51,556 nucleotides of DNA from a virus. Made by a program: the position numbers and the translations under genes. The notes under the pieces were generated by a model, which saw only the letters and a program-made list of their open reading frames with translations, was not told the DNA's origin and ran no database searches. This document shows positions 1 through 51,556 of this stretch, one piece after another (the stretch's first letter is position 1; the number at the start of each line of letters is the position of its first letter). The stretch spans positions 1 through 51,556 of the IMG/VR virus record IMGVR_UViG_3300044681_000823. One strand, given 5' to 3'.

Positions 1-258
1 CTCCCTGACGGACAAGAGGGACAACTCTTTTACTTGGTTGTAGGTGCAACCGATAGTGGAACTGCCGCAGATTTTAGTATAACCATAGCAAATGCGAGAT
101 ATACCGAAGTTGGAGTTGGAAGTGCAGTTCAACCTGTTACTGGTTCAATTGTATGGAATCCATTTGTTACTGAAACTGTTCCTGTTTCTATGGTTACTGT
201 TCTGTTCTCACAAAGTAATTGGAATATTGGTATTGGTGGAACAGTTACAGCAGATTGA
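1..258 (+). CDS. C-terminal end of a virion/tail-fibre-like protein (5' truncated)
   Basis: The reading frame is open from the first base and stops at TGA 256-258, giving the last 85 residues of a longer protein. The segment is rich in Thr, Val, Gly and Ser with alternating beta-type patterns and no charged clusters, like the C-terminal domains of the fibre genes further along. I recognise no enzyme motif. A late-promoter-like ATAAATA overlaps the stop codon and a terminator follows, so this is the end of a transcription unit. The assignment as a fibre or other virion protein is inferred from composition and context. Confidence 0.6.
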   Translation, partial: LPDGQEGQLFYLVVGATDSGTAADFSITIANARYTEVGVGSAVQPVTGSIVWNPFVTETVPVSMVTVLFSQSNWNIGIGGTVTAD

Positions 259-264
259 TAAATA
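257..264 (+). promoter_or_regulatory. T4-late-type promoter element GATAAATA overlapping a stop codon
   Basis: GATAAATA matches the T4 late promoter core TATAAATA in seven of eight positions and overlaps the TGA stop of the upstream gene. The same stop-overlapping arrangement recurs at 17314, 37631 and 43819. Here it is odd, because a terminator starts about 20 bases downstream, so it may yield only a very short transcript or be fortuitous. Confidence 0.4.
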
Positions 265-284
265 CTTACACCCAAAGAGTGCCG

Positions 285-310
285 AGAGACCTGTGAAGGT
301 CTCTTTTTTT
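285..310 (+). terminator. Rho-independent terminator
   Basis: An 8-bp perfect stem (AGAGACCT at 285-292, AGGTCTCT at 297-304) with a GTGA tetraloop is followed by a T run to 310. This is the clearest intrinsic terminator in the window and closes the virion gene ending at 258. Bases 311-410 hold only a very short hydrophobic reading frame that I do not call. Confidence 0.85.
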
Positions 311-410
311 ATGCTCCTCATTCTTCTCCTCTTCCAACTCTTTGGACTCTTTCTCTTTCTAATTTCCCTCACACAAGAACTTTAATACATACAATAGTTA
401 CTTTTTAACT

Positions 411-572
411 ATGAAAACCCTAACCTTCACAGAAGAACAACTTAAACTTCTGGCAGATGCATTATGGATGAGACAAAGATGTTTTATTGCAGGAGATAGA
501 AGATTCAAAGAATATGGTACGATGCTAAATGATATTCTTGAAGATATGGAGTATACCCCATCAAGGTCTTGA
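411..572 (+). CDS. Small hypothetical protein (53 aa)
   Basis: ATG at 411 opens a 53-residue frame ending at TGA 570-572, immediately before the phosphoesterase ATG at 575. The predicted protein begins MKTLTFTEEQLKLLADALWM and looks helical, with charged residues throughout and no membrane segment or signal. The EEQLKLLADAL pattern resembles an amphipathic helix of a small regulatory or adaptor protein, but I do not recognise the family. The tight junction with the next gene suggests cotranscription. No strong Shine-Dalgarno sequence is seen, so the call rests on frame, start and packing. Confidence 0.55.
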   Translation: MKTLTFTEEQLKLLADALWMRQRCFIAGDRRFKEYGTMLNDILEDMEYTPSRS

Positions 573-574
573 TT

Positions 575-1279
575 ATGACTTACGATACAGTTTTTATTTC
601 AGATGTCCATTTAGGAACTCCAAGATGTAATACTCAAAAGTTTTTGAAGTTTCTCAAAGAACTTAAGACAAAGAAATTAGTTTTAGTTGGTGATATTATT
701 GATATTCATTGTTTAGAAAAATACAATACTCGTTGGAAAAAAGAACACACAGAGTGTGCTCATCAGATTCTTAACCTTGCAAAAAAAGGAACAGAGGTTA
801 TTTATATTCTTGGAAATCACGAGGCACAGATTCGTCGTTACACGAACTTTGAGCACAAGAACTTCCAAATGGTAGATGAATATACGCATAAAGATTCAAA
901 GGGGAATAAGTTTCTCTGTATTCATGGAGATAAGTATTCTGAGTATTCTTCTGGGTCTTGGAAGCAGTTGATGTTTAATAAGGGATATGAAATTATTACT
1001 CCATTAAGTTTTTGGTTGGAGAGATTTTTTCGGTTCTCTTTGGTTTATGCTTTGAAAAATAGTGTACGTGGTAAGAATTACATTAATCAATATGAGACTG
1101 ATATTGCTTCATATTGTGCTCAAAGAGATAAGAAGTATGATGGTGTGATTTGTGGTCACATTCATTCGGCAAATATAAGAAATTTTGATAAATTGACTTA
1201 TATGTGTTGTGGAGATTGGTGTGATACGTGTTCCGCAATTGTTGAGAAAGATGGAGTATACTGTCTAGAAAAGTATTAA
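575..1279 (+). CDS. Calcineurin-like metallophosphoesterase (LpxH/UDP-2,3-diacylglucosamine hydrolase type)
   Basis: This 234-residue protein has the full dimetal phosphoesterase motif series: DVH (10-12), GD (39-40), GNHE (80-83), a later HGD and GHIH near 193-196. The order and length resemble LpxH-type UDP-2,3-diacylglucosamine diphosphatases, but the substrate cannot be fixed from sequence. ATG 575 is preferred over an upstream in-frame TTG at 569 because the preceding gene stops at 572. It leads a run of overlapping genes (the next ATG overlaps its TAA) that encode glycan-active enzymes, so a role in lipid A or sugar-nucleotide chemistry is plausible but inferred. Confidence 0.8.
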   Translation: MTYDTVFISDVHLGTPRCNTQKFLKFLKELKTKKLVLVGDIIDIHCLEKYNTRWKKEHTECAHQILNLAKKGTEVIYILGNHEAQIRRYTNFEHKNFQMVDEYTHKDSKGNKFLCIHGDKYSEYSSGSWKQLMFNKGYEIITPLSFWLERFFRFSLVYALKNSVRGKNYINQYETDIASYCAQRDKKYDGVICGHIHSANIRNFDKLTYMCCGDWCDTCSAIVEKDGVYCLEKY

Positions 1280-2148
1280 TGATTAGTTCTGAGACACCAT
1301 ATAAATTGGCAGAAATTATTAGGAATACTTGGCCACAACTTTACATGCCATTTAAAAGAGACTATAATAAAAAAAGAACCAGTAATTGTATGAAAGTATT
1401 ACATGTAGTTTTTTCTACCAACAGAGTAGAGTTTCTTGAAAAAACATTTGAAGCAAATAAAAGACTTGATTTTTCTGGATTAGATGTTCATCATCTGTTT
1501 ATTGATGATTATCCAATGGGTAGAGATAATGATTCTCTATTGAAGTTTGTTTTTTCCAATGGATATGATGAGGCAATATTACATGAAGAAAATTTAGGTA
1601 TTACCAAAACATGGCAACAACTTTTTGATATAGTAAAAGAAAGAGATTATGATTATATTTTTCACCATGAAGATGATGTAGAAGTTATGCATCCATTGAA
1701 AGTAATGGATCTTGTGGAACTTCTTTCTCAAGACAATACACTTTCACAGGTTCAGTTAAAAAGAAACAATTGGTATGAATTTGAAACTGATGAAATAGGA
1801 CCAAAAGATGATGATGTGATATTTAAAAATTATAGGTATGAAAAAGCAACTCCATACTTTTGGATGTTGATGTCTTTATACCCAGCATGGATTGCTAAAG
1901 AACCAATATTTGAAGAAACAGGATTTAATCCATCAGAATCTGTTATTGCCAATTATTTGCAGCAAAAGTATAATATTGGAGCAGGTCTATTAAAAACTTC
2001 TGATGGAGGAATAATGGTCAATCATATTGGAGATTATTTCCATGGCAAAAGAGTCTCAGAAAATGAACCTGGATGGGATGGATTTAAGTACATTGATCCT
2101 AATGTAAAATATTGCTCTAGGACTGGAGGATATTGGAGTGAAGGTTAA
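1279..2148 (+). CDS. Glycosyltransferase-like protein (GT-A fold candidate)
   Basis: A 289-residue protein starting at the ATG inside TAATG. From about residue 38 (MKVLHVVFSTNR) it reads like the start of a GT-A fold, with FIDD near 75-78 and HHEDDVE near 130-136 as candidate nucleotide-sugar/metal-binding acidic motifs. The first 37 residues are basic and could be a separate extension; an in-frame ATG at 1393 would give a shorter protein that begins at the fold. It sits between a phosphoesterase and two 2OG oxygenases. Sugar donor and acceptor are unknown, and assignment to a GT family needs a profile search. Confidence 0.6.
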   Translation: MISSETPYKLAEIIRNTWPQLYMPFKRDYNKKRTSNCMKVLHVVFSTNRVEFLEKTFEANKRLDFSGLDVHHLFIDDYPMGRDNDSLLKFVFSNGYDEAILHEENLGITKTWQQLFDIVKERDYDYIFHHEDDVEVMHPLKVMDLVELLSQDNTLSQVQLKRNNWYEFETDEIGPKDDDVIFKNYRYEKATPYFWMLMSLYPAWIAKEPIFEETGFNPSESVIANYLQQKYNIGAGLLKTSDGGIMVNHIGDYFHGKRVSENEPGWDGFKYIDPNVKYCSRTGGYWSEG

Positions 2149-2704
2149 TTTGATTGTTGCAGATAATTTTTATGATAATCCAGATGATGTTAGAAACTTT
2201 GCATTATCACAAGAATATGCTGTTAGAGGTAATTATCCAGGTCTTCGTACCAGATCATTTTTAAATGAAAGTCATAAGGAAGTGATTAGTTCTTTAGTTT
2301 CACATGCAGGTGGTGGAGTTACTGATTGGCTTTTAGATGAAAATGGAGATGGATATACTGGTGCCTTTCAAATTTGCACATCAGAGGACAGGACTTGGAT
2401 TCACTCTGACTATAATAATATGTGGGCTGGAGTTTGTTATCTAACACCAGATGCCCCTTTGAGTGGGGGAACTGCACTTTATAGACATAAAGAGTCTATG
2501 AACAGAATGTCTGTAGATAATAAAGACTATGGAGAAGATGCCAGAGACTATACTAAGTGGGAAGTGGTAGATAGAATAGGAAATATTTACAACAGGTTGA
2601 TTTTATATCCAGGCAATCTTTTTCATGCCTCAGTAGATTATTTTGGAAATAATCTGCACAATGGAAGACTTTTCCAGACATTCTTTTTTAATACTAGATA
2701 TTGA
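2138..2704 (+). CDS. 2OG-Fe(II) oxygenase-like protein, copy 1 (DUF6445-like)
   Basis: A 188-residue protein beginning at GTG 2138, with a strong GGAGGA Shine-Dalgarno sequence at 2125-2130, inside the end of the previous gene. The candidate iron ligands are in WIHSDYNNMWAG (HxD) and FHAS near the C-terminus, followed by an Arg (NGRLF) in the position of the 2-oxoglutarate-binding Arg. The phrase CYLTPDAPLSGGT between the ligands is shared with the next gene, so the two are tandem paralogues. The substrate is unknown; a sugar or peptide made or modified by this cassette is the natural guess. Confidence 0.7.
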   Translation: MKVNLIVADNFYDNPDDVRNFALSQEYAVRGNYPGLRTRSFLNESHKEVISSLVSHAGGGVTDWLLDENGDGYTGAFQICTSEDRTWIHSDYNNMWAGVCYLTPDAPLSGGTALYRHKESMNRMSVDNKDYGEDARDYTKWEVVDRIGNIYNRLILYPGNLFHASVDYFGNNLHNGRLFQTFFFNTRY

Positions 2705-2706
2705 TC

Positions 2707-3291
2707 ATGAATTTTATTACTAGCTGTGCAATTAATCCTGAATATAATAAAAGAATTTTTGTAGTAGATAACTTTTACACTGATCCTTATGCAGTAAGAG
2801 AGTATGCACTTCAGCAAGATTTTAAAGCAGACTTAAGATATTACAAAGGAAAAAGGACTGAGCAGCAGTTTATAGTTCCAGGAACTAAAAAGATATTTGA
2901 AAAAATTATAGGGCAAGATATTACTGTCTGGGATGAGTATGGAATGAATGGAGTCTTTCAGACATGTAATGCAGAGGATCCCCTTGTCTATCACACAGAC
3001 TTTCAAGAGTGGGCTGGAATGGTTTATTTGACTCCTGATGCTCCATTTGAGTCTGGCACTTCAATGTTTGCTCACAAAGGCACTAGAGCGAGGCATATCA
3101 CAGACTTAGGTATGGATATTGCATTTGATGGTGGGTTTTATGATGGTACTAAATTTGAATTGGTAGATTCTATAGGAAATGTTTTTAATAGATTAGTTAT
3201 TTTTAATGGTAAATGTATACACTCTGCCTCTAAGTATTTTGGTAAAGAGTTGTCAGATTCTAGACTATTCCACATGTTCTTTTTTGATTGA
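2707..3291 (+). CDS. 2OG-Fe(II) oxygenase-like protein, copy 2 (DUF6445-like)
   Basis: A 194-residue paralogue of the preceding gene. Shared landmarks are VVDNFYTDPYAVREYAL at the N-terminus, YHTDF (HxD), VYLTPDAPFESGT, NRLVIF, IHSASKYFG and SRLFHMFFF. ATG 2707 lies two bases after the upstream stop. Its TGA overlaps the next ATG (TGATG). Divergence between the copies is spread over the whole length, which looks like an old duplication with specialised substrates rather than a recent copy. Both metal ligands and the distal Arg are kept, so both are expected to be active. Confidence 0.7.
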   Translation: MNFITSCAINPEYNKRIFVVDNFYTDPYAVREYALQQDFKADLRYYKGKRTEQQFIVPGTKKIFEKIIGQDITVWDEYGMNGVFQTCNAEDPLVYHTDFQEWAGMVYLTPDAPFESGTSMFAHKGTRARHITDLGMDIAFDGGFYDGTKFELVDSIGNVFNRLVIFNGKCIHSASKYFGKELSDSRLFHMFFFD

Positions 3292-4364
3292 TGAAAAACA
3301 CTAAAATTTGCCTTCATTCTATGGTTGGAAATGAAGAGAAAGTTATTTTAAGAATGCTTGAGTCTTGTTATGAGTATATTGATTACTATGTAATTCAATG
3401 TAATGGGCAGGATAATACTGAAAAGATTATTAAAGATTTTTTTGAAGATAAAAAAATCCCAGGATTTACATATCAAATTGAATGGAATTTCCCAGGATGG
3501 AATAGGGATCATGCTCTGAAAAAATGTCTAGAATCTGATCATCAATGTGATTGGATTTTGAGAATGGATGCTGATGAGCAACTTAAAGTGGATGATGATT
3601 TTAATTGGTCTATATTTGATCAGACAATGATTCAAAGCTTTAATATCATGGCTCAAGATCCTGGATCTTTTTATTATAGAACTTGGATTTGGAATGCTAA
3701 ATTGCCCTGGTCATTTAGGCATGATAAAAGGCATGAATGTATTTTGTTAGAAGGGACTGAAGAATTTCAAAGAATAAATCTTCCAAATGGATTTAGACAT
3801 ATTATAACAAATGATGGAGAGACCTGGACGAACTCTTCAAAGTTTCTTTCTGATGCTTTAGAACTTGAAAACCACCACATAACAAAAGAAACTTTACTTT
3901 CTGATTGTTATCATTTTTTCTATGTTGCCAAAAGTTATAATGATTGCTATACAAATTCAAATTTCCCTTTAGGTTATGACCATCAAAAAGAGTATGCTCG
4001 TAGGTGCATTTTTTATTCTCAAAGTTTTGTAGATTATGTCAACAGAGAAGATGAGATGGTCTATTATGCTCAATACATGGTAGGAAATGCTTATAAGTTT
4101 TGTGGAGAATATCAAAATGCTATAACTGCTTTTACCAAGGCACAAAAGTACTGCTCCACAAGAAATGAGCACTACTGTGGATTAGCAGAAACATATCACT
4201 GTATGGGCGATTATAGGTCCATGTTAGAGTATACAACTATTTTGATGCATCCTGAGAGGAAAAACCCATTTCCCAATTCAGTATTCTTAATTCATAATTC
4301 TGCATATAATGATACTGGAGACTATATTCAATATCTTCATAATATAGCTCTATCCAATGTATGA
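3291..4364 (+). CDS. Family-2-type glycosyltransferase with C-terminal TPR-like helices
   Basis: A 357-residue protein. The N-terminal part (ICLHSMVGNEEKVILRML, then VIQCNGQDNTE and WILRMDADEQL) matches the GT2 pattern with a DAD metal-binding motif near residue 90. The region from about 255 to 325 (QYMVGNAYKFCGEYQNAITAF, then LAETYHCMGDYRSMLEY) is TPR-like, as in several protein- or lipid-linked sugar transferases. It overlaps both neighbours by a few bases. The TPR part may bind a peptide acceptor, which would fit a protein-modifying role, but that is inference. Confidence 0.75.
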   Translation: MKNTKICLHSMVGNEEKVILRMLESCYEYIDYYVIQCNGQDNTEKIIKDFFEDKKIPGFTYQIEWNFPGWNRDHALKKCLESDHQCDWILRMDADEQLKVDDDFNWSIFDQTMIQSFNIMAQDPGSFYYRTWIWNAKLPWSFRHDKRHECILLEGTEEFQRINLPNGFRHIITNDGETWTNSSKFLSDALELENHHITKETLLSDCYHFFYVAKSYNDCYTNSNFPLGYDHQKEYARRCIFYSQSFVDYVNREDEMVYYAQYMVGNAYKFCGEYQNAITAFTKAQKYCSTRNEHYCGLAETYHCMGDYRSMLEYTTILMHPERKNPFPNSVFLIHNSAYNDTGDYIQYLHNIALSNV

Positions 4365-5442
4365 TTATCTAATTGTAGGATGTGGTTTATTTGGCACATC
4401 TTTTGCGAGACTTGCTACTGATTCTGGAAAGTCTTGTTTGATTTTAGATTCTAGAGATCACATAGCAGGAAATTGTTATACTGAAAATATAGAAGGTATT
4501 AATGTACACAAGTATGGAGCTCATATTTTTCATACTAGTAATAAAGTTGTATGGGATTTTGTGAATAGATTTTCTAGATTTAATAATTATATTAATTCAC
4601 CTAAGGCAATATCTGGGGGGAAAATGTATTCACTTCCCTTTAATATGAATACATTTTATGAAATATGGGGGGTTAAATATCCACATGAAGCTAAGACAAT
4701 AATAGATAAGCAAAGATATAAAGGAACACCTTCTAATTTAGAGGAACAAGCTTTATCTTTAGTTGGAGAAGACATCTACAATTTATTAATTAAAAATTAT
4801 ACAGAAAAGCAGTGGGGGAAAAGTCCTAAAGAATTACCACCTTTTATTATCAAAAGATTGCCACTGAGATTTACTTTTGACAATAATTATTTCAATGATT
4901 TGTATCAAGGTATTCCTATTGGAGGATATACTAAAATGTTTGAAAAAATGTTGGATGGGGTTGATATACAATTACAAACTAATTATTTTTCAAATAGAAA
5001 CTATTTTAACTCTTTGGCAAGAAAAATAGTATTTACTGGGTGTATAGATGAATTTTTTGATTATGAATATGGGGAACTAAATTATAGATCCTTACATTTT
5101 GTGAACCACACAATAGATATGGAGAATTGGCAAGGAAATGCTGTAGTCAATTACTGCGATAAAGAGTATAAAATGATGAGGTGCATAGAGCACAAACATT
5201 TTGAAGGAACTAATTCAAATAAAACAGTGATTACTCATGAATATTCTCAAAATTATGTAAAGGGATTAATTCCATACTATCCAATAAACAGTGATGATAA
5301 TCAAAAGATATACAAAAAATACTTAGAAAAAACTAAACCATTGACTAATTTTATTTTTGGTGGTAGATTAGCTGAGTACAAGTACATGGATATGCATGTT
5401 GTCATTGAGTCTGCAATGAATAAGTTTAAACATGAATCATAA
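4357..5442 (+). CDS. glf: UDP-galactopyranose mutase
   Basis: The 361-residue protein has the FAD-binding start YDYLIVGCGLFGTSFAR, ILDSRDHIAGNCYT, the YGAHIFHT motif and the NYTEKQWGKSP segment typical of prokaryotic UDP-galactopyranose mutases, and near-usual length. It interconverts UDP-galactopyranose and UDP-galactofuranose, so galactofuranose is probably a donor for one of the flanking glycosyltransferases. It is rare in phages and its placement between two glycosyltransferases gives a coherent pathway fragment. The start ATG overlaps the upstream stop. Confidence 0.9.
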   Translation: MYDYLIVGCGLFGTSFARLATDSGKSCLILDSRDHIAGNCYTENIEGINVHKYGAHIFHTSNKVVWDFVNRFSRFNNYINSPKAISGGKMYSLPFNMNTFYEIWGVKYPHEAKTIIDKQRYKGTPSNLEEQALSLVGEDIYNLLIKNYTEKQWGKSPKELPPFIIKRLPLRFTFDNNYFNDLYQGIPIGGYTKMFEKMLDGVDIQLQTNYFSNRNYFNSLARKIVFTGCIDEFFDYEYGELNYRSLHFVNHTIDMENWQGNAVVNYCDKEYKMMRCIEHKHFEGTNSNKTVITHEYSQNYVKGLIPYYPINSDDNQKIYKKYLEKTKPLTNFIFGGRLAEYKYMDMHVVIESAMNKFKHES

Positions 5443-6685
5443 ATTTAGTATAATTACTCCTGAACATAAAAAAGAAAATATTCCATTTTTGGTGGAGTTA
5501 TATGAGACTATAAAATCTCAAACTTATGAAAATTGGGAATGGGTCCTTTATCTAAATGGAAACTGTAAAGTTTCTGATATTCCACAAGAATTAAAAGATG
5601 ATAATAAGGTTAAAATCTATACAGGGATAACCAATCAAAATGTAGGATTTGTTAAAAATAAAGCCTTTCAGTTGGGCAAGGGTGATATTTTAGTAGAAGT
5701 TGATCATGATGATCTTCTTTCTGAAGATTGTTTGGAAGAGTTGAATATTGCTTTTCAAGATGAAGAAGTTGGATTTGCTTATAGCGAAGATCTTCTTTAT
5801 GATATGAGAGGTGATGAATATAAAATTCCTTGGAATCCAGAAAATGGATGGACCTACAAATGGATGAATTTTAGGGGGGAAGATTTTATAAAAATTGATG
5901 CTTTCCCACCAACGAGTCATAGTATAGGAATTATTTGGTATGCACCAGATCATGTGAGAGCATGGAGAAAAAGTATATACCAGGAACTTGGAGGTCATAA
6001 TCCAGACTTAAATATTTGTGATGATCATGAATTAGTGATTAGAACTTATTTGAAAACTAAGTTCTGCTTCATACCAAAAGTTCTTTATTATTATAGATGG
6101 CTTCCTGGTAATGATAATACACAGACTCAAAGAATTGATGACATACAAATTAAAACCTTTGAATTGTTTCATCAATATGGGCAGCAACTTGCAGAACGTG
6201 ATGCAGAACTCAAAGGACTTTTGAAAGTTGATATTGGGGGAGGATTGTTTCCAAGACCAGGATATGTTACAATTGATCAAGAAGGTGCTGATATCACTTG
6301 TGATTTAAATGATGGAATACCTTTACCAGATAATACTGTTGGTGTAATTAATGCCAGTCATGTTATTGAACATTTAAGGGATCCAGTAAAGACCATGAGT
6401 GAAATACATAGAGTTCTTTGTGATGGAGGTTGGGCATTTATTGAAGTACCTTCTACTGATGGTAGAGGTGCATGGCAAGATCCAACTCATGTGAGCTTTT
6501 GGAACCAAAATAGTTTTTGGTATTATACCAGAGCAGACAAAGCACAATATATAAGAAACACCTCAATTAAATTTCAAGAATTTAGATTGGAAACTAATTG
6601 GTGGGAAGATGGTATTGCAGTTACAACTGCTTGGTTGTGTGCTGTAAAATCTAATAAACGTAGACCACATCCAGTAAGAATTTAA
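5432..6685 (+). CDS. Fusion of a GT2 glycosyltransferase and a class I SAM-dependent methyltransferase
   Basis: A 417-residue two-domain protein. Residues 1-255 are a GT2 domain (SIITPEHKKENIPF start, EVDHDD near 89-94, GGHNPDLNICDDHEL). Residues 265-417 are a methyltransferase: VDIGGG (about 266-271) is SAM motif I, followed by DLNDGIPLPDNTVGVINASH and HVIEHLRDPVKTMSEIHRVL. It starts inside the end of glf. Transfer of a sugar followed by methyl capping is the expected joint role, for example to end a glycan chain. It closes the glycan cassette. Confidence 0.85.
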   Translation: MNHKFSIITPEHKKENIPFLVELYETIKSQTYENWEWVLYLNGNCKVSDIPQELKDDNKVKIYTGITNQNVGFVKNKAFQLGKGDILVEVDHDDLLSEDCLEELNIAFQDEEVGFAYSEDLLYDMRGDEYKIPWNPENGWTYKWMNFRGEDFIKIDAFPPTSHSIGIIWYAPDHVRAWRKSIYQELGGHNPDLNICDDHELVIRTYLKTKFCFIPKVLYYYRWLPGNDNTQTQRIDDIQIKTFELFHQYGQQLAERDAELKGLLKVDIGGGLFPRPGYVTIDQEGADITCDLNDGIPLPDNTVGVINASHVIEHLRDPVKTMSEIHRVLCDGGWAFIEVPSTDGRGAWQDPTHVSFWNQNSFWYYTRADKAQYIRNTSIKFQEFRLETNWWEDGIAVTTAWLCAVKSNKRRPHPVRI

Positions 6686-6690
6686 CTATT

Positions 6691-6939
6691 ATGAATTTTA
6701 CAGTTTACAGTAAATGGGGGTGCCCATACTGCGATAAAATTAAAGTGATACTTGAGGATTTGAGTATAAAAAAAGGATATACTTCAGTTTTTTATGAATT
6801 AAATACAGACTTTACCAGGGAAGAATTTTATTCAGAGTTTGGTGAAGGATCTACTTTCCCTCAAGTTATTATGGATACAAAACACCTTGGGGGGTGTTCA
6901 GATACAGTTAAGTATCTGATTGAAAATTCCATTCTTTAA
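6691..6939 (+). CDS. grx: Glutaredoxin
   Basis: An 82-residue single-domain glutaredoxin with the dithiol site CPYC at 11-14, the cis-Pro motif TFPQV near 56-60 and the GGCSD glutathione-binding segment near 67-71. It is a cytoplasmic thiol-disulfide reductant. In T4-like phages such proteins serve as electron donors to ribonucleotide reductase, which is not in this window. It lies five bases after the glycan cassette and its TAA overlaps an ATG. Confidence 0.9.
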   Translation: MNFTVYSKWGCPYCDKIKVILEDLSIKKGYTSVFYELNTDFTREEFYSEFGEGSTFPQVIMDTKHLGGCSDTVKYLIENSIL

Positions 6940-7127
6940 TGACTGCTATAAATAATACAGATTCTTCTAGTATGAATAGAGGAATTGAGTTGATATTAAG
7001 AAAGAAAAATCTTAAGAAAAAAACATTTTTATTTGTGTTTGAAAAAATAATATTTCTTTTTAAAAGAGAAATATTTATTTCCCTTAATTTTTCCTTTGAT
7101 ATAAGGAAATCTCAAAGTAAGGAGTAA
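6939..7127 (+). CDS. Doubtful 62-aa ORF in a structured leader
   Basis: The frame begins at the ATG overlapping the glutaredoxin stop and runs 62 codons. The protein is Lys- and Phe-rich with no recognisable family. The same stretch contains a perfect late promoter TATAAATA at 6947-6954 and two hairpins (7046-7079 and 7090-7109), and ends on the Shine-Dalgarno sequence of the next gene. I think the region is mainly promoter plus 5' leader for the gene at 7132. A real small basic protein is possible but less likely. Confidence 0.25.
   Translation: MTAINNTDSSSMNRGIELILRKKNLKKKTFLFVFEKIIFLFKREIFISLNFSFDIRKSQSKE
6947..6954 (+). promoter_or_regulatory. Late promoter TATAAATA
   Basis: An exact match to the T4 late promoter core. 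The first ATG with a good ribosome-binding site downstream is at 7132 (AAGGAGT at 7118-7124), giving an unusually long leader of about 170 bases. It may drive 7132 and the genes following it. Confidence 0.6.
7046..7109 (+). other. Two consecutive leader hairpins
   Basis: The first hairpin pairs 7046-7057 with 7067-7079 (AATAATATTTCT against AGAAATATTTATT, one bulged base). The second pairs TTTCCTT 7090-7096 with AAGGAAA 7103-7109 around a 6-base loop. Both precede the Shine-Dalgarno sequence of the gene at 7132 and could influence mRNA stability or translation. Both are A/T-rich, so stability is modest. Confidence 0.45.
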
Positions 7128-7131
7128 AAAA

Positions 7132-7350
7132 ATGATAGCAATTTCTTTAGTTTTTTCTGTAATGTTTTTTATCATTTCACTTATTGTTGGTGGAGTAGTT
7201 GGGTGGATTTATAGAGAATATGTTTGGTCATCCCAAGCTATGAGAATGCATCCAGAAATGTATGATGAGAATGGAAATGTTATCCCTGATGAAATCATTG
7301 CTTTTAGATTTGAAGAAAACACAGAGGAAGAACCTGATTTAGAAGATTAA
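7132..7350 (+). CDS. Small single-pass membrane protein
   Basis: A 72-residue protein with a hydrophobic segment at residues 2-26 (AISLVFSVMFFIISLIVGG), a Trp/Tyr/Arg interface (WIYREYVW) and an acidic C-terminal tail ending EENTEEEPDLED. Topology is probably N-out, with the acidic tail in the cytoplasm. A strong AAGGAGT Shine-Dalgarno sequence lies 7 bases upstream. I recognise no functional family. Its position before ThyX and PhoH suggests a conserved cyanophage accessory gene. Confidence 0.75.
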   Translation: MIAISLVFSVMFFIISLIVGGVVGWIYREYVWSSQAMRMHPEMYDENGNVIPDEIIAFRFEENTEEEPDLED

Positions 7351-7368
7351 TTAAATGGAGAGTAAATT

Positions 7369-7806
7369 ATGAAATTACCACCAAATCAATTGGTGTCTGA
7401 GGTTGTTCAAAGAGTTTCTAATGCTAAAACTAGAGACGAAAAAATTGCAATCCTCAGACACTATGATACCCCTGCTTTGAGAGCTATTCTTATTTGGAAT
7501 TTTGATGATTCTGTGCAATCAGATCTTCCAGAAGGAGAAGTCCCTTATACCCCAAATGATGCTCCAATTGGAACAGAGCATTCTAGAATTGAACATGAGT
7601 GGCAAAAGTTTAATCACTTTGTTAAAGGTGTCTCAAATGTCACCAAGTTTAAAAAGGAAATGATGTTTGTTCAGCTTCTTGAAGCTTTACATTCTTCTGA
7701 TGCTGAACTTCTTTGTCTTATGAAGGACAAACAAATTCACAAAAGATACAAATTAACAAAAGCAGTAGTTCAAGATGCTTTTCCTGAAATTGTATTTTCA
7801 TCTTGA
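7369..7806 (+). CDS. Conserved T4-like cyanophage protein (DUF6433-like)
   Basis: A 145-residue soluble, mostly helical protein, starting KLPPNQLVSEVVQRVSNAKT and containing KIAILRHYDTPALRAILIWNFD and HRYKLTKAVV-like segments near the end. The N-terminal pattern resembles a family I know as DUF6433 from marine T4-like phages; the function is unknown. It is preceded by GGAGAGTAA and follows the membrane protein by 18 bases, consistent with one operon. Confidence 0.65.
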   Translation: MKLPPNQLVSEVVQRVSNAKTRDEKIAILRHYDTPALRAILIWNFDDSVQSDLPEGEVPYTPNDAPIGTEHSRIEHEWQKFNHFVKGVSNVTKFKKEMMFVQLLEALHSSDAELLCLMKDKQIHKRYKLTKAVVQDAFPEIVFSS

Positions 7807-7814
7807 TTTGAGTA

Positions 7815-7982
7815 ATGGATAAAGATAGAATACAATTAATTGTTAGAAACTTAGAGTTATTAGTAGATTCTTTAAAAAAAGAAATTAATTCAAATTCTGA
7901 AGTAAATCATTCTACAAATATTTCAGAATATTTAGGTTCATTAAATGATTATGATGAGGTTTTTGTAGAGGAGGATTATTGA
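7815..7982 (+). CDS. Small acidic hypothetical protein (55 aa)
   Basis: ATG 7815 to TGA 7980-7982 encodes 55 residues with a predicted amphipathic helix (RIQLIVRNLELLVDSLKKEI) followed by an acidic tail ending EVFVEEDY. It lies 8 bases after the preceding gene and 4 bases before thyX, and its last codons form the GAGGAGG Shine-Dalgarno sequence used by thyX. This translational packing supports it as a true gene. The coiled-coil-like helix suggests oligomerisation or a protein partner; no family is recognised. Confidence 0.6.
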   Translation: MDKDRIQLIVRNLELLVDSLKKEINSNSEVNHSTNISEYLGSLNDYDEVFVEEDY

Positions 7983-7986
7983 CAAC

Positions 7987-8739
7987 ATGAAGCCTATTAA
8001 AGCAAAAGATCTAATTGAACTTGATAAAAATCTGCAAGTTGTCAAACTTCAATGCTATCCAGTCCCAGAACAAGTAGTATACCAAGCTGGGAAGAATGAT
8101 TATTCAGAAATTCCAATTCATGATCAACAAATTCCTTCCCCTACAAAATGTGGGGAGTGGATTGTAGAACGTCTACTTAGCAATGATAAAGGTCACTGGG
8201 GTCCATTAGAACACCCAGGAATCACTTTTTCAGTGTCTGGGTATGTTCATAATGTTGCAATGCAAGCAAGGACTCATAGAGTGGGTATAAGCTTTGATGT
8301 TCAATCCCAAAGGTATACTGGAAAGAGAGTAATTAAAGTTGCTAATGGTGAATTAAAACCTGAGGAAGTTTTCTATGTTAGACCTCCTGGATTTTATACC
8401 AATCGTCATGGCAAAAAGTATGATTGGACTCTGGCAGATTACAATGATGAATTGGACTTCATTTATGAGGGATGCAAGCGTTATGCCTACAAGTATGAAA
8501 AGGGAATGTGTGAAGAGCACATTAGAGACTATCTTGCACAAGCAATTCGTCAGAACTTTGTAGTCTCATTTAACCTCAGATCTGTGCTTCACTTCATGGA
8601 TCTAAGAGCAAAGATGGACGCTCAACTGGAAATTCAAGCTTTATGTGAACAATTTGCTCCTCATCTTAAGTCTTGGTCTCCAAATGTTTGGAATTATTAT
8701 GAAGAAAAGCGTCTACATAGAGCAAAGCTATCTCCATAA
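7987..8739 (+). CDS. thyX: Flavin-dependent thymidylate synthase ThyX
   Basis: A 250-residue protein with the ThyX signature in its phage variant, ARTHRVGISFDVQSQRYTG, near residues 93-111, where the Arg/His/Ser residues bind FAD and dUMP. HWGPLEHPG and LRSVLHFMDLR, two further conserved segments, are present. It methylates dUMP to dTMP using methylenetetrahydrofolate and reduced flavin, supplying thymidine for phage DNA synthesis. It starts at ATG 7987, with GAGGAGG upstream inside the preceding small ORF. Confidence 0.93.
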   Translation: MKPIKAKDLIELDKNLQVVKLQCYPVPEQVVYQAGKNDYSEIPIHDQQIPSPTKCGEWIVERLLSNDKGHWGPLEHPGITFSVSGYVHNVAMQARTHRVGISFDVQSQRYTGKRVIKVANGELKPEEVFYVRPPGFYTNRHGKKYDWTLADYNDELDFIYEGCKRYAYKYEKGMCEEHIRDYLAQAIRQNFVVSFNLRSVLHFMDLRAKMDAQLEIQALCEQFAPHLKSWSPNVWNYYEEKRLHRAKLSP

Positions 8740-8741
8740 AA

Positions 8742-8900
8742 ATGAAAACTTGGTGCATCAAAGACAATCTAACTGGTCACATCTTTAAAGTTCTCTTTAC
8801 TAAAAAAGAGTTTGATCAATTTATAGAAGATAATCCAGACATGGAAGAGTGTATTAATTGCATAGAGTGTGATGATGCACCTTCCATTTGTATAGAATAA
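8742..8900 (+). CDS. Small cysteine-rich protein (52 aa)
   Basis: ATG 8742 lies two bases after the thyX stop and the frame ends at TAA 8898-8900. The protein starts MKTWCIKDNLTGHIFKVLFT and ends with a CINCIEC cluster, so it has five cysteines in 52 residues. That spacing (CxxCxxC) could bind a metal or be redox active, but there is no recognised zinc-finger fold. The N-terminal half looks like a small beta domain. It is acidic and soluble. No family is recognised. Confidence 0.6.
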   Translation: MKTWCIKDNLTGHIFKVLFTKKEFDQFIEDNPDMEECINCIECDDAPSICIE

Positions 8901-8924
8901 ATATTTTTGTAACAACTATAAAAT

Positions 8925-9167
8925 ATGGCAATATATCCAATCATTCATAAAGATACTGGGGAAAAAAGAGTTATTGAAAAAAGTGTTCATGAGATAACTC
9001 AATGGTATAAAGACAATCCTGAATGGAAAAGAGATTGGTCTGAAGGATGTGCAAGTCCAGGAGAGACTGGTGATTGGAGAAATAAACTAATCAGCAGAAA
9101 TCCAGGATGGAATGATGTGCTTGCTAAAGCAAGCAAAGCTCCAGGTTCCCGTGTAAAGAAACTCTAA
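8925..9167 (+). CDS. Small conserved phage protein, distantly FmdB-like
   Basis: An 80-residue protein that starts IYPIIHKDTGEKRVIEKSVHE and ends NPGWNDVLAKASKAPGSRVK. The order 'short beta hairpin, TGE, charged helix, NP, DVLxKxxKxxPGS' resembles phage members of the FmdB-type family, but the zinc-binding cysteines of that family are absent. Its TAA overlaps the phoH ATG (TAATG), so they are probably translationally coupled. Function is unknown. Confidence 0.6.
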   Translation: MAIYPIIHKDTGEKRVIEKSVHEITQWYKDNPEWKRDWSEGCASPGETGDWRNKLISRNPGWNDVLAKASKAPGSRVKKL

Positions 9168-9925
9168 TGGCAAGAAAAAGAAGAAGCAATGATGCAAATC
9201 CAATTGGCATTGGATTGACTACTAAACAAATGAAAAGAAGAAAGCCAATAAATACAGATCTTCTTTTAAATATTACTCCAGCAACAGAAAATCAAGCAAA
9301 ACTTTTTGATGCTTATGATTCTGACAAACACTTGTTTGTTTATGGATGTGCAGGAACAGGAAAAACATTCTGTGCTTTGTATCTTGCTCTTAAGGATGTT
9401 CTAAGTGAAATTACACCATATCAAAAAATTGTTATTGTCAGATCACTTGTAGCAACAAGAGAAATAGGATTTCTTCCTGGAACTCATGATGACAAATCTT
9501 CACTATATCAAATACCATATAAAAATATGGTAAAGTATATGTTTGAAATGCCTACTGATGCTGAATTTGAAATGCTCTATGGTAATTTGAAATCTCAAGA
9601 AACAGTTACATTTTGGAGCACATCTTTTATTAGAGGAACAACCTTAGATAATTCAATTATTATAGTTGATGAATGCCAAAACTTGAACTTTCATGAACTT
9701 GATAGTATAATTACAAGAGTTGGAGACAACTCAAGAATCATGTTCTGTGGTGATGCCACACAATCAGACTTAACCAAAACTAATGAAAGAAGTGGTATTT
9801 TAGATTTTATGAAGATTATACAAAGGATGCCTGAATTTGAAACCATAGAATTTGGTGTAGATGATATTGTAAGATCTGGACTTGTAAAATCTTATATTGT
9901 CAATAAAATTGCAGCAGGATTTTAA
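9167..9925 (+). CDS. phoH: PhoH-like P-loop ATPase
   Basis: A 252-residue protein with Walker A GCAGTGKT near residues 60-67, Walker B IIIVDE near 163-168 (VDECQN is the PhoH form) and a sensor-like FCGDATQSDL. The basic N-terminus (ARKRRSND) may contact nucleic acid. PhoH proteins are phosphate-starvation ATPases related to RNA helicases and common in marine T4-like phages; the phage role is not settled. It overlaps its upstream neighbour and is followed three bases later by an oxygenase gene. Confidence 0.92.
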   Translation: MARKRRSNDANPIGIGLTTKQMKRRKPINTDLLLNITPATENQAKLFDAYDSDKHLFVYGCAGTGKTFCALYLALKDVLSEITPYQKIVIVRSLVATREIGFLPGTHDDKSSLYQIPYKNMVKYMFEMPTDAEFEMLYGNLKSQETVTFWSTSFIRGTTLDNSIIIVDECQNLNFHELDSIITRVGDNSRIMFCGDATQSDLTKTNERSGILDFMKIIQRMPEFETIEFGVDDIVRSGLVKSYIVNKIAAGF

Positions 9926-9927
9926 AT

Positions 9928-10647
9928 ATGCATAATACTGCTTATAATCTTGGTAAAACTTTAAATTATAATTATTTAAATTCAAAACCATTTCCAAACA
10001 TAGTTTTGGATGATTTTATTAATCCTGAGATTGCAAATCAATGTTTTGTTGAATTGAAAAATTATGATGGATGGGGATTTGAATCTCCTTCCAATGAATA
10101 TATGAAATCTCATCAAGTAAATAAATTTTATAGTCCATGGAGTCTAGAGAATTTAGAATATTTGCAACAATCTGCTCCAACTGTTTATAATACTCTTCAG
10201 TATTTTAATTCAGAACCATTTCTAAAATTTCTTAGCGAGTTAACTGGTATTGAAAACTTGATTGCAGACCCATCATTTTCTGGTGGAGGATGTCATAAAA
10301 TTAATACTGGAGGAAAATTGTCCTTACATGTAGATTATAATTTAAATGATAAAAATCAATTTAGAGTTTTAAATCTTCTACTTTATTTAAATCCTGATTG
10401 GAAAGAAGAATGGGAAGGTGCGTTGGAATTGTGGGACAATCAATCAAAAAAATGTGCCCATAAAATTCTTCCCCTGTTTAATAGGGCTGCGATATTTACA
10501 TTATCTGATAACTCTATACATGGGCATCCAGTACCTTTAAATTGTCCTGAAGATATTCAAAGATATTCTTTAGCACTTTATTATTTTATTGAAAAACCAA
10601 ATCAAGAATATTATGAAAGAAGAGCAGTTGTCTGGCATGATTTTTAA
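9928..10647 (+). CDS. 2OG-Fe(II) oxygenase, prolyl-4-hydroxylase-like
   Basis: A 239-residue protein. The iron ligands are seen as HVD (H134, D136) in LSLHVDYN and His in HGHP near 198-200, with a distal Arg (QRYSLALYYF) for 2-oxoglutarate. GALELWD between them is the usual double-stranded beta-helix strand of the prolyl-4-hydroxylase/2OG-FeII_Oxy_3 type. It would hydroxylate a peptidyl prolyl or other side chain using O2 and 2-oxoglutarate. Its substrate is unknown. The genome also encodes long collagen-like Gly-Pro-Gln repeats, which makes a virion-protein substrate an attractive but untested idea. Confidence 0.85.
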   Translation: MHNTAYNLGKTLNYNYLNSKPFPNIVLDDFINPEIANQCFVELKNYDGWGFESPSNEYMKSHQVNKFYSPWSLENLEYLQQSAPTVYNTLQYFNSEPFLKFLSELTGIENLIADPSFSGGGCHKINTGGKLSLHVDYNLNDKNQFRVLNLLLYLNPDWKEEWEGALELWDNQSKKCAHKILPLFNRAAIFTLSDNSIHGHPVPLNCPEDIQRYSLALYYFIEKPNQEYYERRAVVWHDF

Positions 10648-11320
10648 TCATTGTAATGTAAGTCTCCCTTCTCTTGAAAGGGAGACTATTGATGGAGTAA
10701 GATATTACAAAATTCCACATGGAGATGAACTAATGAAGTTTGTCTCCATTACTTCCGTAACAAGTCATCACAATAAGCATATTTTTGAACAGTGGAGGCA
10801 AAAGGTTGGGGAAGAGGAAGCAAATAAAATCAACAAGCAAGCTACTTCAAGAGGAACAGAACTTCATAGTATAGTTGAAAATTATCTTCTTAATATTCCA
10901 GAACTTCCAGAATCATCTTTGATTTCAAAACATCTTTTTAAGATAATAAGACCTGAACTAAACAAGATCAATAATATTCATGCACTTGAGAGATCATTGT
11001 ATAGTAAGGTTTTAGGTATTGCTGGAACAGTTGATTGTATTGCAGAATATAATAATGAACTGTCTATTATTGATTTTAAAACTTCCAAGAAAGCAAAACC
11101 CCTAGAGTGGATTGAACACTACTTTGTTCAAGCAGCTGCTTATGCTTGTATGTTCTATGAACTTACAAATATTCCAGTCAAGAAATTAGTTATTATTATG
11201 GCTTGTGAAGATGGTGAGTGTGTGGTTTATGAACAGTATGATAAAGTTAAATACATTAAACTTTTAAAAACTTATATTGAAGACTTTGTGAACTTTAAAC
11301 TAAAAGAATATGGAAAATAA
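10637..11320 (+). CDS. PD-(D/E)XK nuclease (RecB/Cas4-type exonuclease fold)
   Basis: I chose ATG 10637, overlapping the preceding gene by 11 bases; upstream in-frame starts would only add a tail read in the previous gene. The 227-residue protein has the PD-(D/E)XK core: GIAGTVDCIAEYNNELSIIDFKTSKK (D ... D-x-K, where IIDFKTS carries the catalytic Asp and Lys), with an ERSLYS Glu upstream and the QAAAYACMF helix after it. No iron-sulfur cysteines are visible. Placed upstream of gp33-gp59-gp32, it probably acts in phage recombination or DNA processing. Confidence 0.8.
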   Translation: MIFNHCNVSLPSLERETIDGVRYYKIPHGDELMKFVSITSVTSHHNKHIFEQWRQKVGEEEANKINKQATSRGTELHSIVENYLLNIPELPESSLISKHLFKIIRPELNKINNIHALERSLYSKVLGIAGTVDCIAEYNNELSIIDFKTSKKAKPLEWIEHYFVQAAAYACMFYELTNIPVKKLVIIMACEDGECVVYEQYDKVKYIKLLKTYIEDFVNFKLKEYGK

Positions 11321-11567
11321 ATTAGAATCTTTGCTGGAATCTAAATTTTTATGTCAAACAAAATTTTCTAAAATTATAGAAGATATTGTAAAAAAAAATA
11401 ACGATATGAACTATATTGATGCCATAGTTCATTATTGTGAGGAAAATAATTTAGAGGTTGAATCAGTATCAAAATTAATAAGCAAACCACTTAAAGAAAA
11501 AATTAAATGTGATGCTATAAATCTCAATTTCTTAAAGCGTACTTCTAGAGCTAAATTGTTAATATGA
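11310..11567 (+). CDS. gp33: gp33-like late transcription coactivator
   Basis: An 85-residue, charged helical protein beginning ENKLESLLESKFLCQTKFSKI, with AIVHYCEENNLEVESV and LKEKIKCDAINLNFLKR. This pattern and the position directly before gp59 match gp33 of marine T4-like phages. In T4, gp33 bridges RNA polymerase and the gp45 clamp to activate late promoters; the many ATAAATA elements in the window fit this. It overlaps both neighbours (ATGA at the 3' end). Confidence 0.75.
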   Translation: MENKLESLLESKFLCQTKFSKIIEDIVKKNNDMNYIDAIVHYCEENNLEVESVSKLISKPLKEKIKCDAINLNFLKRTSRAKLLI

Positions 11568-12172
11568 CACCCTTTGATGTATATAAAACTTATGTGGCTC
11601 TAAAGAATCACTTTAGTAAACCAAGTTATGATTACATCAAATATGCTGGAAAAACCAGAGCATCAATAGAATCTTTTAATAAAAGGAAAGATAAGTATTG
11701 GTATGAAAAACTCTCTAGACAAAAATCTGATGATGAAATAAAAGATTTTTTTATTGCAAATTTTATTGAAGTTGATGATCCTTCTAGACTTTGGATAGGG
11801 GAACTTAGTAGAACTGGAGAAAGTGTTTACAAAGATTGGATAAAAAGACAACAAAGTTTATCTTATATTTTTAAAGAGCAATCAGAACAATTATTTGTTG
11901 AATTTGACCTAAATGATTTGTTTGATTGCTCAAAAACTCATCCACCAATACTCAAAAAATATTTAAGTAAAAAAATTAATTCAGAAACTTTGGTAATTTT
12001 TAATAAAATCTTTTTATTCAGTGATCAATTTGACAATAAACTTTTAGATCCTGTGTGGGAATCTGTATCTTTGAAAATTAAGAAGTATTCTCCATTTCTA
12101 AATATTGATATTAAGTCTTACAAAAAAGTGTTAACTTCTATAATTGGGAGAAAATCTGATGGCATTCTTTGA
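11564..12172 (+). CDS. gp59: gp59-like loader of the replicative helicase
   Basis: The 202-residue protein starts TPFDVYKTYVALKNHFSKPSYDYIKY and has KRKDKYWYEKLSR and LWIGELS, in the same order as T4 gp59 (YKLYLMIKQHM..YDVIKYN..KRRDKYFFQKLSEK..WIGDIS). Length is close to T4 gp59. It should bind forked DNA and gp32 and load the gp41 helicase. Its neighbours gp33 and gp32 agree. The ATG overlaps the gp33 stop. Confidence 0.9.
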   Translation: MTPFDVYKTYVALKNHFSKPSYDYIKYAGKTRASIESFNKRKDKYWYEKLSRQKSDDEIKDFFIANFIEVDDPSRLWIGELSRTGESVYKDWIKRQQSLSYIFKEQSEQLFVEFDLNDLFDCSKTHPPILKKYLSKKINSETLVIFNKIFLFSDQFDNKLLDPVWESVSLKIKKYSPFLNIDIKSYKKVLTSIIGRKSDGIL

Positions 12173-12485
12173 TTCTGAAATTGTTAAGCAAGAATTAGAG
12201 GATATTAATAGACTTCAAAAAGAATTAGGTAAAGAAATTTTTAGATTTCCTTCCATGAGTAAGGTGGAGAAAGAAAATCATATTAAGGTGCTTTCCAATT
12301 TATTAGATAAGCAACAATTACTTTATACTAGATTAAGTTTGTCTGATGATCCTAGTGCAATTGAAATGAAAAATCAGATATTAGAATCATCTAAACTTCT
12401 TGGGTTTGGAAACTCTGATATTAATTCAATTTTTAGAACAATGAAAATGACCATTGCCAATTTAATGTCTGGGGTTGACAAATAG
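12159..12485 (+). CDS. DUF1825-like protein (cyanobacterial family)
   Basis: I chose ATG 12159 (MAFFDSEIVKQELEDINRLQ, 108 residues), with GGGAG 8 bases upstream, rather than an in-frame ATG at 12144. The opening FFDSEIV plus a helical body ending in a FG-S-x-FRTMKMTIANLM segment resembles DUF1825, a small cyanobacterial family also carried by cyanophages. It overlaps the gp59 stop and its own end overlaps the gp32 promoter. Function is unknown; the context suggests an interaction with the replication or transcription machinery of the host. Confidence 0.6.
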   Translation: MAFFDSEIVKQELEDINRLQKELGKEIFRFPSMSKVEKENHIKVLSNLLDKQQLLYTRLSLSDDPSAIEMKNQILESSKLLGFGNSDINSIFRTMKMTIANLMSGVDK

Positions 12486-12503
12486 CTCCAGACATCTTAC
12501 AAT
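12475..12503 (+). promoter_or_regulatory. Sigma70-type promoter before gp32
   Basis: Consensus -35 TTGACA at 12475-12480, exactly 17 bases of spacer, then TACAAT at 12498-12503. The same two hexamers and spacing occur before the tRNA at 27008. It overlaps the last codons of the upstream gene and leaves about 35 bases of leader before the gp32 ATG, room for the autoregulatory site known in T4. Confidence 0.8.
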
Positions 12504-12543
12504 AACCTGTAACCTTTTAATCCAATTAATCCGAGGTAATCTA

Positions 12544-13446
12544 ATGTCTTTTTCTGATCTTAAAAAGAAGTCTTCTCTGGGAACATTGACTTCTAAACTT
12601 CTCAATGAAGTTGAAAAGATGAATTCTTCTGGAGGATCTTCTGATGATCGTCTTTGGAAACCTGAAGTAGATAAAGCTGGTAATGGATTTGCTGTTGTTC
12701 GTTTTCTTCCCTCTCCTGAAGGTGAAGAACTTCCCTGGGCTAAAGTATACACTCATGCCTTTCAGGGAACTGGGGGGTGGTTGATTGATAACTGTCTGAC
12801 AACTATTAATCAATCTTGTCCAGTATGTGAATCTAATCGTGAGTTGTGGAATACTGGAAGTAAATCTAATCAAGATATTGTTAGACAAAGAAAGAGAAAG
12901 ATGTCTTATTACAGCAACATTTATGTTGTTCAAGATAAGGCACACCCAGAAAATGAGGGTAAAGTATTTCTCTTTAAGTATGGTAAAAAAATCTTTGATA
13001 AAATTTCTGCAGCAATGCAACCAGAATTTGATGATGAGACACCAATTGATCCCTTTGATTTCTGGGGTGGTGCTAATTTCAAATTGAAAATTACCAAAAA
13101 AGATGGTTACTGGAATTATGATAAATCAGAGTTTGATTCTCCAGGAACTCTTGGCAATTTTGATGATGATGTGCTTGAATCTATCTGGAAGAAAGCATAT
13201 TCTCTTGAAGAGTTTGTAAAACCAGAAGCATTTAAATCTTATGAGCAACTTGATACTCGTCTCAAGGCAGTTCTAGGTAAAAAACCAGTCAAGCAAGATG
13301 AGTCTTATGATAATGAGGATGAAGGATCTGCTCCTCCTCTAACTGAAAGTCTTAGAGATGAACTCAATAGCATTTCATCTAACAAATCATCTTTTGATGA
13401 TGAGGATGATACACTGAGCTATTTCCAAAGACTTGCCGAAGAGTGA
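12544..13446 (+). CDS. gp32: gp32 single-stranded DNA-binding protein
   Basis: ATG 12544 gives 300 residues, close to T4 gp32 (301). The basic N-terminal part (SDLKKKSSLGTLTSKL), the core with HAFQ ... C ... CPVC (zinc-site type His/Cys set), GKVFLFKYGKKIFDKI and FDFWGGANFKLKI are typical, and the C-terminus is acidic (SFDDEDDTLSYFQRLAEE) as needed for contacts with replication proteins. Shine-Dalgarno GAGGTAA lies just upstream. It ends exactly where the convergent gp53 gene ends, with no room for a terminator. Confidence 0.93.
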   Translation: MSFSDLKKKSSLGTLTSKLLNEVEKMNSSGGSSDDRLWKPEVDKAGNGFAVVRFLPSPEGEELPWAKVYTHAFQGTGGWLIDNCLTTINQSCPVCESNRELWNTGSKSNQDIVRQRKRKMSYYSNIYVVQDKAHPENEGKVFLFKYGKKIFDKISAAMQPEFDDETPIDPFDFWGGANFKLKITKKDGYWNYDKSEFDSPGTLGNFDDDVLESIWKKAYSLEEFVKPEAFKSYEQLDTRLKAVLGKKPVKQDESYDNEDEGSAPPLTESLRDELNSISSNKSSFDDEDDTLSYFQRLAEE

Positions 13447-14109
13447 TTATCTTGGGACTATAAGTCTTAAGTTATCTCCTTTCTTTGTAAAATCATCTAC
13501 ATATTGAGATGAAAACCCATAAGACATAATAGTTCTCATATCATCAATAGCAGTTTGTAAATATCTATCTCTTAGGAGGTAGATATTTCTTTTTTTATTA
13601 TTTTGTTGAATTTCATATTCATAAATGCTTATTAGTTTTACTGGATTTGTTGTGACTGATTGTCCTTTCAATTCATCAAAATAGGTAACACTAAAATTAG
13701 CATCAACTTCTTTTCCTTCTGGTATAATTAGTTTACCTCTAGAGTCTAAAACAGTTGTAGTTTCATAATGGTGAGGTGAATTTAATTCTGCTTCTATGTA
13801 CTTTCTTTCCAGATATTCAGAAAACTCCCCATCAGAAAGTGGCCATTCAGTTCTAAGGTTTAGGATATTATTTGATATTAGAACTACCCAATCATATTCT
13901 GGAGAACCATAGACTTTTTCTGCTACTTGTTCTGGTCTTTCTTCTCCAATGATTTTATATTTTGTAAATGTAGTTGCATTTTGGAAGTAATCATCACGAA
14001 TCTTTGCTCTTCTAAAGAGGTTCTTGACTCTTACATAATCATATGAAGAGTTTCTGTTTGTATTTTGAGACTGGTAAAGTAAGTCTGATACTTCTCTGAA
14101 ATATGTCAT
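13447..14109 (-). CDS. gp53: gp53-like baseplate wedge protein
   Basis: A 220-residue protein. The segment TFTKYKIIGEERPEQVAEKVYGSPEYDWVVLISNNI corresponds to the LysM-like YYIKGSPRPEELANAIYGNPQLYWVLLM region of T4 gp53, and NLRTEWPLSDGEFSEYL continues the match. It joins wedges in the baseplate. It is the last gene of a four-gene minus-strand unit, is preceded by gp48 with a 3-base gap and abuts gp32 end to end. Confidence 0.85.
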   Translation of the reverse strand: MTYFREVSDLLYQSQNTNRNSSYDYVRVKNLFRRAKIRDDYFQNATTFTKYKIIGEERPEQVAEKVYGSPEYDWVVLISNNILNLRTEWPLSDGEFSEYLERKYIEAELNSPHHYETTTVLDSRGKLIIPEGKEVDANFSVTYFDELKGQSVTTNPVKLISIYEYEIQQNNKKRNIYLLRDRYLQTAIDDMRTIMSYGFSSQYVDDFTKKGDNLRLIVPR

Positions 14110-14112
14110 TGT

Positions 14113-15654
14113 TTAAATCTTACTATTTTGACCTAATCCTATTGGAATTCCTGCAGCTCTTTGACGAGCTTCAATTGTTGCTGCAGTATCTCCTGGTACT
14201 GGACCAATAAACTCAGGATCTCCTGGTTGAGGAGCAGGAGTTTCTGCTCCTAAATTGTCTGCAGTTACTGAATTTATATTAGGACCAATATCATCATAGG
14301 TTGCATCATATTCATCATTAAATATTGGAGTCAATTCAGTAAATCCCATTTGTATAGTCACTGAGATTGGTTGGGAACCACCAGCAAGAGCATCATTAAA
14401 GGCAGCATAAAGTCCATCAGGGGTATAATTAACAGCAAAAGATACTAATGCACAAGTTTTTATTCTTCCAATACTCTTTAATTCACTTCCACCTTCTCCT
14501 GATAAAAATTTTAATTTAAAAACATTAGGAGTTCCCAAAAAGAAGGAAGTGTCACCAGAACCCTTTCTAGGAGACATTCCTTGTTTGAAGAATCTTATAA
14601 TTTTTCTAATTTCCGTTGCTTCGTTTTGACTTCTTGGAGTCATTTTAAATTGAAAACCAAACTGTCTTAACTTTGGACCACTAAAAAGAAGTTCTAAATT
14701 TGGATTGATTGCAGCACCAGTTGCTCTTGTAATATATGCTTCTGGATTAACTTGTATACCAAGTTTCCCAATTAAAGAAGCAGCTGCTCTTGTAGTTAAA
14801 GTTTGTCTAACTCTTTGTCCAACTGATGGATCGTTTAGAACTTTCATAATTTTGTCCCCAACATTAGATAGTTGCCCCATATTTTCTCCAGAAGCTATTA
14901 TACTAGCCCCCTCTGTTAAAGGTCCCATTAATCTAGCGGCAGCATTACTTAAACTGTCTTCCCCCCAACCAACAGAATTTGTTTCTGTGATGTCATTAGG
15001 AATTGGAAGTGTTACAGATCCAACTGGTTCTAACTTAGCAAAATCACCTTCTCTTTGAACAACTCCTGTTCTTTTATATCTTACTTGACTAATAAAAATT
15101 CTATCTTGTTTAGAATTCATAGTTATAGGATATTTTAATGCTCTAAAATTTTCCTTTTTCCCAAATTGATCGGGATTGAATTGAGATAATGCGTTAGTGG
15201 GTGCAGTTTCTTTGTTGTTTGGACCAGGATCTGCCGCACCTGGAGTTTGTCCTTGTGCCCCTTGTGCTGGTGTAGGTAAAGTTGGAGATGGAGTTACTCC
15301 AACTTGAGGAGCTTGTTGTTCTAATTTACCTTGTAATATTGCTTGAAACCTTGCTCTCCAAAACACTCCAAAACCATCTTTTGCTCCTTTAGTTCTTGAA
15401 GCAAAATCATTCAAAGTGTTTTCCACATCTGCTTGGAATAGTTCAGTGCTTGGACCAGGACCAAATTTGAATGTTACAACTCCATCATCATTAATTGCAT
15501 AATATGCAGCATTAGGTCCAGTACTTACAGCATAAAATGGAACATAACCAGATGGATTTGATGAAGTTATGGTGCTAAATTTGGGGTCAACTTTTATGGG
15601 GGTATTTGTTGGGATTGATTTTCCAGTTCCAGGTCTCCAGTTTTCGTTTGCCAT
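14113..15654 (-). CDS. gp48: gp48-like baseplate tail-tube cap protein
   Basis: A 513-residue protein, longer than T4 gp48 (about 360). The family region is NPNLELLFSGPKLRQFGFQF followed by MTPRSQNEATEIRKIIRFFK and later VSFAVNYTPDGLYAAF, typical tail-tube-fold strands of the cap. Residues about 100-170 form a Pro/Ala/Gln-rich linker (TPSPTLPTPAQGAQGQTPGA) inserted relative to T4, and the C-terminus is another low-complexity tail. Its ATG follows the upstream stop directly (TAAATG). Confidence 0.8.
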   Translation of the reverse strand: MANENWRPGTGKSIPTNTPIKVDPKFSTITSSNPSGYVPFYAVSTGPNAAYYAINDDGVVTFKFGPGPSTELFQADVENTLNDFASRTKGAKDGFGVFWRARFQAILQGKLEQQAPQVGVTPSPTLPTPAQGAQGQTPGAADPGPNNKETAPTNALSQFNPDQFGKKENFRALKYPITMNSKQDRIFISQVRYKRTGVVQREGDFAKLEPVGSVTLPIPNDITETNSVGWGEDSLSNAAARLMGPLTEGASIIASGENMGQLSNVGDKIMKVLNDPSVGQRVRQTLTTRAAASLIGKLGIQVNPEAYITRATGAAINPNLELLFSGPKLRQFGFQFKMTPRSQNEATEIRKIIRFFKQGMSPRKGSGDTSFFLGTPNVFKLKFLSGEGGSELKSIGRIKTCALVSFAVNYTPDGLYAAFNDALAGGSQPISVTIQMGFTELTPIFNDEYDATYDDIGPNINSVTADNLGAETPAPQPGDPEFIGPVPGDTAATIEARQRAAGIPIGLGQNSKI

Positions 15655-16194
15655 TTATCTACCCCACACTTTTTCTGAAGGAATAGGTATTTCTACCCCA
15701 CCCAAATCCCTTACAAATTCTTCTACTGGTAGTAGACACATGGTTTGCCATTCTTGCTGTGCTAAGATTAGATAAGGACTTCTTACCTCTGATAATAAGT
15801 ATTTATGTGCTCCTTTACGAAACTTTGGTATTCTATCTTCTGCCAGACTCATTACTATTCCCAATCTTTCCTTAGGACTGTAGTAATGAAGATTGACAGC
15901 AAAAAAAGATCTTGCATCCATTTCTAAAACAAATGCTAATGGATACTTATCATAATAAGGAAGATCTCTTCTTGTCTTTGCTCTATATTTGTAGAACATT
16001 AAATTAAATAATAGAGGAAATGATGTACTTCTATTTTGGTCTCTTTTCAATACATCACCAACTTCATCAGACCTCTCCTCTGTTATAATATCTTCTGGGG
16101 ATCTCTCAAACAATTGTTCTCTGTACCATTCTCTTGATTGATTCCTTTCCCCAGAATTTTCTTTTATCTGCTCGAAGATAGTTTTATATGCCAA
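15655..16194 (-). CDS. Conserved protein of the tail/head-completion cluster (TTG start)
   Basis: A 179-residue protein starting AYKTIFEQIKENSGERNQSREWYREQLFE, with the core YKYRAKTRRDLPYYDKYPLAFVLEMD and HYYSPKERLGIV. I recall this pattern from T4-like marine phages but cannot name the gp with confidence. The start codon is TTG at 16194, with GGAGG 9 bases upstream inside the end of gp4; the next in-frame ATG would remove the conserved N-terminus. Lying between gp4 and gp48, it is probably a virion or assembly protein. Confidence 0.65.
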   Translation of the reverse strand: MAYKTIFEQIKENSGERNQSREWYREQLFERSPEDIITEERSDEVGDVLKRDQNRSTSFPLLFNLMFYKYRAKTRRDLPYYDKYPLAFVLEMDARSFFAVNLHYYSPKERLGIVMSLAEDRIPKFRKGAHKYLLSEVRSPYLILAQQEWQTMCLLPVEEFVRDLGGVEIPIPSEKVWGR

Positions 16195-16618
16195 GATTAT
16201 CCTCCGTTAATATTTGAAAGTTCCATCTTCTATCTTCACAAAACTCTTTTGCAGCTTTCCACTTTGCTTGATTTTTAGCAAACTCTTTTAACTCATACAT
16301 TTGTTTTTGAGTCATCCTCTTTTGTGGTTTAGGACCTTCAACTTGTCTTTTTGGTTTTACTTCAATCAAACTTTCTTTAATAATTCCTTCAGCATCTTTA
16401 TATTTTATGTAAAAGTCAGGAAAGTATTTGTGGCATCTATTGTCTAATGGGGATATATATGGAATCCAAATTTCTTCACTAGACCATTTTATAATATTTT
16501 CATTCAGGTCACACCAAACCATAAATTTTCTTTCCCACAAAGATCTATAAATGATATTTTTTGGATCTCCAATATATTTTTTGGGGTTTGATGGTTTATA
16601 GACACCTTTATAACTCAT
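16184..16618 (-). CDS. gp4: gp4-like head completion protein
   Basis: A 144-residue protein. The opening YKGVYKPSNPKKYIGDPKN and IIYRSLWERKFMVWCDLNENI align with the start of T4 gp4 (YSGKWVPKNISKYRGDPKKI, then TYRSNWEKFFFEWLDKN), and YFPDFYIKYKDAEG ... LIEVKPKRQ corresponds to the MDIW.. ..IEIKPKK segment, which has the look of a nuclease-fold core. Gp4 completes the packaged head before tail joining. First gene of the minus-strand unit; it may use the CTAAATA element just upstream. Confidence 0.85.
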   Translation of the reverse strand: MSYKGVYKPSNPKKYIGDPKNIIYRSLWERKFMVWCDLNENIIKWSSEEIWIPYISPLDNRCHKYFPDFYIKYKDAEGIIKESLIEVKPKRQVEGPKPQKRMTQKQMYELKEFAKNQAKWKAAKEFCEDRRWNFQILTEDNLGI

Positions 16619-16627
16619 ACATATAAT
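16599..16627 (+). promoter_or_regulatory. Possible sigma70-type promoter for the plus-strand tail genes
   Basis: TAGACA (five of six) at 16599-16604, 17-base spacer, TATAAT at 16622-16627. It lies at the divergent gp4/16650 junction and points at the 16650 gene. In an AT-rich genome TATAAT alone is weak evidence; the spacing and -35 raise it to plausible. Confidence 0.4.
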
Positions 16628-16642
16628 ATAGGCACTTCAAAG

Positions 16643-16649
16643 TATTTAG
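16643..16649 (-). promoter_or_regulatory. Late-promoter-like CTAAATA for gp4 operon
   Basis: The minus strand reads CTAAATA, 24 bases before the gp4 ATG. That position matches the late elements before the plus-strand virion genes. It is one base off the usual ATAAATA. Confidence 0.4.
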
Positions 16650-17318
16650 ATGGCAATTAATACCCCTAATAATAGTATCTACATTAATGAGGGTCTTTGG
16701 CTCAAGTCAACTAATGATGTAATGAGTTTAATGGATTTATCCATTTCATCCTGTTTTGCCATTGATATAAAAAAACCACCAATTAAAGGAGATGAGTCTA
16801 TTTTTCTCTTAGCATATGAAGCAGTTCTTCCAGGAACTTCTTTGGAACTGGCTCAAGTTTCTGGAGATGTTCAGGGGATAGTAGAACAATATCCAATAAA
16901 AAGAGTTTACCCTCAGGTGGATGTTAGTTTTTATATTAGAAGATCATATGATACCATTAAGTTTTTTGAGTCTTGGATTGAAAAAATTGCACCACTCCAA
17001 GGAAGGTCTATTGATAAAGGATCTTTTATTAAATTTAACTACCCTGAAGTATATGAATGTGATATTAATATTATAAAATATGAACGTGATATGAGACCTT
17101 CAGCACAAAGGTTATCTAAAGGATCTTCTGAAGGAATCATTAATGATCCTAAATCCACTACATATACATTACTTAATGCTTATCCAATTAATATAATTTC
17201 TATACCTGTGTCCTATGAACAATCAAGTATTTTAAGAACCACTATTACTTTCAATTATGATAGATATGTTTATCATACTCATAAAGGAAGATCAATAACT
17301 CCAGTTCAGGGAACATAA
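16650..17318 (+). CDS. Tail-tube-fold virion protein (gp54-like candidate)
   Basis: A 222-residue protein. The second half (FNYPEVYECDINIIKYERDM, then YTLLNAYPINIISIPVSYEQ and RTTITFNYDRYVYH) has the strand-rich pattern of tail-tube-fold proteins such as gp19, gp48 and gp54 of T4. Size is larger than gp19 and smaller than gp54. Given gp48 nearby and gp26/gp51 next, gp54 (initiator of tube polymerisation) is the best guess, but I am not sure. Plus-strand transcription starts here, divergent from gp4. Confidence 0.6.
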   Translation: MAINTPNNSIYINEGLWLKSTNDVMSLMDLSISSCFAIDIKKPPIKGDESIFLLAYEAVLPGTSLELAQVSGDVQGIVEQYPIKRVYPQVDVSFYIRRSYDTIKFFESWIEKIAPLQGRSIDKGSFIKFNYPEVYECDINIIKYERDMRPSAQRLSKGSSEGIINDPKSTTYTLLNAYPINIISIPVSYEQSSILRTTITFNYDRYVYHTHKGRSITPVQGT

Positions 17319-17321
17319 ATA
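17314..17321 (+). promoter_or_regulatory. Late promoter element CATAAATA before gp26
   Basis: CATAAATA overlaps the TAA stop of the 16650 gene and lies 25 bases before the gp26 ATG, the same geometry as the elements at 33155 and 37631. Confidence 0.55.
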
Positions 17322-17346
17322 ACTCTAACTGATTTTAATATTTAAA

Positions 17347-18078
17347 ATGCCATTACCAGTTGTTGCAACTCCAACTTATGAGTTGACTTTACCTTCAAAT
17401 AAAAAGACAATTAAGTATAGACCTTTTCTTGTTAAGGAAGAAAAAATTCTTATTCTTGCTATGGAGAGTGGTGATTCTAAAGAAATCACCAATGCAGTCA
17501 AAAATACATTAAAGGATTGTATTTTGACAAGAGGCGTGAAGATTGATAGTCTCCCAAGTTTTGATATTGAATATTTGTTTTTGCATATTAGAGCAAGATC
17601 AGTTGGAGAATCTGTAGAGTTGATAGTTACTTGTCCAGATGATGGAGAAACACAAGTTGAAACTACAGTTAATATTGATGAAATTGAAGTTGTAATTCCA
17701 GAAAATCATAAGTCTGAAATTAAAGTTGATAATAATATCACTATCAAGATGAAGTATCCATCACTTCAAGAGTTTATTGATAATAACTTTGATTTCTCTG
17801 GACAAAATAGTAGCAAAGATACTATTGAAAAATCATTTGATATAGTTGCTTCTTGTGTGGATATGGTCTACACAAAAGAAGAGTCTTGGTCTTCTGCTGA
17901 TGTTACTAAAAAAGAATTGATTGATTGGCTTCAGACATTAGATGCTAATCAATTTAAAGATGTTGAAGAATTTTTTAACACAATGCCCAAACTTTCTTAT
18001 ACTTTAAAAGTTACAAATCCTAAAACTGGAGTAGAGAGTGAATTAGTTCTGGAGGGTTTGTCCAGTTTTTTCGGATAG
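17347..18078 (+). CDS. gp26: gp26-like baseplate hub/assembly protein; frame-0 product of a frameshift pair
   Basis: A 243-residue protein with the T4 gp26-type start (TYELTLPSNKKTIKYRPFLVKEEKILILAME), KNTLKDCI, a beta segment with CPDDGETQ and a helical C-terminal part, matching the T4 baseplate gp26 family. Its last codons are TCC AGT TTT TTC GGA TAG, which contain the slippery heptamer T TTT TTC four codons' reach from the stop. A -1 shift would fuse it to the 18072-18257 frame and give a 303-residue protein. Gp26 and gp51 are both needed for hub assembly in T4. Confidence 0.85.
   Translation: MPLPVVATPTYELTLPSNKKTIKYRPFLVKEEKILILAMESGDSKEITNAVKNTLKDCILTRGVKIDSLPSFDIEYLFLHIRARSVGESVELIVTCPDDGETQVETTVNIDEIEVVIPENHKSEIKVDNNITIKMKYPSLQEFIDNNFDFSGQNSSKDTIEKSFDIVASCVDMVYTKEESWSSADVTKKELIDWLQTLDANQFKDVEEFFNTMPKLSYTLKVTNPKTGVESELVLEGLSSFFG
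18066..18072 (+). other. -1 ribosomal frameshift site T TTT TTC
   Basis: In the gp26 frame the codons are AGT TTT TTC GGA TAG. The heptamer T TTT TTC fits the X XXY YYZ rule, and after slipping both tRNAs still pair (TTT TTT). Frame -1 then continues as CGG ATA GTT CTT for 61 codons. No obvious downstream pseudoknot is seen by eye. Confidence 0.7.
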
Positions 18079-18257
18079 TTCTTGGTCATGAAGATTTGGA
18101 GTCTTATTATAGGACAAATTTTGCCTTGATGCAGTACCATAAATACTCTTTGACTGAGATTGAAAATATGATTCCTTGGGAACGTGAAATTTATTTGGCA
18201 CTTCTTGAAAATCACATCAGAGAGGAAGAGGAAAAAGCAGCAAAGGCAAATAGATGA
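18072..18257 (+). CDS. gp51: gp51-like hub assembly domain, expressed by -1 frameshift from gp26
   Basis: The -1 frame encodes RIVLGHEDLESYYRTNFALM then QYHKYSLTEIENMIPWEREI and a charged tail ending at TGA 18255-18257. The frame is open only from 18042, and between there and the protein-like part there is no ATG or GTG; the first TTG (18096) and ATG (18129) would cut off the conserved start. The downstream gene overlaps its stop by ATGA. Position after gp26 is that of T4 gene 51, though T4 gp51 is much longer (about 249 residues). Confidence 0.7.
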   Translation, partial: RIVLGHEDLESYYRTNFALMQYHKYSLTEIENMIPWEREIYLALLENHIREEEEKAAKANR

Positions 18258-19975
18258 CCCCAGAAGATTTTAATTATTTTCAATCAAGAGTAACCAGATT
18301 TATTTCGGGATCAAGTTCAGGAATTAAATTTGGTTCTTCTGTTGCGCCAAAATATACAAGACTCTCAAGCATCATTCCAAAGAGGGCATTGCCCCAACAA
18401 GTATTAGAAACTATACAAAGAAAAACAACATCTGATTCAGATGAAGGAATAGAAGCATCTCCAAGAGGAATATCTGCATTAGGTAAAGTTACATTAAATC
18501 TTGAGCAGACAAAAAATAATTTAGAAAAGATACTTGAAATTATTGCAGAAGATTATAAAACTACTAGAGAAACAAATAGAAAAGAATCTGATGAACTGAG
18601 AAAAAGAATTGCAAATAGAGGCAGAATATTTGGTAAGAAAGAATTAGGAGACAAAAAATCTGATGTTCTTGGAATAGTTAAAAAATATGTAGGATCATTC
18701 TTTAGTGGTGCTGGTGGTGCCATCAGAGGTCTTGCTATGTTTAACCTTTTGCAAGGGTTGTTGAGTGGAGATCCATCAAAAATTATAGGACCTTTACTTG
18801 GGATTGGATTGACTTATGTTCCAAGTATTATAGGTAGTGTTATTGGTGGTGTTGTTGGTAGTATTGGAACTGGTTTAGTAGGAAGAATGTTTGGTGGTGG
18901 TGCAAGAGCAGCAGCACCAGCAGCACCAGCAGCAGGTACAGCAGCAGGAGCATCAAGACTTGGTGGGTTAGGACGTCTTGGAGGTAGAGCAGCATTAGTT
19001 GGAGGAAGTCTTGCATTAGCAAGTAGTTTGTTTAATAGACCTCAAGAAGATACACAGCAGCAAAGATTAGAACAACTTACTGAGCAACAAAAAGGATTAG
19101 TTGCACCTTCTGCAATAGGTCCTCTTCCTGAAAATGAACTGCAAAGATTTGATAGATTGAATAAAAAGTTTGAGGAAGCACTTGATTTTTTGATGGGGAA
19201 AAGAGGTGGGCAGCAACAGCAACAAACCTCTGGAGGTGGAGGAGGTGGTGGAGGTTCTCCTACTCCACCTGGACAACCTATTTCTGGACCAGCCCCAGCA
19301 GAAATAAATGCTCTAATGTCAGCAATTTCTGCAGGAGAAGGTGGACTAGAATCAGTTAATAAAATTGGAGCACTTCCAGGACTGTCACAAATGACTATAG
19401 ATCAAGCTATAGCAAAAGTGGAAGGATTGAAGGCACAAGGAAAAACTTCAGGAGCTATGGGAAATATGCAGCAAAAGTCTCAATTTTTAAGAGAAAGAGC
19501 TATAGCAGCAGGATTGGACCCAAGCACTGCATTATTTAATGAGGAAAATCAATATAAAATTAATAGAGCATACCTTGCAAGTTTATTTTCAGGTGGAGAA
19601 CAACAAATAGTTGATTTAATTAGATCTGGAAAAATTAATGATGTTGTTAATAAATTAAAAGGTGTTTGGCCATCTTTACCTGGAGGCAGTCAACAAAATG
19701 TTCATACCTCATCTTTTTATCAAAAATTTGATTCTTATTTAAAACAATTAGGAGTTGGTTCAATTTCGTCACCAACACCTATTCCCCCATCACCAAGAAA
19801 TATTCCATCTCCACAATCACAAACTCCAAATATTACATTAGTTCCTGTTACTTCTGGACAACAATCTCCTTCCTCGGATGCTGCTATTGGAAATGACGTG
19901 GTTCCTGCAATTGATACTACATATCCAGAAAACTTCTTAGCATTGTATTCTAAACTCATCTATCAAATTGTGTGA
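18254..19975 (+). CDS. Long tail/hub protein with coiled coil, hydrophobic segments and lysozyme-like domain (tape-measure candidate)
   Basis: A 573-residue protein. Residues 1-130 are charged and helical (LEQTKNNLEKILEIIAEDYK coiled coil). About 140-210 are strongly hydrophobic Gly-rich helices (GLLSGDPSKIIGPLLGIGLT, SIIGSVIGGVVGSIGTGLVG), as in tape-measure proteins. After low-complexity Ala and Gly/Gln linkers, residues about 350-470 (LMSAISAGEGGLESVNKIGA ... LDPSTALFNEENQYKINRAY) look like a lysozyme/transglycosylase-type domain. It directly follows gp26/gp51. I infer a tail-internal protein that also digests cell wall on injection. Confidence 0.65.
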   Translation: MTPEDFNYFQSRVTRFISGSSSGIKFGSSVAPKYTRLSSIIPKRALPQQVLETIQRKTTSDSDEGIEASPRGISALGKVTLNLEQTKNNLEKILEIIAEDYKTTRETNRKESDELRKRIANRGRIFGKKELGDKKSDVLGIVKKYVGSFFSGAGGAIRGLAMFNLLQGLLSGDPSKIIGPLLGIGLTYVPSIIGSVIGGVVGSIGTGLVGRMFGGGARAAAPAAPAAGTAAGASRLGGLGRLGGRAALVGGSLALASSLFNRPQEDTQQQRLEQLTEQQKGLVAPSAIGPLPENELQRFDRLNKKFEEALDFLMGKRGGQQQQQTSGGGGGGGGSPTPPGQPISGPAPAEINALMSAISAGEGGLESVNKIGALPGLSQMTIDQAIAKVEGLKAQGKTSGAMGNMQQKSQFLRERAIAAGLDPSTALFNEENQYKINRAYLASLFSGGEQQIVDLIRSGKINDVVNKLKGVWPSLPGGSQQNVHTSSFYQKFDSYLKQLGVGSISSPTPIPPSPRNIPSPQSQTPNITLVPVTSGQQSPSSDAAIGNDVVPAIDTTYPENFLALYSKLIYQIV

Positions 19976-19978
19976 TAA

Positions 19979-21991
19979 ATGGACCCAACAGTAGTAAGTA
20001 GACCAAAGGTTAATATCACACCAAAGATTACTAAAATTGGTAATCTTGCACAGTCTGCTGAAGAAATCAGAAAGACTTCTTCAAGGTTAAGAAAAACTTT
20101 TGAGAAAGGAACATATCAAAAGAAAACACAGTTATCAGTTCTCAACAGATACAAAAAAAGATTAGAATCAATACAAAAACAAAATGATAAAAAGTTTACA
20201 AAGAAGCAAAGAGTAAAAATAAAATTGCCAGAGATTAAAAAGTTTGCAGGAAGTTTTTTCACTCCTGGTGGTGGTGCAAATGACCCATTAAAATCAATAG
20301 GTGCATTGGCAGCATTTAATGCACTGAGAAAAGGTGCAAAGGGTGATGTGTTAGGAGCAATAGGTCCTGCATTAGTAGCAGCAGGAATATTTTTTGGTCC
20401 TTCTTTATTAAAAGGTGGCGTTAATTCTATTAAAAGAAGTCTAGGATATTCATCAGGAACTTCTGGAGCAAGAGCAATTATTCCTCCAACTGGAAATAGA
20501 ACTGTTTTTGGAGGAATCACTTCAAGGTTGGGTAGAGTTGGGAGTCCAACTGGAACTCCTGGTATCAGGTCTAATATTGGATTGACTGCTAGACAATTTC
20601 AAGCAGGGGCTTTTATGCAAACTCCTGGAGCCAGGGCTGCCTTCCCTGTAGCACTTCCAGGGACACCTTCTACTGCAGAAAAATTGGGTGGGGCTGCTCA
20701 AAATGTTGCTAATAGATTTGGAGCAAGGGGAGGTGCTGTAGCAGCAGGATCTGCCACTTCAAGAGCTGGTGGATCTATTGCTGCAAAAGCAGGAGGTGTT
20801 GGTGCAAGAGCAATTCCATTATTAGGAACCGCATTTAATATTGGACTTTCTGCTTATAGATTTAGTCAAGGTGATGCTGTTGGGGGAATTTTGTCTGCTT
20901 TAAGCGCAATCCCAATTGTGGGTTGGGCAGCTCTTGGTGTAGATTTGGCAAGAGAATTTGGAGCATTTGATGGAACTATTTTAGGAAGAAGGGGTCAAGA
21001 CAGATTAAAACAACAAACAGAAAAACAAAAAGCATTAGTAGAAAGAAAAGGTGAAGGAGGAACTCTTACATTTGGAAAAACTTTAAACAGATATGAAAGA
21101 GTAGTTAATAAATTTGAGGAGTTTGCCAAAAATTTTAAAGGTGCTATGGGGATGGGAGGAGAACAAACTGGAGTTATAGAAACAGGAAATAGAGCAGTTC
21201 CAACTGGAATAGAACTTCAAGATTTGGAGGCAACTGGGGGAGAATCTCCAGGAGCACCAGACTCTCCTTATGGTCCAAGAAGAGGTAGGATGCATCAAGG
21301 AAATGATTATTTTAAACCAGTTGGAACACCTATTAGTGTTGTTCAACCAGGAACTGTGACAGTTGCAGATATGAATTATGACCCAACTGGATGGGGAGCA
21401 GTCGTAGAAATTAGACATCCAGATGGTTCTTTAAGCAGATATGCACATTTAAGTAAAATAAATGTAGCTCCAGGAAGTGAAGTAGTTCCAGGACAAGTTA
21501 TTGGACTAACAGGAGGAGCTGCTGGAGCTCCAGGTTCTGGAAATTCTGAAGGTCCTCATTTACATTTTGAATATGAAAATGCATCTGGAAGAGTTGACCC
21601 AACATCAGTAGCACCTAAAATTTTTAGATTTGGTGGTAATGTTAGGGTCAAACAATCAGGGCAACAATCATCAAGATTATCTTCAGAGGCACAGCAAATA
21701 CAACAGACTGGAACATACACTGTTGCTGGAGTTACTTATGATGTAAAAACAGGTGCTCCAGTGACTTCAACTCCACAAATATCAAGATCACCAAGACCAG
21801 CAAGAGGTATTCAATATTATCCTTCTTATGATTCTAGAGGGCAAATGGACCAAGTAATTCCATATCCAGTAGTTCAACAGCAGCAAATGTCTCAGGGACA
21901 ATCATCCTCTTCTATGATAATGTCTGGACCATCAGAACAAGAGTTGTTAAATAGTTTTTATAAGAGAGTTCTTCTCAATACAGTAGCATAA
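19979..21991 (+). CDS. Long tail/hub protein with M23 peptidase domain
   Basis: A 670-residue protein with the same plan as the preceding gene: basic coiled-coil N-terminus (RLRKTFEKGTYQKKTQLSVL), hydrophobic Ala/Gly segments (about 105-330) and a C-terminal enzyme. Residues about 425-540 are an M23 (lysostaphin/LytM) peptidase: H439 and D443 in MHQGNDYF, then H527 and H529 in PHLHFEYE complete the zinc site, with WGAVVEIRHPDGSLSRYAHL between. It should cleave peptidoglycan cross-links during infection. The two proteins share the N-terminal and extreme C-terminal style (SKLIYQIV, FYKRVLLNTVA), suggesting duplication. Confidence 0.85.
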   Translation: MDPTVVSRPKVNITPKITKIGNLAQSAEEIRKTSSRLRKTFEKGTYQKKTQLSVLNRYKKRLESIQKQNDKKFTKKQRVKIKLPEIKKFAGSFFTPGGGANDPLKSIGALAAFNALRKGAKGDVLGAIGPALVAAGIFFGPSLLKGGVNSIKRSLGYSSGTSGARAIIPPTGNRTVFGGITSRLGRVGSPTGTPGIRSNIGLTARQFQAGAFMQTPGARAAFPVALPGTPSTAEKLGGAAQNVANRFGARGGAVAAGSATSRAGGSIAAKAGGVGARAIPLLGTAFNIGLSAYRFSQGDAVGGILSALSAIPIVGWAALGVDLAREFGAFDGTILGRRGQDRLKQQTEKQKALVERKGEGGTLTFGKTLNRYERVVNKFEEFAKNFKGAMGMGGEQTGVIETGNRAVPTGIELQDLEATGGESPGAPDSPYGPRRGRMHQGNDYFKPVGTPISVVQPGTVTVADMNYDPTGWGAVVEIRHPDGSLSRYAHLSKINVAPGSEVVPGQVIGLTGGAAGAPGSGNSEGPHLHFEYENASGRVDPTSVAPKIFRFGGNVRVKQSGQQSSRLSSEAQQIQQTGTYTVAGVTYDVKTGAPVTSTPQISRSPRPARGIQYYPSYDSRGQMDQVIPYPVVQQQQMSQGQSSSSMIMSGPSEQELLNSFYKRVLLNTVA

Positions 21992-23319
21992 TGTCATATT
22001 TTAATTACAAAATAAAAGAATTTTTGATAGAATCTTGGGATGGAACATCAGTCATAGATGTGACTCAGTGCATTTCTTCAGTGCAATATTTTGAAGATCT
22101 ATTTTCGCCTGCCATTTTTATTTCAGTCTCTTTGGTTAACACTGATGGTATATTGACTTCACTGACCAATGAAGACAAGTCTATGAGTCCTGGTTTGAAG
22201 GGGGGAGAAAGAGTTAGATTAATTATAGAACAACCAGCAACCAAAAATTCTATTAAATTAGAAGAAGACAAGAATGAGTATTACATTTATAAAGTTCATG
22301 GATCTACTTCAGAATCTACTAGAGAAGTTTTTTCTTTAGAACTTGCACCAGTAGAAGTCTTTACAAATGAAACCACAAGAGTTTTTAAAAGATATCCAGA
22401 AAGTGGAGAGCAGCCAATAAACAAATCAGTAAGTCAAATTATTAAAGATGTCCTAAGATCTAATAGACCTGTTAGCACAGAACCTACATTAAATTCTTAT
22501 TCATTTTATGGCAATTCTAAAAAACCCTTTACAACATTGACATGGTTGTGTCCCAAATCAATACCAAATATAGGAAAATCTGGTAATACTTTTGGGACAG
22601 CAGGATTTTTATTTTATCAAAATAAAAATGGATATAATTTTAAGAGTGTAGATAATTTGATGAGCAAGTTAAAGGAGCAGAGTGGAGATTCTAAGTCTAT
22701 TCAAAAATTTTATTATACCAATACAATATCTACTCCTGCTGATCAACTATCAAATTTTAAAATTATTTCAATGCCTGTTTTTGAGAAGAATGTAAACATT
22801 ATTGAAAATTTGAGAATAGGTATGTACTCTAGTGTTAATTATTTTTATGACATTAATACTAGACAACCAAGTTTTTATGAATATAAATTGACAGAAAGTT
22901 ATGATATCATGAAACATTCTTCCAGTAAGACTGAGAAACCAAAAATACCAAAGGGGTTGGAGGATTCTCCTTCTAGGATTATGTTAAAGGTTATTGATAG
23001 TTTAGTAAAAGTTCCAAATAGCATTGATCCTGAAACTAAGAATGATGATAGGGTCAAGTATCAGTCACAATCAGTTACTAGATATAATTTAGCATTTACT
23101 CAGGTGTTAAATATAACTATACCATTAAATTTAAATCTTACTGTTGGTGATGTGATAGAATTAAACTTTGGAAAAATTACTAAAAATGATTCTGACCAAG
23201 GCACAAAGGATAATTTAAAATCAGGATTATATTTAATAAAAGAATTATCTCATTTATTCTCTCAAAACCAAGGATATACTGGATTAAAATTAGTAAGGGA
23301 CTCATATGGAGATTTATGA
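21991..23319 (+). CDS. gp27: gp27-like baseplate hub protein
   Basis: A 442-residue protein starting SYFNYKIKEFLIESWDGTSV, with SVQYFEDLFSPAIFISVSLV, GGERVRLIIE and EVFSLELAPVEVFTNETTRV, the tube-like ring-domain strands of T4 gp27 (391 residues). Gp27 forms the trimeric hub that connects the tail tube to gp5. It overlaps its neighbours on both sides by one to four bases and lies directly before gp5, as expected for a hub operon. Confidence 0.85.
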   Translation: MSYFNYKIKEFLIESWDGTSVIDVTQCISSVQYFEDLFSPAIFISVSLVNTDGILTSLTNEDKSMSPGLKGGERVRLIIEQPATKNSIKLEEDKNEYYIYKVHGSTSESTREVFSLELAPVEVFTNETTRVFKRYPESGEQPINKSVSQIIKDVLRSNRPVSTEPTLNSYSFYGNSKKPFTTLTWLCPKSIPNIGKSGNTFGTAGFLFYQNKNGYNFKSVDNLMSKLKEQSGDSKSIQKFYYTNTISTPADQLSNFKIISMPVFEKNVNIIENLRIGMYSSVNYFYDINTRQPSFYEYKLTESYDIMKHSSSKTEKPKIPKGLEDSPSRIMLKVIDSLVKVPNSIDPETKNDDRVKYQSQSVTRYNLAFTQVLNITIPLNLNLTVGDVIELNFGKITKNDSDQGTKDNLKSGLYLIKELSHLFSQNQGYTGLKLVRDSYGDL

Positions 23320-23507
23320 TGAACACAGATCAAAAGATTAAAGATATAGAAAAAGAGTTAGATACTAATGTTATAACTAAACAAAGGAGAAGATATTTGG
23401 AAAGTGAATTGGATTTTTTAAAGAAAGAAAAATCAAATTTGAATTGTCTTGAAATTTTTTGCAATGAAAATCCAAGTGCTCCTGAGTGTAGGATTTATGA
23501 CCTATGA
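23316..23507 (+). CDS. Small coiled-coil protein between gp27 and gp5
   Basis: A 63-residue, highly charged helical protein (DQKIKDIEKELDTNVITKQR, RRYLESELDFLKKEKSN), followed by a short Cys-containing tail (CLEIFCNENPSAPECRIYDL) with three cysteines. ATG 23316 overlaps the gp27 stop and its TGA overlaps the gp5 ATG. The heptad-like pattern suggests oligomerisation. Synteny (gp27-X-gp5) hints at a hub assembly helper; T4 gp28 occupies a similar neighbourhood but I see no similarity. Confidence 0.65.
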   Translation: MMNTDQKIKDIEKELDTNVITKQRRRYLESELDFLKKEKSNLNCLEIFCNENPSAPECRIYDL

Positions 23508-25561
23508 TGTTAGAGCAAACTTTAATTAATCCAAATTTTGCTGGAAGAGATGGATTTAAGTGGTTCATAGGGCAAATAATAGCATCTGATTCTGGCAAAG
23601 ATAATAAACTTGGATGTAGAGCCAAAGTTAGAATACTTGGTCATCATCCAGGGGATAATCAAATTAAAGATGATAATTTACCTTGGGCACATGTAGTGAT
23701 GCCTCTTGGATTGGGGAGTGGTTCTGGATACTCTGGCGTAAACCCAAATTTTAGAGGTGGTGAAATTGTATTAGGATTTTTTCTTGATGGTGATGATGCT
23801 CAACAACCAATAATAATTGGAAGTTTATATGAAAGTGGATATGGAATTGCTCAAGGAAAATCTTTTTCCCAAGTATTAACACAAGGCACTTCTGAGTTTA
23901 AACCTTTTGTTGGTAGGTTCCCTAACAATAAAATGGTCCAACCTATTGGAGCTTTCAGACCTGCTGGGAGAGGAATTCCAAAATCAGATGGTAAAGTAAA
24001 TGCATCTTCTAATCCAGGAGAATCAGTTAAACCAAATGAGGTTATAGAATCTAAGGGAGATGTAATAACTAACAACACAGGTAATGTGGTTAATGTTCCA
24101 AGTTATTGTGAGAATGGTAATAAGAAATTTAATAAACTGCAACAAGCACTAATTAATTTTATTAAATTTCTCAATACAATAGAAATTATAAATGGACAAT
24201 ATATCAATAAAGTTTTAAACAAAGTAGTGAGTATAACAGGTGAAATATCTTCAGTAGCAAATGTTATCTCTGATATACTCATTGGAATTATAAGAACAGT
24301 TAGAAATGATATAATAGATAAAATCTATGAAATGCTGTCTAAGTTTTTTGGTATCAGTATTGAACCTCCTGTTATAAAACTTGCAAAAAGAACAGCAGTA
24401 GAGTCTATTATAGACAGTATAATATGTGCCTTTGAGAAAATTTTATCTCAGTTAGTATCTTTTGTTATCAATTTTCTTACTGATATGGTAGGTAAGGTCT
24501 TAAATGTTGCAGTTTGTGCAGTAGAATCTTTTCTTGGAAATATTATAGGAACAATTACAAATGCAATCAATTCTGCAATTGGACCTGCTCTTAGTCAAAT
24601 TACACAATTGATTGGGGGATCTTTTGGATCAATCACTAATTTTATAGGAAAGGCTCTGGGAATAACTAAATCTGTCCTAAGTTTACTATCATGCGAAGAT
24701 AAGCAGTGTTATGAAAACTTTGACTATGAAATGAATAAAGGATTTGTTAGTCCATCTAATCAAAATTTAGATAGAATTTTAAATTATTCTTTAACTGTCA
24801 GTGCTAATAATTTAGCAAAAGATGCCAAGACAGTTACCAATAATTGGTTATCTCAGGTTGGAATATCAACTAATTCTACTAGAGGAGATTTTGGTTCTTG
24901 TGATACAAATGTCTTTGAATGTGGATTCCCAAGAATAACATTATTTGGAGGTAATGGACTTGGTGCAAATGCAGAGGCAGTTGTAAATTCAGTTGGTCAA
25001 ATTATGGGTGCCTTAATTACTAATAGAGGCAGTTCATATACCACCCCTCCTTATGTTAGTATTACTGATACATGTGGATTTGGTGGAGGTGCATCTGCAT
25101 ATGCAGAAATTTCAGATCAAGGAGAGGTGACTAATATAGTTATTACCAATCCAGGAAATAACTATCTTGGTCCAATAAATGAAAATGAAACATCTCCATG
25201 TTTTATAAACCCATCAACTGAAACTGGAACAGAAGTTTCTTCATCAATTTCCAAAATTATCATAGTTAATACTGGCATAGGGTATTCTTCTTCTGATCCT
25301 ATAACTGATTCTACTTGCCCTAATAATTTCCTTGCCAATCCTGTTGTTGATGATGATGGTAGAATCATTGATATTAAGGTTATAAATTCAGGATCTTCCA
25401 TTAATACTTATCCAAATCTTCAAATAAATAGTTCATCTGGAGAGGGTGCTGACCTTTTACCAGTTTTATCTTTTAAGAAGTTAGATCAATTAACTTTAAT
25501 TGAAAAGAATGTGGATAATGTTAAAACAGTAATTTATTGCTCAGAAAAAAATGACATTTGA
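23504..25561 (+). CDS. gp5: gp5-like baseplate hub protein without a T4 lysozyme domain
   Basis: A 685-residue protein. Residues about 10-125 are the OB-fold of gp5/VgrG-type hubs (WFIGQIIASDSGKDNKLGCR, VRILGHHPGD, LPWAHVVMPLG, GGEIVLGFFLDGDDAQQPII). The T4 lysozyme catalytic segment is not visible. Instead residues about 200-400 are long hydrophobic/amphipathic helices (SIIDSIICAFEKILSQLVSF), and residues about 480-640 carry repeats of the type RGSSYTTPPYVSI and NPGNNYLGP. The triple beta-helix spike seems to be the separate next gene. Wall hydrolysis is probably done by the two upstream proteins. Confidence 0.8.
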   Translation: MMLEQTLINPNFAGRDGFKWFIGQIIASDSGKDNKLGCRAKVRILGHHPGDNQIKDDNLPWAHVVMPLGLGSGSGYSGVNPNFRGGEIVLGFFLDGDDAQQPIIIGSLYESGYGIAQGKSFSQVLTQGTSEFKPFVGRFPNNKMVQPIGAFRPAGRGIPKSDGKVNASSNPGESVKPNEVIESKGDVITNNTGNVVNVPSYCENGNKKFNKLQQALINFIKFLNTIEIINGQYINKVLNKVVSITGEISSVANVISDILIGIIRTVRNDIIDKIYEMLSKFFGISIEPPVIKLAKRTAVESIIDSIICAFEKILSQLVSFVINFLTDMVGKVLNVAVCAVESFLGNIIGTITNAINSAIGPALSQITQLIGGSFGSITNFIGKALGITKSVLSLLSCEDKQCYENFDYEMNKGFVSPSNQNLDRILNYSLTVSANNLAKDAKTVTNNWLSQVGISTNSTRGDFGSCDTNVFECGFPRITLFGGNGLGANAEAVVNSVGQIMGALITNRGSSYTTPPYVSITDTCGFGGGASAYAEISDQGEVTNIVITNPGNNYLGPINENETSPCFINPSTETGTEVSSSISKIIIVNTGIGYSSSDPITDSTCPNNFLANPVVDDDGRIIDIKVINSGSSINTYPNLQINSSSGEGADLLPVLSFKKLDQLTLIEKNVDNVKTVIYCSEKNDI

Positions 25562-26105
25562 TCCTGGTTTTATAATTAATGATTCTGATAATGGCACTTT
25601 ATTTTTAGCATCAGATAAAAATACCAAAAAAAGACCCAGACAAGTCCAATTAGCATCTGCATCTGGAGGAAGTTTGAAACTTTTTCAGAATGGTGGATTT
25701 GAATTGATGAGTAATGATTCTGCAGATTTGGCAGATAATATTTACAGTCAAGCTAGAGATGGATTAAATTTAAAGACAAAAGGTGATTTTAGAATAAGTT
25801 GCGATGGGCAATTAACAATATCTGCCAACCAAATAATATTTGAGAGTAGTAGTTCTACAAAAGACCTTCTCATAAAAAATGAGAATGGTGGTATTACTTT
25901 AGATGCAAAAAATAACATAGGAATTAGAGGAGCTAATGTTGTTGTTTCTGCAACTAGAAATGCCATAATTAGGTCTAAAGGAAATGTTCATGTAGTTGCA
26001 GAAGGTGGTGATGTTTTTATTGTGGAACCCAAATCAAAATTAGTTCCTAGTGGAGTTTTGGATATTGTTAATACTGTATTAAATTCTTTTGGAGGGTGGG
26101 TATAA
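25551..26105 (+). CDS. Beta-helical spike protein, equivalent of the gp5 C-terminal domain
   Basis: A 184-residue protein of short regular strands: GGSLKLFQNGGFELMS, DGLNLKTKGDFRISCDGQLT, ENGGITLDAKNNIGIRGANV, RNAIIRSKGNVHVVAEGGDV. This eight-residue-like periodicity is what the gp5/VgrG triple-stranded beta-helix needle shows. Start ATG 25551 overlaps the gp5 stop, so coupled translation in stoichiometric amounts is likely. I infer that the central membrane-puncturing needle is here encoded separately from the gp5 hub. Confidence 0.65.
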   Translation: MTFDPGFIINDSDNGTLFLASDKNTKKRPRQVQLASASGGSLKLFQNGGFELMSNDSADLADNIYSQARDGLNLKTKGDFRISCDGQLTISANQIIFESSSSTKDLLIKNENGGITLDAKNNIGIRGANVVVSATRNAIIRSKGNVHVVAEGGDVFIVEPKSKLVPSGVLDIVNTVLNSFGGWV

Positions 26106-26803
26106 TGTCAAATCATACATCAATTTATGCTGGAGAATTACATGTTGGTGCAGGAATTGTCCCTCCAATTTCTTCTGCTACATTTGAACAAAGTTTAGAT
26201 CCTTCAAAACCATTTTCAATTCATAATTTTGGCATTCATCAGGGTGAAGGGATGCAAAATCAAATTGGATTGTATAATGGTCTTGGTGTTTGGAATGAAT
26301 TAGGAGTTTACAATGGTATTGGGCATGGTGTTTTTGTTGGGGGACATGATGATTCACAACCATTTTATGATAGTTCTGCAATTACAGTTAACTTCAATTC
26401 TCCAGATGGAGATTTAAATGGGTTTTGGAAGTACAATGGATCATCTATTTGTGCTCCTTGCCCATCTGATGAAAGAGCAAAAATAAATGTAGAGAAACTA
26501 GATGATTCTTTGAATAAGGTATTAAAACTTCAAGGAGTTTCTTTTGAGTGGAATCCTGAGGTTGTTTCACAAAGAGCATCCAAACAAAAAAAATCTATAG
26601 GATTGATAGCACAGGAAGTTGAAAAAGTTTTGCCTGAAGTTATAGTAGAAGAAGTTATTGAAAATCAAACCTTAAAGACAGTTGAATATGGAAACCTAAC
26701 AGCAATATTAATAGAGGCAATCAAAGATCAACAAAATCAAATCAATTCATTGAAGGAGACAGTTCATGAACTGTCCACTAAACTTGCAGACTGCTGCTCT
26801 TGA
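26105..26803 (+). CDS. Short fibre/spike with C-terminal peptidase S74 chaperone domain
   Basis: ATG 26105 (overlapping the upstream TAA) gives 232 residues. The N-terminal half has Gly/Asn-rich repeats (IGLYNGLGVWNELGVYNGIG). The C-terminal 112 residues are an intramolecular chaperone of endosialidase type: SDERAKINVEKL with the Ser121/Lys126 pair expected for autocleavage, then GLIAQEVEKVLPEV and VEYGNLTAILIEAIKDQQNQ. The domain trimerises the fibre and then usually cuts itself off. It is the last gene of the hub operon. Confidence 0.8.
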   Translation: MSNHTSIYAGELHVGAGIVPPISSATFEQSLDPSKPFSIHNFGIHQGEGMQNQIGLYNGLGVWNELGVYNGIGHGVFVGGHDDSQPFYDSSAITVNFNSPDGDLNGFWKYNGSSICAPCPSDERAKINVEKLDDSLNKVLKLQGVSFEWNPEVVSQRASKQKKSIGLIAQEVEKVLPEVIVEEVIENQTLKTVEYGNLTAILIEAIKDQQNQINSLKETVHELSTKLADCCS

Positions 26804-26840
26804 TGCTATGATGGTAGGGTAAGCAAGACCAGTACCTATC

Positions 26841-27011
26841 ATGCAAATCAATCGCACTCAACTTGATGATCTCAATGGAATTCTTGAAGATGTTGCCTCA
26901 CATTTCTGTAGTGAGAATATGGTGAGTGGAGAAACATTTTGGACTTGTGTTGAGTGTTTTGCTACTGCCAAGATCGCTGAATTGAAAGGTGAACTTGCCT
27001 ATAATGGTTGA
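26841..27011 (+). CDS. Small hypothetical protein (56 aa)
   Basis: ATG 26841 opens a 56-residue frame, MQINRTQLDDLNGILEDVAS then a middle with HFC, WTCVECF and a helical end AKIAELKGELAYNG. Three cysteines (one CVEC pair) could bind a metal. The codon third positions are less AT-rich than in neighbours (CGC, CTC, GCC, ATC). Its stop overlaps the -35 of the tRNA promoter. No Shine-Dalgarno sequence is obvious. Coding is likely but function is unknown. Confidence 0.5.
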   Translation: MQINRTQLDDLNGILEDVASHFCSENMVSGETFWTCVECFATAKIAELKGELAYNG

Positions 27012-27036
27012 CATAGGTGGGGACCTGAGGTACAAT
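27008..27036 (+). promoter_or_regulatory. Sigma70-type promoter before the tRNA
   Basis: TTGACA at 27008-27013, 17-base spacer, TACAAT at 27031-27036: the same hexamers and spacing as the gp32 promoter. Expected start near 27043, about 40 bases before the tRNA. It implies early transcription by unmodified host polymerase. Confidence 0.8.
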
Positions 27037-27059
27037 AATTAAGTGTGAATGAAGTTCTT

Positions 27060-27083
27060 AGAGAAAATTTATTTTTCTCTTTT
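27060..27083 (+). other. A/T-rich hairpin between promoter and tRNA
   Basis: AGAGAAAA (27060-27067) pairs with TTTTCTCT (27073-27080) around a 5-base loop and is followed by three T before the tRNA 5' end. It may be a weak terminator/attenuator or a structure guiding 5' processing of the tRNA. Confidence 0.45.
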
Positions 27084-27156
27084 GGGAGTGTAGCCCAGCG
27101 GAAGAGGCAGTAGACTTAAAATCTATACAGGGTGGGTTCGAATCCCACCACTCCTA
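27084..27156 (+). tRNA. tRNA-Leu(UAA)-like, 73 nt with short variable loop
   Basis: Acceptor stem GGGAGTG/CACTCCT (27084-27090 with 27149-27155, one G-U), discriminator A 27156, 3-bp D stem GCC/GGC, anticodon stem GTAGA/TCTAT with loop CTTAAAA (anticodon TAA at 27117-27119), T arm GTGGG-TTCGAAT-CCCAC. The variable loop is only five bases (27127-27131), whereas bacterial tRNA-Leu has a long class II arm. CCA is not encoded. Reading UUA suits this AT-rich genome. Identity as Leu rests on the anticodon, so charging should be confirmed. Confidence 0.85.
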
Positions 27157-27227
27157 TTTCAAAATTGACTTTTAATTCCAAAAATTACCTCGAAAAAATT
27201 CTGGGGAAAAATTACAAAAAAGGTTTT

Positions 27228-27959
27228 TTATAACCACTCATCATTTGCAGGATCTTGTAAAAATGATATGATTGATTGAGTTCTTTGAATTTGTTGATTA
27301 AGTTTTACTTTTGATTGAGTATATGCATATTTTTGAAGTTGAAAATCTATTCTAGATGCTTTTAATTGATTGACTGTGACTATTAATGGATCTCTTAGTG
27401 CCTTAATATTTGTAATTTGAGTATTTAAATTTGTAATACTTGATGCAAATCCAGCACAGTCTTCACCACAAGGAGAATCATAACAAGTTCCCACATCTCC
27501 AAAATAAGAACCTATTGCAACTGGATTTGCTTGAGTAATTGTCCCAAATCCAAGAGTTGAGGATGTGATTGTTCCAGTTAAAGGGGAAAATGGATTTGGG
27601 GCACTAAAACTATATCCAGTGTAATTTAAATCATCTCTGTAAACTATTACTGCATCAACGCTAGTTGTTCCACACCCAACAGCATTTGCTTGTTGACCCA
27701 AAACTAATACTTGGTCTTGTAAATTTCTAATTTGATTATTATATTCTAAAACTTTATTGTCAATTTTGTTAATTGGAACATTATAATTGTCTATCAGTTC
27801 TTGAGGACCATAAACTCTAATTTGTTCTGTTGTTCCAATTCCTGTTTTTATTGTATATCCAGATTCTACTATACCAACCTGAGTTATTTGCTTTGTATCT
27901 AAGGCAATTTTTTGATTATAAAATTCAATAAGTGCTTCTGTTTGTGTACTTATTCCCAT
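27228..27959 (-). CDS. Virion structural protein with coiled-coil ends
   Basis: A 243-residue protein. The N-terminal part (LIEFYNQKIALDTKQITQVG) and the C-terminal part (YTQSKVKLNQQIQRTQSIISF) are helical, with a central Gly/Ser/Thr beta region and a CYDSPCGEDC cysteine cluster. I recognise the general type from cyanophage fibre regions but not a named function. It is transcribed away from the next gene; the divergent ATAAATA pair at 27981-27996 gives both a late promoter. It converges with the tRNA, with no clear terminator in 27157-27227. Confidence 0.65.
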   Translation of the reverse strand: MGISTQTEALIEFYNQKIALDTKQITQVGIVESGYTIKTGIGTTEQIRVYGPQELIDNYNVPINKIDNKVLEYNNQIRNLQDQVLVLGQQANAVGCGTTSVDAVIVYRDDLNYTGYSFSAPNPFSPLTGTITSSTLGFGTITQANPVAIGSYFGDVGTCYDSPCGEDCAGFASSITNLNTQITNIKALRDPLIVTVNQLKASRIDFQLQKYAYTQSKVKLNQQIQRTQSIISFLQDPANDEWL

Positions 27960-27980
27960 GATTTAAAAATATTGATAATC

Positions 27981-27996
27981 TATTTATTGATAAATA
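27981..27996. promoter_or_regulatory. Back-to-back divergent late promoters
   Basis: TATTTAT (27981-27987, ATAAATA on the minus strand) and ATAAATA (27990-27996) are separated by two bases. The minus element is 22 bases before the gene starting at 27959; the plus element is 33 bases before the one starting at 28030. Confidence 0.65.
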
Positions 27997-28029
27997 AGAC
28001 AGAAGAAAAATATCCAGGAATAATCTGAG

Positions 28030-31000
28030 ATGCCTTTAGCTAGATTAGAAAATTTTCTGAAAAATTTGAATGGCAATACTCTTTATGTAGATCCCAATGA
28101 GTTAGATTCTAGTGATTCTATAGAAAATAGAGGAAATTCTAGAACTAGACCATTTAAAACTATTCAAAGAGCATTAATAGAAGCAGCAAATTTTTCATAT
28201 GTTCCAGGATCAAATAATGATTTGTTTGATCAAACTACCATTTTAATTTCTCCAGGAACTCACTATGTTGATAATAGACCTGGATATTATTATGATGGAA
28301 CTCAACTTTTAGATGCTACTGGGGCATCCAGAACTATTACACAGTTTAGTGTAAATTCTAATTTTAATTTAAGTGAATCTAATAATGAACTTTATATTTA
28401 CAATAGTGCTGATGGTGGAGTAATTATTCCAAAAGGTGTATCACTAGTAGCAACAGATTTAAGAAAGACAAAGATAAGACCAAAATTTGTTCCAGATCCT
28501 GCAAATCCAAATATTCAAAGAACATCTATTTTTAGATTGACTGGGGGATCTTACATTTATGGATTTACTATTTTTGATGGAGACCCTGTAGGTAGAGTAT
28601 ATAATACTTACTCAGAAAGTACAGTAAATCCAGTATATTCTCATCACAAATTAACTGCTTTTGAATATGTAGATAATAAAAACAAGTATACCAAAAATGG
28701 GATCACTTATACAAAAACTGACTTAGAAATTTATTACTATAAGCTCAGTTTAGCATATGGATCTTTTTCTGGAAGAGATATCATAAATGGGTTTGATAGT
28801 TTCCAACCTAATACTGAAGAAAATAAAATAGTAGGAGATCTTGGTCAAGGTCCAGTTGAAATTACTGATGCAATTTCTGGAGATGGAGCAACAGCAACAA
28901 CTACAGTAACAGTGACTACAAGCACTGCTCACAATTTAACTCCATTCACACCTATTCAAATTACAGGATTAGCTCTTAATTCTCTTACTGGAAGTCAACA
29001 ATTCAATGGAAATTTTGTTGTTGCTCAAGTAATAAATTCAACTCAATTTACATATTTACTTCCTACAGCACCAATTCTTGCAGATCCAACACTAACTAAT
29101 GCTGAAGTTACTGTTCTATCTGACACAATTACATCTAGCTCACCTTATATTTTTAATTGTAGTTTGAAGTCTGTTTATGGAATGAACGGACTTCATGCAG
29201 ATGGATCAAAGGTGACTGGATTTAAGAGTATGGTCACTGCTCAATTTACTGGAATTTCACTTCAAAGAGATGATAGGGCTTTCTTAAAATATGACTCAGT
29301 AAGTGGTGGATATGTATCTCAAGAGGACTTAGGATCATCTACAAGTCTACATCAAGATTCTAGTTCAATCTATAAACCAGATTGGGAGAGTTTTCATATA
29401 AAAGCATCCAATGATGCCTTTATTCAATGTGTTTCTATATTTGCCATTGGATATGCAAAGCAATTTGTGGCAGATTCTGGTGGTGATCAAAGTATTACTA
29501 ATTCTAATAGCAATTTTGGATCTGTTTCTTTAACTTCTAGAGGGTTTAAAGACTATGAGCTCAGTAAAGATAATCATGGATTTATAACTCATATTATCCC
29601 TCCAAAAGAAGTTTCATCTGAAACTAGTGACATAGTATGTTATAACATAGATGTTGAATTAACAACATCATTAAGAACATCATATTCTCCAAATAATACT
29701 AGAATTTATCTGAAAGGATTTGATGATGAATTTGATCCTCCAAAATCTAAAATTAGGGGATATACCATTGGAGGAAAGTCTGGTGATCAAATATTTGTAG
29801 GATCTTCTTCTGGTGAAATATCAGCAACTATTAATCCAAATTATGAGACTTCTTATAATATAGAAAGTATTAATTCTGCTCAAGATATTTTAATTTTAGA
29901 AGGGACAGTTACTGGAATTTCAACTGGTCAAGCAGTTAGAGTCATTGCAAATAATGCAGTTCTCCCAGATGGACTTGAACCACAAAAAATATATTACATT
30001 CACCCAGAAAGTAATCCAGCATCAAATACCATAAAATTATCCAGCACCATTGATGGGACTGATATTGTTAACATTATCAATGATATTGGAATTGAAGTAG
30101 AGGATAATTTAAAGCTTGTGAGTAGGGTTTCTGATTGTTTACCTGATAATGAAGGAAATCCTATACAATGGGATTCTACTAATTTAAATTGGTATCTTCA
30201 AATTAGTTCTGATTCATCATTTATTGATAATTTATCTGGACTTTCTTCTCCAACTTTTAATATTCGCAGAATTATAGATACTAGAACTTCTGATGATAAG
30301 GTTTATAGGGCAAGAATAGTAATACCTAAAGAGGCATCAAATGCATCTGATCCAACCTCAGGATTTGTAATTCAAAAATCTTCTACTCCTCTTGATTTTA
30401 TTCTATCACAACCTGATGATGTAGATTTGAATGATAGCGTAGACACTAATAAATTTAAATTAGTCAGAAATAATAATATTATTATTGATGCTTGGACAAC
30501 AACCTCTGGATCTGTCATTACTGCAAATATTGTAACTAAAAATCCTCATAATTTAAGAGTTGGAAATAAAGTTAACATTTATAATCTTAAGAGCACTAGT
30601 GAACCTGCTCCTGTTGGTCTAGGAACTGGAACTGGTTTTAATGGACGTTTTGAAGTTTCTGAGATTGTAGACGATCTTCAATTTAGATATACAATTTACT
30701 CAGATCCAGGAACAATTAACACAGTTACTTCATCTTCTGTCACTAGCTGGTTAAATCAGAGAAACTGTAGTAGTCAGACAAGAATTCCTCCATACACAAT
30801 TCTGAGTTCTAATAGAAATAATCTTCCATATTTCACATGCGAACAAATTAATAATGATTATCAAATTTATAAAGTAAATACTATTCAAAAATATGCACAG
30901 AATGTTTCTGATGGAATCTATCATGTTTATTTGAATGTATTTAAAAATACTCCAACAGATTCTAATTTTAATATTCAAAATTATAAACTTTCACAGAATT

Positions 31001-33159
31001 TAAATAACATCATTCCAGAATCTGATCTTGATAATGTAATTTCAGATCCAGACAACACAGTATCTTCAGCATCAAGAAGTCTTATTGGAAAAGTTGATGT
31101 CAGTGATCCTAAATTAAGCACAACAAAAGAAACTGTAATCAATTATCTTAAAGACTTTTCAGGTGCTTTTGAAGTTTCTAGTATTACAAAGTCTCCATCA
31201 ACAAGTACTTGTACATTAGTCACTTCTAATTGGCATAATTTAGATGGTGTTAGGACAGTGACCATTACTGCGGATGGTAGTGGTTTTGTGGAAGGAATTT
31301 ATTATGATGTTCCTTTATGTCCTGGAAGTGGGGTGACTGGAGAAGGAGCAACTGCAGTAGTGACAGTTTCTTCTGGTGGTAATGTGACTGCAGTATCAAT
31401 TTCAAATCCTGGATCTGGATATTCACTAAGTGATGCTTTGATTATCAGAGGATTGCCTGGATCAACATCTCAGGCAAATGTGACAGTTTCATCACTCTTA
31501 CCAGAGGGGACTACTGCAATACAAGTTCTTGGTTCAGTATATCCTGAAAATAATGGAATTTTTCAAGTTACAGTATCTGGACCAAAAACCTTAACTTACT
31601 CCAACTCTTCTGGAAAAACTGAATCTCCATCCAGATCAATAATTATTCCAATTCAAGCATATACTGCTAGTGCAGTATACTCTTCAGGAACAAATAAAAC
31701 TACAGTAACATGTTTATCAAGTGCTCCACATCCATTCCTTGTAGGCAACACAGTTTCTTTCTTAGGTGTTTCTGGTAAATTTACAGTTAGTTCTGTTACA
31801 TCTCCTACTGTATTTGTTGTTGATGGTAATGCATCTGGTGCTTCTTTAGTTTACAGTTCTGGATTGACATCTCAAATTAAAGATGCAAATTTAATTAATG
31901 AAAATATTTCTACTAGACAGTTTTTTGCTCTTGATGGATTTAAGGCAAGAATTAATGATTCTGATGGCATAAGTTCTACAGATACCTTTTTCAATGTAAA
32001 TTCTCCTGTTGGTTTAGATAAAGGAGATTTTATCCAGATTGATGATGAAATTCTTTTAGTCACTAGAGTTGCTGGTTCACAAATAAGAACTATTAGAGGT
32101 GCTTTAGGTACAAAAGCAAAATCTCATGTTGATGGGTCAGCAATAAGAAGAGTCAAAGTAAGTCCAATAGAACTTAGAAGAAATTCTATTCTTAGAGCAT
32201 CTGGGCACACTTTTGAATACACTGGATTTGGACCAGGAAATTATTCAACTGGAATGCCAACCAATCAAGATAGGGTTCTTTCTAATGATGAGATTTTAAT
32301 CTCACAATCATTACCTACACATGGTGGATTGGTAGTTTATACTGGAATGAATAGTAATGGCGAATTCTTCATTGGACGTAAAAAATATGATGCTACAACA
32401 GGAGAGGAAATTAATGTCAATGAAATTGCTGAAGAGAGTAATTTCTTTGATAGTCTGACAGTAAATTCTCTTACTATTAATGATTCATTAGATGCAACCA
32501 CAGCATTATCAAATCTTGGTCAAGTTATTGCTGGAGTTACCACAGTAAGTCAATTTAGAGTAACTGGTATTGCAACTGCATCTCAACTTAATGTATCTGG
32601 TACTGCAACAGCATCTTCTTTTGTTGGAAAAGGAACTATTCCTATTGGTGGAATTATTATGTGGTCTGGAACTCAGGCACAACTTGATGTAACATCAGAA
32701 TGGAAACTTTGTGATGGTAACAATGGAACTCCAGATTTGAGAAATAAATTTATTGTTGCTGCTAATGATATTAGTAAAACTGGAACTACATCACAATCTG
32801 GAACGTCTCCTTATGAACCTGGCGACATTGGTGGTAGTGCTGATGCTATTGTGGTTGATCATAATCACACTATGGTTGCAGACGGGTCTCATAGACACGG
32901 ATATGCATTTGCTCAAGGGAGCAGTGGAGCAATTAATAATAATTATAATTCATCAGGAATTAGTGATGTTACATATAGAGGAAATTTAACTGAATTGGAG
33001 CAAAACGGAATTAATGATGGGCAGAACTTGGCAGGATTTACTGCAAACACTGGAGAAAATGGATCTCACTCGCACACAATTAATAACCAAGGTTCTTCAG
33101 GAACCAATGCAAATCTACCTCCATATTATGCACTTGCCTTTATTATGAGAGTTTCATAA
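28030..33159 (+). CDS. Very large fibre/baseplate-associated protein with tail-collar C-terminus (1,709 aa)
   Basis: N-terminal residues about 15-90 (NGNTLYVDPNELDSSDSIEN, then GNSRTRPFKTIQRALIEAAN) look like the start of a right-handed beta-helix of the pectate-lyase type. The middle contains many beta-rich modules, including STAHNLTPFTPIQITGLALN and a Gly-rich NPGSGYSLSDALIIRG segment. The last 180 residues (IPIGGIIMWSGTQAQL, WKLCDGNNGTPDLRNKFIV, DHNHTM, GSHRHG, GSHSHTI, LPPYYALAFIMR) are a phage tail-collar domain with HxH metal sites, as in T4 gp12. Receptor binding or baseplate attachment is likely. Confidence 0.75.
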   Translation: MPLARLENFLKNLNGNTLYVDPNELDSSDSIENRGNSRTRPFKTIQRALIEAANFSYVPGSNNDLFDQTTILISPGTHYVDNRPGYYYDGTQLLDATGASRTITQFSVNSNFNLSESNNELYIYNSADGGVIIPKGVSLVATDLRKTKIRPKFVPDPANPNIQRTSIFRLTGGSYIYGFTIFDGDPVGRVYNTYSESTVNPVYSHHKLTAFEYVDNKNKYTKNGITYTKTDLEIYYYKLSLAYGSFSGRDIINGFDSFQPNTEENKIVGDLGQGPVEITDAISGDGATATTTVTVTTSTAHNLTPFTPIQITGLALNSLTGSQQFNGNFVVAQVINSTQFTYLLPTAPILADPTLTNAEVTVLSDTITSSSPYIFNCSLKSVYGMNGLHADGSKVTGFKSMVTAQFTGISLQRDDRAFLKYDSVSGGYVSQEDLGSSTSLHQDSSSIYKPDWESFHIKASNDAFIQCVSIFAIGYAKQFVADSGGDQSITNSNSNFGSVSLTSRGFKDYELSKDNHGFITHIIPPKEVSSETSDIVCYNIDVELTTSLRTSYSPNNTRIYLKGFDDEFDPPKSKIRGYTIGGKSGDQIFVGSSSGEISATINPNYETSYNIESINSAQDILILEGTVTGISTGQAVRVIANNAVLPDGLEPQKIYYIHPESNPASNTIKLSSTIDGTDIVNIINDIGIEVEDNLKLVSRVSDCLPDNEGNPIQWDSTNLNWYLQISSDSSFIDNLSGLSSPTFNIRRIIDTRTSDDKVYRARIVIPKEASNASDPTSGFVIQKSSTPLDFILSQPDDVDLNDSVDTNKFKLVRNNNIIIDAWTTTSGSVITANIVTKNPHNLRVGNKVNIYNLKSTSEPAPVGLGTGTGFNGRFEVSEIVDDLQFRYTIYSDPGTINTVTSSSVTSWLNQRNCSSQTRIPPYTILSSNRNNLPYFTCEQINNDYQIYKVNTIQKYAQNVSDGIYHVYLNVFKNTPTDSNFNIQNYKLSQNLNNIIPESDLDNVISDPDNTVSSASRSLIGKVDVSDPKLSTTKETVINYLKDFSGAFEVSSITKSPSTSTCTLVTSNWHNLDGVRTVTITADGSGFVEGIYYDVPLCPGSGVTGEGATAVVTVSSGGNVTAVSISNPGSGYSLSDALIIRGLPGSTSQANVTVSSLLPEGTTAIQVLGSVYPENNGIFQVTVSGPKTLTYSNSSGKTESPSRSIIIPIQAYTASAVYSSGTNKTTVTCLSSAPHPFLVGNTVSFLGVSGKFTVSSVTSPTVFVVDGNASGASLVYSSGLTSQIKDANLINENISTRQFFALDGFKARINDSDGISSTDTFFNVNSPVGLDKGDFIQIDDEILLVTRVAGSQIRTIRGALGTKAKSHVDGSAIRRVKVSPIELRRNSILRASGHTFEYTGFGPGNYSTGMPTNQDRVLSNDEILISQSLPTHGGLVVYTGMNSNGEFFIGRKKYDATTGEEINVNEIAEESNFFDSLTVNSLTINDSLDATTALSNLGQVIAGVTTVSQFRVTGIATASQLNVSGTATASSFVGKGTIPIGGIIMWSGTQAQLDVTSEWKLCDGNNGTPDLRNKFIVAANDISKTGTTSQSGTSPYEPGDIGGSADAIVVDHNHTMVADGSHRHGYAFAQGSSGAINNNYNSSGISDVTYRGNLTELEQNGINDGQNLAGFTANTGENGSHSHTINNQGSSGTNANLPPYYALAFIMRVS

Positions 33160-33193
33160 ATAATCTTATAAACAGGGGGATAGTGGAACCCAA
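33155..33193 (+). promoter_or_regulatory. Late promoter CATAAATA and repeated leader element
   Basis: CATAAATA at 33155-33162 overlaps the upstream stop. The 19-base element GGGGGATAGTGGAACCCAA follows at 33175-33193, and the start codon ATG at 33193 uses its last base. The same 19 bases occur before the fibre gene at 37671. GGG/CCC at its ends could pair. Confidence 0.55.
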
Positions 33194-36100
33194 TGCCTTC
33201 ACAAGATACATTTTTTAAAGTTAAAACTGGATTAGGTGTAGGAACAGATGCATTATATGCAGATGCTTCATCTAAGAAAGTATCCATAGGAAAATCTGAA
33301 GGAACATATCAACTAGATGTTGTTGGAGAAATAAGAACAGAGTCCAATCTTTTAGTAGATAATAGAATTGGTGTAGGTACATTAGGTCCACTACAACAAG
33401 TTGATGTACGTGGAAATGCTATATTTTCTGATAGAGTCGGAATTGGAACAACCAGACCAGACCAAAGATTTCAAGTTAACTATGAAGAATATAAGGTTGT
33501 AGCCATAACTACAACTGGTGATGTTGGATTTGGTATATTAAATCCCCAACAAAGATTTCATTTTGTAGGATCTGGATCTTCTACTGCAGTTGTATCAATA
33601 GGAAATTCTGGTTTTGTTGGGATAGGAACTCTATTTGCTCAGCAAGATTTTCATTTAAGATCTAGCACCTCTGGTTCTGATGTAGTAATTTCTAACTTAG
33701 GGTATGTAGGTGTTAATACTATAATTCCAGAGTATCATGTAGATGTTAATGGTGATATAAGAGTAGTAGGATTAGCCACAATTACTGATGCATACATTGG
33801 CATTTCTACCATTGGATTTGCTACAATTACTGAATCTTATACTGGTATCAGTACAATTGGATTCTCTTCAATCACTGAGGCATGGGTAGGAATTTCTACT
33901 ATTGGATTTGCCACAATTACAGAATCTTTCACAGGGATTTCAACAACTCTCTATGCAGATATAGTATTTGCTAAAATAGGAATTGCAACTATCACCAATG
34001 AATTTGTTGGAATTTCTACAATTGGTATTGCATCAATTAGTGATGCCTATATTGGAATTGCAACAGTAGGAATTGCAACTATCACCAATGAATTTGTTGG
34101 AATTTCTACAATTGGTATTGCATCAATTAGTGATGCCTATATTGGAATTGCAACAGTAGGTATAGCTACAATATCATCAGAATTTGTAGGATTATCTACA
34201 ATATTAACTGCAAATATTGTTGAGGAAATTGTTGGTATTTCTACCATTGGCATTGCATCTGTTGGATTTGCAACTATTACCAATGAGTATGTTGGCATAT
34301 CAACTATTGAAACTTTACTTGTAACTGGAATAACAACAACAGCACTCCTTGATGTTGGAATTGGAGCAACTTTAGCCAAATTCCAAAGTTTTGGAATTAG
34401 TTCAGTAACCTCAAATACAGGTAGTTTCTTAAAGAACATTCATCCAATTGTTGGCATTAATACAACATTGCCAACAAGAACCTTAGATGTTGCAGGTGAT
34501 CTTAGAATTAGGGGAGAAATTATTGACTCTAATAATAATGTTGGATATGCATATTCTGTACTAGGATCTCAGGCTCTTGGGGTTAGTGGAAGATTTATTG
34601 ATGCTGCAAATTTATTAGTAAGAAATAAAGAATTTATTGCAGAAGAAGTAGTAGGATTTATTACATCCAGTTCAGGACCTTTTGGAAATATTGATGGAAA
34701 TGATCTTAGTGATTTATTTGATTATGGTACAGTTGGAGTTGAGGTTGGGAGAGTAAAATGTAAGAGAGATGTAGGATTAATTATAGATGCAATTGCATTT
34801 GATATTTCTAGAGGAGGAAATTCTGGAAGCGTTGGAGCAGGATTATCTTATTATGTTGATGGAACACTATCTCATTTAGATCCTAACCCAGCAATTGTTC
34901 CTCCAATGCCTGCTGATTATGTGAAGCAGGCAACAATAGCAGGTATTTCTAGTATTGCTTTCCTATCAAGATATGTAGTTAATAATTCCCCAATTCCTAC
35001 ATCATATCAAGCTGGGTTCTCTACAATAACTCAATTATTCGACCTAGAAATACTTCCAGATGGAGAACTCAATACTAATCCAAATGCATGTGCTAATGTA
35101 GTATCTGCAATTTATTCTTGTGTTGGAATTATTACCAGCATCATTGGAATTGGCACAGAAGTAGCACCAAAAGTTAACTACCCAGCTGGTCAAGTTGTAT
35201 GGCAACCCCCAGGACCAAGAATTGGGAATGAATGGTTTGTCAATAAACTTGGAAATGATTTTAATGGAGGAACAGGTCCTGGAGATGCATTTTTAACAAT
35301 TAAAAAGGCATGTTCAGTTGCAGAATCTGGTGACACCATTAAAGTATTTGCAGGTCTTTATGTAGAGGATGGTCCAATAGAAGTCCCAGAAAGAGTTGCA
35401 GTGGTTGGTGAAGATTTAAGAAGAACTCTTGTTACTACAAAAGATAAGACTGACCTTTTCCATGTAAGAAGAGGTTGTTATATTGCTCAAATGTCTTTTG
35501 TTGGACCAAGTAATCCTGGAAGTGCAATGGTTTCATTCCCAACCAGGGGACTTGGATATGCTGATGGGACTGAAGAAAACTGGCAATCTCCATATGTTCA
35601 GAACTGCACTAATTTTGTCCCAGATAGTATTGGAATGAGAATTGATGGCAATAGAGCAGGTGGATTTAAATCTATGGTTCTTGATGCATATACTCAATAT
35701 AATCAAGGTGGAATTGGTGTTTCCCTTACTAATTTTGGATACAGTCAGTTAGTTTCTTTATTCACAATTTGCTGTGATACTGCTGTATCTGCAAGAAGTG
35801 GTGGTGTAACAGATCTTAATAACTCTAATGTTTCCTTTGGTAATTATGGATTAATAGCAGATGGTGCAACACCATTACAATATTCAGGAACAATCACATC
35901 TGTACCAAATACAGACAATGTAGACAGTCTTACTATTAATGTTGGGGTAGGGGCATCTCAGGCATTTAAAGATTCTGTTACAATTTTAAGAGCAAATAAA
36001 GATTTTATTGCTTCTGAAGTTGTTGGGTTTGTTACAAGCACTAGTGGACCTCTTGGGGCAGGAGCAACATATTTTGATTATGGTGGTTCAGTTAATGGAA

Positions 36101-37245
36101 GAGAAAAGTGCAAGAGAGATTCTGGATTAATTGTGGAGGCAATTTGTTCTGATATTTTAACCTTAGGCAATTTAAATTCAATATATGCTGGATCAGCATA
36201 TAGAGATTCCGATAATGGGTCTATAACATATCTTCCAGAAACCAGTCCTCCTCCTGGCACACTTGTTCCAGGTTATGTAAGAGATTTGGAAATTTCTGCA
36301 ATTGAATATATTGCAGGTATTTCTACTTACATAGTGAGAAATCTTACAATTCCAACTAGTTATCAGACTGGAATTGGGTCAGTTTCTCAGGTCAAAGTAT
36401 CAGGAATGACAACTTCTGCATTGATAGATCCTTTCATTAGATCTAGAGCAGGTATCATTACTAGTATTTTGGGAATAGGAACTGAGGTAATTCCACAGTT
36501 AGAATTGCCAAAAGGACAAAGACCTTATGATGGACAAATTGCAGTCATTGATTCTCAATATTATTTTATCAGTAGAATTGAAATTACTAATCCTGGTTTT
36601 GGTTATGATCCAACAGCAGCAGTTGAAGTTACTGTAGATCTTCCTCCAAATTCAGATTTCTTTATTCCAGCAGAAGCTGCAATTTTTGAATCAAATATTG
36701 GAATTGGAGGAACTATTTTAGGAATAGATGTTCTAGTTTCTGGAACTGGATATGGAGAATCTCCACCTATTGTAGCAATAGCACCTCCTCCACAAATTGG
36801 ACCTGGAATAGGAACTCAGGCAACTGCTGTTGCAGTAATGGAAAAATATTTCTTTAATCCAGTTTCATCAACACCAGTGGATGAAACTGGAAATACAACA
36901 GTTACATTTGATGAATTTATAACTTACCCAGTAGGACTAGGTTCAACTGTATTCTTTTTCCAATCAAGTAAAGTAATTGCAAGTAGTATAACTTTTGAAT
37001 ATGTGGGCACTGGTATAAATATTGTAAATGCTATCCCATCAAAGGGAGCAGTTCCAATTGATGATAACCAAATTATAGCAACTAATGGAGGTAAAGTGCC
37101 ATTTACAAGTACAGATCAAAGTGGAGACTTTAGAATTAGTGAAGGAATAACAATTAATCAAAATACAGGAACAATTACTGGACAGGCATTCAGTAAGAGT
37201 TTACAGGCAGAAGTAACCCCATTAATTATTGCACTACAACAATAA
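33193..37245 (+). CDS. Large fibre protein with beta-helix module and duplicated domains (1,350 aa)
   Basis: Residues 1-150 are fibre-shaft repeats (KKVSIGKSEGTYQLDVVGEI, VGIGTTRPDQRFQV). About 190-390 are Ile/Thr/Gly repeats of the form TITNEFVGISTIG, including a perfect 30-residue duplication. About 677-800 (NEWFVNKLGNDFNGGTGPGD, FAGLYVEDGPIEVPERVAVV) are a pectate-lyase-like beta-helix. Two copies of a module flank it: NKEFIAEEVVGFITSSSGP ... IIGIGTEVAP (about 477-660) and NKDFIASEVVGFVTSTSGP ... ILGIGTEVIP (about 933-1100). No enzyme residues can be assigned. It is probably a long or side tail fibre. Confidence 0.75.
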   Translation: MPSQDTFFKVKTGLGVGTDALYADASSKKVSIGKSEGTYQLDVVGEIRTESNLLVDNRIGVGTLGPLQQVDVRGNAIFSDRVGIGTTRPDQRFQVNYEEYKVVAITTTGDVGFGILNPQQRFHFVGSGSSTAVVSIGNSGFVGIGTLFAQQDFHLRSSTSGSDVVISNLGYVGVNTIIPEYHVDVNGDIRVVGLATITDAYIGISTIGFATITESYTGISTIGFSSITEAWVGISTIGFATITESFTGISTTLYADIVFAKIGIATITNEFVGISTIGIASISDAYIGIATVGIATITNEFVGISTIGIASISDAYIGIATVGIATISSEFVGLSTILTANIVEEIVGISTIGIASVGFATITNEYVGISTIETLLVTGITTTALLDVGIGATLAKFQSFGISSVTSNTGSFLKNIHPIVGINTTLPTRTLDVAGDLRIRGEIIDSNNNVGYAYSVLGSQALGVSGRFIDAANLLVRNKEFIAEEVVGFITSSSGPFGNIDGNDLSDLFDYGTVGVEVGRVKCKRDVGLIIDAIAFDISRGGNSGSVGAGLSYYVDGTLSHLDPNPAIVPPMPADYVKQATIAGISSIAFLSRYVVNNSPIPTSYQAGFSTITQLFDLEILPDGELNTNPNACANVVSAIYSCVGIITSIIGIGTEVAPKVNYPAGQVVWQPPGPRIGNEWFVNKLGNDFNGGTGPGDAFLTIKKACSVAESGDTIKVFAGLYVEDGPIEVPERVAVVGEDLRRTLVTTKDKTDLFHVRRGCYIAQMSFVGPSNPGSAMVSFPTRGLGYADGTEENWQSPYVQNCTNFVPDSIGMRIDGNRAGGFKSMVLDAYTQYNQGGIGVSLTNFGYSQLVSLFTICCDTAVSARSGGVTDLNNSNVSFGNYGLIADGATPLQYSGTITSVPNTDNVDSLTINVGVGASQAFKDSVTILRANKDFIASEVVGFVTSTSGPLGAGATYFDYGGSVNGREKCKRDSGLIVEAICSDILTLGNLNSIYAGSAYRDSDNGSITYLPETSPPPGTLVPGYVRDLEISAIEYIAGISTYIVRNLTIPTSYQTGIGSVSQVKVSGMTTSALIDPFIRSRAGIITSILGIGTEVIPQLELPKGQRPYDGQIAVIDSQYYFISRIEITNPGFGYDPTAAVEVTVDLPPNSDFFIPAEAAIFESNIGIGGTILGIDVLVSGTGYGESPPIVAIAPPPQIGPGIGTQATAVAVMEKYFFNPVSSTPVDETGNTTVTFDEFITYPVGLGSTVFFFQSSKVIASSITFEYVGTGINIVNAIPSKGAVPIDDNQIIATNGGKVPFTSTDQSGDFRISEGITINQNTGTITGQAFSKSLQAEVTPLIIALQQ
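33981..34160 (+). repeat. Perfect 90-bp tandem duplication inside the fibre gene
   Basis: Bases 33981-34070 and 34071-34160 are identical, encoding the same 30 residues twice. Perfect identity including silent positions means a recent duplication or active gene conversion in the shaft repeats. Confidence 0.95.
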
Positions 37246-37251
37246 CCTATT

Positions 37252-37632
37252 ATGGCACAGCAACCTTTAAATACGTATGTTACCAGAACTGGAGTGGTAA
37301 GTACCACTAATGAAGAAATTTATAGAACTAAGACTGGATACACTAGTATTGTTCTTTATGCTCAAGTAGCTAATGTTGGAACTGGAATTGGAACAGCATC
37401 CTTTTACCATCAAAGGGAGACTAGATCCCAAAGTGGAGTTTCTACATCATTGAATGAGATAATTTATGGTGGAATAGTTCCTCCTAATGATGCTCTAATC
37501 CTTTTAGATGGAAGACTTGTTTTAGAAAGAACTGCTCTAAGGACTGATAGTATTAGACTCTCTGGAATTTCTACATCAGTTCCTAATCATTTAAAATATA
37601 CAGTTTCTATTTTAGAGACATTAAATCAGTGA
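37252..37632 (+). CDS. Small virion protein (126 aa)
   Basis: A beta-rich 126-residue protein (TYVTRTGVVSTTNEEIYRTK, TSIVLYAQVANVGTGIGTAS, LDGRLVLERTALRTDSIRLS) lying 6 bases after one long fibre gene and 38 bases before another. The regular strands with few charges resemble small decoration or baseplate proteins with an Ig-like sandwich; I do not recognise a family. Its TGA overlaps the late promoter of the next gene. Confidence 0.65.
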   Translation: MAQQPLNTYVTRTGVVSTTNEEIYRTKTGYTSIVLYAQVANVGTGIGTASFYHQRETRSQSGVSTSLNEIIYGGIVPPNDALILLDGRLVLERTALRTDSIRLSGISTSVPNHLKYTVSILETLNQ

Positions 37633-37638
37633 TAAATA
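37631..37638 (+). promoter_or_regulatory. Late promoter GATAAATA before the collagen-like fibre
   Basis: GATAAATA overlaps the TGA stop of the upstream gene, 32 bases before the ATG at 37671. Confidence 0.55.
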
Positions 37639-37649
37639 TACTTATTAAA

Positions 37650-37668
37650 GGGGGATAGTGGAACCCAA
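37650..37668 (+). repeat. Second copy of the 19-base fibre-leader element
   Basis: GGGGGATAGTGGAACCCAA, identical to 33175-33193, ends two bases before the ATG at 37671. It covers the ribosome-binding region, so it may act on translation. Confidence 0.7.
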
Positions 37669-37670
37669 TT

Positions 37671-40600
37671 ATGGCAAAATATTTAAGTAGAAGAGTTGTA
37701 AATACTCCTTTTTCAAGATTAACCTCAGACAGATATGATTTTCTGGGGTTAAATCAAGCTGAGCCTAGTTTGGGGGATCCTGCCAATAGTCCAACTATTC
37801 CAACTGGAGCACAATATGTTCTTATTGGAATTGGGGGAGATAAACTTAGATATTGGACTCCAGTTCCCCCTGGTCTATTAGAATTAGGAATCACAGTTTT
37901 TGATGAAGGTAATCTGGTAGGTGTAGCTGGATCTATTACTAAGTTAAACTTTGTAGGAAAAAGAGTAGTAGCAACAGGGCAAGTATCTCCAGGATTGGGT
38001 ATTGCTACTATTACAGTTTTAGATATCCCAGTAGAAGAACCTACAGATTCTAATATAAGGTATATTGGATTTACTAGCGAAAGATCTGGAGGGGATCTTG
38101 AAAGATTTGAGATCTCTCCTACTACATTGGTCTTTAATCCAAACTCTAAATATCTTGGTATAGGAAATACTCAACCAGATTATCCAGTAGATATTAATAC
38201 CAACTCAATTAGGGTTACTGGAGATTTAGTTAATAGAGAAGGACTATCTGGTGGAATATATCAAGTATTAACATCTCTTGGACCTGGATTGGGATTTACT
38301 TGGGCTTATGCCTCTGGACCTCTAGGACCACAAGGATTTCAAGGATTTCAGGGGTTACAAGGTCCTCAAGGATTCCAAGGACCTCAAGGATTCCAGGGTC
38401 CACAAGGTCCTCAAGGTCCAATAGGACCACAAGGATTCCAGGGTCCACAAGGATTCCAGGGTCCACAGGGTTCAATAGGGCCACAAGGATTTCAGGGTCC
38501 TCAAGGTGCTCAAGGTTTTCAAGGACCTCAAGGCACTCAAGGATTCCAAGGATTCCAAGGTCTCCAAGGACCACAAGGTGCTAAGGGGGACCAAGGATTA
38601 ATAGGACCACAAGGATCCCAAGGGTTAATAGGTCCACAAGGTGCTCAAGGAGTTCCTGGAGAAGGAGGTGCAACTGGATCAACAGGACCTCAAGGTGCTC
38701 AGGGTGACATAGGACCTCAAGGATCTCAAGGATTGCAAGGACCTCAAGGATCTCAAGGATTTCAAGGACCTCAAGGTATTATTGGACCTCAAGGACCAAA
38801 GGGAGATGATGGAACATCTGTTACTATTGTAGGATCAGTTCCTTCAGTAACTACATCAGCACCACATACTTCATTGACTGCTGATGATTCTATTTTCTCT
38901 TGGTATCCACCATCCACAGGAGATGGTGTAATTGCTCAAGACACAGGAAATCTTTGGGTTTATGATGGATCAAATTGGAATGATGTTGGAACTATTAAAG
39001 GTCCAATAGGACCACAAGGTTCTCAAGGATTGCAAGGTCCTCAAGGTGCTCAAGGAGTTAGAGGTCCTCAAGGTGCTCAAGGTGCTCAAGGAATTAGAGG
39101 TCCTCAAGGATCACAAGGAAATATTGGACCTCAAGGTGCTCAGGGATTTCAGGGTAGTCCTGGTATAGGAGGAACAACTGGATCTATAGGACCTCAAGGA
39201 TCACAAGGAAATATTGGACCTCAAGGTGCTCAAGGTGCTCAAGGAGTTAGAGGTCCTCAAGGATCTCAAGGTGATCAAGGAGTCAGAGGACCCCAAGGAA
39301 CTGCAGGATCTCAAGGACTATCTGGACCACAAGGTGCTCAAGGAAATATAGGACCTCAAGGTTTTCAAGGACCTCAAGGAAATGTAGGTCCACAAGGAAG
39401 TACAGGTTCTCAAGGTTCTATTGGTCCACAAGGACAAATAGGACCACAAGGATTTCAAGGTCCACAAGGAACACCAGGAAATCCTGGTGTTCCAGGTGCT
39501 CAAGGATTTCAAGGAAGAGTAGGACCTCAAGGATTTCAAGGTCCTCAAGGATTTCAAGGTTTCCAAGGTCCTCAAGGATCTCAAGGATTAACTGGTCCAC
39601 AAGGACCTCAGGGGGTTCAAGGTCCTCAAGGACAAATAGGTCCTCAAGGACAAATAGGTCCTCAAGGGAAAATAGGACCTCAGGGAGTAAGAGGACCTCA
39701 AGGTTTTCAAGGTCTAATAGGTCCTCAAGGTATCATTGGTCCACAAGGTATTATTGGTCCCCAAGGACAAATAGGTCCTCAAGGTATCATTGGTCCACAA
39801 GGTATCATTGGTCCACAAGGACAAATAGGTCCTCAAGGTATCATTGGTCCACAAGGACCTCAAGGACCTTCAGGACCTCAGGGAGCTCAAGGTGCCAGAG
39901 GACCTCAAGGTTTTCAGGGAAATATTGGACCACAAGGATCAAGAGGTCCACAAGGTTCTCAAGGTCCTCAAGGACAAATAGGTCCTCAAGGACAAATAGG
40001 TCCTCAAGGACAAATAGGTCCTCAAGGTATCATTGGACCACAAGGAAGAATAGGACCTCAAGGACCTCAGGGACAAAGAGGACCTCAAGGTTTCCAAGGT
40101 CCACAAGGTCCAGCAGGTGGTCCTGGTATTGTAGGACCACAAGGTTCTGAGGGTCCTAGAGGACCACAAGGTACTCAAGGATTCCAGGGTCCACAAGGAT
40201 TCCAGGGTCCACAAGGACCTAGAGGTCCACAAGGATTAATTGGACCCCAAGGAAGTCAAGGTCTTATTGGACCTCAGGGTGTTAGAGGTCCTCAAGGTAT
40301 TATTGGACCACAAGGACCACAAGGTCCTTTTGGACCTCAAGGTGCTCAAGGTGCTGCAGGAACATCTGTTACTATTGTAGGATCAGTTCCTTCAGTAACC
40401 ACATCATCTCCACATACTACATTGACTGCAGATGATTCTTTATTTTCATGGTATCCTCCCTCTACTGGTGATGGAGTAATCGCTCAAGACACAGGAGATC
40501 TTTGGGTCTATAATGGTACAGATTGGGATAATGTTGGTAATATTAGAGGCCCAATAGGTCCACAGGGACCAAGAGGTCCTCAGGGATCTCAAGGTTTACT

Positions 40601-42563
40601 AGGACCTCAGGGGAGAATTGGTCCTCAGGGGGGAATTGGATCATTAGGTCCACAAGGACCATTGGGACCACAAGGTCCACAAGGAAGAATTGGACCTCAA
40701 GGTATTATTGGTCCACAAGGTATTATTGGTCCACAAGGACCTAGAGGTCCACAAGGTATTATTGGTCCACAAGGACCTAGAGGTCCACAAGGATCAATAG
40801 GACCTCAGGGACCTTTAGGTCCTCAGGGATCAGGTGGATCTATAGGACCTCAGGGAAATATTGGTCCACAAGGACCAAGAGGTCCACAAGGTTTCCAAGG
40901 TCCACAAGGAGGAGGACCTCAAGGTCCAAGAGGACCCCAAGGGCAAAGAGGACCTCAAGGTGCTCAAGGTCCTGTTGGAGATCCAAGTACAGTTCCAGGT
41001 CCAAGAGGTCCCCAAGGTGTTCAAGGACCTCAAGGAACTGCAGGTGCTCAAGGTGCTAGAGGATCTCAAGGATCTCAAGGTGCCGCAGGTGCCCAGGGTG
41101 ATAGAGGTGCTGATGGAGGTGTTCCCTACATTTATTCTGATAATGTTAGTCCTGCTCCACTTAGTTCTCAAATACGCCTCAACTCTCCAGATTTTTCACT
41201 TGTAAATACAATTTATATCAGCCATACTCTTAGTGGTGGTGGATCTGCTTTAAATTGGATTAGTACATTTGATGATTCTACAAATAGTTCTCAAAGAGGT
41301 TACTTAATTTTATCTTCTTCCCCATCAAACACTGAAATTTATTCAGTAATTGGCAATAATCAAACATTTGCTAGTTACTCTTCTATTAGTGTCCAATATT
41401 TGGGTGGAACTGGATCAATATATGTTGCTCCTGGAACAGTGCTTTATGTGCAGTTTGTTAGAACTGGAAATAGAGGTCCTCAAGGTGCCATAGGGCCTCA
41501 AGGAACTTCATTAAGAGGTCCACAAGGTCCACAGGGACCAAGAGGTCCACAAGGACCACAAGGTCCAATAGGTCCACAAGGTCCAAGAGGTCCTCAAGGT
41601 TCAATAGGTCCTCAAGGTCCTGGATTGACTGCTGGATTAGCTAATCAAGTAATCTTTAAAAATACCAGCAATGTTGCAACTGGAGATAATAATTTAAGAT
41701 TTACTACTACTGGACTGAGTATTAACAAATCTGCATCAACAGCATCATATGCTCTTGATGTTGGTGGAGCTGCTGGACAAAATGGTGATATTAAATTAAC
41801 TGGAAAACTAATAGTATCTGGTGTAGGTGAATTTGAAGTTGGTAATGGGATAAATGTTGGATGGTTTGGAGATTCAACAAACATGGCAGTAAGATTTAGG
41901 CAGAATTCTGCTTCTAAATTTTACATCCAAAGATATACTGGATCAGGGCATGTAGATATAGCAACTTTTGACAACAGTGCAATTAATTTTTACAGAAACC
42001 TTATAGTTTCTGGATCAGTATCAGCAACTTCATTATCAATACCTTCATTAACAGTAACTGGTGGCATAAGTGCAATAAATGGAAAATTCCAAGTATCTGA
42101 TGATTCTGGAGGAGCAGTTATTGAAATATCAAGATCTACTGGGTCATATATTGACTTTAAGAGGGGAACTGAGGATTATAATGCTAGGATCAATAACTTT
42201 ACAAGTGGAGCAATTGGAATAGATGGAAACTTATCAGTAACAGGTGATATTACTGCATTTGCTTCTGATGAAAGACTTAAAACAAATATTGAAATTATTA
42301 ATAATGCTCTAGAAAAGGTTTGTTCACTTAGAGGATTTACATACAACTTCAATGAAATTGGCGAAAGTCTTGGATTTAAAATGGATGTAAGACATTCTGG
42401 TGTTTCTGCCCAGGAAGTTCAATCTGTCCTTCCAGAGGCGATTGCTTCTACTCCAGCAGACAATAATTATCTAACTGTAAAATATGAAAAACTTGTTCCA
42501 TTATTAATTGAAGCAATTAAAGAACTTTCTTCCAAGGTAGATAAATTACAATCAGGAGGATAG
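37671..42563 (+). CDS. Collagen-like tail fibre with C-terminal S74 chaperone (1,630 aa)
   Basis: Residues 1-215 are an N-terminal attachment region. From about 216 to 1151 the protein is Gly-X-Y repeats, mostly GPQGxQ, broken by two near-identical 63-residue globular inserts ([16 protein letters not shown] ...). A globular domain follows (about 1152-1267), then a second short collagen stretch (about 1269-1318), shaft repeats and a peptidase S74 domain: [12 protein letters not shown] with Ser1532/Lys1537, [32 protein letters not shown]. Collagen trimers make a long rigid rod. In the repeats Pro is in the X position and Gln in Y. Confidence 0.9.
38316..41124 (+). repeat. Gly-X-Y collagen-like repeat tract with duplicated inserts
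   Basis: Hundreds of 9-base units such as GGACCTCAA and GGTCCTCAAGG variants. Inserts at 38811-39000 and 40359-40548 are nearly identical in DNA and protein, so a block of about 1.55 kb containing insert plus repeats was duplicated. A second short tract is at 41475-41622. Confidence 0.95.
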
Positions 42564-42566
42564 ACA

Positions 42567-43400
42567 ATGCCTACTCCAACAGGAACTATATCATTTTCTA
42601 ATATAGAGTCTGAATTTGGTAGAAATGGATCTAAATCTCTAGGAGCATATAGAGTATCACAATCTGCAGGTCTTTACTCAAATTTACCTCTTGACTTGGG
42701 AATTCCTCAAAGTGGTTCAATTAGTTTTAGTGATTTAAGAGGAAAGAGATTAAACATTGTTGTAGATATTTCTGGTGCCAGAGAAGATCGTGTGAATATA
42801 AGATCAAAATATGATGCTAATTCTGGTGTCACTGTTATAGGAGGGTTTACATCTAGACCTGCAGATCCAAGTCAAAAAAGAATATGGGCCAGTGTAAATA
42901 AGACAATAGGATCTTCTAGTGCATCAAGAAATCATGTGGCATTGAGAACTGGTACTTGGGGAAATGGTGCAATATTGAATGTTCTCATAGGATCAGGTGC
43001 AAGAATTATTGGTGCTGGTGGTAAAGGAGGAGACTTTACTGCAAGTACATCAGGTCAAAGTGGAACTGCAGTTTATGCAGAACCATGTTTACATTTTAGA
43101 GATTATAAAGGGAATGTATACTTATATCAATGTAAAGGATATGATCCTGGTCCACCAGCAGGGGATTGGACTTCTGGATGGTATCCAGGTAATTATGTTC
43201 TTATTGGAGATGGTAAAAGATCATTCTATGGTTATGAGGCACGTAGAAATTGGAGTGCAACATCTACATCATTTAATGCTGGTGCAGGATCTCCTGGATC
43301 CAGTGCCATAGGTATTGATTATCAAACCACTTTGACAAATAATGGATACATTCAGTGCGGATTTGGTGGTGGTGGTGCTGGTGGATTTAGATCTAGGTAA
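42567..43400 (+). CDS. Receptor-binding-type virion protein ending at a glycine-rich domain (277 aa)
   Basis: Residues 1-60 (TGTISFSNIESEFGRNGSKS, PQSGSISFSDLRGKRL) are an N-terminal module common in marine phage adhesins. A beta domain follows, and the end is glycine rich (CGFGGGGAGGFRSR) before TAA 43398-43400. The next ORF starts 12 bases later in the same reading frame and is nearly all glycine. Together they look like one adhesin with a polyglycine tip domain, split by a stop codon. SD AGGAGGA precedes ATG 42567. Confidence 0.7.
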   Translation: MPTPTGTISFSNIESEFGRNGSKSLGAYRVSQSAGLYSNLPLDLGIPQSGSISFSDLRGKRLNIVVDISGAREDRVNIRSKYDANSGVTVIGGFTSRPADPSQKRIWASVNKTIGSSSASRNHVALRTGTWGNGAILNVLIGSGARIIGAGGKGGDFTASTSGQSGTAVYAEPCLHFRDYKGNVYLYQCKGYDPGPPAGDWTSGWYPGNYVLIGDGKRSFYGYEARRNWSATSTSFNAGAGSPGSSAIGIDYQTTLTNNGYIQCGFGGGGAGGFRSR

Positions 43401-43412
43401 GGAGGTAAACTA

Positions 43413-43823
43413 ATGGGAGGAAAAGGAGGAGGCGGCGGAGGCGGCGGTGGAGGTGGAGGAACCTCCACTGGAGGTGGAGGAGGTGGAGGTGCTGGACTTC
43501 CTGGAGGAGCAGGAGGAGGAACTACTGGAACTGGTGTAGCAGGACGAGGGACAAGTGGATCTGCAGGATCTGCAGGATCAGAAACAGTTAGAGGAACTGG
43601 TGGTGCTGGAGGAACAGAAGCAGGTCGTGGTGGAGATGGTGGAGATCCATCACAAAATGCTCAGAAAGGACAAGATACTGCTAATCAAGGTGGAGGAAAT
43701 CCTGGTGCAAATGGAGGTGCTATACTTGTTACTCCAGCTGCTGGTTTTCTCCCAAATTTTTTGACTTTATATAATAATGGAACAATCATAGGAAGCATAG
43801 ATTATTTTACTACACCTGAATAA
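43413..43823 (+). CDS. Polyglycine-rich adhesin tip (136 aa)
   Basis: Residues 2-90 are mostly Gly with Thr, Ser, Ala and some Arg/Glu; the last 40 (GGAILVTPAAGFLPNFLTLY, NNGTIIGSIDYFTTPE) are a beta cap. This resembles the polyglycine-II adhesins at T-even fibre tips (gp38 type), with no sequence match claimed. A perfect GGAGGT Shine-Dalgarno lies 6 bases before ATG 43413, so it is probably translated on its own even though the upstream gene is in the same frame. The DNA is a sharp G-rich spike and contains an inverted repeat (43453-43468). Confidence 0.7.
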   Translation: MGGKGGGGGGGGGGGGTSTGGGGGGGAGLPGGAGGGTTGTGVAGRGTSGSAGSAGSETVRGTGGAGGTEAGRGGDGGDPSQNAQKGQDTANQGGGNPGANGGAILVTPAAGFLPNFLTLYNNGTIIGSIDYFTTPE

Positions 43824-43826
43824 ATA
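43819..43826 (+). promoter_or_regulatory. Late promoter AATAAATA
   Basis: AATAAATA overlaps the TAA of the adhesin gene, 21 bases before ATG 43848. It would drive the modification-enzyme island. Confidence 0.55.
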
Positions 43827-43847
43827 TAAAAACCTAGGGTCAAATTT

Positions 43848-44189
43848 ATGAAATTAATATTTAAAATAGTAGAGTATCTTCCAGACACTGAACAAATTGT
43901 AATAAAATGTTGTAGGCAAAATGCTCCTAAAGCAATAGATGAGTATCCTTCTATTGCCTTAGATGTTATGCACATTGATTTTAGTAGTTATGAAAATTTT
44001 AAACATTCAATAATTATGAATTTGATGCATGTTGTCAGAAAGCAAATAGAAGATGAGCCAATTCTCCAGGAAAATCAAATAGTAGAGGAAATAGATTCTG
44101 AAGATTTGGATGACTATGTTAATAAAATTGTTGGTGTTGATTTGGAAGAAATCTTAAATGGAAGTCACATATTTACATCAATGTTATAA
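43848..44189 (+). CDS. Hypothetical acidic protein (113 aa)
   Basis: A 113-residue protein: a beta-type start (KLIFKIVEYLPDTEQIVIKC), a helix (NFKHSIIMNLMHVVRKQIED) and an acidic region (EEIDSEDLDDYVNKIVGVDL). Two adjacent Cys at 20-21. No family is recognised. It opens the island between fibre genes and its stop touches the next ATG. Small acidic proteins at this site in marine phages often serve as fibre assembly factors, which is a guess here. Confidence 0.6.
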   Translation: MKLIFKIVEYLPDTEQIVIKCCRQNAPKAIDEYPSIALDVMHIDFSSYENFKHSIIMNLMHVVRKQIEDEPILQENQIVEEIDSEDLDDYVNKIVGVDLEEILNGSHIFTSML

Positions 44190-44681
44190 ATGAGAGATCC
44201 TACTTGTAGAAGATTTCATAGAAATTGTGAAGATTTTACTTTGTGTGTTAATATTGGCGAAAAGGGTTATGTTCTAGCAGAGCATCCAAATGAAAGATAT
44301 ACAATTTTTTACTATGGATTGTATGGTTCTGGAAAATTTGGAAAAATTTTTGAATCTGATTACATTTTAATAGAATCAAAAAAGTTAGTAGATGTTAGAG
44401 ATTATGTAAATTCTGAAGTAATATTCCAATCTCATGAGGACTTTTGTCTAATTGGATTCAATACAATGGATAAAAATATTCATTGGAATGCTAAAATGTT
44501 GAATGAAAATATAAAAATAATAAAAGAAGATAAAAAATCTATATTAATTTGTTTAGATGGTACTATGATAGTGAATGATAAAAAATTTAAAAGATATAAT
44601 TATGCATCTTTAGTTTCTGGAAAAGAATATAGTTTAGATCTCAACCAAAATTCAGTAGCAGTTATTTTTACTCAAATTTAA
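44190..44681 (+). CDS. Hypothetical protein, possible cupin-like beta sandwich (163 aa)
   Basis: A 163-residue strand-rich protein. The C-terminal half (KSILICLDGTMIVNDKKFKR, YNYASLVSGKEYSLDLNQNS, VAVIFTQI) has the rhythm of a small double-stranded beta-helix (cupin), but the usual metal-binding His cluster is not evident. The start has Cys-containing RDPTCRRFHRNCEDFTLCVN. It begins directly at the previous stop and is followed one base later by a hydroxylase-like gene. Confidence 0.6.
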   Translation: MRDPTCRRFHRNCEDFTLCVNIGEKGYVLAEHPNERYTIFYYGLYGSGKFGKIFESDYILIESKKLVDVRDYVNSEVIFQSHEDFCLIGFNTMDKNIHWNAKMLNENIKIIKEDKKSILICLDGTMIVNDKKFKRYNYASLVSGKEYSLDLNQNSVAVIFTQI

Positions 44682-44682
44682 A

Positions 44683-45165
44683 ATGATTGAAAAAAATGAA
44701 TTAAATATTCTTTTTGAGTGGGCAAAAAATACTGAATTGCCATTAAGATTTGGTCCTACTGCTGATGGTTATTCTTCAGTTCCAATTAAATTTTGTTGGT
44801 TAAAGAAAAATAGAAAAAATTCTATAATAAGAAAAAGTACAATAAAAGATCAAAAAATAGAAAAAATATTAGAGAATGATGATATATTATTTTCTATGTT
44901 TGTAGTTTTTGATCCAGGAACAGAACTTGGACCTCATAAAGATCCAAATATTTACAAAGAACCATATAAAAGAATTCAAATTCCTATTGAAATACCAGAT
45001 AAAGACAAATGTTATATGATTTGGAATGGCGAAAAGGTATTTTGGGAAGAAGGAGTTCCTCAAATATATGAAGTAATGGACTATATCCATGAGGGATATA
45101 ATTTATCAGATAAACCTATGAAATTTTTGTTTATAGATATAAAGAGAAACAGTATAATTTATTGA
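44683..45165 (+). CDS. Aspartyl/asparaginyl beta-hydroxylase-like 2OG oxygenase
   Basis: A 160-residue protein. LGPHKDPN (HxD near 85-87) provides two iron ligands, YKRIQIPIEIPDKDKCYMIW follows the family, and the second His lies in VMDYIHEGYNLSDKPMKFLF, the counterpart of the 'HeawN-sd-pR' motif of Asp/Asn hydroxylases; here Lys replaces the usual Arg after Pro. A small but apparently complete double-stranded beta-helix. The gene sits between fibre genes and sulfotransferases, which suggests a protein or glycan substrate in the virion. Confidence 0.75.
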   Translation: MIEKNELNILFEWAKNTELPLRFGPTADGYSSVPIKFCWLKKNRKNSIIRKSTIKDQKIEKILENDDILFSMFVVFDPGTELGPHKDPNIYKEPYKRIQIPIEIPDKDKCYMIWNGEKVFWEEGVPQIYEVMDYIHEGYNLSDKPMKFLFIDIKRNSIIY

Positions 45166-45170
45166 TTACC

Positions 45171-46103
45171 ATGAACATAACTATTGTTCCATCAATGAGG
45201 TGGATAAAAACAGATGAGGTATCATTAAATATTCCAAAGTGGGATTTTGATGATAATCATATAGAGAGTATAGAATGGAAAGATGGAAAAGGGTCTGTTC
45301 AATTTAAAAAAGGATCTATAATTGAGTCGTCTTTCAATGATGTTTCAATTTTGCAACCATATCTTGATGCACTAGAACCTTATGCTGAGGAAAATTTTCC
45401 AGATGTAGTTTTTGATGAAACTAAACAAACATATGTTTTAAATAACAATAATAGTTCTAATAGTAATGAAGGTCTAAGTAATATTTTAAATTCTCAAGGT
45501 AAGGCATGGATTTATATTCATATTCCTAAAACTGCAGGAATGTTTATTAAATCTAGAATCAAAGAGTGTATAGAAACCTCTAAAATTTTAGATCCCTTTG
45601 TTAATAATAATATTTTTTCCACACCAATTAAAAATGCTCCTAGAATTTCTTTTGTGAAAGAGCATATAGAATTGGCAAATGATGAAAAAGTTAAGTTTAT
45701 TGCTGTTGTCAGAAATCCATATGATAGAGTTTATAGTTTATGGAAATGGTCTAGAATTTATGGCCTTCCAGGGAATCTAGAATTTCCTGAAGTAGAAGAT
45801 AAATTTAATGATTTTGTGACTTCATGGGCAGAGGGAAATTATAATCACTATTACTTTATGCAAGGACAAACATTTTTTCTTAAAGGATATGATGATAGTT
45901 TGAAAATAATGAAATTTGAAGATCTGAATACTGAAGTTAAATTATTTTTCCAAGAAAATGGAGTCAGTTGGTCAGATAAAAAAGTTAATGATGTTCCTGG
46001 CAAACAATACACTAATGTTTATACAGAGGAATCCATAAAAGCAGTTCAGAAAAAATGTATAGATGAATTTGAGATGTTTGGTTACTCTACTGATTTAAAT
46101 TAG
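45171..46103 (+). CDS. Carbohydrate-type sulfotransferase with an extra N-terminal phage domain
   Basis: ATG 45171 gives 310 residues. The sulfotransferase part starts at about 110: IYIHIPKTAGMFIKS (5'-phosphosulfate loop, about 115-128) and VVRNPYDRVYSLWKW (3'-phosphate site, about 179-192) are the PAPS-binding motifs of the Sulfotransfer_2 type that acts on sugars. Residues 1-75 (WIKTDEVSLNIPKWDFDDNH, IESIEWKDGKGSVQFKKG) form a separate small beta domain seen in phage fibre regions, followed by an Asn/Ser linker. It would move sulfate from PAPS to a glycan or protein acceptor. Confidence 0.85.
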   Translation: MNITIVPSMRWIKTDEVSLNIPKWDFDDNHIESIEWKDGKGSVQFKKGSIIESSFNDVSILQPYLDALEPYAEENFPDVVFDETKQTYVLNNNNSSNSNEGLSNILNSQGKAWIYIHIPKTAGMFIKSRIKECIETSKILDPFVNNNIFSTPIKNAPRISFVKEHIELANDEKVKFIAVVRNPYDRVYSLWKWSRIYGLPGNLEFPEVEDKFNDFVTSWAEGNYNHYYFMQGQTFFLKGYDDSLKIMKFEDLNTEVKLFFQENGVSWSDKKVNDVPGKQYTNVYTEESIKAVQKKCIDEFEMFGYSTDLN

Positions 46104-46104
46104 T

Positions 46105-46788
46105 GTGTTTGTAATTAATAGAGAGTGGTTGTATATTCATATACCAAAAACATCCGGAACTAATTTAAAGGAATTATTTTTAAATTCTGATAATCACATT
46201 TTTGAAAATATCTACATTAAAAATAAATCCTATGATTATTGGTGGAATAATTTCACTTTGAATAGAGATGTTGCTCTTCTCAAAAAATCCTATCCAATAC
46301 TATCTAAGCATATTCCATTATCCATTTATGAAAAAGTTTTTAATTGCAGTAAACTAAAAATTTTTTCAATAGTAAGAAATCCTTATGCTTGGGCAGTTTC
46401 ATCATATCATGAAATTTTAAAAGTATTTTCATCTGATTTTTTCCCTGAATTTTATAGAACATTATCATTTAAGGAGGTATTTCATTACAAATATTTTATA
46501 GATCTTCAACCATCCTTTCCAATCAATCTATTTGTAAATCAATGTGACTTTTTGACAAATTCTGATGGTCAAATTAAATGTGATAGAATCTATAAAATGG
46601 AAGATGATTTGCAACAACTTGGGGATGATTTCAATTTGAAAAATATATTGACTACAAAAACTAATGTTGGCAATTATGTGAAAGACTATTCAAAGTATTA
46701 TGATGATGAAATGATAGAAAAAGTTAAAGAAATATACAAAAAAGATTTTGAAACTTTCAATTACAGTAAAGATCCATTTTGGATTTGA
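46105..46788 (+). CDS. Second sulfotransferase
   Basis: A 227-residue protein with WLYIHIPKTSGTNLKELF (5'-PSB, about 8-25) and IFSIVRNPYAWAVSSYHEIL (3'-PB, about 86-105), the two PAPS motifs. The start is GTG 46105, as no ATG precedes the first motif. It has only the catalytic domain, without the N-terminal domain of its neighbour, and is too divergent to be a recent copy. The pair probably sulfate different positions. A perfect late promoter follows the gene. Confidence 0.85.
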   Translation: MFVINREWLYIHIPKTSGTNLKELFLNSDNHIFENIYIKNKSYDYWWNNFTLNRDVALLKKSYPILSKHIPLSIYEKVFNCSKLKIFSIVRNPYAWAVSSYHEILKVFSSDFFPEFYRTLSFKEVFHYKYFIDLQPSFPINLFVNQCDFLTNSDGQIKCDRIYKMEDDLQQLGDDFNLKNILTTKTNVGNYVKDYSKYYDDEMIEKVKEIYKKDFETFNYSKDPFWI

Positions 46789-46795
46789 TGGTTAG

Positions 46796-46803
46796 TATAA
46801 ATA
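46796..46803 (+). promoter_or_regulatory. Late promoter TATAAATA
   Basis: An exact T4 late promoter core 16 bases before the ATG at 46820, outside any gene. It is the strongest late promoter of the window and restarts virion gene transcription after the modification island. Confidence 0.7.
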
Positions 46804-46819
46804 ATTATAAACTTGAACA

Positions 46820-47146
46820 ATGGCAGTACCTTCAGTAAATTTAACTATTGATAAAGGAGTCACCTTTCTTACATCATTGAAGTTAAAGCAGGATGGTGCT
46901 CCAATTAACTTAGGTGGATATACTTGCACCTCAAAAATGAGAAAACATTATGGGGCTTCTACATCATATCCATTAACTATTAACATAATTTCACCATCTG
47001 AAGGAACAATTACTATTGGTATGGCAAGCACAGTAACCTCAACTATTCCAATTGGAAGATATGTTTATGATGTTTTGATTAGTTTTTCTGGATCTACAAC
47101 TAAAGTTGTAGAAGGAACTATTACAGTAAAAGGAACTTCATCCTAA
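46820..47146 (+). CDS. Small Ig-like virion protein (108 aa), baseplate-upper-protein-like
   Basis: A 108-residue all-beta protein: TIDKGVTFLTSLKLKQDGAP, LGGYTCTSKMRKHYG, EGTITIGMASTVTSTIPIGR, YVYDVLISFSGSTTKVVEGT. The pattern matches the N-terminal Ig-like domain of phage BppU-type baseplate proteins, where the domain anchors fibres. Overlaps the next gene by one base (TAATG). Probably a connector between baseplate and fibres. Confidence 0.65.
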   Translation: MAVPSVNLTIDKGVTFLTSLKLKQDGAPINLGGYTCTSKMRKHYGASTSYPLTINIISPSEGTITIGMASTVTSTIPIGRYVYDVLISFSGSTTKVVEGTITVKGTSS

Positions 47147-47442
47147 TGGATATACAAGTAGAATTAACCACTTCATCTACACTAGAGGTAGTATCTAACG
47201 TGCCTACTACAAGACTTCAAGATTTAGTAGATTTTGATCCATCATCAGCAAATGATAAATATGTATTAGTGTATGATGCATCATCTCAAAAGTATAAGAT
47301 GGTAAATCCAGATGAAGTTCTAAATTATGCAGCAGAAACAGAAACTATTCAACCTGGATTAGTTGGATATGCCTCCACATTTTTAGATAGAATGGATATT
47401 GATTTGGATGATAGGATTAATTTGGATGCAGGAACTTTTTAA
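47146..47442 (+). CDS. Small fibre-associated protein (98 aa)
   Basis: A 98-residue acidic protein (MDIQVELTTSSTLEVVSNVP, LQDLVDFDPSSANDKYVLVY, LDRMDIDLDDRINLDAGTF). The middle segment 'NDKYVLVYDASSQKYKMVNP' resembles the linker repeats at the start of fibre proteins. The C-terminal CGTF/AGTF-like ending is shared in style with the next protein (DCGTF). No known family. Translation is coupled to the preceding gene. Confidence 0.6.
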   Translation: MDIQVELTTSSTLEVVSNVPTTRLQDLVDFDPSSANDKYVLVYDASSQKYKMVNPDEVLNYAAETETIQPGLVGYASTFLDRMDIDLDDRINLDAGTF

Positions 47443-47444
47443 AA

Positions 47445-47451
47445 ATAAATA
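47445..47451 (+). promoter_or_regulatory. Late promoter element ATAAATA
   Basis: ATAAATA begins three bases after the upstream stop and ends 19 bases before ATG 47471, which also has a GGAG ribosome-binding site (AGGAGCACATC). Confidence 0.55.
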
Positions 47452-47470
47452 GTAAAAATAGGAGCACATC

Positions 47471-49360
47471 ATGCCATCACCAGTACTTCAATTTAAGAGA
47501 GGACCATCCTCCAATATAGGAGTAACTAGCTTTAGGGCAGGTGAACCCGGATTTACAACTGATAGGTATGATTTTTATATTGGTCTAGATAATACTATTG
47601 CTAATAATAAATTTTTTGGTAGCTCTAGATATTGGGTAAGAGAAGATGGAACATCTGCTCTCAAGTTAAATTTAGTAGATAAAGATGGAGTAAAGTTTAT
47701 ATCATTGAAGTCTCCAGATACTATTTCTGGAGCTGGTGTAACTTATACATTCCCAGAAACAATAGTTGATGGTTATTTCTTAAAGACTAATTCTAATGGA
47801 ACTCTAGAATGGTCTAATCAATTACCAGAAGCATCATTTAGTGGAATAACCACATTTAATGATACTACTGATTCCACTTCTTATACTAATGGGGCAGTTC
47901 AAATTGCTGGGGGATTAGGAGTATCAAAGTCTGTTAATATTGGTGGAAACATCTATGTTTCAGGTATTTCTACATTTAATGGACTGACAATTACAAATAA
48001 TAATCTTGATGTTCAGGCTCATGCTGAAATTCAAGAACTTTCTGTGGTTGGCATAGCCTCAGTAAGTGGAGATTTGATGGTTGATGGTACTATTCTGGCA
48101 GATAGTGATGTTAGAATTCTTGGTATAACCACTGTAGCAAATAGTACTGATTCTACTGCATCAAATAATGGATCATTTATTTTTGATGGTGGAATAGGAG
48201 TCCAAAAATCAGCAAATGTTGGAGGAAACTTAAGTGTATCTGGAGTTTCTACTTTTACTGGATTTTCTGATTTCAATGGTGGAATTGATGTAACTGGTCA
48301 TACTGAACTTGATAATTTAAATGTATCAGGAGTAACAACATCTGCAAATCTAACTGTCACATCAACAGCAAGTATTCAAAATTTAACAGTTTCTGGACTT
48401 CTTTTTGCAGATCTCACTGGTAATGTAAACAGTACTGGTAGTAATACATTTGGACAAATTAGTGTTTCTGGTCTTTCTACTTTTACTGGATTTTCTGATT
48501 TCAATGGTGGAATTGATGTCCTCGGTAATAGTGAATTTGACTATGTAAATGTATCTGGCATTACTACTACAAGAACATTCAAATTGAATGGCACCTCTGG
48601 TATTGGCATTACTGGAATTTCATCAAGTACAACTCTTGCAGAAAATAGTAATTCATATTTACCAACTCAGGCAGCAGTTAAGGCATATGTAGATGCTGTT
48701 GATTTGACACTTGGATTAAATGCAGATTCTGGTGGTCCAAGCACAGTCAATACTTCACAAACATTAACTATTAGTGGAACTCTTAATGAAGTTAATACAT
48801 CTGTATCAGGACAAACAGTAACTGTTGGGTTACCGGATATAGTCAATGTCACAACTTCAATTGATGTCCCAACAATTGAAGTTACTAATGTAAAAGCAAG
48901 AGATGGCGCAAATGCAATTACAATTACTAATACTACTGGTGCTGTAGGATTTGCAAACAGTGTCACAATTAGTGGAGATTTGTATGTCCTAGGAAATACA
49001 ACTGAGGTCAATACTTCTGCACTAAAAGTTGAAGATACCTTAATTGATTTAGGTCTAGTTAATAGTGGAGGATCTCTTGTTCCACCATCTTCTGATTTAA
49101 ATCTTGATCTTGGAATTATATTTAATTGGTACAATGGATCTGCCAAAAAGGCATCAGTTTATTGGGATGATAGTTTACAAAGAGTTGGTATTGCATCAGA
49201 TGTAACTGAATCTAATGGGGTATTAACTGCAAATGCTTATGCTTCACTTCAAATCAAAGATCTTTGGGTGTCTGATTGTGCTGGAACTTCACAGGTAATT
49301 TCTTGCACATCATCTCAAAGATTTTTGGAAAATATTACAGTTGATTGTGGGACATTCTGA
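47471..49360 (+). CDS. Tail fibre protein with repeated shaft cassettes (629 aa)
   Basis: The N-terminus (SPVLQFKRGPSSNIGVTSFR, AGEPGFTTDRYDFYIGL) is a fibre attachment motif also seen in modified form in the gene at 49617. Repeats of 'TDSTSYTNGAVQIAGGLGVS KSVNIGGN'-type and 'VSGVSTFTGFSDFNGGIDV' follow, each about 75 residues. The C-terminal 130 residues (NTTEVNTSALKVEDTLIDLG, LNLDLGIIFNWYNGSAKKAS) are a globular head domain found on many cyanophage fibres. Its TGA overlaps the next ATG. Role in host recognition is inferred. Confidence 0.75.
   Translation: MPSPVLQFKRGPSSNIGVTSFRAGEPGFTTDRYDFYIGLDNTIANNKFFGSSRYWVREDGTSALKLNLVDKDGVKFISLKSPDTISGAGVTYTFPETIVDGYFLKTNSNGTLEWSNQLPEASFSGITTFNDTTDSTSYTNGAVQIAGGLGVSKSVNIGGNIYVSGISTFNGLTITNNNLDVQAHAEIQELSVVGIASVSGDLMVDGTILADSDVRILGITTVANSTDSTASNNGSFIFDGGIGVQKSANVGGNLSVSGVSTFTGFSDFNGGIDVTGHTELDNLNVSGVTTSANLTVTSTASIQNLTVSGLLFADLTGNVNSTGSNTFGQISVSGLSTFTGFSDFNGGIDVLGNSEFDYVNVSGITTTRTFKLNGTSGIGITGISSSTTLAENSNSYLPTQAAVKAYVDAVDLTLGLNADSGGPSTVNTSQTLTISGTLNEVNTSVSGQTVTVGLPDIVNVTTSIDVPTIEVTNVKARDGANAITITNTTGAVGFANSVTISGDLYVLGNTTEVNTSALKVEDTLIDLGLVNSGGSLVPPSSDLNLDLGIIFNWYNGSAKKASVYWDDSLQRVGIASDVTESNGVLTANAYASLQIKDLWVSDCAGTSQVISCTSSQRFLENITVDCGTF
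48246..48519 (+). repeat. Direct repeat in fibre shaft
   Basis: Bases 48246-48291 and 48474-48519 are identical over 46 bases, 228 bases apart (76 codons), marking the length of one shaft cassette. Confidence 0.9.
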
Positions 49361-49551
49361 TGAACGATATTGATTATCAAGTTTTATTATCTGCATATCA
49401 AAAAAAAGTTTCAGAATTATCAAATCAAGTTGTAATTTATGAAGCTAAAATTACTTCTTTATCATCTTTAACTAGTGAATTGACAGATAAAATTACTAAA
49501 TTAGAGTCATCTAAAAGTAGAAAAAAAATAGAGGAATCATCTGATTTTTGA
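49360..49551 (+). CDS. Small coiled-coil protein (63 aa)
   Basis: ATG 49360 overlaps the fibre stop (TGATG). The 63 residues form one long heptad-patterned helix (YQVLLSAYQKKVSELSNQVV, TSELTDKITKLESSKSRKKI), charged and soluble. A fibre trimerisation or assembly helper is plausible by position. No family is recognised. The stop overlaps the next late promoter. Confidence 0.65.
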   Translation: MNDIDYQVLLSAYQKKVSELSNQVVIYEAKITSLSSLTSELTDKITKLESSKSRKKIEESSDF

Positions 49552-49557
49552 TAAATA
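49551..49557 (+). promoter_or_regulatory. Late promoter element ATAAATA
   Basis: Preceded by TG of the stop codon (TGATAAATA). Next start codon is ATG 49617, leaving a 59-base leader with palindromes. Confidence 0.5.
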
Positions 49558-49570
49558 AGTTAATAATCCC

Positions 49571-49600
49571 CAGTATATACTGAGGGTAGAGGTATATACC
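49571..49600 (+). other. Two palindromes in the leader of the last fibre gene
   Basis: CAGTATATACTG (49571-49582, flanked by CCC and AGGG) and GGTATATACC (49591-49600) share the TATATAC core, so they can fold separately or with each other. They lie between a late promoter and the ATG at 49617. Confidence 0.55.
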
Positions 49601-49616
49601 ATCAATGAGGTTTTGA

Positions 49617-51556
49617 ATGGCTGACCCAAAGATTAAGTTTAAAAGATCTTCTGTTCCTGGCAAAGTTCCTACAGTTTCAGATTTGCCTGCAGCTGAGTTA
49701 GCCATTAATACTTTTGATGGTAAAATTTATATTCAAAAGGATCAGAGCAGCATTGGCATAGGGACCACAGTTGTTGCAATTAATCCTTGGAGCGTAGGTG
49801 TAGGAAGTGCAACATATAATACTTATTTCACTGCTGGTAATGTTGGGATAGGAAGCACTCTACCAACAGTAAAATTAGCAGTTATTGGTGATGTCAATGT
49901 ATCTGGAATCACTACTTCATCTCAACTATATGAAGGTCAGTATCAGGTACTAACAAAAGAACTTACTGATGCAACAAAAGAGCCTATAGGACATGAAGAT
50001 AGAACTGAATCTACTATTGCATTTGATTCATCTAACAGAACTTTTAGTATTTCTCCAGTAAGTGGAAGTTTTAATGTATGGTGTCAGGCAGAAAAATATA
50101 CTTATAATACAACACAATCTACAACAATACCTGATGTATCAGGAATCTATTACATTTATTTTGATCCTGTTGGCATTCTTACTTATAGGTCAAGTTATTT
50201 TGTCTGGGATAATGATACACCAACTGCTTATGTTTATTGGAATGCAGGTGTAGGAACTGCATATTATTTTGGAGATGAAAGACATGGTGTGACCCTAGAT
50301 TGGGCTACTCATGAATATTTGCACAGGACTCGTGGGGCAGTCTATGCAAATGGACTTGGAATGTCCAATTATACTACTACAGGTGATGGTAGCTCAGACA
50401 CTGATGCTCAATTTGATATTGCAGGAGGAACTATCTTTGATGAGGATTTGGAAATTGATATTACTCATAGCAATACTCCTACTGCAAATACCTGGGAGCA
50501 AGATTTAGAAGGTCCTGCAAGAATTCCAGTATTTTATTTAAGTGGAACTGAATGGGTTCTTGATTATCCTACTGAATATGCCCTTAAACAAGGAACAACA
50601 AGAATAAAATACAATCTCAATACAGGAGGAACCTGGACAACTCCAGATTGTCCTCAAAATAAAGATTACACATGTTCATGGATTATTGCCTCTAATAATC
50701 TTAACTATCCAATTTTTGCAATACTAGGACAAACATTTTCTAAACAACTGTCTGATATTGAGGCACTTACTTTTAATGATCTAGAACTCCCCAATTTCCC
50801 TTCATTAGAATTTAGACCTCTTTATAAGGTTATTTGGGAGACTGATTCTGGATATGCAAATACCCCAAAAGCAAGATTAATTGAAGTATATGACTTAAGA
50901 ACAACAGAAACAGCTTCTTTGTTGACACAACCCACAATTATAGATCATGGATCTTTGACTGGTTTATCTGATGATGACCACTCTCAGTATGTTCATATTA
51001 GTGAAGGAAGAACAATTACAGGAATTCATACATTCTCCAATGGACTAATAAGCATTGGTAATGTTGGTATAGGAACTATAAATTATACAGAAAAGTTGCA
51101 TGTCCAAGGCAATGTAAGAATTACTGGTGGGATTTATGATTCTAATAATAATGTAGGATCAGCTAGTTCAGTATTAAGTTCTACTGGGTCTGGTCTAAGA
51201 TGGGTCAGACCAAATAGTGGACCTCAAGGAGCACAGGGTGCTGCAGGTGCTCAAGGTGCTGCAGGTGCTCAAGGTGCCAGAGGACCTCAAGGTCCAACAG
51301 GAGCACAGGGTGCTGCAGGTGCTCAAGGATCTCAGGGTGCTGCAGGTGCTCAAGGTGCAACAGGAGCACAAGGTGCTGCAGGTGCTCAAGGTCCTATAGG
51401 ACCTCAAGGTCCAACAGGAGCACAAGGTTCTGGAGGAGCTACAGGAGCACAAGGTGCTGCAGGTGCTCAAGGTGCTGTAGGAGCACAGGGTGCTGCAGGT
51501 GCTCAAGGTGCCAGAGGACCTCAAGGATCTCAGGGTGCTGCAGGTGCTCAAGGTGC
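49617..51556 (+). CDS. Second collagen-like fibre protein (3' truncated by window end)
   Basis: ATG 49617 ([29 protein letters not shown] start) opens a frame with no stop for 646 codons to the window end. The N-terminus ([12 protein letters not shown] ... [13 protein letters not shown]) is a common phage fibre attachment module. Residues about 120-450 are a globular/beta region with [20 protein letters not shown], and shaft repeats ([20 protein letters not shown]). From residue 535 it is Gly-X-Y with GAQGAA and GPQG units, richer in Ala than the first collagen fibre. Host-range fibre is the likely role. Confidence 0.85.
51219..51556 (+). repeat. Gly-X-Y (GAQGAA) collagen-like repeat tract running off the window
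   Basis: Short units of GGTGCTCAA, GGTGCTGCA and GGACCTCAA. Compared with 38316-41124, Ala replaces Pro in many X positions, so the two collagen fibres are not simple copies. Confidence 0.95.

Follow-up and report, generated by a model that had tools for sequence, protein, structure and literature searches.

How is gp51 translated in a virus whose gp51 reading frame has no start codon ahead of its protein-like part? The question arises in a virus record of 51,556 bases (the window), which may be a fragment and contains a single match to gp26. Our answer, held with a probability of about 95%, is that a −1 programmed ribosomal frameshift probably yields a short and a long tail assembly chaperone from one locus.

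The gp26–gp51 junction

All features described here lie on the plus strand. The gp26 frame (ORF1, positions 17347–18078) encodes 243 amino acids, and its matches to Pfam family PF12322 (T4_baseplate) and phrog_150, together with hhalign comparison to T4-type gp26, suggest that it is the short, TAC-N like form of the chaperone. It ends with the codons AGT (18064–18066), TTT (18067–18069), TTC (18070–18072), GGA (18073–18075) and TAG (18076–18078). An in-frame heptamer T_TTT_TTC, the putative −1 shift site, thus occupies positions 18066–18072, with the gp26 stop one codon past it, inside the overlap of gp26 with the −1 frame (18042–18078). A Shine-Dalgarno-like GGAGGG (18051–18056), proposed as a 5′ stimulator from its pairing with the anti-Shine-Dalgarno (anti-SD) sequence, precedes the heptamer by 9 nt.

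From stop to stop, the open −1 frame spans 71 codons (18042–18257). No ATG, GTG or TTG occurs in it before a TTG at 18096, within the conserved part. Counted from the heptamer, the extension (gp51, the C-terminal domain of the long form; 18072–18257) comprises 61 codons (18072–18254) and a TGA stop (18255–18257), so that the fusion would have 303 amino acids. The extension was assigned by its matches to phrog_634 and phrog_150 and by hhalign comparison with the T4-type gp51 C-terminus. The gp51 stop overlaps the ATG of the next ORF at 18254 (ATGA). An initial annotation of this DNA was correct in its description of the gp26 end with the in-frame heptamer, of a −1 frame open from 18042 with no start codon ahead of its protein-like part, and of a 61-residue gp51 with an ATGA overlap.

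Sequences compared

Junctions were compared in 391 sequences. Five scans of virus contigs supplied 369 loci, and 21 loci from named phages and the window made up the rest. Two of the scans took the closest sequences by similarity and the others were added for wider range; some contigs are present twice. The named phages were T4 and 20 others, taken from the 724 phage records in which gp51 was matched. gp26 is present in 391 of 391, and for most sequences it was the criterion for fetching. The sequences are related and unevenly sampled, the searches favour close relatives, and the counts are not independent.

A separate gp51 ORF (ORF2) was detected in 376 of the 391 sequences, in the −1 frame every time and never in another frame. 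Left out of the junction counts were three in-frame fusions and 12 sequences in which no ORF2 was detected. For 10 of these 12, the available stretch stops inside gp26 or no more than 48 bases beyond it; the other two were inspected by eye. Of the 376, 91 repeated a 120-nt junction already present and were removed, which left 285 distinct junctions, 16 of them from named phages. A further 30 of the 285 were removed as duplicate downstream stretches, leaving 255 sequences in 51 similarity clusters.

Conservation of the putative shift site

All 285 distinct junctions with a separate gp51 ORF carry the motif T_TTT_TTN, the last base of which is C in 251, A in 22 and T in 12. The heptamer invariably starts 6 nt ahead of position 1 of the gp51 (ORF2) profile, wherever the gp26 stop lies. 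In 264 junctions 10 bases separate the heptamer start from the stop; in the other 21 the distance is 7, 13, 16, 31 or 34 bases. Because the offset to the gp51 profile is constant while the distance to the stop varies, the position of the heptamer tracks the protein junction and not the stop. In five sequences (L319, L345, L364, L379 and L179) the distance from heptamer start to gp26 stop is 31 or 34 bases; their short form would therefore be 7 or 8 residues longer than usual, the added residues coming from the stretch that also encodes the start of the extension.

As a control, the other 56,672 codon steps of these ORF1 genes were searched for in-frame TTTTTT, which turned up at 23. All 285 junctions use TTT for the first Phe of the heptamer, whereas the commonest codon accounts for 52–95% at other conserved Phe columns, and Phe elsewhere in these genes is encoded by TTT 1,992 times and by TTC 782 times. 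Other Phe-Phe pairs read T_TTT_TTN in 17 of 294 cases, and a conserved pair at alignment columns 300–301 is spelled freely, with TTC as its first codon in 157 sequences and TTT in 119. Judged by codon choice, the putative shift site is conserved at the nucleotide level beyond what the protein needs.

Heptamer loss in close relatives, which the initial annotation had named as a finding that would speak against frameshifting, was not found among the distinct junctions; the one loss is in a distant phage. This is Vibrio phage 207E48.1 (L181), one of the two sequences inspected by eye, which has no in-frame heptamer and carries TAATGATG at the gp26 stop, near 2130–2170. Because the heptamer is absent and TAATGATG stands in its place, we propose a possible switch to re-initiation in this phage. 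In the other, Stenotrophomonas phage YB07 (L178), a single codon separates T_TTT_TTC from the stop, and an apparent diverged −1 ORF follows.

Reading frame and start codons of gp51

Immediately past the heptamer, codon 1 of the −1 frame encodes Arg in 223 of 285 junctions, using CGG, CGC, CGT and CGA, while the gp26 codon that overlaps it varies (Gly in 100, Ala in 73, Val in 48, others in the remainder). The second −1 codon, which overlaps the gp26 stop in most junctions, encodes Ile, Leu or Val in 284. Since codons 1 and 2 are conserved as protein, selection on the −1 frame protein begins at the heptamer, before the usual ATG positions. A stop codon of the −1 frame lies directly ahead of the heptamer in 45 of the 285.

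No ATG, GTG or TTG is present up to codon 8 after the heptamer in 154 distinct junctions; the other 131 have one. Codon 4 is ATG in 93 junctions, codon 7 in 43 and codon 3 in 18. By cluster, a start codon is found in no member of 25, in every member of 22 and in some members of 4, and in the window's own cluster 20 of 46 sequences have none up to codon 8. For the 93 codon-4 ATGs, the interval 3–20 nt upstream pairs weakly with the anti-SD sequence (mean −1.25, median 0).

These ATGs raise the alternative that gp51 is a separate small protein, made by translational coupling after the gp26 stop, with the heptamer incidental. gp51 is annotated as its own gene in KVP40, P-SSM2 and S-PM2, and the heptamer-free Vibrio phage with TAATGATG would also fit. 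Such coupling would, however, lack a candidate start in more than half of the distinct junctions and in all members of 25 of the 51 clusters. It would not account for protein conservation of the −1 frame from codon 1, and it leaves the 285 heptamers unexplained. The codon-4 ATGs have on average no Shine-Dalgarno sequence of their own, the strong Shine-Dalgarno-like site lying more than 20 nt before them. A separate gp51 start was therefore rejected as a general explanation, and we consider it very unlikely; re-initiation is possible in the 131 junctions with a start codon up to codon 8. The conserved gp51 start in relatives that the initial annotation had named as contrary evidence was thus not found, and of the two features whose conservation it proposed to check by alignment, the heptamer is conserved throughout and the missing start in part, in 154 of the 285.

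Frameshifting and internal initiation are not exclusive. A frameshift could give the long form, with a free gp51 domain made in addition in ATG-bearing lineages, and the 131 junctions with a possible start codon would allow this. Against it, Met at codon 4 (93 junctions) alternates with Leu (178), as expected at a hydrophobic position, and a Shine-Dalgarno sequence at the proper distance is on average missing. We regard this addition to the frameshift as improbable.

RNA signals flanking the heptamer

When anti-SD pairing was scanned over offsets −150 to +30 in the 285 junctions, it was strongest at the Shine-Dalgarno-like site, with a mean of −7.0 kcal/mol against a mean of −0.97 (s.d. 1.11) across offsets; the GGAGGG segment of the window gives −9.8. 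The best pairing in the 25 bases upstream of the heptamer averages −7.23, compared with −5.63 ± 0.09 after synonymous resampling. For the 51 cluster representatives the values are −7.04 kcal/mol and −5.46 ± 0.19, and 0 of 500 resamplings were as low. The element is strong in junctions with a start codon (−7.9, n = 131) and in those without (−6.7, n = 154). Glu at this site is encoded by GAG in 32 and by GAA in 6 of 51 sequences, the rest having other codons; elsewhere GAG is used 241 times and GAA 453 times. What exceeds the prediction from codon choice is the presence of the element, and as a stimulator it is putative. The E. coli dnaX gene has a Shine-Dalgarno-to-heptamer spacing similar to the 9 bases of the window.

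The element also bears on a second alternative, in which RNA polymerase slips on T6, so that some mRNAs gain a base and encode the same fusion with no slip by the ribosome. Each of the 285 junctions has the run of at least six T that this would use. Polymerase slippage would favour longer T runs, however, and the run is exactly six in 273 junctions, seven in 9 and eight in 3; moreover, the Shine-Dalgarno-like element, which acts on ribosomes, is held at a fixed spacing. We consider polymerase slippage extremely unlikely.

Ribosomal frameshifting is often helped by structure 3′ of the slip site, and downstream RNA was more stable than RNA at a place 300 bases upstream (mean z −1.8 to −2.0 against −0.3, all sequences). 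Taken per cluster, the difference persisted across the 51 clusters (z −1.37 against −0.18 for the control, which drew on up to three members of each; Wilcoxon p 4e-05). In several clades the downstream RNA exceeds shuffled sequence in stability and shows clear hairpins, with stems that start 5–7 bases past the heptamer and sequences that are unrelated. A 3′ hairpin conserved across the whole family was considered and rejected: RNAalifold gave no whole-family structure for the 255 distinct downstream sequences, the hairpins being found clade by clade. The window's cluster (46 sequences) showed no consensus downstream structure, with a mean z of −1.31. For three downstream stretches of the window itself, z is −0.75, +0.19 and −0.19, no gain in stability over shuffled sequence; the usual 3′ stimulator is thus weak or lacking there.

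A wider picture can be drawn, to which we give a slim chance. One slippery core would have persisted across the frameshifting T4-like phages as helper signals turned over by lineage, the Shine-Dalgarno-like element nearly everywhere and unrelated hairpins about 5 nt downstream in some clades, with a free gp51 domain as a third product in ATG-bearing lineages.

Relationship to T4 gp26 and gp51

The sole significant Pfam match of the window's gp26 is to PF12322 T4_baseplate (E 1.1e-74). It also matches phrog_150 at positions 5–232 of 282 (E 1.2e-80), and the −1 frame extension matches phrog_634 (E 7.6e-31) and positions 227–280 of phrog_150 (E 2.2e-10). On the same profile, T4 gp51 covers positions 13–280 and T4 gp26 positions 14–235. 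The phrog_150 family therefore includes both parts as one chain.

Profiles of T4-type gp26 and gp51, each a small alignment of three T4-type phages, were compared with the cyanophage ORFs using hhalign. T4-type gp26 matched ORF1 with a probability of 99.1%. T4-type gp51 matched ORF1 through its N-terminal part (96.9%) and ORF2 through its C-terminal part (96.9%), and matched T4-type gp26 at 97.4%. No match was found between ORF2 and T4-type gp26 (0.1%). At the level of sequence, the predicted short and long forms share an N-terminal domain, as expected of TAC-N and TAC-NC proteins, and T4 accordingly has one copy of each length, in separate genes that lie in opposite directions.

gp51 is fused in frame, as a single gene for the N- and C-terminal parts, in three of the 391 sequences: T4, PEi20 and phiAS4 (L162, L167 and L170). 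The short gene in these three phages is opposite to the long one, beside a baseplate wedge gene. Their short and long copies have come apart. The T4-like chaperones gp26 and gp51 are thus of the same gene family as the window pair, and differ in arrangement: T4 has two divergently placed genes, whereas the window cyanophage has one locus with a −1 shift. Frameshifting is reportedly conserved in several T4-like groups, T4 being said to use separate genes 26 and 51.

Neighbouring genes and predicted fold

Directly upstream of gp26 is a tail tube protein gene (16650–17318; PF23849, E 1.8e-15; phrog_45 tail tube). The ORF that overlaps the gp51 stop (18254–19975, 573 amino acids) is a candidate tape-measure-like gene by its position and its similarity to the following ORF. 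That ORF (19979–21991, 670 amino acids), a second such candidate, has an M23 peptidase domain (PF01551, E 6.3e-22). The two are 29% identical over 140 residues near their N-termini (E 3e-07), and appear from this similarity as if duplicated. Neither matches the T4 gp29 profile (hhalign probability 0.2% for both, with profiles of only 2 and 3 sequences). Some phage profiles matched by the 670-residue ORF are named tape measure, and nearly all of its phage profile matches lie within the M23 domain. Its counterpart in P-SSM2 has a weak match to a tape measure profile (E 0.0021), and the phiM12 and RHph_I1_18 records label an ORF shortly downstream as tape-measure-like. The initial annotation placed two tape-measure-like proteins directly after the junction; the two ORFs and their mutual similarity are confirmed, and their identity as tape measure proteins is not borne out by the T4 gp29 comparison.

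The predicted structures have a mean pLDDT of 88.5 for gp26 and 79.9 for gp51. A Foldseek search with the gp26 model against BFVD returned phage baseplate hub proteins, and against the PDB it gave no match at E 0.001. A second structural comparison of gp26 placed 3fgx (Z 8.1), the HK97 tail assembly chaperone 2ob9 (Z 7.8) and yqbN (3klu, Z 7.2), presumably an XkdN-type chaperone, in its first three rows, all confined to the N-terminal 96 residues. The HK97 alignment extends over 84 residues with an rmsd of 4.2, within the N-terminal 86 of 243 residues, and Z values below 8 can, by the tool's own note, be reached by models without a clear match. By sequence, gp26 had no solved-structure relatives at E 10, and the ten matches of gp51 (best E 0.17) were taken as chance helix matches. 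In the comparison with known chaperones that the initial annotation called for, the HK97 protein ranks second and the Foldseek search of the PDB gives no match at E 0.001; for a chaperone-like fold of gp26 the Z values are suggestive only.

Proposed mechanism and known systems

We propose that gp26 and gp51 are one gene with two readings. The majority of ribosomes would end at TAG and release the 243-residue gp26. Some would pause at T_TTT_TTC with GGAGGG paired to their 16S rRNA, slip one base back and re-pair on TTT TTT. Slipped ribosomes would then read 61 more residues in the −1 frame and complete the 303-residue gp26–gp51 fusion. The two products would act as TAC-N and TAC-NC, holding the tape measure protein and recruiting tail tube subunits.

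The lambda gpG/gpGT pair has a heptamer different from T_TTT_TTC, and the window's gp26 differs from it in having T4_baseplate as its only significant Pfam match. The predicted likeness lies in the organization, a short and a −1 frameshifted long product from one locus that act on the tape measure protein, as set out for lambda in the Atkins review; the word cyanophage is absent from the part of that review covered here. Another phage family, Vandenendeviridae, has a tail assembly chaperone locus in which, according to the Adele paper, the −1 frame is open in all 56 alleles with an invariant GTTTTT, compared with T_TTT_TTN here.

Such chaperones in T4-like phages were described by Vladimirov, Gautam and Davidson (Virology 2022;566:9-15), as reported in passages of two citing papers. 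The PRFect paper states that some T4-like phages do not frameshift and instead carry a short gene alongside a longer fusion gene, and the Adele paper, citing the same work, says that TAC-N genes in T4-like phages contain poly-T slippery sequences as −1 signals. The proposal of the initial annotation that gp26 and gp51 are the equivalent of G/GT is supported, and agrees with this literature as the citing papers convey it. Since those papers report frameshifting for T4-like phages, the idea is correct and its general form is already in print; on their account the case is solid rather than new. What is contributed here is breadth (285 distinct junctions), the Shine-Dalgarno-like element and the clade-specific hairpins, and no priority is claimed.

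The long form is absent or wrongly started in several of the cyanophage records opened here. In P-HM2 (L171), gp51 is annotated as a 30-residue stub (1924–2016), and it is unannotated in DSL-LC03, S-CAM1, S-WAM2, ACG-2014d and S-SSM4 (L164, L168, L169, L174 and L175). A protein that is probably central to tail building is therefore mis-described in marine and freshwater viruses. The large alignment of junctions is a resource for testing which stimulators set the ratio of the two products. The separate gp26 and gp51 copies of T4-type phages do what one frameshifting gene probably does in their relatives, making this a clean case of shift versus duplication, in which the same problem of two product levels has been solved both ways.

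Follow-up and report, generated by a model that had tools for sequence, protein, structure and literature searches.

What does a hydroxylase-like gene do beside two sulfotransferase genes, between the adhesin and fibre genes of a virus? The stretch of DNA analysed here (51,556 nt, hereafter the window) carries such a group as five tightly packed ORFs, A to E (Table 1), D and E being the putative sulfotransferases ST1 and ST2. The reading we favour, with a probability of about 0.6, is that these genes encode enzymes of late tail-fibre-tip maturation in a T4-like cyanophage, ST1 being delivered by a chaperone domain; we infer both activity and acceptor from sequence.

The original prediction, of a five-ORF unit after a late-promoter element and before a perfect TATAAATA, was borne out by the ORF calls, which confirmed all five, and by the motif positions. 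Neighbouring ORFs overlap or sit at most 1 nt apart, with no terminator-like sites between them. They are not chance ORFs, since they have homologues and are under purifying selection (dN/dS 0.11-0.36). As in T4-type late transcription, NATAAATA, the late-promoter motif published for cyanophage S-PM2 (PMC2984593), lies upstream of the unit. In the 70 nt preceding 42 gene starts, ATAAATA was counted 9 times; random windows would give 0.8, and 0 of 2000 random draws yielded as many. As far as a promoter motif can tell, the unit would thus be expressed late. The perfect TATAAATA is in itself weak evidence, since its reversed control is commoner in the window (6 copies against 4). PADLOC gave no match for any of the five proteins, and hence no sign of a defence system. 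The window also encodes a UDP-galactopyranose mutase and GT2 glycosyltransferases. The first reading of the locus had overlooked the chaperone-type N-domain of ORF D, the division of the adhesin into two ORFs and the replaced AspH-Arg735 position in ORF C.

Table 1. Features in and around the five-ORF unit (positions in the window).
Feature	Position	Strand	Remarks
Tail fibre with collagen-like GPQG repeats and, at its C-terminus, a Peptidase_S74 intramolecular-chaperone domain; candidate modification substrate	37671..42563	+	Pfam Collagen 6.6e-116, Peptidase_S74 6.1e-15; many tail-fibre PHROGs
Gly-rich gp38-like tail-tip adhesin, N-terminal part	42567..43400	+	phrog_11439 tail fiber 9.9e-7; alignments
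Same adhesin, C-terminal poly-Gly part	43413..43823	+	Same frame after in-frame TAA, with AAGGAGGT and ATG
AATAAATA, T4-type late-promoter motif (NATAAATA)	43819..43826	+	Starts 29 nt 5' of ORF A
ORF A	43848..44189	+	113 aa, unknown fold, acidic C-terminus; homologues in adhesin loci, family alignment
ORF B	44190..44681	+	163 aa; predicted double-stranded beta-helix (bicupin/HutD-like)
ORF C	44683..45165	+	160 aa; PF05118 Asp/Asn-hydroxylase-like protein
ORF D (ST1)	45162..46103	+	313 aa counted from TTG; ATG at 45171 is the better start
ST1 N-domain	45171..45404	+	About 78 aa; homologous to N-terminal domain of phage tail-assembly chaperones
ST1 sulfotransferase domain	45492..46103	+	PF00685 6.3e-7; 5'-phosphosulfate loop YIHIPKTAG 45513-45539, 3'-phosphate motif VRNPYDRVYS 45708-45737
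ORF E (ST2)	46105..46788	+	227 aa, GTG start; YIHIPKTSG 46132-46158, VRNPYAWAVS 46372-46401; PF03567 2.9e-6
TATAAATA	46796..46803	+	Ahead of the fibre-assembly-like gene
Fibre-assembly-like gene	46820-47146		Next after the unit, 3' of TATAAATA

Profile comparisons identify ST1 as a tail-assembly-chaperone N-domain fused to a PAPS sulfotransferase. A profile from 7 PF16778-type chaperone N-domains matches ST1 at 1.8e-8 (next window ORF 0.16), an HMM built on 24 non-sulfotransferase proteins matches its N-domain at 4.5e-17, and the same domain, whose function is known by family association only, stands ahead of PF16778 in gp41 of Roseobacter phage CRP-361. Pfam found no PF16778 C-terminal domain in ST1; a sulfotransferase domain (PF00685, 29.5 bits, cut-off 22) takes its place, and ST1 is therefore a fusion and not a member of the chaperone family. 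The same fusion occurs in two other viral contigs, L034 and L035, in the order adhesin - ST1 - 2OG hydroxylase. Two further lineages (L014/L016 and L028) have the N-domain and the sulfotransferase as adjacent genes behind a fibre gene, followed in L014 by a hydroxylase-like gene. A relationship between ORF A and the N-domain was ruled out (profile comparison probability 0.3%), and an AF2 model of ST1 was set aside as too poor (mean pLDDT 37.5).

ST2 likewise exceeds the cut-offs of PF03567 (28.0 bits, cut-off 22) and PF00685 (26.8 bits, cut-off 22), and matches phrog_3347 at 8.8e-12. Both motifs of the two proposed PAPS-dependent sulfotransferases, IHIPKT(A/S)G and RNPY, are indeed intact in each protein. 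Across seven aligned ST1/ST2 proteins, W-x-Y-I-H-x-x-K-T-x-G and V-R-N-P-Y-x4-S are invariant, the one deviation within the two motifs being a Pro lost in L028 (IHIFKTAG), and the PAPS-loop Lys/Thr and 3'-phosphate Arg/Ser are conserved in 7/7. Relatives of ST1 and ST2 in other phages lie mostly within adhesin or fibre loci. The 188-kb psbA-carrying phage contig G001, which encodes an ST2 homologue (E 8.6e-34, 38% identity), has both its PF03567 sulfotransferases one to three genes after adhesins and none elsewhere, its second adhesin locus reading 2OG - adhesin - 2OG - A - ST2 - DUF3431; L126 reads 2OG - adhesin - 2OG - A - B - ST2 - DUF3431. Another ST2 relative (L201) sits on a 4-kb contig in which no adhesin is visible. 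Searches with both sulfotransferases gave zero tblastn matches among isolate phages, and only weak PDB sequence matches that offer no acceptor clue; a scan of 84,980 bacterial and archaeal genomes (strict pattern prefilter) found no close relative, and thus points to no host donor.

The Asp/Asn-hydroxylase assignment of ORF C held for the family and the iron site, and less well for the cosubstrate site. ORF C matches PF05118 (36.3 bits, cut-off 22.6; 6.1e-9) and phrog_25655 (1.5e-60); its equivalents of the AspH Fe-ligand residues H679 and H725, namely H85 (44935-44937) and H136 (45088-45090), are invariant in 9 homologues, and R97 (44971-44973) aligns with AspH Arg688. The position of AspH Arg735, which we take to be a 2-oxoglutarate-binding residue, is held by M146 (45118-45120), and by Met in 9/9 homologues aligned. 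Judged from these alignments, the active site departs in part from the canonical one, for which the invariant basic residues R50 and K41 might compensate. ORF C did not reach the NCBIfam equivalog cut-offs of the lipid hydroxylases LpxO (36.7 of 500 bits) and OlsC (29.8 of 450 bits).

A survey of 57 non-redundant adhesin loci, with ORFs called mechanically and counted with HMMs based on a few seed sequences, placed a hydroxylase downstream of the adhesin in at least 51 (hydroxylase counts are minimum values, because Pfam identified several unlabelled ORFs as 2OG oxygenases), an ORF A homologue in 33, ORF B in 31, ORF C in 17 and sulfotransferases, as rare additions, in 4. PF13640 hydroxylases lie within 5 kb of an adhesin in 12 of 27 cases, against 1.03 expected (P about 6e-11), and A-B-C with hydroxylases repeat in the same order across dozens of loci. 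A, B and C repeatedly accompany the Gly-rich gp38-like tail-tip adhesin, and 2OG-type hydroxylases are concentrated downstream of adhesins of this kind. We thus dropped the idea of A, B and C as a special unit with the sulfotransferases, the A-B-C/hydroxylase cassette being common without them. Conserved sulfotransferase-hydroxylase pairs at fibre loci, a check suggested with the original prediction, were recovered in that the neighbourhoods repeat, but the sulfotransferases are rare and stand beside different hydroxylase families, so that the two kinds of enzyme do not quite make a special pair. ST2 is present in L126 and absent in L123, despite adhesins 96% identical; ST2 was therefore no longer tied to one specific adhesin and, given also the rarity of sulfotransferases, sulfation would be optional. 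The AF2 model of ORF B (pLDDT 67.6 overall, about 84 across residues 90-163) gave Foldseek matches to HutD and cupins with TM at most 0.53, the best being HutD 5fcc (E 4.4e-4, TM 0.45); no conserved metal His motif was found in its alignment, and a PDB sequence search gave weak matches only. As modelled, ORF B looks like a non-catalytic cupin.

The adhesin preceding the unit is a single uninterrupted ORF of 411-413 aa in L034 and L035. Its N-terminal part carries a Tyr/Trp-rich insert; the inserted region is 100 aa long, whereas the median among relatives is 30. This insert is present in 3/3 adhesins adjoining fused ST1 and found only there, which makes it a candidate sulfate acceptor, kept only as a lead because the three adhesins are at the same time most closely related to one another.

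From a mechanistic point of view, we read the five genes as the variable end of a cassette for late tail-fibre/adhesin maturation. Hydroxylases would put hydroxyls on adhesin or fibre residues, the N-domain would recruit ST1 to the fibre or adhesin as it is made, and ST1 and ST2, with host PAPS as the donor, would sulfate a hydroxyl on it, be it on Tyr, on a hydroxylated residue or on a sugar linked to the fibre, the extra charge tuning cell-surface binding; A and B would have accessory or assembly roles. Virion modification rather than metabolism, as originally proposed, is supported by the ST1 N-domain, the repeated adhesin-hydroxylase-sulfotransferase neighbourhoods and the hydroxylase clustering. 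That ST1 itself, delivered by its chaperone domain, sulfates protein or glycan of the tail-tip adhesin or fibre during assembly is a more tentative proposal, to which we give somewhat less than an even chance.

Alternatively, the infected host may be the target: the sulfotransferases would then modify its surface polysaccharide or lipopolysaccharide, either to mask receptors (superinfection exclusion) or to mimic sulfated host polymers, and co-selection with receptor binding would explain why they lie among fibre genes. PF03567 and phrog_3347 are carbohydrate-type families, DUF3431 follows the ST2 relatives in two contigs, and the sugar enzymes of the window would fit; however, a host-glycan enzyme would not need the chaperone N-domain of ST1, inspection by eye found no obvious signal peptide or membrane anchor in either sulfotransferase, and late timing leaves little time for surface change, making this explanation unlikely. 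The genes could also be moron-like hitchhikers: AT-rich accessory cargo, inserted where tail-fibre genes recombine often, that acts elsewhere (auxiliary metabolism, small-molecule sulfation) or is of little use. Indeed, GC is 0.25-0.29 in the unit against 0.34 in the whole window, sulfotransferase occurrence is patchy, and in P-HM1, P-HM2 and MED4-213 the relatives of ORF C are found in an auxiliary-gene region near psbA and not next to fibres; published work also treats phage sulfotransferases and 2OG oxygenases as auxiliary metabolic genes whose role is unclear (PMC10580990, PMC11561400), a marine-phage paper calling that of the sulfotransferases unclear (PMC10580990). The constant gene order at dozens of adhesin loci, the ST1 fusion, the purifying selection and the PF13640 clustering argue against hitchhiking, which we consider quite unlikely. 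The sulfotransferase fold might also have a purely structural role, helping the adhesin to assemble as a chaperone without catalysis; the ST1 fusion and the lost Pro of L028 would fit, but the invariant PAPS-binding residues make this very unlikely.

The chaperone-fused sulfotransferase, together with hydroxylases that cluster behind adhesins in dozens of phage contigs, offers a specific alternative to the auxiliary-metabolic label, that of enzymes maturing the receptor-binding tip. If tip maturation is correct, the host range of the most abundant marine phages would depend not on adhesin sequence alone but also on modification enzymes, and many "metabolic" annotations would have to be revised; if the proposal for ST1 also holds, it would represent bacteriophage-virion sulfation, as one part of a hydroxylate-(glycosylate)-sulfate line maturing cyanophage receptor-binding proteins.

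Compared with known systems, the adhesin resembles the gp38-type tail-tip adhesins of T4-like phages (PF05268) in being a separate gene after the fibre with a poly-Gly C-terminal region; it differs in giving no match at the Pfam cut-off of 25 bits (its L013 homologue reaches 22.3, just below), in being split into two in-frame ORFs and in sitting within a hydroxylase-rich cassette. ORF C shares the Fe-ligand His and Arg688 equivalents with the PF05118 family (AspH, LpxO, OlsC), but is only 160 aa long, has Met at Arg735 and scores far under the LpxO and OlsC cut-offs. The cyanophage 2OG-Fe(II) oxygenases (PF13640, PF13759) occupy the same neighbourhood and probably perform like chemistry; usually discussed in terms of DNA repair or auxiliary metabolism (PMC2984593, PMC11561400), they are adhesin-linked here. 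ST1 and ST2 share both motifs with PAPS sulfotransferases (PF00685/PF03567; phrog_3347, "galactose-3-O-sulfotransferase") but are very divergent (best PDB profile E-values 0.006-0.02). With PF16778 chaperones such as CRP-361 gp41, ST1 has in common an N-terminal domain of about 75 aa and a gene position directly after fibre genes, whereas its C-terminal part is a sulfotransferase.

On this T4-like phage fragment of 51.6 kb, five ORFs in the order A, B, C, D (ST1) and E (ST2) are packed so tightly that neighbours overlap or lie no more than 1 nt apart, the last ending at 46788; most likely they encode late enzymes that mature the receptor-binding tip. C is PF05118 hydroxylase-like, while D and E are sulfotransferases, both above Pfam cut-offs. 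The late-promoter motif AATAAATA begins 29 nt upstream of A, TATAAATA lies 3' of the unit, and no terminator-like site was found inside it. We infer late expression because ATAAATA precedes gene starts in the window far more often than expected (9 versus 0.8) and NATAAATA is the late-promoter motif published for S-PM2 (PMC2984593). The unit's genes are under purifying selection and AT-rich (GC 0.25-0.29 versus 0.34 for the window).

Features of the window outside the five-ORF unit
Feature	Position	Remark
Glycan module	1279-6685	left end of window
Two tandem DUF6445 / phrog_1644 proteins	2138-3291	glycan module
GT2 glycosyltransferase	3288-4364	glycan module
UDP-galactopyranose mutase	4357-5442	glycan module
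GT2 glycosyltransferase fused to methyltransferase	5432-6685	glycan module
Additional 2OG-Fe(II) oxygenase	9928-10647	PF13640, 6.9e-17; outside fibre region
Collagen-like fibre	37671-42563	precedes adhesin
Gly-rich adhesin, two ORFs	42567-43823	between collagen-like fibre and five-ORF unit
Adhesin Tyr/Trp-rich insert, ~70 aa	42900-43340	common to window, L034 and L035 adhesins

Across seven aligned ST1 and ST2 proteins, the PAPS-loop Lys/Thr and the 3'-phosphate Arg/Ser do not vary. Alignment with AspH places the iron ligands at H85 and H136 of C, and Arg688 at R97. In human AspH, Arg735 contacts 2-oxoglutarate; C is probably active, though catalysis is not assured since this residue is replaced by Met in all nine C homologues. 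ORF B is predicted, with moderate confidence, to be a HutD/cupin-like double-stranded beta-helix, and a conserved metal-binding His motif was absent from it.

In ST1, some 100 residues precede the sulfotransferase domain; in L014/L016, this N-domain half and the sulfotransferase half are separate, adjoining ORFs. The first half matched, in the whole phage collection, the N-terminus of CRP-361 gp41 (tblastn, 3e-4), the C-terminus of which is a PF16778 phage tail assembly chaperone (3.3e-20). Scanning viral contigs yielded 237 N-domain relatives. The domain stands alone, before PF16778-like sequence, before a long coiled coil or before a sulfotransferase, the last in the window and in the viral loci L034 and L035. 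Among 389 window ORFs, a chaperone-only profile (seven N-domains) retrieved ST1 at 1.8e-8 (runner-up 0.16), and a profile of 24 non-sulfotransferase proteins scored it at 4.5e-17. A 2OG hydroxylase lies within four genes downstream in 20/20 non-redundant N-domain coiled-coil fusions with enough flank, and likewise downstream of that of Synechococcus phage S-SCSM1. In this isolate of Synechococcus WH7803, a good laboratory system for testing whether fibres are hydroxylated, the short tail-fibre genes and the coiled-coil protein, SSCSM1_247, lie amid seven genes annotated as 2OG-Fe(II) oxygenases (L022, 3117-12139). Small cupin-like proteins, possibly analogous to ORF B, adjoin N-domain chaperone genes (L032, 2948-3541; L028, 5337-5861).

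Both L034 and L035 read fibre, intact adhesin (411/413 aa), ST1 fusion, 2OG hydroxylase, and each of the two contigs has a further locus of this kind elsewhere, with the order 2OG, adhesin, 2OG, A. On the 188-kb, psbA-carrying contig of L034, ST2 and a DUF3431 protein follow this A, and the ST1 fusion and ST2, both at adhesin loci, are the sole PF03567 matches on the entire contig. Related orders are 2OG-adhesin-2OG-A-B-ST2-DUF3431 (L126), fibre-N-domain-ST-hydroxylase-like ORF of 186 aa (L014) and, next to psbA, fibre-N-domain-ST (L028). Scans seeded with sulfotransferases instead of adhesins led to the same set and added L201, whose 4-kb contig shows no adhesin. The DUF3431 protein immediately behind ST2 in two phages (L126, 5262-5891; L114) is a possible glycosyltransferase-like partner of ST2.

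An adhesin-only scan gave 80 loci, of which 64 are non-redundant; in 57 of the latter, three or more ORFs follow the adhesin. Downstream, at least 51 of these 57 carry a hydroxylase (2OG or PF05118), 33 carry A, 31 B, 17 C and four a sulfotransferase. Eight large contigs hold 27 PF13640 matches, 12 of them no more than 5 kb downstream of an adhesin, where uniform placement would put 1.03 (P about 6e-11). A-B-C and hydroxylases are therefore a common adhesin cassette, and sulfotransferases rare additions. C is not confined to adhesins, since P-HM1, P-HM2 and MED4-213 have relatives of it in their auxiliary-gene region.

Where the poly-Gly region starts, an in-frame TAA separates the two adhesin ORFs (42567-43400 and 43413-43823); AAGGAGGT and another ATG come after it. 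The split is conserved, since L009 shows it with the same ...RSR-stop end (250 + 128 aa), and two subunits may result; in L034 and L035 the adhesin is one intact ORF. These two and the window hold the only adhesins adjoining a fused ST1, and all three bear the Tyr/Trp-rich insert (region of 100-102 aa versus a median of 30), a candidate sulfate-acceptor region. The association may reflect shared descent, as the three adhesins are close relatives. In the L009/L118 adhesin the Tyr-rich insert is of another sequence (VYYYDPENDSYYPAY), and the 247-kb contig that carries this adhesin lacks PF03567 sulfotransferases.

Regarding enzyme activity, acceptor and biological effect, we infer that hydroxylases would modify adhesin or fibre residues, and that the chaperone domain would carry ST1 to the nascent fibre, where it could sulfate a hydroxyl on protein or on a fibre-linked sugar; ST2 would do similar work without a chaperone domain. 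No paper joining sulfotransferase, tail fibre and hydroxylase was found in a search covering few subscription journals, so that earlier reports are possible. A marine-phage survey calls the function of phage sulfotransferases unclear (PMC10580990), and earlier work treats cyanophage 2OG oxygenases as repair-like (PMC2984593) or as auxiliary metabolic genes (PMC11561400).
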